From positions 1 to 34,522 of the forward strand of contig JAJYLN010000025.1 in the NCBI GenBank assembly GCA_021787665.1: a DNA stretch of 34,522 bases, in the 5' to 3' direction. Below, in pieces: positions 1 to 34,522 of the stretch. The first letter of the stretch is position 1, and each line of letters opens with the position of its first letter. The position numbers were made by a program, and so were the translations under genes. The stretch comes from a bacterium. GTDB taxonomy: Bacteria > JAMCPX01. The notes beneath the pieces were generated by a model. That model had not been told where the DNA came from, searched no databases, and saw only the letters and a program-made list of their open reading frames with translations.

Positions 1-124
1 CGATCACCGATGAAGCGATACAGGAATATATCAAGCAGCAGGAAGGGGAGCAGGTTGCCGATGACAGTCAATTTCAAATTGACGGGTCTCCGAACCTACC
101 GCCTTCAAGGCGGTAGTCATTCAG
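1..124 (+). mobile_element. Right end of an IS200/IS605-type insertion sequence (truncated by window edge)
   Basis: The left edge holds the tail of a transposase-like frame that ends inside a perfect hairpin. Arms are 96-103 and 109-116 (CTACCGCC / GGCGGTAG) with a TTCAA loop, followed by TCATTCAG. Members of the IS200/IS605 family lack terminal inverted repeats and instead carry subterminal hairpins read as single-stranded DNA by a Y1 transposase; a hairpin just at or after the stop codon is typical of their right end. The exact cleavage point cannot be fixed from one end; 124 is an estimate. The family call is an inference from the hairpin plus the protein tail. Confidence 0.55.
3..116 (+). 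CDS. IS200/IS605-family transposase (TnpA-like), C-terminal 37 residues only
   Basis: The frame is open from the window edge to TAG at 114-116. The visible residues begin ITDEAIQEYIKQQEGEQ and end in a polar tail. A threonine-aspartate-rich start followed by a YIKQQ-type helix resembles the C-terminal helix of small Y1 HUH transposases, which contains the catalytic tyrosine region in longer alignments. The HUH motif would lie to the left of the window and cannot be seen. The last codons overlap the terminal hairpin, as expected for a compact element. The call rests on a short piece plus the adjoining hairpin, so it is moderate. Confidence 0.5.
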   Translation: MTDEAIQEYIKQQEGEQVADDSQFQIDGSPNLPPSRR

Positions 125-127
125 TCT

Positions 128-148
128 CCTCCCTTTAAAAAAGGGAGG
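128..148 (-). terminator. Perfect hairpin downstream of the BTAD regulator; terminator or dispersed repeat
   Basis: A 9-bp perfect stem (CCTCCCTTT at 128-136, AAAGGGAGG at 140-148) with a 3-nt loop lies 12 bases after the stop codon of the minus-strand regulator. Read on the minus strand it has T residues in the loop but no T-tract after the stem, so it is not a classical rho-independent terminator. Purine-rich flanks (GCAGAGAGGGATTTT) resemble dispersed intergenic palindromes seen in deltaproteobacterial genomes, which is an alternative. Confidence 0.45.
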
Positions 149-160
149 CAGAGAGGGATT

Positions 161-3100
161 TTAGGGCTTCATCCCCCGGTAGAGTCCCTTTGTCCTCTCC
201 GACGGCTCGATGCCGAACGCTTCGTCAAGGGCCGCAGCACACCGTCCGTACAACGATGCCGCCTCAGCGTAGCGCCCCAGGTGCCGGTAGATCGCCATAA
301 GACGCTGGTAGAAGAGCTCCATCCTGTCGTCCATCTCCAGACCCTTCTGGTACACCGATAGCGCACCCTGCTGGTCCCCGATACCTTCGTAGTACCTGCC
401 TGCCTGCTCAATAAAACGCAGGAACCTGTCGTGCAGCCTGTCCCGAAAGCGTATCGCCCACGACGACAGGTCGGCCTCGCAGAAGAAGTGGCCCCTGTAC
501 AGGCCAAAGGCGGCATTAATCGTGTCCTTCATTTCTGTCACCCTTGGCATGGCGACCTTGCCGGTCGCGACGGCGTCCATTCTGTCGAGATGGAACTCGA
601 ACGCAATCGCATCAACCCAGCACACCTTCGTGTTGAGGACGAGCCTGCCTGCCTGCGAGAGCACGGCGTCGTTGTGCCCGAGAAGCCTTCTCAGCCTGTG
701 AAGGGTCGTGTCCAGCGCTTGGAGCGCATAGTCGCCCTCGGCATCCGGCCAGAGAGCAGAGCTAATCTGGTCAGGCCCGACAGGCCTGCCGTGGTTGACG
801 ATGAGGAACTGGAGCAGCTCCAGGGGCTTTACCTGCGCCTTTCTTGACAGCTCCACCGGTGCATCGTCTCTCAGGATCCTCAGTCCCCCGAGGGTAGAGA
901 TCCTCATCTGCCACGGCCAGTTCTCACACTGCATGGCGAGCATCCCCGGTACAAGCCTGCGCTTCTTGATGAGGCCCCTCACGTACTCACTGTTGATCCC
1001 CTGCTCGAGTGCCTTGACACAGAGCCGTGCCATGACAGAGGGCCTCCAGCCCGGGAAGTTGACATATCCCTTGTCCTGACCGAGCTGCATAGCCTTGCGA
1101 AGTGATCTCAAACCTGTTTGATCGTCGTGCAGATCGAATGCGTAGAGGGCCTTTACAATAAGGTACATAAACTGGAAATGCTTTTGCTTTGCGCAGGTCC
1201 TCGATGTCCTGTTGAGATAGTGCTGCGCCGCGGCATCGTCTGAGAGCTCATGCAATATTTGAGACATTTGCAGGGAGCTTATTGCAATCAGGTTGACATC
1301 GCCTGATCCGACGGCTGGCTCCAGACCTGCCTTCTGGATAGCGTACGCAGCAGTGAAATCTTCCCTTGCCATAGCCTCGCCGGCCGTAACGATGGCATAG
1401 AAGGCACGGGTATCGTCGCCGGCGCTATCTGCGATCCTCGACAGCTTCCGCAGAAGCTTGCGTGTGAGCTGGGCGTCCCCGGAGCTCAGCGCCCATCCTG
1501 TTCCCATCGTGAGGAGCATAGGATCCAAGACATGGATGCCGGTCATTTCTGCCACCCGTATCCCTTCGTTCAATGCCTTGAATTCCGGATCGTCCGCTGC
1601 CGTGTAATAATTGTACAGGACCTCCACTATTTTAAACATCAGGTATGTCAGGGGCGAGAGCTGGTTTGAAAACTTCAGGTCCCTCAGCGAGGGCAGGACC
1701 GTCTCCTCCATCAGGATGTTCCCTACCGTCGAGTAGTAAACAGCGATAACGGTACACAATTGCATCCGCATATCGATGTCGTCGGTCTTCTCGAAAAGAC
1801 GTACGGCGTGTTGCAGCCATGGTCGAATCCTCGGGCTGAAATGGTGCCTGAAATTCATAGCGTGGAACATCCTGATTACCGCTGCCTCCTCTGTTTTCGT
1901 CGAAGGAAAGCCTTTCCATTGTTTCACAAGCCTTTCCATGACAGCGATCCATGGATCATGGAGCCCCATTTTTCCAAAGCCGTACGTGATAGAATCGGAG
2001 ATCCCGGTCCATGCCATGAATACCCCGTTCCTGTCCTTGTTTTTTGAAAACAGCCTGAATGCTCTTTTAAAGATGGGATAACTTTCCGCCGGACTGAATG
2101 GCAGCCTGCACGCGCCCAGCCAGTAAATCAGCCATGGGTTGCCTTGAACAACAGGGCCGGGCAATCCTTTGAGCCAGGACTCCAAGGTTCGGTATCTGCC
2201 CTGCAGGACAAACGTGCTTGCATGGCGCAGGATTACTCTGACCGCTTCTGACCAGTGTTCGGATAGGAGAAAAAGCCTGGCCGCTTCTTCGGTAAAGCCG
2301 GCGTTCTCCAATATCGTGGCCGCTCGATGTCGGACTTCTCCGAGCTCCTTTTGTGTCCATTGGTCCTGCGCCCTGGAAAGAAGGAACTCTCTGAACAGGT
2401 CGTGGTATTGATAATAGTCGTACTGTTCCCTGACGGTGAAGAAGGAGGATCGGACGAGATCGTTCAATATCTTTCCGGACGAATTGTTGCCTGTCATCCG
2501 GACTGCCATCTCCGCGGTAAAAAAAGGTAAAAAGGATGTCTTCAGCAGGAAGTCCCTGAGCTGTAGCGCCAACCGATCAAATATTTCCGATGAGAAGTAC
2601 TCGAAAATGGATTGATAGTCCCGTATTCCTTCCCGTACGATCAATTCTTCATGTCCCTTATGTTGTTCAAGCAACAGGACAAGCCCTGCTACCCACCCGT
2701 TCGTGAGGCTTTGCAGCTTCAGTACCGTTTCCGGACCGTTCATGGTCCCCCAACGGAGGTGCATGAGCCTGTGGACTTCTTCAGGCGTGAATTTTATTGA
2801 TTCGTTTTCAATCACCTCCATCGTGCTGTTGGCCTTGAAACGGATAAAATGTGCCGGAGGCCGTGCCCTGCTTATCACTATCATGTTCCCATGCTCAGGT
2901 ACGCTCATGAACGCTTCTTTGATGACGGCATGGAACGCGGGGTTGCCATCTATTTCATGGTAATTGTCAAACACCAGAACAAAGCCTTTGGGCAGCATGT
3001 TGTAAAGGTTTTGGAAGTACCGGTGTGCGAATGTCTGGATATTGGGAAGGTATTCAGGGGTCAGGAAAGGCAGCCTTGTACGCCTTGAGGAAGTCGGGCC

Positions 3101-3355
3101 TTTGACCGTGTACCTGAGGTAGTAGAAAAAGGTCGCCAGATCGGCGTCCGAGCTGTCCAGATGGTACCACGCATGGGGGACTTTTTTCGCAGAAAGATAG
3201 CTCGCAACAAGCGTAGTCTTACCGGCACCCGGCAGGCCGGTGACCCAGACGGCTCTCTTGCTCCTCGCCTGGTCGAGTACACGGAACAGCCGCTCTCTGA
3301 CGAGGACGTTCTCAATCACGGGGCTATCGACTTTCGCAAGCGACATTTTCCGCAA
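161..3355 (-). CDS. MalT-like STAND ATPase transcriptional regulator with SARP/BTAD output domain
   Basis: A 1064-residue signal-transduction ATPase and probable transcription activator. The N-terminus has a Walker A loop (GLPGAGKT, residues 40-47) and a Walker B strand (FVLVFD, 125-130), as in MalT/LAL regulators. A long helical repeat (TPR-like) middle follows. Instead of the usual LuxR helix-turn-helix, the C-terminus carries an OmpR-like winged helix (about 815-912) and then a bacterial transcriptional activator domain (about 913-1060). The TTG start at 3355 is chosen because GGAGGG lies 7 bases upstream; the next in-frame ATG (3346) is 16 bases from it. Family knowledge suggests inducer binding to the repeat region and ATP-driven oligomerisation. 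The target genes are unknown; the neighbouring dehydrogenase is transcribed toward it but separated by a terminator. Confidence 0.9.
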   Translation of the reverse strand: MRKMSLAKVDSPVIENVLVRERLFRVLDQARSKRAVWVTGLPGAGKTTLVASYLSAKKVPHAWYHLDSSDADLATFFYYLRYTVKGPTSSRRTRLPFLTPEYLPNIQTFAHRYFQNLYNMLPKGFVLVFDNYHEIDGNPAFHAVIKEAFMSVPEHGNMIVISRARPPAHFIRFKANSTMEVIENESIKFTPEEVHRLMHLRWGTMNGPETVLKLQSLTNGWVAGLVLLLEQHKGHEELIVREGIRDYQSIFEYFSSEIFDRLALQLRDFLLKTSFLPFFTAEMAVRMTGNNSSGKILNDLVRSSFFTVREQYDYYQYHDLFREFLLSRAQDQWTQKELGEVRHRAATILENAGFTEEAARLFLLSEHWSEAVRVILRHASTFVLQGRYRTLESWLKGLPGPVVQGNPWLIYWLGACRLPFSPAESYPIFKRAFRLFSKNKDRNGVFMAWTGISDSITYGFGKMGLHDPWIAVMERLVKQWKGFPSTKTEEAAVIRMFHAMNFRHHFSPRIRPWLQHAVRLFEKTDDIDMRMQLCTVIAVYYSTVGNILMEETVLPSLRDLKFSNQLSPLTYLMFKIVEVLYNYYTAADDPEFKALNEGIRVAEMTGIHVLDPMLLTMGTGWALSSGDAQLTRKLLRKLSRIADSAGDDTRAFYAIVTAGEAMAREDFTAAYAIQKAGLEPAVGSGDVNLIAISSLQMSQILHELSDDAAAQHYLNRTSRTCAKQKHFQFMYLIVKALYAFDLHDDQTGLRSLRKAMQLGQDKGYVNFPGWRPSVMARLCVKALEQGINSEYVRGLIKKRRLVPGMLAMQCENWPWQMRISTLGGLRILRDDAPVELSRKAQVKPLELLQFLIVNHGRPVGPDQISSALWPDAEGDYALQALDTTLHRLRRLLGHNDAVLSQAGRLVLNTKVCWVDAIAFEFHLDRMDAVATGKVAMPRVTEMKDTINAAFGLYRGHFFCEADLSSWAIRFRDRLHDRFLRFIEQAGRYYEGIGDQQGALSVYQKGLEMDDRMELFYQRLMAIYRHLGRYAEAASLYGRCAAALDEAFGIEPSERTKGLYRGMKP

Positions 3356-3376
3356 TTGTATTCCCTCCGGAAGCTA

Positions 3377-3406
3377 TCTTTAGAGCCAAGATCCGAATTA
3401 TGTCAA
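3377..3406 (-). promoter_or_regulatory. Possible sigma70-type promoter of the BTAD regulator
   Basis: On the minus strand a perfect -35 box TTGACA (3401-3406) is followed after 18 bases by TAAAGA (3377-3382), a weak -10 with three matches. The start codon lies about 20 bases further on with a good ribosome binding site. A weak -10 would fit an activator-dependent or low-level promoter; this is inference. Confidence 0.4.
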
Positions 3407-3524
3407 TAAAAATGGGAGCGGATATGCTCAGGAGATTTTTTCGACGCGGCTCTTTGCGGAGAGCCTCTGAGGCGCGGCGTCAGGGAAGTCTACCGTGCCG
3501 TGAAATGAGAGCGAGAAAAGAGAG

Positions 3525-3560
3525 GGCAGGGGCTTGGACTTGGACTCCTAAGCCCCTGCC
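3525..3560 (-). terminator. Rho-independent terminator of the short-chain dehydrogenase gene
   Basis: An 11-bp perfect stem (GGCAGGGGCTT at 3525-3535, AAGCCCCTGCC at 3550-3560) with a 14-nt loop lies 15 bases beyond the stop codon at 3576. On the minus strand it is followed by CTCTCTTTT, a usable T-tract. It should isolate the dehydrogenase transcript from the BTAD regulator. Confidence 0.8.
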
Positions 3561-3575
3561 GATACGGAAGTTCGG

Positions 3576-4418
3576 TCATTCCGCGAGGATCTTGTTGATG
3601 TTGTCCTGTATCTCTTTCGGGGTCCACATGCCGTCGGACTTCGTAACGCCGTCCGTCATCTTCATGTAGAACTGGTAAATCTTCCTTCCCTGTACGCCGA
3701 ATATCTTACCCGTTATGCCCTTCGAAAGGTCCGAGGCCAGGAACACGACGACCGGGGAGATGTGCTCCGGCGCGAGGTCTTTTTCCTGACCCGCAAACAT
3801 GGGCAGGTCCTCGGTAAGCCTGGTATAGGCTATAGGCGCAACGGCATTCACCGTCACGCCGGCTTTCTCGAGTTCCATAGCGTCCGTTTTCGTCATGGAG
3901 TAGATGCCGCCTTTTGCCGCGCTGTAGTTCGTCTGGCCGAAGTTCCCCATCAGGCCGGCAATGGACGTCGTATTGATGATCCTGCCTCCCTGCCCCTGCT
4001 CCTTCAGGAACCTTGCCGCTGCCTGGCTCATCGCGAAGGTCCCTTTCAGGTGCACGGCGATCACGATGTCCCATTCATCCTCAGACATTTTGAGCAAGGT
4101 CTTATCCCTGAGGATTCCAGCGTTGTTTACGAGGATGTCGAGTCTGCCAAAAGCGTCCTTCGCCGTCTTTACGATATTCGTCGCACCCTGTATAGTCGCA
4201 ACACTGTCGTAATTTGCAACGGCCTGGCCGCCCATTTTCTTTATCTCGGCAACAACGGTGTCAGCGACCTTTGTAGAGGTACCGGATCCGTCCCGTGCAC
4301 CGCCGAGATCGTTAACGACGAGCTTTGCACCCTCTTTCGCAAGCGCGATAGCGTGCTGTTTGCCGATGCCTGCGCCAGACCCTGTTATGATAGCCACTTT
4401 TCCATCCAGAAGTCCCAT
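3576..4418 (-). CDS. Short-chain dehydrogenase/reductase, (3R)-hydroxyacyl-CoA dehydrogenase-like
   Basis: A 280-residue NAD(P)-dependent SDR. The cofactor loop is TGSGAGIG (12-19), NNAG is at 98-101, and the catalytic residues are Ser152, Tyr165 and Lys169 with the classical spacing. After the roughly 235-residue core there is an extra tail (GRKIYQFYMKMTDG onward), as found in the dehydrogenase part of peroxisomal multifunctional enzyme type 2 and its bacterial relatives, which act on 3-hydroxyacyl-CoA. That makes fatty-acyl or aromatic-acid beta-oxidation a plausible role, but 3-oxoacyl-ACP reductase cannot be excluded. The ATG is preceded by AGGAGG with a 7-base spacer. The gene is monocistronic, with its own promoter and terminator. 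No frameshift or missing catalytic residue is seen. Confidence 0.9.
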   Translation of the reverse strand: MGLLDGKVAIITGSGAGIGKQHAIALAKEGAKLVVNDLGGARDGSGTSTKVADTVVAEIKKMGGQAVANYDSVATIQGATNIVKTAKDAFGRLDILVNNAGILRDKTLLKMSEDEWDIVIAVHLKGTFAMSQAAARFLKEQGQGGRIINTTSIAGLMGNFGQTNYSAAKGGIYSMTKTDAMELEKAGVTVNAVAPIAYTRLTEDLPMFAGQEKDLAPEHISPVVVFLASDLSKGITGKIFGVQGRKIYQFYMKMTDGVTKSDGMWTPKEIQDNINKILAE

Positions 4419-4450
4419 ACCCTTACCTCCTTGTTATTTTGATAATGTAA

Positions 4451-4479
4451 TCAATAAAGGGATTCGGATCCTCTGTCAA
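4451..4479 (-). promoter_or_regulatory. Putative sigma70 promoter of the dehydrogenase gene
   Basis: Minus strand: TTGACA (4474-4479), 17-base spacer, TATTGA (4451-4456), about 33 bases before the start codon of the dehydrogenase. The -35 is perfect and the spacing ideal; the -10 is weak. Confidence 0.5.
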
Positions 4480-4652
4480 CACATTTACACACGTCTGTGC
4501 ATCGTCTGGAGCGTACGTGATAGTTCTTCATGGACAGATCCGACGTTTATCAAAGATGCAAGGGCAAACGGATTGCTTCTCAAGCTCCTGCCGGAAAAAG
4601 GGAGCAACGGGGGAAGAAGCTTTTGACAAACAATGCAATCTCTTTCAAGGGG

Positions 4653-5183
4653 CTAATACCGGGGGACCGCCTTGAACTTCAGTTTCTTGCCTTCGTACTC
4701 CACCTTGAATTCCACGTCCCTGCACCGGTACTGGGTCATGAGCTCCCTGCGCTTCGACTCGAGGGTCTGCTTGACTGCATCGTACGGGCTCAGCTTCGCG
4801 GAAGAGTTCAGGGAAGTCACGATCCTGACGTACTCGTCGTACACGCGTTGGTACGGATCCACGCCGTTGTTTCCCGGAGAGGCTGCCTGTGCTACTTCGG
4901 TTTTTTTTGCGGTGCCGATCTCGAGGAGCCTCAGCTTCTTTTCCCAACTATTCTTCAGTGCTATGAACCTCGCTATGATGTTGTCGTAGGTAAACTTCTG
5001 GCTTGCCTTGATGAAGGTTATTTTGCTCAGACGCAGGATGAGCCTCTCGACGTCCTCCTTTTTTCGCACGGGCTCCAGCTTCAGGTCTTTCGTGAAGTAT
5101 CTGTCGTAGTCGAACTTCAGATCGCGTATCCTTGCCTCGAGCTGGCTCAACTGTGATTCGATGCTTGTGTCTTCACCGCTCAT
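4653..5183 (-). CDS. Small coiled-coil protein of unknown function (MXAN_5187 C-terminal-domain-like)
   Basis: A 176-residue soluble protein without signal peptide or membrane segment. The N-terminal 40 residues form a predicted coiled coil (LSQLEARIRDLKFDYDRYF), and the DYDRYF stretch followed by a charged, proline-containing segment resembles a conserved domain found in deltaproteobacterial proteins such as MXAN_5187. A second domain (about 115-176) contains YRCRDVEFKVEYEGKKLKFKA, a beta-rich basic end. The ATG at 5183 is chosen as the only good start; the Shine-Dalgarno is weak (GGGTTACTGAG). It is divergent from the HU gene across 160 bases and co-directional with the dehydrogenase, 234 bases away, so it is probably a separate unit. 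Function is not known; the family assignment is from memory of the motif and is tentative. Confidence 0.75.
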   Translation of the reverse strand: MSGEDTSIESQLSQLEARIRDLKFDYDRYFTKDLKLEPVRKKEDVERLILRLSKITFIKASQKFTYDNIIARFIALKNSWEKKLRLLEIGTAKKTEVAQAASPGNNGVDPYQRVYDEYVRIVTSLNSSAKLSPYDAVKQTLESKRRELMTQYRCRDVEFKVEYEGKKLKFKAVPRY

Positions 5184-5284
5184 CTCAGTAACCCTTTACG
5201 CCGATGGAGGACGCCGGTAAGCGGCGTGCCCGGTATTGCGGATTTTCAGTCTCCTGCATGGACAGGAAGAGGGATAAATTCTTC

Positions 5285-5313
5285 TTGACTTGACCATACC
5301 AGTCCATGATAAT
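5285..5313 (+). promoter_or_regulatory. Sigma70-type promoter of the HU gene
   Basis: TTGACT (5285-5290), 17-base spacer, GATAAT (5308-5313): five of six matches in each box, 30 bases before the HU start codon. This suits a highly expressed nucleoid protein. Confidence 0.65.
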
Positions 5314-5343
5314 GCAAACATCTTATAAAGTAAAGGAGGAAAT

Positions 5344-5619
5344 ATGACAAAGGCGGATTTGGTCAAAAGACTTTCTGAAGCGGCCGAAGTTTCGAAAGCA
5401 AAAGCGGAGTTGCTCGTAAACTCTTTTCTCAGCACCATTACAGCATTATTGAAAAAGGGCGATAAGCTGACGTTGCCCGGTTTCGGGACATTCCTGGTAG
5501 CGAAGAGGGCGGCAAGGGAAGGCATCAACCCGCAGACGAAGGCAAAACTAAAGATACCGGCACGCAGAGTACCTAAGTTCAAGGCGGGCAGCAATTTAAA
5601 GAAGACGGTAGCGAAGTAA
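5344..5619 (+). CDS. hup: DNA-binding protein HU
   Basis: A 91-residue nucleoid-associated protein of the HU/IHF family. The N-terminal helices (TKADLVKRLSEAAEVSKAKA) form the dimer body. GFGTF (about 47-51) is the hallmark turn before the beta-arm, and REGINPQTK with the following IPAR and PKFKAG segments are the DNA-bending arm and its base, including the conserved Pro in NPQTK that intercalates in DNA. Length is normal for HU. The ATG follows a strong AAAGGAGG with a 5-base spacer, and an own promoter precedes it. It is closed by a perfect hairpin, so it is likely transcribed alone. IHF subunits look similar, but the sequence is closer to HU. Confidence 0.95.
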   Translation: MTKADLVKRLSEAAEVSKAKAELLVNSFLSTITALLKKGDKLTLPGFGTFLVAKRAAREGINPQTKAKLKIPARRVPKFKAGSNLKKTVAK

Positions 5620-5627
5620 CAGTATTC

Positions 5628-5657
5628 ACGGTGATGGGACGCAGTTCCCATCACCGT
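5628..5657 (+). terminator. Perfect 12-bp hairpin after HU, probable terminator
   Basis: Arms 5628-5639 and 5646-5657 (ACGGTGATGGGA / TCCCATCACCGT) enclose a 6-nt loop, 9 bases after the HU stop. The downstream sequence TCTGATTCG has few T residues, so termination may be partial or factor-assisted and some read-through into the kinase gene is possible. Confidence 0.6.
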
Positions 5658-5697
5658 TCTGATTCGATCTCGTTGCGCTAGTACAGGAGGTGGGGAA

Positions 5698-7728
5698 CTG
5701 CTTCATTCGGACAGTAAAAGAAAGCATACCTATGCCGACTTGCTGCTCAGATGGAGCATCAAGAGCCGCTACGTCGTCTACCCTGTGGTTCTCGGCCTGG
5801 TCATGTTCTATTTCAAAGAGCGGGTGGTCATGTACCCTTACCTTGTCGCCGTAGCGGGCGTTCCTTTTATGCTGAACGTGGCCTTGGATTCCACGCATAG
5901 GAATATCGGGGACTTCAAATATTATGCCGGCGTGTTCATCGCTATCCTTGACTCTCTGTGTACGGCGTTCGTGGTGTTTATCACAGGCGGGTACCACACA
6001 CCCTTCTTCTCGCTCTTCCTCCTGCAGTTTCTCGGCGTGAGCTTACTGGGCAGCACCGGGCTCGACGCCGTGTTTTTCCTGATCAACACCGGCCTGTATC
6101 TGCTGGGATCGTTCCTCAGCGTACTCGTCGCGTCGGGCAGGCTCACGATCACCACTGTCATTACTGACGCCGTCAGGTTTTCGACGCGATATCAGTCTGT
6201 CCATCGCTTGTTCCCGACCGAGGTGGTCGTCATACATATCGCCGTTTTTATGATGATCGTCGGTATCATCATGTATATCAATAGCAGGCTCGACAGCCTC
6301 TCCGGAAGACTGTCCTCCAACAGGGGTAAGCTGGACTTTCTCCTGAATGTATCCGATAAGCTGGGAAAGCTCGTGTCGGTGGAGAACTTCCTCAAGGAGG
6401 TGACCTATACCGTCAGGCACGCCCTTGGGTATAAATACAACGCCGTCCTTCTGCTCGGCGCGGGTAAGACCGAGCTCTCCATAAAATTCTACTCACCCAA
6501 CCACGGCAGCAGATTCGTAAATGATATGCTCGGTTTCGGAATGGACAAGCTTCGGCTCCCGATGAGCAGTGAAACCAACATGATCGTTCGGGCCGTGAAG
6601 GAGCAGGTACCGCTTTTGTCCCATGACGAACGCGATGTGCTGGTGGATGCCGTGCCATCGGTACCGGAAGCGCTTGCAGCGGACATACAACGCGCTTCGG
6701 GTACGAAGACCTTCATGGGTATACCCATCGTTTCCTTCGGAGAGGTCATCGGTGTGCTCGAGGTGGAGTCCGACAGCATGGAGGTCTCGAAAGACGAGGT
6801 GGATCTTCTCAGGAGCTTTGCCTCGCAGGTGGGGACGGGTATCGTCAACAACAGATTGTATGCCGAGACGCTGGATCAGAAAAAGGAGATAGAGCTCCAC
6901 TACGGGGAGATGAACAAGGTACTCAGTGAGCTGCAGGTGTCGTACGCGAAGCTCGAGAAGTTTACCGCGGAGCTCGACCGATCCAAGAAGAAGCTCGAGG
7001 AGATGAAGGGGATCCTGTATCACTCGGACAAGCTCGCAAGTATCGGACAGGTGATCGCCAGTATCACGCACCAGTTCAGTACTCCCATCACATCGATCAT
7101 CGGCCAGACCGACCTCCTCGTCAGGGAATTGGACGACAATGGCGTCGGTACCGGCAAGGAGCGGATCGAGAAGATCAAGCTGGGCGTGAACAAGCTGTAC
7201 GAGTCGGTGCGCAAGCTCATGCAGTCGGTACGGCAGACGGAGATCGAGTTCAAGGCTGTCGGCATAAACGACATCGTCAATTCCACCGTGGCCCTCTGGG
7301 AGTACGAACTGAGGGCCGCGGGCATAAAGCTGCATGTGCAACTTTCCGACGGCCTTCCCGTGATCGAGGGAATCCCGGATGCTCTGGAACAGATGCTTGT
7401 CAACCTCGTCTCCAACGCGAAGGACGCCATGGAGAACAGGCAGGGGACCATAACCGTATCCACGAGGGTCTTTGATAGGAGCAATATCGAGATCGAGGTG
7501 CAGGACGAGGGGACCGGCATCCCCGACGACCAGCTCAGCAAGATTTTCACGCCTTTCTTTACCACGAAGCCTGCAGGCAAGGGCACCGGGCTCGGTATGG
7601 TGATCGTCATGAACGCGGTCGAGGCACACGACGGCAGGTTCATGGTGAAGAGCAAGCTCAACAAGGGCACGACGTTTACTATCATACTTCCCATCACACA
7701 CCACAGGGGACAGCGGTATGCAGTCTGA
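5698..7728 (+). CDS. Membrane-bound GAF-domain sensor histidine kinase
   Basis: About 676 residues from a CTG start. The N-terminal 200 residues hold five or six hydrophobic segments without a periplasmic domain of note. Next come a GAF-type sensor domain (about 215-390), a coiled coil (about 395-440), and the kinase core: H-box ASITHQFSTP with phospho-acceptor His458, N-box NLVSNAKDAMEN, G1 box DEGTGIPDDQ, F box IFTPFFTTK and G2 GKGTGLGM. All catalytic motifs are intact. The start is uncertain. AGGAGG at 5685-5690 sits 7 bases before CTG 5698, whereas the first conventional start, TTG 5740, is 49 bases from it and has no ribosome binding site; TTG would give 662 residues. The 3' end overlaps the response-regulator gene by 11 bases, marking a cognate pair. 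Confidence 0.93.
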   Translation: MLHSDSKRKHTYADLLLRWSIKSRYVVYPVVLGLVMFYFKERVVMYPYLVAVAGVPFMLNVALDSTHRNIGDFKYYAGVFIAILDSLCTAFVVFITGGYHTPFFSLFLLQFLGVSLLGSTGLDAVFFLINTGLYLLGSFLSVLVASGRLTITTVITDAVRFSTRYQSVHRLFPTEVVVIHIAVFMMIVGIIMYINSRLDSLSGRLSSNRGKLDFLLNVSDKLGKLVSVENFLKEVTYTVRHALGYKYNAVLLLGAGKTELSIKFYSPNHGSRFVNDMLGFGMDKLRLPMSSETNMIVRAVKEQVPLLSHDERDVLVDAVPSVPEALAADIQRASGTKTFMGIPIVSFGEVIGVLEVESDSMEVSKDEVDLLRSFASQVGTGIVNNRLYAETLDQKKEIELHYGEMNKVLSELQVSYAKLEKFTAELDRSKKKLEEMKGILYHSDKLASIGQVIASITHQFSTPITSIIGQTDLLVRELDDNGVGTGKERIEKIKLGVNKLYESVRKLMQSVRQTEIEFKAVGINDIVNSTVALWEYELRAAGIKLHVQLSDGLPVIEGIPDALEQMLVNLVSNAKDAMENRQGTITVSTRVFDRSNIEIEVQDEGTGIPDDQLSKIFTPFFTTKPAGKGTGLGMVIVMNAVEAHDGRFMVKSKLNKGTTFTIILPITHHRGQRYAV

Positions 7729-9226
7729 TCAGACGAAGCAGCCCGTGAGCATACTCGTCGTAGACGACGAGAGCTCCATACGGGAGCTTCTCCGAGAGTA
7801 TTTGTCGATCGAGGGTTATCGGGTCGATACGGCTGAGGACGGCAACGATGCCTATGCGTACCTGCGAAAGTCTTACTACGATATCGTCCTCACGGACCTC
7901 GAAATGCCGGGCATGAACGGGATAGAGCTGCTCGAAAAGGCGAACACCGAGGGCCTCAACCATAAGTTCATTATCCTCACGGGCTTCGGTACCGTGGAGA
8001 CCGCGATCATGGCACTGAAGCTCGGTGCCCTCGACTACATCCTGAAGCCATTCAAGCTCGAGGAACTTGGCTTTATCGTCAAGAAGGCCGTATACCGGCG
8101 CCGGCTGGAGGAAGAGAACATACAGCTCCGGGAGGCGCTGTCGCTTTACCAGATCAGCGAGGCGATGATCCTCAACAACAACATCAGGGCCGTGCTCGAC
8201 CTTATACTCGAGAAGGCCATGCACGAGTTGGACGCAGACATCGTGATGCTGACGTTGAAGGAGACCATCTCGACGCCGGTGATCACGAGGGTCATGAAGT
8301 CGTCTCTTGACATAACTGCCGGCGAGCTCGAGTCTGCGCTGGATAAGGAGAAGGTATTCAAGCGCCTGCAGGCTGAGCGATACATGAATCTGACGGGCAC
8401 ACAGATCGATCAGATCAGGGGACAAGGGACGATAAGTTTCGATATCCACTCGTACCTTTCCGTCGCCATAGGCCTGATGGACCGGTTCTATGGCGCGCTG
8501 TGTGCGTTTCGGGTAAAGAGCGAGATGCCATTCACCGATGCTCAGAGGAAGCTTACCACGATATTCGGGGAGAGGATAACGACGCTCCTCGAGGTGAAGC
8601 GCTCGGACGAGGGGCTGCAGCACGCCATCATCGAGTCCATAGAGTCGCTCGTCAAGGCACTCGAGGCCAAGGATGGCTTTACGAGAGGACATTCAGAGAG
8701 GGTGTCCGTGTATGCCCATATCCTGGCTCAGAGGCTGGGGCTCGACGGGAAGTCGGTGCTGAACGTGACCCAGGCCGGCCGGCTGCACGACATCGGTAAG
8801 ATCGGGATACGGTACGACGCTCTGACGAAGAAAGACGGCCTCGATCGGGAAGAGTACGAGCAGTTCAAGCTGCACCCGGGCATCGGCGCAAACATCCTGC
8901 GACCCATGTCGTTCCTGGCGGACATCATACCGATGATCCTGCACCACCATGAGCGGTACGACGGCAAGGGCTACCCGGACGGCCTCGCAGGGGAGAGTAT
9001 ACCGCTGGGGGCCCGGATACTCGCCATATGCGACAGCTTCGATGTCATGACTTCGGACAGGCCGTACCGATCCTCGCTTCCCAAGGAGAAGGTTATATCC
9101 GAGCTCAGATCAAATAGCGGCACTCAGTTCGCTCCCGGGCTCGTCGACACGATGCTCCTTTTGCTCGAGGGAGGAGAGATACCCCTGCTCAAGGACGCCT
9201 TCATGAAGGGCCATGAGAAAGATTGA
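7718..9226 (+). CDS. Response regulator with HD-GYP cyclic-di-GMP phosphodiesterase domain
   Basis: A 502-residue two-component output protein. The receiver domain (about 11-125) has the acidic pair Asp16/Asp17, phospho-acceptor Asp60, Thr88 and Lys110. A middle region (about 140-300) of mixed helix and strand is GAF-like. The C-terminal HD-GYP domain (about 300-495) has the HD pair His357-Asp358 in LHDIGK, His325, His386, the HHHE cluster at 409-412 and an intact GYP triplet (418-420), so hydrolysis of c-di-GMP to GMP or pGpG is likely. It overlaps the kinase gene upstream by 11 bases and the peptidase gene downstream by 14 bases, indicating translational coupling. Phosphorylation by the upstream kinase would be expected to control local c-di-GMP level. 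Confidence 0.95.
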   Translation: MQSDQTKQPVSILVVDDESSIRELLREYLSIEGYRVDTAEDGNDAYAYLRKSYYDIVLTDLEMPGMNGIELLEKANTEGLNHKFIILTGFGTVETAIMALKLGALDYILKPFKLEELGFIVKKAVYRRRLEEENIQLREALSLYQISEAMILNNNIRAVLDLILEKAMHELDADIVMLTLKETISTPVITRVMKSSLDITAGELESALDKEKVFKRLQAERYMNLTGTQIDQIRGQGTISFDIHSYLSVAIGLMDRFYGALCAFRVKSEMPFTDAQRKLTTIFGERITTLLEVKRSDEGLQHAIIESIESLVKALEAKDGFTRGHSERVSVYAHILAQRLGLDGKSVLNVTQAGRLHDIGKIGIRYDALTKKDGLDREEYEQFKLHPGIGANILRPMSFLADIIPMILHHHERYDGKGYPDGLAGESIPLGARILAICDSFDVMTSDRPYRSSLPKEKVISELRSNSGTQFAPGLVDTMLLLLEGGEIPLLKDAFMKGHEKD

Positions 9227-10217
9227 GGGGGGCGCCATACCGGATCGAGCTGTTGCCGTACCGGATGGCATCCTCGTAGGAGAGTACACCGACAGGGCCA
9301 ACAGGACCGGGGTGAGCGTGATCTATTTTTCGGAACGGGCCGTTGCCGGAATGTATAAGTATGGTGGTGCCACGAGTACGCGGCAGACAGATTCGCTCGA
9401 AGCGTCGCATGCGGTGTCCGGCATCGACGCCATCGTGCTTGCCGGGGGGAGTGCGTTCGGCCTGGATGCCGGGTGCGGGGCCATGCGGTGGCTCAGAGAG
9501 CACGACAGGGGTATTGATCTGAAGGGCATAAAGGTGCCCATCGTCCCGTGTGCGGCAATCTTCGATCTCAGGTTTTCGACCGGGAAGGTTCCCGACTGTG
9601 ATGCCGGGTATCGGGCGTTCGGTGCACTGTCCGGGGAAGTCCGCGAGGGATCGCTCGGTGCGGGTACCGGCGCGACCGTGGGTAAGATCAATGGCATGGA
9701 CAGCGCTATGAAGGCCGGGATAGGGACAACATCCTGCGTATTGCCCGGGGGCGTGAGTGTGTGGGCCTATGTCGTGGTGAACGCTTTCGGCGATGTCATG
9801 GCCAGCCACGGCGGGGTCATGGCAGGTGCACGGAAGGAGAGATCGTCGAAAGAGTTCCTGGACACCGCGCAGTTCATAAGAGGTGGTGCGACCGGCGGAG
9901 ACGCCCCTGCCGTGACTGAGAATACCACGCTGTGCGTCGTGGTCACCGACGCTCGCTTCGATAAGTCGTCACTGACCGCGATTGCGAGGATGGCATCGGC
10001 GGGCATCGCGCGATCTCTTTCCCCGGCCGGGACAAGTTTTGACGGCGATGTGGTCTTCGCGGTATCTACCGGCCACCAGAGCAGTCCCCTGGACGTGGTC
10101 GGCGACGCAGCGGCTCGCCTCGTAGAGGAGGCGATCAGGAGGGCCGTGCTGTATGCGGACGGCCTCGGTATCGTGCCGTCCTACCGTGATCTGGGAAAAA
10201 CGAAAGACCGTGAGTGA
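9213..10217 (+). CDS. P1 family (DmpA/S58-type) self-processing peptidase
   Basis: A 334-residue protein of the DmpA-like Ntn-type aminopeptidase family. Visible hallmarks are the N-terminal block (GILVGEYTD), the glycine-rich AGGSAFGLDAG (77-87), LGAGTGATVGK (148-158), and the ENTTLCVVVTDA segment (236-247). Relatives autocleave before a Ser/Thr that then serves as the N-terminal nucleophile, here most likely Thr238. No signal peptide is seen, so it should act in the cytoplasm. Substrates in the family range from small peptides with D- or beta-residues to unknown ones; none can be assigned here. It overlaps the HD-GYP gene by 14 bases, so it is probably co-translated with it, which is an odd functional pairing. 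Confidence 0.9.
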   Translation: MRKIEGGAIPDRAVAVPDGILVGEYTDRANRTGVSVIYFSERAVAGMYKYGGATSTRQTDSLEASHAVSGIDAIVLAGGSAFGLDAGCGAMRWLREHDRGIDLKGIKVPIVPCAAIFDLRFSTGKVPDCDAGYRAFGALSGEVREGSLGAGTGATVGKINGMDSAMKAGIGTTSCVLPGGVSVWAYVVVNAFGDVMASHGGVMAGARKERSSKEFLDTAQFIRGGATGGDAPAVTENTTLCVVVTDARFDKSSLTAIARMASAGIARSLSPAGTSFDGDVVFAVSTGHQSSPLDVVGDAAARLVEEAIRRAVLYADGLGIVPSYRDLGKTKDRE

Positions 10218-10233
10218 GGGGAGAACGGCAGCT

Positions 10234-10797
10234 ATGCTGAAAGACAGGATAGAAGCACTGAAGGCACTCTTTAAGGACAACGACGACCGCGTGCGGCAGG
10301 CCGCTTCCAGCGCAGTAGAACGGCTGAGTATGAAGGCGGACATCGGCAAGTTCGGCGAGGCGCTTGCGAGCGAGGACGTCCTTGTCAGATCCAGGGCCGT
10401 GTTCGGGCTGGCCGGGCTCGAGGACACGAAGTCTTGGGAGTATCTTGCGATGGCCACCGCGGACAGGGACGCAAGCATACGGGCACACGCAGTGCATATA
10501 CTCGGGGAGAAGAAGGCAGTAAAGTATCTCGATGCCATCGTCAGACGCATGGCCGACCCGGACATGTCCGTTCGGATAGAGGCGATCCGTGCGGTGGGCG
10601 CTATCGGGAGCACCGCGCATCTTGCGAGCCTGCTGCAGCTCCTCAGGGATCCCAGCAACGATATCGTCATTGCCGCTATCACGGCCATTGGCAGACTGAA
10701 GGACCCGCGGGCGGAAAGGCCCCTCATCGTCCTCCTGTCCCACCCGGTCGCCGAAATCAGGAGTGCATCGGCCTCAGCCCTCGCAGACATCGATTGA
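10234..10797 (+). CDS. HEAT-repeat protein (scaffold), PBS-lyase-like repeats
   Basis: A 187-residue all-helical protein built of about five repeats of roughly 30 residues, with units such as DDRVRQAASSAVERL, DVLVRSRAVFGLAGL, DASIRAHAVHILGE, MSVRIEAIRAVGAIG and DIVIAAITAIGRLKD. The pattern of D-x-x-V-R and alternating alanine/leucine is that of HEAT or PBS-lyase repeats, which serve protein binding. There is no catalytic motif, signal or membrane segment. ATG 10234 is chosen for GAGGGGAG 10 bases upstream; GTG 10210, which overlaps the peptidase stop, would add eight residues. It is the last gene of the kinase/HD-GYP/peptidase set, and its role there is unknown. Confidence 0.85.
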   Translation: MLKDRIEALKALFKDNDDRVRQAASSAVERLSMKADIGKFGEALASEDVLVRSRAVFGLAGLEDTKSWEYLAMATADRDASIRAHAVHILGEKKAVKYLDAIVRRMADPDMSVRIEAIRAVGAIGSTAHLASLLQLLRDPSNDIVIAAITAIGRLKDPRAERPLIVLLSHPVAEIRSASASALADID

Positions 10798-10894
10798 GCC
10801 CATCCGCCTCGGCGTTTATTTCGTAACACATTCACCTGTTGCATATTGCGGGCAACTATGGTACCTAAGACAAACTTCAATGTTGGGAGGATAC

Positions 10895-11698
10895 ATGAAA
10901 AGATCAGGTGCGATTTTCTTTTTCATCACGGTAGTCTTCTTGGTACATCCTTTTTATGCATGTGCGGGCAAGGACATTACGTTCCCGGTACTGCAGAATT
11001 ATCTGTTGTCCCAGGACGAGTTCAAAAGCCTTTCAGAGGATCTTGGTCTGTCATTGAACTACAACCTGTTGGGTCCAGCGAGCAATCTTGGGTGGACGGG
11101 CTTTGAAATCGGCGGCAGTCTGAGCTTTGCGGTCATCGACAAGAACGCAAGTTACTGGCGCAAAGCAATACAAGACCACAATCCCCCAAGCTACCTTCTT
11201 ATTCCACGGCTGATTATAAGAAAGGGTTTGCCATGGGGCATTGATGTAGGTGTTTCATACCTGCACATACCGAACAGCAATATATCCCTCGTGGGAGCCG
11301 AGGCTCAGTACGCAATCCTCAAAGATGGCATAGTACAGCCTGCTATAAGTCTGCGCGGTGCATATTCGTCCCTGCTCGGCGTGAAGGAGTTGAGTATGCA
11401 GGTCATAGATGTATCTGTTGCAATAAGCAAAAAGATGCTGATATTCGAGCCGTACGCAGGTATAGCCGGAGTCTTTATTATGAGTAAGCCAGATACTATA
11501 CCCTCCTCCAGCACCGTCCTGCCGACACCGCCTGCCCTGCCGACACCGTCATCACTGGTCTACCTGAAAGAAGCGGATGTTTCCGAATTGCAGGGCACCG
11601 TCGGCGTACAGCTTGACCTTACGATAGCAAGGTTTGCAGTCGAGGCAGCATTTTCTAAAATACCCGTTTACAGCGTTAAACTTACCTTCGGCTTATAA
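10895..11698 (+). CDS. Secreted protein, probable outer-membrane beta-barrel, unknown function
   Basis: A 267-residue protein with a clear Sec signal peptide (MKRSGAIFFFITVVFLVHPF then YACAG; cleavage likely near residue 25). The body alternates short amphipathic stretches (GFEIGGSLSFAVI, GIDVGVSYLHI, AVEAAFSKI) and ends VYSVKLTFGL, consistent with strands of an outer-membrane barrel. A Ser/Pro/Thr-rich linker (about 204-222) contains a small tandem repeat. The start ATG has GGGAGG at a 4-base spacing. Codon use is visibly more A/T-rich than in the flanking genes, which suggests a later acquisition or relaxed selection. It stands alone between the HEAT gene and mraZ. The family is not recognised. 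Confidence 0.75.
   Translation: MKRSGAIFFFITVVFLVHPFYACAGKDITFPVLQNYLLSQDEFKSLSEDLGLSLNYNLLGPASNLGWTGFEIGGSLSFAVIDKNASYWRKAIQDHNPPSYLLIPRLIIRKGLPWGIDVGVSYLHIPNSNISLVGAEAQYAILKDGIVQPAISLRGAYSSLLGVKELSMQVIDVSVAISKKMLIFEPYAGIAGVFIMSKPDTIPSSSTVLPTPPALPTPSSLVYLKEADVSELQGTVGVQLDLTIARFAVEAAFSKIPVYSVKLTFGL
11519..11554 (+). repeat. Two tandem 18-bp units encoding LPTPPA / LPTPSS
   Basis: CTGCCGACACCG occurs at 11519-11530 and 11537-11548, an 18-bp period kept in frame. It encodes consecutive Leu-Pro-Thr-Pro units in the predicted surface or linker region of the barrel-like protein, and could expand or contract without frameshift. Confidence 0.7.
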
Positions 11699-12038
11699 CG
11701 AATAACAACGCCACTGTGAAGAAGGGAGGGTGTGTCTGTACCGTGCACAGCTTTTGACCACGGCTGGTATCCATTCCTCTGTACCTTTTTCATAAGGCCT
11801 CTGGAGGAGCTTGGCGTTATTGCCTTGGCTCCAAAGAAGACAGAGTCGATCACAACCGAATCCGCTTTTACTGCTATCCGTATGCCGTTTTATTGTTAAA
11901 ACTGCCGCTGACAGAAAGAAAAAGGTATGGGAGACAGCCCTCTAGCGTGTAGAAACGGGCCTAAAATCAGTTTTGTCTTACCGATAATCCCGCCGCAAGC
12001 CTACCCCACCATAGTGAACGGCAACCATCAATAATATC
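11699..12038. other. A/T-richer intergenic stretch without a supported gene
   Basis: I see no credible start with ribosome binding site, no RNA gene and no strong terminator hairpin here. A 61-residue minus-strand frame (11668-11853) extends into the end of the barrel gene and matches no family I recognise; fragments of decayed sequence cannot be excluded. The mraZ promoter begins at 12039. Confidence 0.6.
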
Positions 12039-12066
12039 TTGACATTTGCTTTTATGGTGGTATGAA
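12039..12066 (+). promoter_or_regulatory. Sigma70-type promoter of the dcw operon (Pmra)
   Basis: A perfect TTGACA (12039-12044), 16-base spacer and TATGAA (12061-12066, four matches) lie just upstream of mraZ. The transcript would start near 12073, giving a leader of about 30 bases. The -10 lies inside the first MraZ boxes, so bound repressor would block polymerase. Confidence 0.65.
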
Positions 12067-12095
12067 GTGGTATAAAGGGGTATGAAAAGGTAACA
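12056..12095 (+). promoter_or_regulatory. Four tandem 10-bp direct repeats, predicted MraZ operator
   Basis: Exactly phased units GGTGGTATGA (12056), AGTGGTATAA (12066), AGGGGTATGA (12076) and AAAGGTAACA (12086) give a consensus AGKGGTATGA. The phase is one DNA turn. MraZ is a ring-shaped AbrB-fold regulator that in other bacteria binds three or four short G-rich direct repeats with 10-bp phase in front of its own gene; this array has the right place, number and period. The first three repeats are strong and the fourth, nearest the ATG, is degenerate. Confidence 0.8.
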
Positions 12096-12102
12096 AAATT
12101 GT

Positions 12103-12546
12103 ATGGAATTTATAGGAAGATACAAGCATAAAATCGACAAGAAAGGCAGGGTGAGTATCCCCTCTGCGTTCAGGAAGATACTGTCCGAGGAGTACGACAA
12201 TAAAGTCATCATTATAAACAACCAGAGCAGACTCGACATCTACCCCTACCAGGTCTTTCAGCAGCGCAAGGAGAGGATCAAATCGCTGCCCCAGAGCCTC
12301 GACGTCGTCGAGGACTTCAAAGGCATGTACTTCGGCGATGCGTTCTCGTACGACATCGACGGACTGGGAAGGCTGTTCATCCCTCTGTATTTGAGGGAAG
12401 AGGTGCACCTCGTGGAGGAAGTGATCATATCCGGAGGAGACGAGATATTCTCGATATGGGACGCCGTCGTGTTCGAGCAGGAGCACCAGAGGATAAAGAA
12501 CAACTTCTCGAGCATCAAGAAGGGGATCGCACAGTATGGTGTTTAG
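12103..12546 (+). CDS. mraZ: Transcriptional regulator MraZ
   Basis: A 147-residue protein with the two tandem AbrB/SpoVT-like halves of the MraZ family, each marked by its D-x-x-G-R motif: KIDKKGRVSIP (about 10-20) and DIDGLGRLFIP. It forms ring oligomers and usually represses the dcw operon. It is the first gene of the cluster, and its predicted operator lies immediately upstream. ATG 12103 begins MEFIGRYKHKID, which aligns with the usual MraZ N-terminus; the ribosome binding site (AAAAGG, 12 bases away) is weak and lies in the fourth operator repeat. The stop codon touches the start of rsmH directly. Confidence 0.97.
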   Translation: MEFIGRYKHKIDKKGRVSIPSAFRKILSEEYDNKVIIINNQSRLDIYPYQVFQQRKERIKSLPQSLDVVEDFKGMYFGDAFSYDIDGLGRLFIPLYLREEVHLVEEVIISGGDEIFSIWDAVVFEQEHQRIKNNFSSIKKGIAQYGV

Positions 12547-13428
12547 ATGCATGTGCCGGTAATGGCAGAGAAGGTGGTCGGGTATCTGCACCCTGCGGAT
12601 GGCGCGGTGTACCTCGATGCCACGGCCGGAGAGGGGGGACACGCCCGTGCCCTGCTCGATGCATCGGCACCCGGAGGTTCCGTGGTTTGTGTTGACATCG
12701 ATGATCAGTCACTCAGGACCGTGGAAACGAACCTGAGGGATTTTGGCGACAGGGTAAAGCTGATCCGGGCGAACTATAAGGACATCCCGGAGATAGCGCG
12801 GCAGGCCGGCGTCCGAGGGTTCGACGGCATCGTGCTCGATCTCGGCTTCAACCTCTCACAGGTAGACGATGCCGCCCGGGGGTTCAGCTTCAGCAGTGAC
12901 GGCCCCCTGGACATGAGGTACGACAGGTCCCACGGTATCACGGCGTACGAGGTCGTGAATACCTTTCGGCCCGACAAGCTGGAAGACATCATAAGGGAAT
13001 ACGGCGAGGAGAGGCATTCCAGAGGCGTTGTGAGGGCCATAGTCAAGGCACGGGAGAAGGCGAGGATAGAGTGCACGGCGGTGCTCGCCTCCGTGATCGC
13101 CGGGGCCGTCCACGGTCGTTCACGCACACACCCGGCAACGAGGACGTTCCAGGCGATACGGATATACGTGAACGACGAGATGGGTAACCTGAAGGGATTC
13201 CTGGAGGCCGTCAAAGACTTCCTCAATGTCGGAGGAGTCCTGGTCATCGTATCGTTCCACTCACTCGAGGACCGGATCGTGAAGGCCGCCTTCCGGCGGC
13301 TCTCCACATTGTCCGCGCCCTCGTTCAGGATACTCACGCGCAAGCCGGTAACGCCTGACGCGGACGAGCTGAGCGTCAACCGCAGGGCCAGAAGCGCGAA
13401 GCTGAGGGCGATAGAGAGGTTAAACTGA
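12547..13428 (+). CDS. rsmH: 16S rRNA (cytosine(1402)-N4)-methyltransferase RsmH
   Basis: A 293-residue SAM-dependent methyltransferase (formerly MraW) that N4-methylates C1402 in the ribosomal P site. The start MHVPVMAEKVV is the family N-terminus. Motif I YLDATAGEGGHA (22-33) binds SAM. Further blocks are FDGIVLDLGFNLSQVD, a helical insertion, HPATRTFQAIRIYVNDE and VIVSFHSLEDRIVK, ending in a basic tail. Length is a little under the usual 310. The ATG follows the mraZ TAG without a gap, so translation is coupled. LDLGFNLSQVD carries asparagine where most homologues have LDLGVSSXQLD, a mild divergence. Confidence 0.97.
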   Translation: MHVPVMAEKVVGYLHPADGAVYLDATAGEGGHARALLDASAPGGSVVCVDIDDQSLRTVETNLRDFGDRVKLIRANYKDIPEIARQAGVRGFDGIVLDLGFNLSQVDDAARGFSFSSDGPLDMRYDRSHGITAYEVVNTFRPDKLEDIIREYGEERHSRGVVRAIVKAREKARIECTAVLASVIAGAVHGRSRTHPATRTFQAIRIYVNDEMGNLKGFLEAVKDFLNVGGVLVIVSFHSLEDRIVKAAFRRLSTLSAPSFRILTRKPVTPDADELSVNRRARSAKLRAIERLN

Positions 13429-13437
13429 GGAGGCTGT

Positions 13438-13776
13438 ATGAGTATAAAGACGTATACTGATGAATACGCGAACAGCAGGGTGATCGACGACCAGAGAGTC
13501 GACGCGATCCGTATCGATCCCTACAAGCTGCTCGCAACGGCAATCGCCGTACTGGTGTTCATTTTGGTACTGATATGGAGCAGGGTCGATTTCGTCGCCG
13601 AGAACTATACGATATCCGCAGAGGCGTCGAAGACGCAGGCGCTGACTCAGCAGATTGATCAATACAACCTCGAGCTCGCCACACTCAAGAGCAGGGCCAG
13701 GATCGAGGAAATTGCAAGGACCAGGCTGGGCCTCCGGTATCCCGGCCCGCAGCAGATAATCTTGATAGACAGGTAG
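13438..13776 (+). CDS. ftsL: Cell division protein FtsL
   Basis: A 112-residue bitopic protein. The cytoplasmic N-terminus is about 30 residues, a single membrane helix spans about 31-48 (LLATAIAVLVFILVLIWS), and a periplasmic coiled coil (about 60-95, QALTQQIDQYNLELATLKSRA) precedes the end motif RIEEIARTRLGLRYPGPQQ, typical of FtsL/DivIC proteins. It would pair with FtsB and FtsQ and activate FtsW-FtsI. Sequence similarity in this family is low, so the name rests on topology, the IEEIARxxLGL motif and the place between rsmH and ftsI. GAGGAGG precedes the ATG. One base separates it from ftsI. Confidence 0.9.
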   Translation: MSIKTYTDEYANSRVIDDQRVDAIRIDPYKLLATAIAVLVFILVLIWSRVDFVAENYTISAEASKTQALTQQIDQYNLELATLKSRARIEEIARTRLGLRYPGPQQIILIDR

Positions 13777-13777
13777 G

Positions 13778-15784
13778 ATGAACGCTGTAAAGAGAATACA
13801 TGAGCACCAGCTTGTCAGGCTATTCATAGTATACGTATGCATCATATCCGGCTTTGCTGTCATCGTATCCAAGGCGTTCTACCTCGAGGTCATCAGGGGC
13901 AGACGCTACGCTGAGATTGCGAGGAGGCAGTACTCCAGAGAGATCACGCTGATCCCGGCGCGGGGTGCCATCCTCGACAGGGACGGCAGGATACTCGCTC
14001 AGAGCGTCCTCGTCGATTCGATCTACGCGGACCCGCTGCTGATAGCGAACAAGAGTCGGACGGCCGTTATTGTCTCTCGGGTGCTCGGGCTCGGCGCCGA
14101 TGAGACGCTCACGAAGCTCACGGCGGACAGACAGTTCGTATGGATCAAGAGGCTGGTCGATCCGGACATCGCGCGGAAGCTCCTGCGGTACCATCTGAAG
14201 GGTGTCTACTCCCTCAGGGAGTACCGGAGGTTTTACCCGGACAAGAGCATCGCTTCCAACCTCCTCGGGTTTGTGGACGTTGACTCCAGGGGACTCTCCG
14301 GCATAGAGCTGTCTCTGGACAACTATCTCCATGGCAATCCCTTCTCTGCGGTGGTGGATGTTGATGGTCACAACAGTCCGGTCTACGCCGGCGACCCGAT
14401 AAACGGAACATCCATGAGCGGAGACAATGTTGTTACAACGATAGACCTCAACATACAGTTCATACTCGAAACAGCGCTGAAAAAGGCCGTCACCGATCTG
14501 GGCGCGAGCAAGGGTATAGGGATCATCATGGCCCCCAAAACCGGCGCGATCCTCGCTATGGTCAGCATCCCGGACTTCAACCCGAACGTCTACAGGAAAT
14601 TTCCGGTGTCGGTGTTCAAGGACATCGCTGTTGAGAATACCTACGAGCCCGGCTCCATATTCAAGCCGTTCGTCATATCAGCGGCCCTCGATGCCGGAGC
14701 GATCACGCCGAAGGAGGAGTTCTTCTGCGAGCACGGTCACTACAAGGTCTACAACATCGTCATCAGGGACGCCGAGGGCGATTACGATATGCTCAATGCC
14801 GGTACGATACTCAAGTATAGCAGCAACATCGGGGCAGCAAAGATTGGCGAGAAACTCGGTCCGACGACCCTGTATCGCTATCTGAAGGAGTTCGGCTTCG
14901 GCAGTCCCACCGGTATAGACCTCCCGGGAGAGTCCCCGGGCATCCTGAACAGGGTGGACCGGTGGTCCGGGGTATCTATCGATACCATACCGTTCGGACA
15001 AGGCGTGTCGGCAACGCCGATCCAGCTCGTCACAGCTATGGCGGCGATAGCCAACGGCGGCCTGCTCGTCATGCCGCAGATAATCAAGGAGATCAGGGCG
15101 CCGGGCGGCAATGTCATGCACTTCTCCCCGGTCATACGAAGGAGGGTGATATCCCCGCAGACCGCGAAGACCATGACCGGCATGCTGGTTGGCGTCGTGA
15201 ACGACGGCGGGACCGGCGTCAGAGCCCGTATGGACGGATACACCGTGGCCGGGAAGACCGGGACGGCACAGATTCCCGATCCGAAGACGGGCAGGTACTA
15301 TAAGAACAGATTCGTATCTTCGTTCCTCGGGTTTGTCCCGGCGAACGCACCGAGTATCGTTATGCTGATCATGATCGTGGATCCGAAGACGGACCCGTAT
15401 GGAGGGCAGAGTGCAGCTCCTCTGTTCAAGGATGTCGCCGGAAAGGTGCTCCCCTATCTGGGTGTTCCTTCGGGTCTGAACATCATGGCGACGCCATCGA
15501 GCGAGCCTTCCGTAGCGGACATGGCCCAGGTGCAGGCCGCGTCCGTGACGCAGACGGGCATTGTTCCGGACTTCCGGGGCGCTTCCATCAGGACCGTCCT
15601 GCGGGAAGCGAAGAAGGCCGGCATTGAAGACCTCGTCATCAGGGGCTCCGGGTACGCGGTCGGGCAATCCCCGCAACCCTACGCGAGATACGCGCACGGT
15701 CCGGTGATCGTCGTATTTTCAGACAGCGTATCGGGCAACGGGCAAGAGCAGCGTGGACATAGGGCGGATGTCATAAAGGGGTAG
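13778..15784 (+). CDS. ftsI: Peptidoglycan D,D-transpeptidase FtsI (PBP3) with C-terminal PASTA domain
   Basis: A 668-residue class B penicillin-binding protein of the divisome. One N-terminal membrane helix spans about 15-35. The pedestal domain starts at REITLIPARGAILDRDG. Transpeptidase motifs are SIFK (active Ser293, Lys296), SSN (348-350) and KTG (493-495), so all catalytic residues are present. The last roughly 65 residues (about 590-655, VPDFRGASIRTVLREAKKAG and on to GPVIVVF) form one PASTA domain, absent from enterobacterial FtsI but seen in SpoVD-like and many deltaproteobacterial homologues. It cross-links septal peptidoglycan with FtsW as glycosyltransferase partner. The start is 1 base after the ftsL stop. 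Confidence 0.96.
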   Translation: MNAVKRIHEHQLVRLFIVYVCIISGFAVIVSKAFYLEVIRGRRYAEIARRQYSREITLIPARGAILDRDGRILAQSVLVDSIYADPLLIANKSRTAVIVSRVLGLGADETLTKLTADRQFVWIKRLVDPDIARKLLRYHLKGVYSLREYRRFYPDKSIASNLLGFVDVDSRGLSGIELSLDNYLHGNPFSAVVDVDGHNSPVYAGDPINGTSMSGDNVVTTIDLNIQFILETALKKAVTDLGASKGIGIIMAPKTGAILAMVSIPDFNPNVYRKFPVSVFKDIAVENTYEPGSIFKPFVISAALDAGAITPKEEFFCEHGHYKVYNIVIRDAEGDYDMLNAGTILKYSSNIGAAKIGEKLGPTTLYRYLKEFGFGSPTGIDLPGESPGILNRVDRWSGVSIDTIPFGQGVSATPIQLVTAMAAIANGGLLVMPQIIKEIRAPGGNVMHFSPVIRRRVISPQTAKTMTGMLVGVVNDGGTGVRARMDGYTVAGKTGTAQIPDPKTGRYYKNRFVSSFLGFVPANAPSIVMLIMIVDPKTDPYGGQSAAPLFKDVAGKVLPYLGVPSGLNIMATPSSEPSVADMAQVQAASVTQTGIVPDFRGASIRTVLREAKKAGIEDLVIRGSGYAVGQSPQPYARYAHGPVIVVFSDSVSGNGQEQRGHRADVIKG

Positions 15785-15786
15785 GG

Positions 15787-17298
15787 ATGGACATAAAGAG
15801 GATCCTGAAGAGTATAAGCTATGTATCCCTGCACGGCGAGCCGGCCGGCGATGTGCTGGGCATCTCATACGACTCGAGAAAGGTCAGGCAGGGACACCTC
15901 TTCGTTGCCATCCCCGGGGAGAGGGACGACGGCACGAAATACGTGGGGCAGGCGGTCCAGCACGGTGCAATCGCCATCGTCGCGAAGACGTACGACCCGG
16001 CGTATCGTGATGTACTGCAAATCATCGTGGACAGTCCGAGGCTCGCCCTGGCGGCCATGGCCAGGGCGTTCTACGGCAATCCCTCGTCGAAACTCACGGT
16101 CATCGGCATCACGGGCACGAATGGCAAGACGACGACCACGTACCTCATCGAGTCGATATTCACTTCCGCCTCGAAGCGGCCTGCCGTGATAGGCACGATC
16201 AACTACCGGTTTATGGACAGGCGCATCAAGGCCTCCAACACGACCCCGGAGTCCCTGGACCTCGATGCGATGATGAGCGAGTTCCTCGTGCAGGGCGCCA
16301 CCGATGTCATCATGGAGGTCTCGTCGCACGCGCTGGATCAAGGCAGGGTACAGGGCATCGATTTCGATATGGGGATCTTTACGAACTTGACGCAGGACCA
16401 CCTCGACTACCATAGGACGATGGAGGACTACTACGCAGCCAAGGCACTGCTCTTCGACAAGCTGCTCGTGGCGAGCCACAAGGGCAAGAAGTTTGCCATC
16501 CTGAACGGCGACGACCCGTGGGCGGGCCGCATCAGGGTAAAGAGGGGCATCGGCGTCCTCAGGTTCGGCTGCTCGCGGCAATCCGACATAAAGCTCTTGG
16601 ACTCCTCGTCATCGCTGGATGGGATAGGGATGCGGCTCTCCACGCCCATTGGCGTGATGGACCTCTCGTCGCCGCTCGTGGGACATTACAATACCTATAA
16701 CATCATGGCTGCAGTCGCAGCCGCAATCGTGTCCAACATATCCGCGGAGCACATCCGGCAAGGGGTCAAGGCACTGGACAACGTGCCCGGTAGGGTCGAG
16801 AGGATCGGTAACCCCAGGGGCGTGTACGCATTCGTGGACTATGCCCATACGCCGGACGCGCTCGAGAAGGTCTTGATCGCGCTGAACGAGCTGAAGAAGA
16901 AGCGCATCATGTGCGTATTCGGGTGCGGTGGCGACCGGGACAAGGGCAAGAGACCGCTCATGGGGGAGATCGCGACCAGGCTGGCGGACGTAGCGATTGT
17001 CACGTCCGACAATCCGCGCTCGGAGGACCCCGGGGCGATCATGGCCGCTATAGAGAAGGGAATCAGGGATGCGCAGAGGGTGGTGTCGCTCCGCCCGGGC
17101 GATTGTTTCGAGGGGCACGTCTATACGATCATACAGGACCGGAGACAGGCCATACGGACCGCGCTCGACGTCGCTACCAGCGGCGACATCGTACTGGTCG
17201 CAGGCAAGGGACACGAGGACTACCAGATATTCAGCGAAAGGACCGTGCATTTCAGCGACAGAGAGGAGATAACGGACTACTTCAGCGTGCCGCTTTGA
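15787..17298 (+). CDS. murE: UDP-N-acetylmuramoyl-L-alanyl-D-glutamate--2,6-diaminopimelate ligase
   Basis: A 503-residue Mur ligase adding the third amino acid of the stem peptide. Domain 1 has SYDSRKVRQGHLFVAIPG. The P-loop is ITGTNGKTTTT (108-118), and NTTPESLDL (151-159) and EVSSHALDQGR are substrate and metal loops. Lys219 in AAKALLF is the carbamylated lysine. DNPR at 408-411 is the signature for meso-diaminopimelate as substrate rather than lysine, so the cell wall should be of the Gram-negative A1-gamma type. It starts 2 bases after ftsI with a GGGG-type ribosome binding site. Length is normal. Confidence 0.97.
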   Translation: MDIKRILKSISYVSLHGEPAGDVLGISYDSRKVRQGHLFVAIPGERDDGTKYVGQAVQHGAIAIVAKTYDPAYRDVLQIIVDSPRLALAAMARAFYGNPSSKLTVIGITGTNGKTTTTYLIESIFTSASKRPAVIGTINYRFMDRRIKASNTTPESLDLDAMMSEFLVQGATDVIMEVSSHALDQGRVQGIDFDMGIFTNLTQDHLDYHRTMEDYYAAKALLFDKLLVASHKGKKFAILNGDDPWAGRIRVKRGIGVLRFGCSRQSDIKLLDSSSSLDGIGMRLSTPIGVMDLSSPLVGHYNTYNIMAAVAAAIVSNISAEHIRQGVKALDNVPGRVERIGNPRGVYAFVDYAHTPDALEKVLIALNELKKKRIMCVFGCGGDRDKGKRPLMGEIATRLADVAIVTSDNPRSEDPGAIMAAIEKGIRDAQRVVSLRPGDCFEGHVYTIIQDRRQAIRTALDVATSGDIVLVAGKGHEDYQIFSERTVHFSDREEITDYFSVPL

Positions 17299-18707
17299 AG
17301 ATAACGATGGAAGACATACGAACGACTAAGGGTTTAGAAATCGTGAGGGGCCCGGTGGACTGGGAGGCGGACGGTGTGTCCACGGATACGAGGAAGCCGA
17401 TGCAGGACACGCTGTTTTTTGCATTGAGGGGTGAGCATTTCGATGGGCATGACTTCCTTCAGACGGCGGTATCGCAGGGGGCGGCCGGGATAGTCGTCAG
17501 CAGGGACAGGGCACAGGCCGCCCTGTCATATCGGGACAGGACGGCGGTGTTTGTCGCCGATGATACCCTGGCCGGGCTCGGAGCGCTTGCCCATACCGTG
17601 AGGACCGGGCATAGGCCCACGGTCATCGCGATAACCGGCAGCAGCGGGAAGACCACCACGAAGGAGATGCTCGCTTCACTGCTTTCCGTGACGCACAGCA
17701 CGGGCAAGACCATGGGGAACCTCAACAACCGGGTGGGCTTGCCGCTGACCATGCTCGGCATGGAGCCGGGGACCTCTGTCTGGGTGCTCGAGCTCGGCAC
17801 GAGCAGGTTCGGCGAACTCGGGGACTTGGCCAGGATCGCGGTCCCGGATATCGGCATACTGACGAACATCGGCATGGCGCATCTCGAATTCTTCCACGAC
17901 CTCGAGGGAGTAACAAAGGCAAAGTCCGAGATGTTCTCGGCCATGTCCGGACGCGGTACCGCTATCGTGAACGCGGACGATCCCCGCACGATGGAGGCCG
18001 CCGGCGCGTTTCAAGGCAGGGTGTTCAGTGCCGGCTTCTCGGAAAGAGCTGATCTGCGCGTGGGGGCGTACGCCCTGGCAGACGACGGTGCCGGCTCAGA
18101 GTTCGTCGTGACGTACCGGGGCGAGCAGCATGCCCTGACGATGCCCCTCCCGGGCAGGCATTACGTGCACGATATGGCCCTTGCGGTCCTCTGTGCGCGG
18201 CTCATGGAAGTGCCGTGGGACGGCATACGGTACGCGTGTGCAGCGTACCGAGGAGTCAGGGGGAGGGGTACGGCGGTCACCTATAAAAACGGCATCACTG
18301 TGATCGACGATACCTATAACGCAAACCCGGACTCGATGCGCGAAGGCTTTCTGTCCGCGATAGAGCGCTATGGTGCAGGCCGTATCGTGGCTGTAATCGG
18401 GGACATGCTCGAGCTCGGGGAGCATTCCCGGGAACAGCACTATACGCTGGGAAGACTGCTCGTGGACCGCGGCGTGCGCAGGTTCGTGCTCACGGGCACG
18501 TTCGCCGGAGACACGCTCGATGGCATACGGTCGGCGGGCGTTCCGGACGTGCATGCCAGTCGGGTTGACGCCGTCCGGGACATCGTGGAAGAGCTCCGCG
18601 CCGTGTCGGTGCCACACGGCGTCGTCTATGTGAAGGGATCGAGGGGCATGGGGCTGGAGCAGGTGGTGACCGCGTACGGCAGGACCACGGAGGGCGGCAA
18701 TGCTTGA
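17295..18707 (+). CDS. murF: UDP-N-acetylmuramoyl-tripeptide--D-alanyl-D-alanine ligase
   Basis: A 470-residue Mur ligase that attaches D-Ala-D-Ala to the UDP-MurNAc-tripeptide. Visible are GVSTDTRKPMQDTLFFALRG, the P-loop ITGSSGKTTTKE (about 113-124), TMGNLNNRVGLPLTML, INADDPR-like VNADDPR, DDTYNANPDSM and VYVKGSRGMGLE. TTG 17295 is chosen because it gives MKITMEDIRTTKG, matching the common MurF N-terminus (MKxTxEDI), and it overlaps the murE stop by 4 bases. ATG 17307 would trim four residues. No Shine-Dalgarno is evident, so initiation probably depends on coupling. The 3' end overlaps mraY by 8 bases. Confidence 0.96.
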   Translation: MKITMEDIRTTKGLEIVRGPVDWEADGVSTDTRKPMQDTLFFALRGEHFDGHDFLQTAVSQGAAGIVVSRDRAQAALSYRDRTAVFVADDTLAGLGALAHTVRTGHRPTVIAITGSSGKTTTKEMLASLLSVTHSTGKTMGNLNNRVGLPLTMLGMEPGTSVWVLELGTSRFGELGDLARIAVPDIGILTNIGMAHLEFFHDLEGVTKAKSEMFSAMSGRGTAIVNADDPRTMEAAGAFQGRVFSAGFSERADLRVGAYALADDGAGSEFVVTYRGEQHALTMPLPGRHYVHDMALAVLCARLMEVPWDGIRYACAAYRGVRGRGTAVTYKNGITVIDDTYNANPDSMREGFLSAIERYGAGRIVAVIGDMLELGEHSREQHYTLGRLLVDRGVRRFVLTGTFAGDTLDGIRSAGVPDVHASRVDAVRDIVEELRAVSVPHGVVYVKGSRGMGLEQVVTAYGRTTEGGNA

Positions 18708-19776
18708 GTATCTTCTGTATCCGCTCGCAAAGCACTACATCGTGTTCCACGTCCTGAAGTATATAACCTTCAGGACGCTGAGCGCCATGATCACGTCCCT
18801 GGTCATCAGTATGCTGTTCGGTAACTCGTTCATCCGGCTCATGTCCGGCGCCGGTGCGGGCCAGGTCATACGGGACGAGGGACCGAAGCACCACAAGGCG
18901 AAGAGAGGCACGCCCACGATGGGGGGTGTTCTGATCTTAGGGGCCATCACGGTCTCGACCATCCTGTGGATGGACATCACGAACGTCTATGTATGGATAC
19001 TCCTGTTCTCGCTCCTCGGATTCGGGGCGATAGGTCTTGCCGATGACGTCATGAAGCTGAAGAGCAACAATGCACGCGGGCTCAGGGGAAGCTACAAGTT
19101 CGTGATGGAGTCCGCCCTGACTATCCTGATCATAGCCCTGCTCGTCCGGTACGATCACCTCGACTTTACCCTGACGTTTCCGTTCTTCAAGAAGGCCGTC
19201 CTCGACCTCGGATGGACGTACTTCATACTCGTCCTCTTCATCGTGATAGGCACGTCGAACGCCGTCAACCTGACCGACGGACAGGACGGCCTCGCCATCG
19301 TACCGGTCATGACGTCGTTCAGCGTGTATGCGGTCTTCGCCTATGTGCTGGGGAATGTGAAGTTCTCGGAGTACCTGATGTTCACGCCCATTCCCGGTAC
19401 CGGGGAGATAGCGACGTTTATCGGCGCGGTGATCGGCGCATCGCTCGGGTTCCTGTGGTTCAACACGTATCCGGCGGAGCTGTTCATGGGGGACGTCGGC
19501 TCCCTCGGCCTCGGGGGCGGGCTTGGCGTCGTTGCCGTGGTGCTCAAGCAGGAGATTCTGCTGGCGATCGTAGGGGGGATATTCGTCGTCGAGGCACTGT
19601 CCGTGATAACGCAGGTCGGCTCGTTCAAGCTTGCCGGCAGGAGGCTGTTCGCCATGGCTCCCATACATCACCACTTCGAGCTCAAGGGTTGGGACGAGCC
19701 CAAGATAACGGTGCGGTTCTGGATCATCTCGATTCTTCTCGCACTGATTGGCCTGGCAACGCTCAAGCTGAGGTAG
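18700..19776 (+). CDS. mraY: Phospho-N-acetylmuramoyl-pentapeptide-transferase MraY
   Basis: A 358-residue polytopic inner-membrane enzyme making lipid I from UDP-MurNAc-pentapeptide and undecaprenyl phosphate. About ten hydrophobic helices are visible. Signature loops are IRDEGPKHHKAKRGTPTMGG, FGAIGLADDVMK with the catalytic aspartate pair, NAVNLTDGQDGLAI, FMGDVGSLGLGG and the histidine loop APIHHHFELKGWDEPK. In the NLTDG loop a Gln stands where nearly all homologues have Leu, and the GDVGS loop has Val for the common Thr; the acidic residues themselves are kept. It has a GGAGGG ribosome binding site inside the end of murF and ends 3 bases before murD. Confidence 0.97.
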   Translation: MLEYLLYPLAKHYIVFHVLKYITFRTLSAMITSLVISMLFGNSFIRLMSGAGAGQVIRDEGPKHHKAKRGTPTMGGVLILGAITVSTILWMDITNVYVWILLFSLLGFGAIGLADDVMKLKSNNARGLRGSYKFVMESALTILIIALLVRYDHLDFTLTFPFFKKAVLDLGWTYFILVLFIVIGTSNAVNLTDGQDGLAIVPVMTSFSVYAVFAYVLGNVKFSEYLMFTPIPGTGEIATFIGAVIGASLGFLWFNTYPAELFMGDVGSLGLGGGLGVVAVVLKQEILLAIVGGIFVVEALSVITQVGSFKLAGRRLFAMAPIHHHFELKGWDEPKITVRFWIISILLALIGLATLKLR

Positions 19777-19779
19777 AGG

Positions 19780-21147
19780 ATGGAACTGAAGGACAGACAC
19801 GTCGCAGTCATAGGCATGGGGACGACCGGCATCGCCACGGCGGACTTCCTCGTGAGGCGGGGGGCAGACGTGACCTGCTTCGATCAGAAGCTGCGCCGCG
19901 ATATCGCGGATAGCGGCCGGTTCCCGGAAGGCACGAAGATCATCGACGGGTGGGACGGCTCGGCCGTGGGAGACTATGGCCTCGTGGTGATGAGCCCCGG
20001 GGTGCCGATGTCGCTCCGGGGCGTTGTCTCTGCCAGGGGCAGGGGCGTGGAGGTCATCAGCGAGGTAGAGCTCGCCTCGCGGTTTACCGGAAAGAGGATC
20101 GTGGCCGTTACCGGGACGAACGGTAAGACTACCACGGTGACGTTGCTCGGGCAGATGCTCGGTAACGCCGGCATCAAGGCGGGGATCGGGGGCAACATAG
20201 GCACGCCGTTCATACAACTCGTCCGCGACGACGACCGGTACGATCTATACCTGCTCGAGCTGTCGAGCTATCAGCTCGAGGGCATCGTGCACTTGACCCC
20301 ATGGATAGCAGGCCTGCTGAATATCACGGACGATCACCTCGACCGCTACGAAAGCATGGACGAGTACGCGAAGGCGAAATTCAGGATATTCATGAACCAG
20401 ACCGCGGACGACTACGCTGTGATCAACGCAGACGACAAGAACATCGTGAAGAACAAGCGGAGCATCAGGGCGAAACCCTACTGCTTTACGACGGGCCGGA
20501 GGACGAGGCGGGGTGCATCCTATAAAGATGGCCTGATAGTCTATGCCGATGGCTGCGGCGGCAGGTCGACCTTTGAGACGGAAAACCCGTCTCTGCGGGG
20601 CATGCACAACGTCCAGAACGTCATGATGTGCGTCATCATGGCCAGACTTCTGGACGTTCCGGAAAGTGTCATCCAGACAACGATAGCCGGCTTCAGAGGG
20701 CTACCCCACAGGATAGAGCTCGTTGCGGATATCGGCGGTGTCGGGTACTATGACGACTCCAAGGCGACGAATGTCGATGCGGTCGTGGTGGCGCTAAAGA
20801 GCTTTTCTGCGCCCGTCATTCTTATCATGGGTGGGCGCGACAAGGGCGGGGACTACGGTCCGCTCTCCCGGCTCATCGAGGAGAAGGTGAAGCTCGTGCT
20901 CGTCATGGGCGAGGCCCGGGAGCGCATAACGGCCTCGCTGGAAGGCCTCGTGGACATCGTGCCGGTAGACTCGATGGAATCCGCCGTGTCCGCTGCCCGT
21001 CGTGCCGCGGTGAAGGGCGATGTCGTCCTGCTCTCGCCCGCGTGCTCGAGCTTCGACATGTTCAGGGACTACAAGCACCGGGGCGACGTGTTCAAGGCCG
21101 CGGTGGAAAGGCTGAAAGGGGGAGGCGGTGCACATGAAAGGCTATGA
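19780..21147 (+). CDS. murD: UDP-N-acetylmuramoylalanine--D-glutamate ligase
   Basis: A 455-residue Mur ligase adding D-glutamate to UDP-MurNAc-L-alanine. It opens with a Rossmann-like domain (VAVIGMGTTGIATADFL, about 8-24), then VVMSPGVPM, the P-loop VTGTNGKTTTV (110-120), NIGTPF, LELSSYQLE, ITDDHLDRY, LPHRIELVADIGGVGYYDDSKATN and ILIMGGRDKGGDY, with LLSPACSSFDMFRDYKHRGD near the end. All sections of the family are present at normal length. It is in the expected place between mraY and ftsW. The 3' end overlaps ftsW by 14 bases. Confidence 0.97.
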   Translation: MELKDRHVAVIGMGTTGIATADFLVRRGADVTCFDQKLRRDIADSGRFPEGTKIIDGWDGSAVGDYGLVVMSPGVPMSLRGVVSARGRGVEVISEVELASRFTGKRIVAVTGTNGKTTTVTLLGQMLGNAGIKAGIGGNIGTPFIQLVRDDDRYDLYLLELSSYQLEGIVHLTPWIAGLLNITDDHLDRYESMDEYAKAKFRIFMNQTADDYAVINADDKNIVKNKRSIRAKPYCFTTGRRTRRGASYKDGLIVYADGCGGRSTFETENPSLRGMHNVQNVMMCVIMARLLDVPESVIQTTIAGFRGLPHRIELVADIGGVGYYDDSKATNVDAVVVALKSFSAPVILIMGGRDKGGDYGPLSRLIEEKVKLVLVMGEARERITASLEGLVDIVPVDSMESAVSAARRAAVKGDVVLLSPACSSFDMFRDYKHRGDVFKAAVERLKGGGGAHERL

Positions 21148-22252
21148 CCGCGGCATTATTGCAGCGACGATCCTGCTGTGCCTCTTCGGCGTCATCATGG
21201 TGTTCAGCGCGAGCTCGATTTACGCGTTGAAGGAGTACGGTACCAAGTACTATTTTGTCAGAAAGCAGGTACTGTACCTCATCGTGGGCCTCGTTGCCGG
21301 TGGCATCGTCGCCACGGCAGACATCGATCGCGTACGGAAATATTCGAAGGTCCTCTTCGGACTCGCCCTGTTCTCCATGGTACTCGTCTTTGTGCCGCAC
21401 TTAGGGGTCGTGGTAAGCGGCTCACACCGATGGATACGGATCGGGCAATTTTCGATACAGCCCTCCGAGTTCGCGAAGCCCGTGCTGATACTCTTCATCG
21501 CGGACCTCATCGACGTGAAGGCCCGTAGGAACAGCGGCCCGGTCCCGGTCTTTGTTCCCTTGCTATACACCGTCCCGCTCCTCTTCCTCATGATACGGGA
21601 GCCGGACTTCGGCAGTGCCGCCATCACGGCGGGGGTGGTATTTGCGATCCTGTTCCTCGCGGGCGCCGGCCTGGCCCCGCTTGCCGCGGCTGGGCTTTCC
21701 GGCATCGCGGCGGGCGTCGTGCTCGTCGTACGCTCCACGTACAGGTTCAACCGAATCAGGGCGTTCCTCAATCCGTTACGGCACGCCCATACCGGGGCTT
21801 TCCAGATTGTTCAGTCGGCAATAGCCTATGGCGCCGGCGGACTGACCGGCGTAGGGCTCGGCAACAGCTTCGAGAAGCTGTTCTACCTGCCTGAGGCACA
21901 TACCGATTTCATATTCTCGGTCATCGCTGAGGAGCTCGGGTTCCTGGGCGTCGCAGCGGTGATCGGCGTATTTATCTACCTTATCACGAAGGCCTTTGCC
22001 GTGGCGGCACGGGCCGAAAGCTTATTCACGAAGGCGACGGTCTACGGTCTGGCACTGCTGATCGCGATGCAGGTGATCATCAATATCGCCGTTACGCTCG
22101 GCCTGCTGCCGACCAAGGGCCTCACGGTGCCGTTCATAAGCTACGGGGGCAGTTCCCTGGTGGCGCAGCTCATATCCGTGGGCATTCTATTGAACCTTGC
22201 AAAAAGGGTAAACGAGGGGAGCGATGAGGCTGATTATAGCCGGTGGGGGTAG
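21134..22252 (+). CDS. ftsW: Peptidoglycan glycosyltransferase FtsW
   Basis: A 372-residue SEDS-family membrane protein with about ten hydrophobic helices that polymerises lipid II at the septum as partner of FtsI. Characteristic stretches are MVFSASSIYAL in the first helix region, GSHRWIRIGQFSIQPSEFAKP, LIREPDFGSA, AHTDFIFSVIAEELGFLG (contains the essential aspartate) and LPTKGLTVPFISYGGSSL. ATG 21134 is preferred over GTG 21128 because GGAGGC lies 7 bases upstream of it. It begins within the end of murD, and murG begins 29 bases before its stop. Confidence 0.96.
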   Translation: MKGYDRGIIAATILLCLFGVIMVFSASSIYALKEYGTKYYFVRKQVLYLIVGLVAGGIVATADIDRVRKYSKVLFGLALFSMVLVFVPHLGVVVSGSHRWIRIGQFSIQPSEFAKPVLILFIADLIDVKARRNSGPVPVFVPLLYTVPLLFLMIREPDFGSAAITAGVVFAILFLAGAGLAPLAAAGLSGIAAGVVLVVRSTYRFNRIRAFLNPLRHAHTGAFQIVQSAIAYGAGGLTGVGLGNSFEKLFYLPEAHTDFIFSVIAEELGFLGVAAVIGVFIYLITKAFAVAARAESLFTKATVYGLALLIAMQVIINIAVTLGLLPTKGLTVPFISYGGSSLVAQLISVGILLNLAKRVNEGSDEADYSRWG

Positions 22253-23315
22253 CGGTGGACATTTTTTCCCGGCCCTGGCGATCATGCACGAGATTGTCCG
22301 GAGAAACCGGGACATCGAGTACCTGTATGTCGGCTCGGACAGCGGCATAGAGCGCGCGAAGTGGACTCTGCCCGAGAGTAACCGCCGGCTCCTCGGCGTG
22401 AAGGGCTTCCGGGGCAAGACGGTGGCCGAAAAGCTGGCCGCATCCCTGTTGCTTGCAGGCTCGCTGTACGCGTCGTACCGTATCATGCGGGATTTTGTGC
22501 CGGACGCGGTGCTCGGTGTGGGAGGCTACGCCTCGTTTCCGGTCGTCATGGCCGCCGTGGTGCTTCGGATACCATCGGCCATCCACGAGCAGAACTCCGT
22601 GCCGGGCCTGGCCAACAGAATCCTGTCCAGGCTCGTCAAGAGGGTCTTCGTGTCTTTCGAGACAGCGAACAGGTATCTGCCTGCCGGCAAGAGCGTGACG
22701 ACCGGGCTTCCTATACGGTTCCAGCCGCACAGGCGCCAGGATCCGGGGCAGGGCACGCAGGTGCCGAGGACGATACTCGTCATCGGGGGCAGTCAGGGCG
22801 CACACCAGATAAACAGCATGGTCACCGCCTCCCTGAGGGACCTGGCCGACTTGAGGGACAGGATAGCCTTCGTACACCAAACCGGGACGAGCGACTACGC
22901 TGCAGTGGTAGACGCATACAGATCGTCCGGGTTCAACGCGCAGGTCCGTACATTTATAGACGACATGGCCCCGGTGTTCGAGAGGGCGGACATGGCGATA
23001 TCGCGGGCCGGGGCATCAACCCTGTTCGAGCTTGCAGCGTACGGCATACCGTCGGTTCTCATTCCCTATCCCCATGCCGCATCGGACCACCAGGCTCTGA
23101 ACGCGCTCGAGGTGTCCGAGGCCGGCGGGGCCGTCGTACTCCCGGTACGTACGCAGGAGCCGGGGCCCCTGGTAAAGGTGCTGCGGGAGCTCGTGTCACA
23201 GGAAGGCCGCCTCCAGCGCATGTCCGCTGCTGCGACACGGTGGTCGAAGCCCGGCGCCGCGGCACGAATCGTTGACGAGATGGTGGCACTCGCTGCGAAG
23301 GAGCGACATGCATAA
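22224..23315 (+). CDS. murG: UDP-N-acetylglucosamine--N-acetylmuramyl-(pentapeptide) pyrophosphoryl-undecaprenol N-acetylglucosamine transferase
   Basis: A 363-residue GT-B glycosyltransferase that turns lipid I into lipid II on the inner face of the membrane. The N-terminal G-loop is GGGSGGHFFPALA (7-19), where most homologues read GGTGGH. Further marks are GVGGYASFPVVMAA, IHEQNSVPGLANRIL, VIGGSQGAHQIN, and the donor-binding block ISRAGASTLFELAAYGIPSV with PYPHAASDHQALNA. GAGGGGAG gives a good ribosome binding site inside the end of ftsW, and the gene overlaps ftsW by 29 bases, the longest overlap in the operon. Its stop overlaps the start of murC. Confidence 0.97.
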   Translation: MRLIIAGGGSGGHFFPALAIMHEIVRRNRDIEYLYVGSDSGIERAKWTLPESNRRLLGVKGFRGKTVAEKLAASLLLAGSLYASYRIMRDFVPDAVLGVGGYASFPVVMAAVVLRIPSAIHEQNSVPGLANRILSRLVKRVFVSFETANRYLPAGKSVTTGLPIRFQPHRRQDPGQGTQVPRTILVIGGSQGAHQINSMVTASLRDLADLRDRIAFVHQTGTSDYAAVVDAYRSSGFNAQVRTFIDDMAPVFERADMAISRAGASTLFELAAYGIPSVLIPYPHAASDHQALNALEVSEAGGAVVLPVRTQEPGPLVKVLRELVSQEGRLQRMSAAATRWSKPGAAARIVDEMVALAAKERHA

Positions 23316-24696
23316 GAGGATCAAGCACATACACTTCGTCGGTATCGGCGGGGCGGGTATGAGCGGTATTGCGGAGCTGCTCATCAATATCGGCTACGAT
23401 GTGAGCGGCTCGGACATCAGGGCCTCGAAGGTGACCGAGAGGCTCCAGTCGCTCGGCGCCGGGATAGCGATAGGGCACAGGGCCGAGAATGCGGTCGGCG
23501 CTCATGTCGTGGTGTTCTCGTCGGCGGTCAGGCCGGACAACCCGGAACTCGTTTATGCGCGGGACCACAACATACCTTCGATACCCCGTGCCGAGATGCT
23601 CGCGGAGCTCATGAGGGTCAAGTATGCGGTCGCGATAGCGGGCAGTCACGGCAAGACCACCACGACCTCGCTCGTGTCGGTCATCCTGGCGAGCGGCGGC
23701 CTCGACCCGACGAGCATCGTGGGCGGAAGGGTCAACATGTTTGGCTCGAACGCCAAGCTCGGACAAAGCGAGTACCTGGTCGCGGAGGCAGACGAGAGCG
23801 ACGGGAGCTTCCTGAAGCTGACGCCGACCATTGCCGTGGTAACGAACATAGACCCGGAGCACCTGGATTACTACAGGACCTTCGATAGGGAGAAAGATGC
23901 CTACGTGGAGTTCGTGAACAAGGTGCCGTTCTACGGACTCGCGATCCTCTGCCTTGACGAGGAGAACGTCGCCTCGATACTCCCGAGGCTGAACGTGAGG
24001 AGGATGACGTACGGTCTGTCGTCCCAGGCAGATGTCCGGGGCTACGACGTCGTCCAGAGGCAGGGCGAGACCGATTTCTCCGTCACGATCAGGGGTAAGC
24101 AATACGGCCCATTCACGGTTCGTATGCCTGGCGTCCATAACGTCTACAATGCACTAGCAGGAGTTGCGGCCGGCGTGGAGCTCGAGATCGACCCGGAGCA
24201 GATTCGGGAGGGCATCCGGAGTTTCAACGGCGTCGAGAGAAGGTTCCAGATCAAGGCGCACATCAAGGACGCAACGCACGACGTCATCGTGGTCGACGAC
24301 TATGGACACCATCCCAAGGAAATAAAGGCGACGCTCGCCGGCGCAAAGAGCGGCTGGAACAGGAGATTGATCGTCGTGTTCCAGCCCCATCGGTATACGA
24401 GGACGATGCTCCTGTTCAACGACTTCCTGACCGCGTTCTATCAGGCCGACGTGCTGATCATAACGGACATATACCCGGCCGGAGAGGAGCCTATCGAAGG
24501 CATCAGCGCATACGGACTGTTCAGCCGCATGAAGGACATGGGGTACAAGGACGTCAGGTACATCAAAGACAGGGACAGGATCCTGAGCGAGCTCGAGTCC
24601 CTGATAGTGCCGGGCGATATGGTCATTACGCAGGGGGCCGGAGACATTACGGCGCTCGGAGACGCGCTGATAAAGAGGTTGAAGACGCATGGTTGA
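23308..24696 (+). CDS. murC: UDP-N-acetylmuramate--L-alanine ligase
   Basis: A 462-residue Mur ligase adding the first amino acid, L-alanine. The start HIHFVGIGGAGMSGIAELL (8-26) is the MurC-type Rossmann motif. The P-loop is AGSHGKTTTTS (111-121). Others are VAEADESDGSFLKL, NIDPEHLDYY, GVERRFQ, VVDDYGHHPKEIKATL and FQPHRYTRT. ATG 23308 has AAGGAG 4 bases upstream and overlaps the murG stop by 8 bases. MurC and MurB are separate proteins here, not fused as in some bacteria. Normal length and intact motifs. Confidence 0.97.
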   Translation: MHKRIKHIHFVGIGGAGMSGIAELLINIGYDVSGSDIRASKVTERLQSLGAGIAIGHRAENAVGAHVVVFSSAVRPDNPELVYARDHNIPSIPRAEMLAELMRVKYAVAIAGSHGKTTTTSLVSVILASGGLDPTSIVGGRVNMFGSNAKLGQSEYLVAEADESDGSFLKLTPTIAVVTNIDPEHLDYYRTFDREKDAYVEFVNKVPFYGLAILCLDEENVASILPRLNVRRMTYGLSSQADVRGYDVVQRQGETDFSVTIRGKQYGPFTVRMPGVHNVYNALAGVAAGVELEIDPEQIREGIRSFNGVERRFQIKAHIKDATHDVIVVDDYGHHPKEIKATLAGAKSGWNRRLIVVFQPHRYTRTMLLFNDFLTAFYQADVLIITDIYPAGEEPIEGISAYGLFSRMKDMGYKDVRYIKDRDRILSELESLIVPGDMVITQGAGDITALGDALIKRLKTHG

Positions 24697-25612
24697 TTTC
24701 AATGAATTACGGTCGGTCGTCAGGGGCAGAGTGGTGCTCGACGTGCCCATGAACCAGTACACCAGCATGAGGGTGGGCGGCACGTGTGCCTGCATGTTTA
24801 CGCCCGCTGACACCGATGACATCCTGAAGTTCATTGCATGGTCGAAAGATACGGGACAGCGGTACTTCGTGATGGGATCCGGGACCAATCTGATAGTACG
24901 GGAAGGCGGCGTACGGTATCCGGTGATACGGATCAAACACACGCTCGACTCGATGGAGATCGAGTCGGAAGACAAGGGGGCCGTCAGGCTCAGGGCCGGC
25001 GCAGGCATGCCTGTCGCAGAACTCGTGAGGTACTGCGCGGACAGGGGGCTCTCCGGTACCGAGCTGCTGGCCGGCATACCGGGCACGGTGGGCGGAGCCG
25101 TGTTCATGAACGCGGGCACCGGAGAAGGCAGCGTTGCGGACGTGGTCGAGGCCGTGACCTTCATAGAGCGGTCCGGCAGGACGAAGACCTACGGCAGAGA
25201 CGAGATGGGCTTCGGCTACAGGACCTGCAGAGCGCTCTCAGCGAGCAGCATCGTCGTATCAGCCGTGCTGGCCCTCAGGAGTGCCGATGCAACGAAGGTG
25301 CAGAAGAAGGTGGAGACAGTTCTGAAGGTCAAGGCACAGACACAGCCGCTCAACAAGCCGAGCTGCGGCTCCATATTCAAGAACCCGGCCAGCGGCGTTA
25401 AGGCATGGAAGCTGCTGGAGGAGGCGGGCATGCGCGGCGTGAGGGTCAGGGGCGCCATGTACTCGGAACTGCACACGAACTTCATCGTCAATACCGGCAG
25501 TGCCGCGGCCGGGGACGTGCTCGCGCTCATCAATGCCGGCATCGAGAAGGTCCGGGAAAAAAGCGGCGTACGACTCGAGCTGGAGGCTGTTATCATAGGG
25601 GACGAGTCATGA
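24689..25612 (+). CDS. murB: UDP-N-acetylenolpyruvoylglucosamine reductase (MurB)
   Basis: A 307-residue FAD enzyme that reduces UDP-GlcNAc-enolpyruvate to UDP-MurNAc with NADPH. FAD-binding parts are TSMRVGGTCACMFTP (25-39), GSGTNLIV (63-70) and GTELLAGIPGTVGGAVFMNAG (123-143). The catalytic serine lies in CGSIFKNP (Ser228), and the terminal glutamate in RLELEAVIIGD. Length suits the shorter (type II-like) forms. In the GYRTC segment (176-180) a Cys replaces the Ser usual after the YR pair, a conservative change. It overlaps murC by 8 bases and ddl by 4 bases (ATGA). Confidence 0.96.
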   Translation: MVDFNELRSVVRGRVVLDVPMNQYTSMRVGGTCACMFTPADTDDILKFIAWSKDTGQRYFVMGSGTNLIVREGGVRYPVIRIKHTLDSMEIESEDKGAVRLRAGAGMPVAELVRYCADRGLSGTELLAGIPGTVGGAVFMNAGTGEGSVADVVEAVTFIERSGRTKTYGRDEMGFGYRTCRALSASSIVVSAVLALRSADATKVQKKVETVLKVKAQTQPLNKPSCGSIFKNPASGVKAWKLLEEAGMRGVRVRGAMYSELHTNFIVNTGSAAAGDVLALINAGIEKVREKSGVRLELEAVIIGDES

Positions 25613-26583
25613 CGACCGTCACGAAGAAGGACAGGGTCGGCGTACTGCTCGGCGGTCTCTCGTCCGAGAAGGGGATATCGATGCTCAGCGGGGACGCCGT
25701 CTACCGCGCTCTCGCCGGGCTGGGCTACGACGTCGTGAAGGTGGAGGTCGACCGGGACCTCCCGCTCAAGCTCAGGGAGCTGCGGATAGAGGTGGCGTTC
25801 AATGCGCTCCACGGACGGTTCGGCGAGGACGGCTGTGTCCAGGGCGTTCTCGAGATCATGGGGATACCGTATACCGGTTCCGGCGTTTCGGCGAGTGCCA
25901 CGGCCATGGACAAAGTCCTTACGAAGCACATCCTCACGAGTGGCGGCATCCTGACACCCCCGTACCGCGTCGTCGAGCGTGCCATCGGGTACGATCAACT
26001 GCTCAGAGAAGGCGGCATCAACCTGCCCTACATCGTCAAGCCGGCGTGCGAGGGATCGAGCATCGGTATCGGCAGGGTGAGCAGTCCCGTGGAGATGAAG
26101 AAGGCGATCACGCACGCCTTGAAATACGACAGCCGCGTCCTCGTGGAGAAGTTCATCGAAGGCATGGACGTCACGGTTGCCGTGTACGACGACCGGGTAC
26201 TGGGGTCCATGGAGATACGGTCCGACGAGACGTTCCTCGACTACGATGTCAAGTATACGGAGGGCAGGGAGACGTTCTTTATCCCTCCCCCGCTTGAGGC
26301 AGATATCATGGCAAGCGTCGAAGAATCGGCACTGGCCGCACACCGTCTGCTGGGGTGCAGTTTCTATTCACGCATGGATTTCAGGGTGGCTCCTGGGGGG
26401 AGGCCCTACATGCTCGAGGTCAATACCCTGCCGGGGCTTACTGCTCTAAGCTATGTGCCCAAGATAGCGGAGAACAAGGGCATGAGCTATGAGGCGCTCG
26501 TCGAAGGCATACTCGGGTCCGCTCGTCTGAAGCTGAAGGATGTGCCGGGGCGGGACCTGCATCAGAAGGGGAAGGTCGAATGA
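25609..26583 (+). CDS. ddl: D-alanine--D-alanine ligase
   Basis: A 324-residue ATP-grasp ligase joining two D-alanines for MurF. The N-terminal loop GVLLGGLSSEKGISMLSG includes the conserved Glu20. FNALHGRFGEDGCVQGVLE, GIPYTGSGVSASATAMDK, the ATP-binding PYIVKPACEGSSIGI, VEKFIEGMDVTVAV and the metal-binding YMLEVNTLPGLT follow, all intact. The true start is ATG 25609, overlapping the murB stop (ATGA). It ends in an ATGA overlap with ftsQ. A single ddl inside dcw fits DdlB-type placement. Confidence 0.97.
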   Translation: MTTVTKKDRVGVLLGGLSSEKGISMLSGDAVYRALAGLGYDVVKVEVDRDLPLKLRELRIEVAFNALHGRFGEDGCVQGVLEIMGIPYTGSGVSASATAMDKVLTKHILTSGGILTPPYRVVERAIGYDQLLREGGINLPYIVKPACEGSSIGIGRVSSPVEMKKAITHALKYDSRVLVEKFIEGMDVTVAVYDDRVLGSMEIRSDETFLDYDVKYTEGRETFFIPPPLEADIMASVEESALAAHRLLGCSFYSRMDFRVAPGGRPYMLEVNTLPGLTALSYVPKIAENKGMSYEALVEGILGSARLKLKDVPGRDLHQKGKVE

Positions 26584-27503
26584 ACATACTCCTGCCGTCG
26601 AACTTCAAGGCGAGGCTGAAGGCCCCGTCGAACCTGAGATGGAAAAAGCACAACGACCGCGTCCTGTACCGACACCGCGTTCGGGCCTCCCTCGGGTATG
26701 TGCTCCTTATTGCCGCGATCGCCGTCGCTGGCATCGGCGGCCGATTCCTGTATGCAAAGGCAGCGCCTGCGATAGATTCTTCCCACCTGTTTGCCCTCAG
26801 GGAAGTACAGGTGCAGGGGTACGAGCGCGTCCTGCCCGCGGAAATTATCAGCGCGTCCGGACTTACCTTCGGTCAGAACATCTTCTCGATCCGGCTCTCC
26901 CGGGTCATAGACAACATCATGTCGATACCATGGATACATAGCGTGTCGGTGCGGAAGCTGCCGCCCCACAAGCTCGACATCCGTGTTGCGGAGCGGAAGG
27001 CGTTCTGCATGATACTGCTCGGCCGTCTCTACTACGTCGACAGCAACGGCATCATTTTCAAGAAGGTGGATCGGCATGACCCGGTTAACTATCCGGTCAT
27101 TACGGGCTTCGATGCGCGCGGCGGCCGTTTCCTGGACGTGCCGCTCCGGCCGGTGGCAGACGCCGTGTCGCTCTTCCGGGATCTCGATCAGGACTCGTCC
27201 GTGGATGGCAAAGACGTCTCGGAGATCCACATCGATAAAACGGGATACTCCATAGTTACCAATGCAGGACTCATTATACGGTTTAGAAAGATACGGACAG
27301 GCGACGTCACGTCCGAAATGGACAGGCTGAATGCGATCATGGGTCATTTCGGTGACGAAGTGCAGATGTTCTCCGTGATCGATCTAAGATTCGCGGGGAT
27401 GGGTATTGTCCGGTACAAGCAGGGCTTTGCAGACGGCGGGCCATCCGGACCGTCGCTTCGGAACATGAACAGGGAGGTGAGCGACATTGAAAAAGCGGGA
27501 TAA
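26580..27503 (+). CDS. ftsQ: Cell division protein FtsQ
   Basis: A 307-residue bitopic divisome protein. A basic cytoplasmic N-terminus of about 35 residues precedes one membrane helix (about 37-58, ASLGYVLLIAAIAVAGIGG). A POTRA domain follows (about 68-135, FALREVQVQGYERVLPAEI to LPPHKLDIRVAERKAF), and then the FtsQ/DivIB domain with YYVDSNGIIFK. It would recruit FtsB/FtsL to the division site. The start forms ATGA with the ddl stop. Its 3' end covers the start of ftsA by 17 bases. The call is safe from topology, POTRA and position. Confidence 0.93.
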   Translation: MNILLPSNFKARLKAPSNLRWKKHNDRVLYRHRVRASLGYVLLIAAIAVAGIGGRFLYAKAAPAIDSSHLFALREVQVQGYERVLPAEIISASGLTFGQNIFSIRLSRVIDNIMSIPWIHSVSVRKLPPHKLDIRVAERKAFCMILLGRLYYVDSNGIIFKKVDRHDPVNYPVITGFDARGGRFLDVPLRPVADAVSLFRDLDQDSSVDGKDVSEIHIDKTGYSIVTNAGLIIRFRKIRTGDVTSEMDRLNAIMGHFGDEVQMFSVIDLRFAGMGIVRYKQGFADGGPSGPSLRNMNREVSDIEKAG

Positions 27504-28731
27504 CATGATCATCGGGCTGGACATAGGTACGACCAAGGTGTGCGCCATCGTCGGAGAGCTGAAAGAGGGCACCCTCGATGTGGTGGGCATAGGCAAGGTC
27601 TCGCCGTCCCACGGCCTCAGCAAGGGCAACATCATCAACATAGAGACGACCGTGAAAGCCATACGACAGGCGATCGAGGAGGCTGAGCTCATGTCCGACT
27701 ACGAGATATCGAGCGTGTACACGGGCATAGCCGGCGACCACATCAGAAGCTTCAACAGCAGCGGGGTGATCGCCATCAAGGACAGGGAGGTGAAGTCGAA
27801 CGACATAAAACGAGTCGTGGACGCAGCAAAGGCAATGCCGATACCGGCGGACAAAGAAGTCATCCATGTCATTCCCCACGAGTTCATCATCGATGATCAG
27901 GGCGGCATAAAGGACCCGCTCGGCATGTCCGGCGTGAGGCTCGAGGTCAAGGTACATATCGTAACGGCCAATGTCTCTTCTGCGATGAATATCGTGAAGT
28001 CGTGCAACAGGTCCGGACTCACGGTCTCGGACATCGTCCTCCAGTCCATCGCATCGAGCGAAGCCGTCCTCAACCAGGAAGAGAAGGAACTCGGGGTCGT
28101 GCTGGTGGACATCGGCGGAGGCACGACGGACATCGCCATCTTCTATGAGGGCAGCATCAAGTACACGAGCGTCATAGGGCTCGGCGGCGAGCACATCACC
28201 AAGGACGTATCCGTGGGCCTGCGGACGCCCATCCATGAGGCCGAGAAGATCAAGATAAAGTACGGGACCGCGATGCGCACGGGCGTCGACAAGGCCGAGA
28301 TGGTGGAAGTACCGGGCATCGGCAACAGGAAGTCGAGGACGATATCGAGGCAGACCCTGGCCGAGATCATAGAGCTCAGGACCGAGGAGATCCTGACGCT
28401 CGTGGACAAGGAGATCACGAAGTCCGGATTCAAGGAGTTCATATCTGCCGGCGTCGTCCTGACCGGCGGCAGCTCCGTGCTCGACGGCATGGTCGACCTC
28501 GGCGAGCAGATCTTCAACCTGCCGGTGAGGATCGGCTTCCCTTCGGGCATCGGCGGCCTTACGGACGTCGTCAAGGACCCCTCGTACGCTACCGCTGTGG
28601 GGCTCGTGATCTACGGGAGCAAGCACTCGCACGTGACGAACTACGGAAACAGGGACATAGAGATAGTGAACAGGATACGGGAATTTTTCGTGAACATAGC
28701 GTCAAAACTATTTGTCAAAAAAGGAGGCTAA
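27487..28731 (+). CDS. ftsA: Cell division protein FtsA
   Basis: A 414-residue actin-like ATPase that ties FtsZ polymers to the membrane and signals to the divisome. Phosphate loop 1 is [17 protein letters not shown] (8-24) and phosphate loop 2 is [15 protein letters not shown]. The SHS2 subdomain (1C) lies about residues 90-170, the adenosine loop is [12 protein letters not shown], and a C-terminal amphipathic anchor is [21 protein letters not shown] 27487 is chosen because GGGAGG lies 9 bases upstream; ATG 27505 is 27 bases from it and would cut close to the first strand. Overlap with ftsQ is 17 bases; one base separates it from ftsZ. Confidence 0.97.
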
Positions 28732-28732
28732 G

Positions 28733-29890
28733 ATGTTCGAATTGAGTAACGAGTATCATCATGCGGCAAAGATCAAGGTCGTGGGTGTCGGTGGAGGAGG
28801 AGGCAATGCAGTCAATACGATGATAAGGAGCGGCATGAAGGGAGCGGACTTCATTGCAGCGAATACGGACATGCAGGTGCTTACCAGAAACAAGGCGACG
28901 TACAAAATTCAGCTCGGTGCCAAGCTGACCAGGGGTCTCGGTGCCGGCGCCAGCCCGGCGATCGGTAGGGAGGCCGCCATGGAAGACGAGGCGAAGCTCA
29001 AGGACGTCCTCGGCGGTGCCGATATGATCTTCGTGACCGCGGGCATGGGCGGAGGCACGGGCACGGGCGCGGGCCCGGTCATCGCGGAGATAGCGAAGTC
29101 GCTCGGCGCCCTCGTCGTCGCGGTCGTGACGAAACCATTCGAGTTCGAGGGCAGGAAGAGGCAGATGCAGGCCGAGAAGGGTATAGAAGAGCTCAGCCAG
29201 TATGTCGACACCCTGATCGTGATACCGAATGATCGGCTGTTCAACATAGCCGATAACAAGACCACGGTACTCGAGGCGTACACCAGGGTCGACGAGGTGC
29301 TCCTCCATGCGGTGCGGGGCATATCCGACATCATCACGATCCCGGGACTCGTCAACGTGGACTTCGCCGATGTGCGGACGGTCATGGGAGAGATGGGAAT
29401 GGCCATGATGGGTACCGGCAGGAGTGAGGGCGAGAAGCGGGCGAAAGAAGCAGCGCACAAGGCGATATCGAACCCCTTGCTCGAAGACATATCCATAAGC
29501 GGGGCAAAGGGCATTCTGATCAACATCACCGGGGACGCCTCCATCACGCTCAACGAGATCAAGGACGCATGCGAGCTCGTCAAGGAACAGGTGGACGACA
29601 ACGCAAACGTGATATACGGCACGGTGATAGACGAGGACATGGGCGGCAGCCTCGATGTGACCGTGATTGCAACCGGCTTCGGCGAGAGGAGGATCAGCGA
29701 GAAGTATCCGATCGCAGGCAAGCTGTCCGTGGTCCACGGCGACTCGAACAGGGACATTCCTGCCTTCAAACGGGCGGACAGGAAGATCGACGAGATCGAC
29801 TCCGTAAAGTCGGTGAAGAAGGTGATGCTGACGGGCTACGACGAGGACGAGCTCGACATCCCGACGTTCCTGAGAAAAAAAGCGGACTGA
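28733..29890 (+). CDS. ftsZ: Cell division protein FtsZ
   Basis: A 385-residue tubulin-like GTPase that forms the Z ring. Visible are [16 protein letters not shown] (13-28), the tubulin signature GGGTGTG (106-112), the T7 synergy loop NVDFADV (about 205-211), and at the extreme C-terminus [14 protein letters not shown], the conserved peptide that binds FtsA and ZipA-like anchors. The linker before this peptide is short (about 50 residues). The ATG has a strong AAGGAGG 5 bases upstream, suiting the high level needed for FtsZ. It starts 1 base after ftsA and is followed 1 base later by purM. Confidence 0.98.
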
Positions 29891-29891
29891 C

Positions 29892-30923
29892 ATGAAGTAC
29901 AGCGATGCCGGCGTGAGCATCGACACGGGCAACGCCTTTATCGAGATGATAAAACCCGCTGCGAAGTCTACCCTGAGGAAGGGTGTCCTTGCGGGTATCG
30001 GCGGTTTTGCGGGGCTATTCGAGGTCGACAGGAGGCGGTATCGCCGGCCCGTCATCGTGACGTCGACAGACGGCGTGGGCACGAAGCTCAGGATCGCCTT
30101 CATGGCCGACGTCCACGACACGGTCGGCATCGACCTCGTGGCCATGAACGTCAACGACGTCGTCGTTACCGGGGCTGAGCCGGTCGCTTTTCTGGACTAC
30201 CTGGCCACCTCGCAACTCAGGCTCGACACCGCGGGCGCTATAATCAAAGGCATCGTCAGCGGGTGCAGGCAGGCAGGATGTACGTTGCTGGGCGGAGAGA
30301 CCGCCGAGCTGCCGGGCTTTTACAAGGCCGGAGAGTACGACCTCGCCGGGTTCGTGGTGGGCGTTGCAGAGAAAGGCAGGCTCATGAACGGCGCAGACGT
30401 GCGGCAGGGGGACGTGCTCATCGGTATCGGCTCGAGCGGCCTCCATAGCAACGGTTACTCCCTTGCCCGGCATGTGCTGCTCGAAAAGAGGAAGATGAAA
30501 CTCGACGCCTATATAGACGAGCTCGGATGCACGTTGGGGGAGGAGCTGCTGAGGCCCACGATTATCTACGTCAAGGTGGTCCGAGCACTCGCCGGGCAGG
30601 GCCTGATAAAGGCGGCGGCACACATCACCGGGGGCGGTATTACGGAAAATCTCCCCCGGGTATTTCCGAAGGGGTACAGGGCCGTTATCGAGACCGGCTC
30701 GTGGAGCATACCGCCGGTGTTCGACCTGATCAGGGGCCTCGGCAGGATCGAAGAGACGGAGATGCTCAGGACGTTCAACAGCGGCCTGGGGATGATAATG
30801 GTCGTGGACAGAAACAAGGTCCCCAGGGCCATGGACACGATAAAGTCCATGCACCACAAGGCCTACGTCATAGGAGAGATACGCCGTCGCGCTGCGCGCG
30901 GGCAGGCCGTGGAATTCATCTGA
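29892..30923 (+). CDS. purM: Phosphoribosylformylglycinamidine cyclo-ligase (AIR synthetase)
   Basis: A 343-residue enzyme of purine synthesis that closes the imidazole ring of AIR using ATP. The start MKYSDAGVSIDTGN, VTSTDGVGTKL, the NVNDVVVTGAEP loop, LLGGETAELPGFY, GIGSSGLHSNGYSLAR and HITGGGITENLPR are PurM signatures. Length is normal. It follows ftsZ by 1 base on the same strand, so it probably rides on the dcw transcript, an unusual but not unknown addition. No purN or other pur gene follows. A perfect hairpin 15 bases beyond the stop closes the operon. Confidence 0.97.
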   Translation: MKYSDAGVSIDTGNAFIEMIKPAAKSTLRKGVLAGIGGFAGLFEVDRRRYRRPVIVTSTDGVGTKLRIAFMADVHDTVGIDLVAMNVNDVVVTGAEPVAFLDYLATSQLRLDTAGAIIKGIVSGCRQAGCTLLGGETAELPGFYKAGEYDLAGFVVGVAEKGRLMNGADVRQGDVLIGIGSSGLHSNGYSLARHVLLEKRKMKLDAYIDELGCTLGEELLRPTIIYVKVVRALAGQGLIKAAAHITGGGITENLPRVFPKGYRAVIETGSWSIPPVFDLIRGLGRIEETEMLRTFNSGLGMIMVVDRNKVPRAMDTIKSMHHKAYVIGEIRRRAARGQAVEFI

Positions 30924-30937
30924 GGGAAAGGGACGGC

Positions 30938-30962
30938 CGGTGGGTGATCGTCTCACCCACCG
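30938..30962. terminator. Perfect hairpin shared by convergent purM and lipoprotein genes
   Basis: A 10-bp perfect stem (CGGTGGGTGA at 30938-30947, TCACCCACCG at 30953-30962) with a 5-nt loop lies between two convergent stop codons (30923 and 30986). Neither side has a strong T-tract; CCTTT occurs on the minus-strand side further out. It probably ends transcription in both directions, perhaps incompletely. Confidence 0.6.
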
Positions 30963-30985
30963 ACTGCCAGAGAAGAAAAGATGAT

Positions 30986-32800
30986 TCAGAGCGTACCGCT
31001 CCCGATCAGAGAGAATATCGTCTGGCCCAGGTCCTGTACCAGGTAGTTCAGCTCGAGCAGGTTCGGGTTGCTCCACGGCCCGGACGCGCCATTATCTTTG
31101 CATGTGGCGGCGGTCGAGGTAGTGATGTCTCCCCCGCTGCATGTAATGGTCGTGTACAACATCTTTCCCAGTGTCGGGTCCCTGAACGGGATGTACGGCA
31201 GGTACGCCTTCGCGATGCCGGGGTTGGGGATAGGGCCTATCCTGTATCCATTGTTGTCCGGGTCGATTATGCCTTTGCCGTCCGGACCAAGGAAATGGGC
31301 GGTAGCGGTGAAGGGACCTGTGCTGCCACAGTAGACCATGGTGCTCGCGAGGTCGGATGCCGGGCATTCATACTCGAGGATGATAGTCGAGACGATGGGT
31401 GCAAGGGGATCCGTGCTCGCCGTAAACGTATACCCGGTGATCGTTGTCCCGGTCGTGCCCGGAGCGACCCACGCGGGCATCATCGAGCGCAGGGATACCG
31501 GCTGCTTGAAGAACTGGCCAAGGTCGAGCTCTATGTTGCCCGGGATCGCCGCTGCCAGGACCCCTGTCAGGGTATCGACGTTGAGGAACCCCATGAGCTG
31601 CTTGAACGTGGACTGGGTCGTAGGACCGAATCCTGCGATAGCAGAGTCGATGATGCTCTGGACGAGGTTCGATTGTAACAGGGCGACGACCGCCATCGAG
31701 AGCACCGGGGCGATGTCATTGCCGAACGAGGTGTACTGTCCGTTGTTGGTGCCGCCGTTGATGTTGTTCAGGACCCTCGAAGCGATGTCCGTGATGAAGC
31801 CGCCGGCGGATGAGGTGATGGGGATGTTGACGGTACTCGTGGTGTACCCGTTGGCTCCGAGCGACTTCATGTGCAGGATGAGGATGGCCTTGCCATTCGA
31901 GTCTGCCCCGTAGGTGATGACGTTCGTTGTCTCGCCGTGCGGCGGGCTCTTGATGAAGTCCACGCCGCCTATGATGTCCTGAAGCGCGGTACTCAGCGCG
32001 AGCTGTCCGGCGGCGATGTTCTGTGTGCCGTCCGCCGGGTCTATGCCAAGGGTGTTCGAGTTATCGACCATAATAAAGCCGAGCGCCTCGAGTATCGTAT
32101 CGATATCGAGGTTGCTCAGCCTGCCGGAGGCCCCGACGTATCTTACGATGTCTGCGAGGTTCATGTCGAGGTTGACCGCCATGAAGAGATCGAGCGTCCC
32201 GTCGATGCCATTCAGCAGCGCATCGAAATAGTAGACCTCCTCCATGTCGTACATCCCCCCGTAGTCTCCGAGGGCGTACGAGAGCGTCCCGCTGCCTATG
32301 GATAGCGGGAGCGAGTTTATCTGGAACTCGAAGCTCTTGTCACCGCTCTGGATGATCGCGTCGAAGTAGGCCTTTGCCTGATAGACCGAGGTCATGAGCG
32401 CGCTGTTCAGGATACCCCCGATCAACTGGTTTATAGGCGACATGCTGCCGCTCTCGACGAACTGCGGCTTCAGCACCGGCGTGCCCTGGTCGAACAGCGA
32501 GAACCCGAACGTCGACAGCAGGGACGTTAACTGGCTCACGAGGTTGCCTACCTGGTTGAGGAGTATCGCTATGGCCGCGCCGAACCGCGCCTGGTTGTTG
32601 TTCGGGTCGTAGTTATTGAGGACGTCCTCAAAATTCGTTATGGCGCTCGAATACTGCTGGTTCGAGAGCTCTGTCTTGCCCTGGGTCAGCAGGTAGTTTA
32701 TGTGCTGCTGCGTTGCGTTCGAAGGCGAGGAGCTGCAGCCGTGGACAAGCCCTGCAAGCGTCAGAGCGAGTATGAAGATAATCAATTTTCCCCTATACAT
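30986..32800 (-). CDS. Large lipoprotein of unknown function with N-terminal TPR-like segment
   Basis: A 604-residue exported protein. A signal peptide ends in a lipobox LVHGC, so Cys22 would be lipidated; His at -2 is unusual. A TPR-like helical pair (about 33-80, LLTQGKTELSNQQYSSAITN) follows, then a long region rich in Ser, Gly, Asn and Ile without recognisable catalytic motif. Segments such as DIDTILEALGFIMVDNSNTLGID repeat a helical style seen in other delta-lineage lipoproteins, but I do not recognise the family. ATG 32800 is chosen for GGAGGG 4 bases upstream and because it gives a proper signal peptide. It starts 10 bases after the REC-PilZ gene stop, so the two form an operon, suggesting a surface or envelope role under the same control. 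Confidence 0.85.
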   Translation of the reverse strand: MYRGKLIIFILALTLAGLVHGCSSSPSNATQQHINYLLTQGKTELSNQQYSSAITNFEDVLNNYDPNNNQARFGAAIAILLNQVGNLVSQLTSLLSTFGFSLFDQGTPVLKPQFVESGSMSPINQLIGGILNSALMTSVYQAKAYFDAIIQSGDKSFEFQINSLPLSIGSGTLSYALGDYGGMYDMEEVYYFDALLNGIDGTLDLFMAVNLDMNLADIVRYVGASGRLSNLDIDTILEALGFIMVDNSNTLGIDPADGTQNIAAGQLALSTALQDIIGGVDFIKSPPHGETTNVITYGADSNGKAILILHMKSLGANGYTTSTVNIPITSSAGGFITDIASRVLNNINGGTNNGQYTSFGNDIAPVLSMAVVALLQSNLVQSIIDSAIAGFGPTTQSTFKQLMGFLNVDTLTGVLAAAIPGNIELDLGQFFKQPVSLRSMMPAWVAPGTTGTTITGYTFTASTDPLAPIVSTIILEYECPASDLASTMVYCGSTGPFTATAHFLGPDGKGIIDPDNNGYRIGPIPNPGIAKAYLPYIPFRDPTLGKMLYTTITCSGGDITTSTAATCKDNGASGPWSNPNLLELNYLVQDLGQTIFSLIGSGTL

Positions 32801-32810
32801 GGTTCCCTCC

Positions 32811-33512
32811 TTATTTTGCCTTATGGTCGATGAATGTCTTGAGCGCGGCCAGCGATTTCGAGGTTGCATCGACGAACTCGAGGCCGATACCGTTGATCAT
32901 ATGGTCGTCTGTCTCTTCCTTGAAGGTCCTCATCACCTTTGCCTTGTAGCGGTGGGGCTCTGTCTTGCCGTTGTTTGAAGCCGGATGCTGGGGCAGGGAA
33001 AGGGCCAGGCTCAATATCGTGTTCAGGGGTATGAGGTCTTTCGTGATGATGGAGAGCCCGGAATAGCTGAGGTCTTTCGAATAGACCGAGACGGCCCTGT
33101 CCTTGTACTCGTACTTTACCTCAATGGATATATCGTAGCGCTCTTCCTTCCGTACCTTTATCTCCACGAACTTCTTTACCTCTTCAAGGAATGCCGACTC
33201 GTTGATGGGCTTGCGCACGAAGTCGTCGCACCCGGCCTTGAGCGCCTCTCCTCGCCTGTCCGTAGAGGTCACCATGACAACGGGGATCTTTTTCAAAGAA
33301 GAATCGCTCTTGATTATCCTGCAGCACTCGATACCGTTCATCTTGGGCATCTCGAGGTCCAACAGGATAATATCGGGCCTTTCGATCTTTGCCAGTTTGA
33401 GTGCTTCGGCCCCGTCCTTTGCCGTGATGACCTTCGACTCCGCCCTTCGCAGGAAAGAGACCTCGAGATCGAGAAAGTTCCTCATATCGTCGACAAGCAG
33501 GATCTTTATCAT
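32811..33512 (-). CDS. REC-PilZ response regulator (c-di-GMP binding)
   Basis: A 233-residue two-domain protein. The receiver (2-118) has Asp8/Asp9, phospho-acceptor Asp52, Thr82 and Lys101, all intact. The C-terminal PilZ domain (about 120-230) has the c-di-GMP motifs RxxxR (Arg121, Arg125) and DxSxxG (147-152, DLSYSG), so ligand binding is likely. No kinase is adjacent; the partner must lie elsewhere. The start MIKILLVDD has AAGGGAGA 5 bases upstream, and a strong promoter sits about 32 bases before it. It is first in an operon with the lipoprotein. Such REC-PilZ proteins often control motility, exopolysaccharide or gliding, but no direct clue is in the sequence. Confidence 0.92.
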   Translation of the reverse strand: MIKILLVDDMRNFLDLEVSFLRRAESKVITAKDGAEALKLAKIERPDIILLDLEMPKMNGIECCRIIKSDSSLKKIPVVMVTSTDRRGEALKAGCDDFVRKPINESAFLEEVKKFVEIKVRKEERYDISIEVKYEYKDRAVSVYSKDLSYSGLSIITKDLIPLNTILSLALSLPQHPASNNGKTEPHRYKAKVMRTFKEETDDHMINGIGLEFVDATSKSLAALKTFIDHKAK

Positions 33513-33543
33513 ACAAATCTCCCTTTGAGTTGTTTTAATGCTG

Positions 33544-33572
33544 ACTATACAAGAAGATTTGCGTGTTGTCAA
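33544..33572 (-). promoter_or_regulatory. Strong sigma70-type promoter of the REC-PilZ/lipoprotein operon
   Basis: Minus strand: TTGACA (33567-33572, perfect), 17-base spacer, TATAGT (33544-33549, five of six). Transcription would begin near 33537, giving a leader of about 25 bases that contains a good ribosome binding site. Confidence 0.75.
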
Positions 33573-33651
33573 ACCCTATTTTGTCTGCTTTTTTGACTCT
33601 GTCCGAAATGGAGCGGGAAGATACCGTAATGAGAAAAGGGGCTTATCCGGG

Positions 33652-34305
33652 TCAACAGCACTTTTTTCGTGCAGCAATAGCGTGGAACCCGGCGTCGGCA
33701 TGGATGCCTTCTCGTATTTTTCGATCGACGATCAGGGGTAAGCCGGGCGGATCGAACAGCGTCGACAGCGAGCCGGTGACTGCAAAGCCCGTTTTATCGA
33801 GGACGGTGAACAATGCGTCCTTCTTCCAGAAGTTAGCATGACGATAGAATGCATTACCAAAGGTCTTTTTGCGTTCATAAAAATTGCCCCATTTCGAGTC
33901 TCTGAGGATAAGACCAAGGACAAGCATACCTTCCGGTCTGAGGATTCTGTTTATTTCTGCAAAGGCCCGTCGCGGTTCGTCGAGGAAACACACCGTCGCT
34001 ATCATGAATACGGAGGAGAAACTGGCTGCACGGAAAGGGAGTGACTCCGCAGCGGCCTGTACGGTCCGTATGCCTCTTTCCTTTGCGTATGCCACTACAC
34101 GACGGGAAGGGTCCATGCCGAACCGTATGTCCAGCGCGCGTGCAAATCTGCCGGTGCCGACCCCTATTTCCAGCGAATCCGGAGGGGCCTTTCTTACGAG
34201 CCTTCTTATACTTTCGAGCTCGAGGGAAAAGGCGCCGGCACCGAAACTCCTGTCAAACCAGTCGTCGTACGCCTGCGCCTTTTTTTCAAAGACCTCCCAC
34301 GCCAT
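33652..34305 (-). CDS. Class I SAM-dependent methyltransferase (Methyltransf_11-like)
   Basis: A 217-residue protein with the class I methyltransferase fold. Motif I is LEIGVGTGRFA (45-55), with IRFGMDPS as the acidic second strand, AESLPFRAASFSSVFMIATV as motif II, and LRPEGMLVLGLI as motif III/IV. The N-terminus AQAYDDWFDRSFG resembles small-molecule or ubiquinone-type methyltransferases (UbiE/SmtA style). The substrate cannot be told. ATG 34305 is chosen although no Shine-Dalgarno is present, because the promoter predicts a transcript starting at that ATG. It is the upstream neighbour of the REC-PilZ operon on the same strand, 139 bases away, but that operon has its own promoter. Confidence 0.88.
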   Translation of the reverse strand: MAWEVFEKKAQAYDDWFDRSFGAGAFSLELESIRRLVRKAPPDSLEIGVGTGRFARALDIRFGMDPSRRVVAYAKERGIRTVQAAAESLPFRAASFSSVFMIATVCFLDEPRRAFAEINRILRPEGMLVLGLILRDSKWGNFYERKKTFGNAFYRHANFWKKDALFTVLDKTGFAVTGSLSTLFDPPGLPLIVDRKIREGIHADAGFHAIAARKKCC

Positions 34306-34311
34306 AGATGA

Positions 34312-34341
34312 AGTATAGTGTTGAGACTTGACGGGTGTCAA
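34312..34341 (-). promoter_or_regulatory. Sigma70-type promoter of the methyltransferase; predicts leaderless mRNA
   Basis: Minus strand: TTGACA (34336-34341), 18-base spacer, TATACT (34312-34317). Only six bases separate the -10 from the ATG at 34305, which puts the expected +1 on the A of the start codon. No ribosome binding site is present, in agreement with a leaderless transcript. Confidence 0.65.
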
Positions 34342-34414
34342 TATTAAGACTGCAAACTACAGACATGCTGATTGATGGACGCCGAGAAACAGAGAGCTGA
34401 TAATCATATAAAGT

Positions 34415-34522
34415 GCACCTCCTGAGCATACCAGGGTCATCATCTTTCTGATATGCTCATAGATAAAAAGACACAGACTCACTGACCACAGGAGGTGTCT
34501 TAATAACCATCGGAGGTGCCTT
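34415..34522. repeat. Cluster of inverted and direct repeats at the window edge, possible insertion-sequence end
   Basis: GGAGGTGTCTT (34491-34501) and GGAGGTGCCTT (34512-34522) are direct repeats 21 bases apart. GCACCTCC (34415-34422) is the inverse of the second. Between them TGAGCATACCAG (34423-34434) and CTGATATGCTCA (34448-34459) form an 11-of-12 inverted repeat with a 13-nt loop. No gene is seen in 34342-34522. Multiple short terminal repeats of this kind occur at ends of IS21-like elements, but no transposase is in view and the family is not established. Confidence 0.45.

Follow-up and report, generated by a model that had tools for sequence, protein, structure and literature searches.

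What is encoded by the short, exactly phased repeats lying immediately upstream of mraZ in this bacterial contig, and do they represent a form of the MraZ binding site that has not been described before? The window, by which we mean the whole stretch of DNA that was analysed (34,522 nt), does contain the four 10-mers listed in a preliminary description of the locus, and they can be read directly at 12056 (GGTGGTATGA), 12066 (AGTGGTATAA), 12076 (AGGGGTATGA) and 12086 (AAAGGTAACA). By analogy with MraZ proteins studied in other bacteria, the array is very probably the operator of MraZ, the product of the first gene downstream, which would repress mraZ and the dcw operon. As judged from its sequence, it is an ordinary MraZ operator of a type already published. 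The comparisons below rely on a family set of nine genomes, namely the genome containing the window and eight further genomes carrying mraZ, which were compared in ungapped and gapped alignments. The features of the locus are as follows.

12039-12044, + strand: TTGACA, the -35 hexamer of the mraZ (dcw) promoter, read directly and found in 9/9 family genomes
12054-12063, + strand: putative MraZ box, unit 1, ATGGTGG + TAT, 5/7 to the core AAAGTGK
12058-12066, + strand: extended -10 candidate TGG-TATGAA, which combines the last bases of unit 1 with the adjoining spacer, at a 16-nt spacing from the -35 element
12064-12073, + strand: putative MraZ box, unit 2, GAAGTGG + TAT, 6/7 to the core AAAGTGK
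12074-12083, + strand: putative MraZ box, unit 3, AAAGGGG + TAT, 6/7 to the core AAAGTGK
12084-12093, + strand: degenerate unit 4, GAAAAGG + TAA, 4/7 to the core, purine-rich and a weak ribosome-site candidate
12093-12102, + strand: leader element ACAAAATTGT, located after the array and ahead of the start codon, invariant in 9/9 family genomes
12103-12546, + strand: mraZ, encoding the presumed binding protein (147 aa; Pfam PF02381 MraZ, scoring 80 bits where the cut-off is 23, in two stretches)
12547-13428, + strand: rsmH (mraW), the next gene of the cluster (Pfam Methyltransf_5, 310 bits)

The register of the array lies 2 bases away from that of the preliminary description. Each unit is a 7-mer followed by a 3-nt spacer, and exact 10-bp phase is kept by units 1-3 (12054-12083) and the degenerate unit 4 (12084-12093). 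A repeat finder recovered the array as three 14-nt copies with spacing 10 + 10, and 19 of 24 positions match when the array is compared with itself at lag 10. This level of self-match was equalled at lag 10 by 0/5000 dinucleotide shuffles of positions 11999-12149, and across lags 6-20 by 0/3000 shuffles. Elsewhere in the window it recurs, over lags 6-20, only at about 29040 and 11516, at lag 6 or 18. The repeat at 29040-29075 (lag 6/18) lies inside a Gly-rich GMGGGTGTG stretch of the ORF at 28712-29890, which we take to be FtsZ, and is probably a coding effect.

In Mollicutes the core site of MraZ is given as (AAAGTGKN3)3, where K is G or T, in an excerpt of PMC5282649, and direct repeats AAAGTG[T/G] are named as the MraZ site in an excerpt of PMC8475190; both excerpts quote Fisunov et al. 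2016, Biochimie, as the origin of this site. Units 1-3 follow the same pattern of GTG-containing 7-mer repeats with 3-nt spacers in 10-bp phase, and 17 of their 21 pooled positions agree with the Mollicutes core. The pentamer GGTAT, which the preliminary description considered to be the core of a new MraZ-box variant, is indeed present in three exact in-phase copies, but in register it consists of the final two G of the known core and the free spacer that follows them, and is not a new box type. The repeat had been read from another base, and a standard site thus looked new.

The pattern is retained among relatives. Units 1-3 are present in all nine family genomes, with each unit matching the core at 5-7 of 7 positions in every genome, and in the ungapped alignment 23 of their 30 columns are invariant (mean identity 94%). 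Mean identity in the same nine genomes is 54% over the 60 columns upstream of the array and 62% over the 7 columns of unit 4, which matches the core at 1-4 of 7 positions. Between units 1-3, 17 of the 18 spacers are TAT and one is CAT; if the spacer after unit 3 is included, the counts are 23/27 for TAT and 4 for CAT, the latter in four genomes. Unit 3 reads GGGG in 8/9 family genomes, as opposed to GTGK in the published core. It is noticeable that the neighbouring 12 columns, TAACAAAATTGT, have a mean identity of 98%, which is above that of the units themselves, so that the array is not singled out by conservation alone.

We identified a mraZ locus in 114 genomes, of which 111 had a start codon at the expected place (9 from the family and 102 others); G270, G147 and G262, where it was absent from that place, were left out. 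Since the surveyed genomes were picked mainly from the best-scoring MraZ matches (with matches in 48/60 and 232/290 genomes), the share of genomes with a box should not be interpreted as an unbiased rate. When the published core was scored at periods 7-16, period 10 was the unique best in 84 of the 102 non-family genomes and was not in the remaining 18. The corresponding counts in control sequences were 7/76 further upstream (a stretch obtainable for only 76 of the 102 loci), 10/102 inside mraZ and 6/102 in reverse complements. A three-unit score of at least 22, in which GTG positions count double by our own choice, was reached by 86/102 regions upstream of mraZ versus 1/76 upstream controls and 0/102 intragenic ones. 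An earlier period test, using a consensus AAAGTGG written partly from inspection of the loci, returned period 10 uniquely in 88/102. Distances between GTGG motifs amount to 137 pairs at 10 and 65 at 20, with at most 14 pairs at any other distance up to 42, and the distances between CCAC pairs in the same regions are without such a peak. In 90 non-family boxes, from a scan that extended 10 bases into the gene, the preferred bases are A-A-A-G-T-G-G, and the next three columns are loose. Outside the family, 10 of the 214 box spacers are TAT. No match was obtained when the DNA was compared directly with E. coli genomes. The preliminary description had made conservation upstream of mraZ the test of its proposal of a MraZ-type operator on the mraZ/dcw promoter, and the result, within the family and beyond it, is in favour of such an operator. 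The additional claim that the box is a new variant does not hold, given the match of the in-register units to the published site and the occurrence of TAT spacers outside the family as well.

The array also occupies the position expected of an operator, lying between TTGACA at 12039 and mraZ at 12103 in a promoter recognized from its sequence only. Nine bases separate TTGACA from unit 1, and the -10 candidate TATGAA (12061-12066) follows TTGACA at a spacing of 16 nt. As TATGAA is preceded by TGG, the candidate is of the extended -10 type, the motif of which is TGn-TATnnn. The first spacer starts this -10 candidate, so the MraZ site sits on it. A -10 candidate is found at the spacer of unit 1 in 8/9 family genomes, as TATGAA in seven (16 nt from TTGACA) and as TATAAA in G005 (15 nt); in G004, the candidate TATAGT lies just upstream of that place, at 16 nt. 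The mraZ promoter is not among the calls of a simple promoter scan, because TATGAA breaks the rule of a T at position 6.

Published work on MraZ from E. coli, Mycoplasma and Burkholderia suggests how such an operator might act. A ring of MraZ would touch successive GTGG units on a single face of the helix, the 10 bp between units corresponding to about one helical turn. Because units 1-3 cover the extended -10 candidate and the putative transcript start, bound MraZ would be expected to keep RNA polymerase off the -10 element and the first transcribed bases, resulting in negative autoregulation of mraZ and of the dcw operon behind it.

The distance from the GTG of the first unit to the upstream TTGAC is 17-18 nt in eight family genomes and 26 nt in G004. 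In 58 of the 68 non-family boxes having TTGAC it is 26-41 nt, within a range of 6-129. In comparison with the non-family boxes, the box of this family is shifted in place and is the same in kind. One could go further and propose that the MraZ site of this family is fused with the promoter, with TAT spacers turning its units into extended -10-like elements so that MraZ and RNA polymerase would compete for identical bases, and that the leader element ACAAAATTGT would be a second control site of the division operon; we regard this extended proposal as possible but rather unlikely.

With regard to the leader element, the start codon of G004 is 10 nt further downstream, and the distance between ACAAAATTGT and the array is unchanged. 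G004 and G257, which belongs to another family, have 15 bases (TACAAAATTGTAAGG) in common before mraZ, and G257 is the only one among the 102 non-family upstream regions to contain ACAA-NN-TTGT. The idea that ACAAAATTGT generally accompanies the MraZ box was rejected, as GTGG followed by ACAAAATTGTA at 6-18 nt gave 16 matches (in 15/386 genomes) versus 17 for a reversed control, using a pattern fitted to G004 that misses the other eight family genomes, in which the third unit is GGGG. Those of G004 and G257 precede located mraZ genes, the place of mraZ being known for only some of the matched genomes.

The preliminary description had also assigned two roles to the fourth repeat, proposing that it doubles as the ribosome binding site and that MraZ could thereby act on access to the start codon. 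The AAGG of this repeat stops 12 nt short of the start codon, and the best match to the anti-Shine-Dalgarno (anti-SD) sequence 4-12 nt before the start, assuming that sequence, has an energy of -3.9 kcal/mol in the genome of the window, which agrees with a weak ribosome-site candidate. Across the family this energy ranges from -0.7 to -7.3 kcal/mol, with G006 and G007 at -7.3 and G002 at -5.9, and the purine-rich unit 4 may aid ribosomes in these members. In the genome of the window, no anti-SD match within 24 nt of the start is stronger than that of unit 3 itself (-7.8 kcal/mol), at a distance of 20 nt, which is too far for the usual spacing. G004, the most divergent family member, has an AAGGTG that is separate from the array, 4 nt upstream of the start codon, and a GTG core retained in place together with a Shine-Dalgarno (SD) stretch is not what unit 4 displays among the relatives. 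As unit 4 is not kept as a MraZ unit and is a weak and uneven ribosome-site candidate, control of the start codon by MraZ is not supported.

Outside the family, 68 of the 90 genomes with a box have, 4-12 nt upstream of the start, a stretch that is SD-like at -4 kcal/mol or better, and this stretch overlaps the box by at least 5 nt in 40/68 genomes, or in 45/76 under a looser range, both counts being uncontrolled for the G-rich composition of the box. Since G-rich units are SD-like by composition alone, we make no claim that box units are general ribosome sites.

These observations bear on the possibility that the locus contains a new class of MraZ box, which would be read via GGTAT instead of the GTG core and whose fourth repeat would gate ribosome access. 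The exact phasing of GGTAT, the prevalence of TAT among the family spacers and the proximity of the fourth repeat to the start codon, with its weak anti-SD match, are all compatible with this proposal. It conflicts with the identity of the in-register array and the published site, with the rarity of TAT outside the family and its replacement by CAT in four family genomes, and with the loss of unit 4 among relatives, including a separate ribosome-site candidate in G004; we therefore consider it very improbable. Least probable of all is that the array consists chiefly of tandem extended -10 elements (TGGTATAAA-like), being promoter sequence rather than a protein operator, for although GTGG-TAT spells an extended -10 and the first such element is correctly spaced from TTGACA in most of the family (16 nt in 7/9 genomes, 15 nt in one), only the first unit has a fitting -35 distance, GTGG units elsewhere hold the 10-bp phase with spacers that are mostly not TAT, and the first unit of most non-family boxes lies well beyond that distance from TTGAC.

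Returning to the array as the operator of MraZ, we searched the genome of the window, which is 92.66% complete, for related sites. When the 18 bases of units 2-3 were sought with a tolerance of up to 3 mismatches, the array was the sole match in this genome. Three phased GKGG motifs occur exactly 5 times, the array being one of these occurrences, and short forms of the site are nonspecific in this genome. A wider MraZ regulon was considered and rejected, as two-unit cores with up to 2 mismatches (17 matches versus 36 for the reversed-pattern control) and three-unit patterns (49 versus 80) are both rarer than their reversed controls; the counts being below those of the controls, no further targets can be named in this genome.

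The presumed binding protein is encoded by an intact gene. The ORF at 12103-12546 contains two AbrB-like MraZ domains and resembles solved MraZ chains. Each MraZ domain carries a D-x-x-x-R motif, and in the alignment to those chains the two motifs read DKKGR and DGLGR (D-x-x-G-R in both halves). The structure matches include PDB entries 9qlr, 9sx6 and 9qlg, and a literature search on MraZ showed no paper on these entries among the matches listed. According to Pfam profiles, mraZ is followed by rsmH and then ftsL, and the subsequent ORFs are presumably ftsI, murE and murF. The ORF before the dcw cluster (10763-11698) matches DUF6588, a family without assigned function, at 27.5 bits against a cut-off of 27.

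The locus would thus add to the known MraZ operators one from a family in which all named relatives found (7/7) are metagenome-assembled genomes. The survey favors the view that the GTGG site with 10-bp phase is widespread in bacteria, and it yields a consensus that can be used, A-A-A-G-T-G-G and then three loose bases. Two local traits may be of interest to specialists, namely the TAT spacers that merge the site with the promoter and the invariant ACAAAATTGT leader element.

The Mollicutes site shares with the array its 7-nt core, free 3-nt spacer, 10-bp phase, three units and location at the mraZ/dcw promoter, and differs from it in that unit 3 is GGGG here instead of GTGK and that the spacer in this family is TAT or CAT. 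PMC9602371 yielded nothing about the MraZ site. In Burkholderia cenocepacia, according to an excerpt of PMC7761207, MraZ shifts a PmraBc fragment holding four 7-nt repeats with 3-nt spacers; the putative site, which was located via a GTG motif described as conserved in B. subtilis, E. coli and mycoplasmas, follows the -10 and covers the transcript start. The array likewise precedes mraZ, is built of 7-nt repeats separated by 3 nt, and lies near the -10 candidate and the putative transcript start. The B. cenocepacia site differs in having four units downstream of the -10, whereas here three units are good and the first lies on the -10 candidate. For E. coli, the MraZ site is reportedly made up of TGGGN repeats spaced by 5 nt (Eraso et al. 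2014). The repeated motif is TGGG there and the core is GTGG here, and the two systems have in common G-rich direct repeats, a 10-bp phase and a repressor that would act on its own operon.
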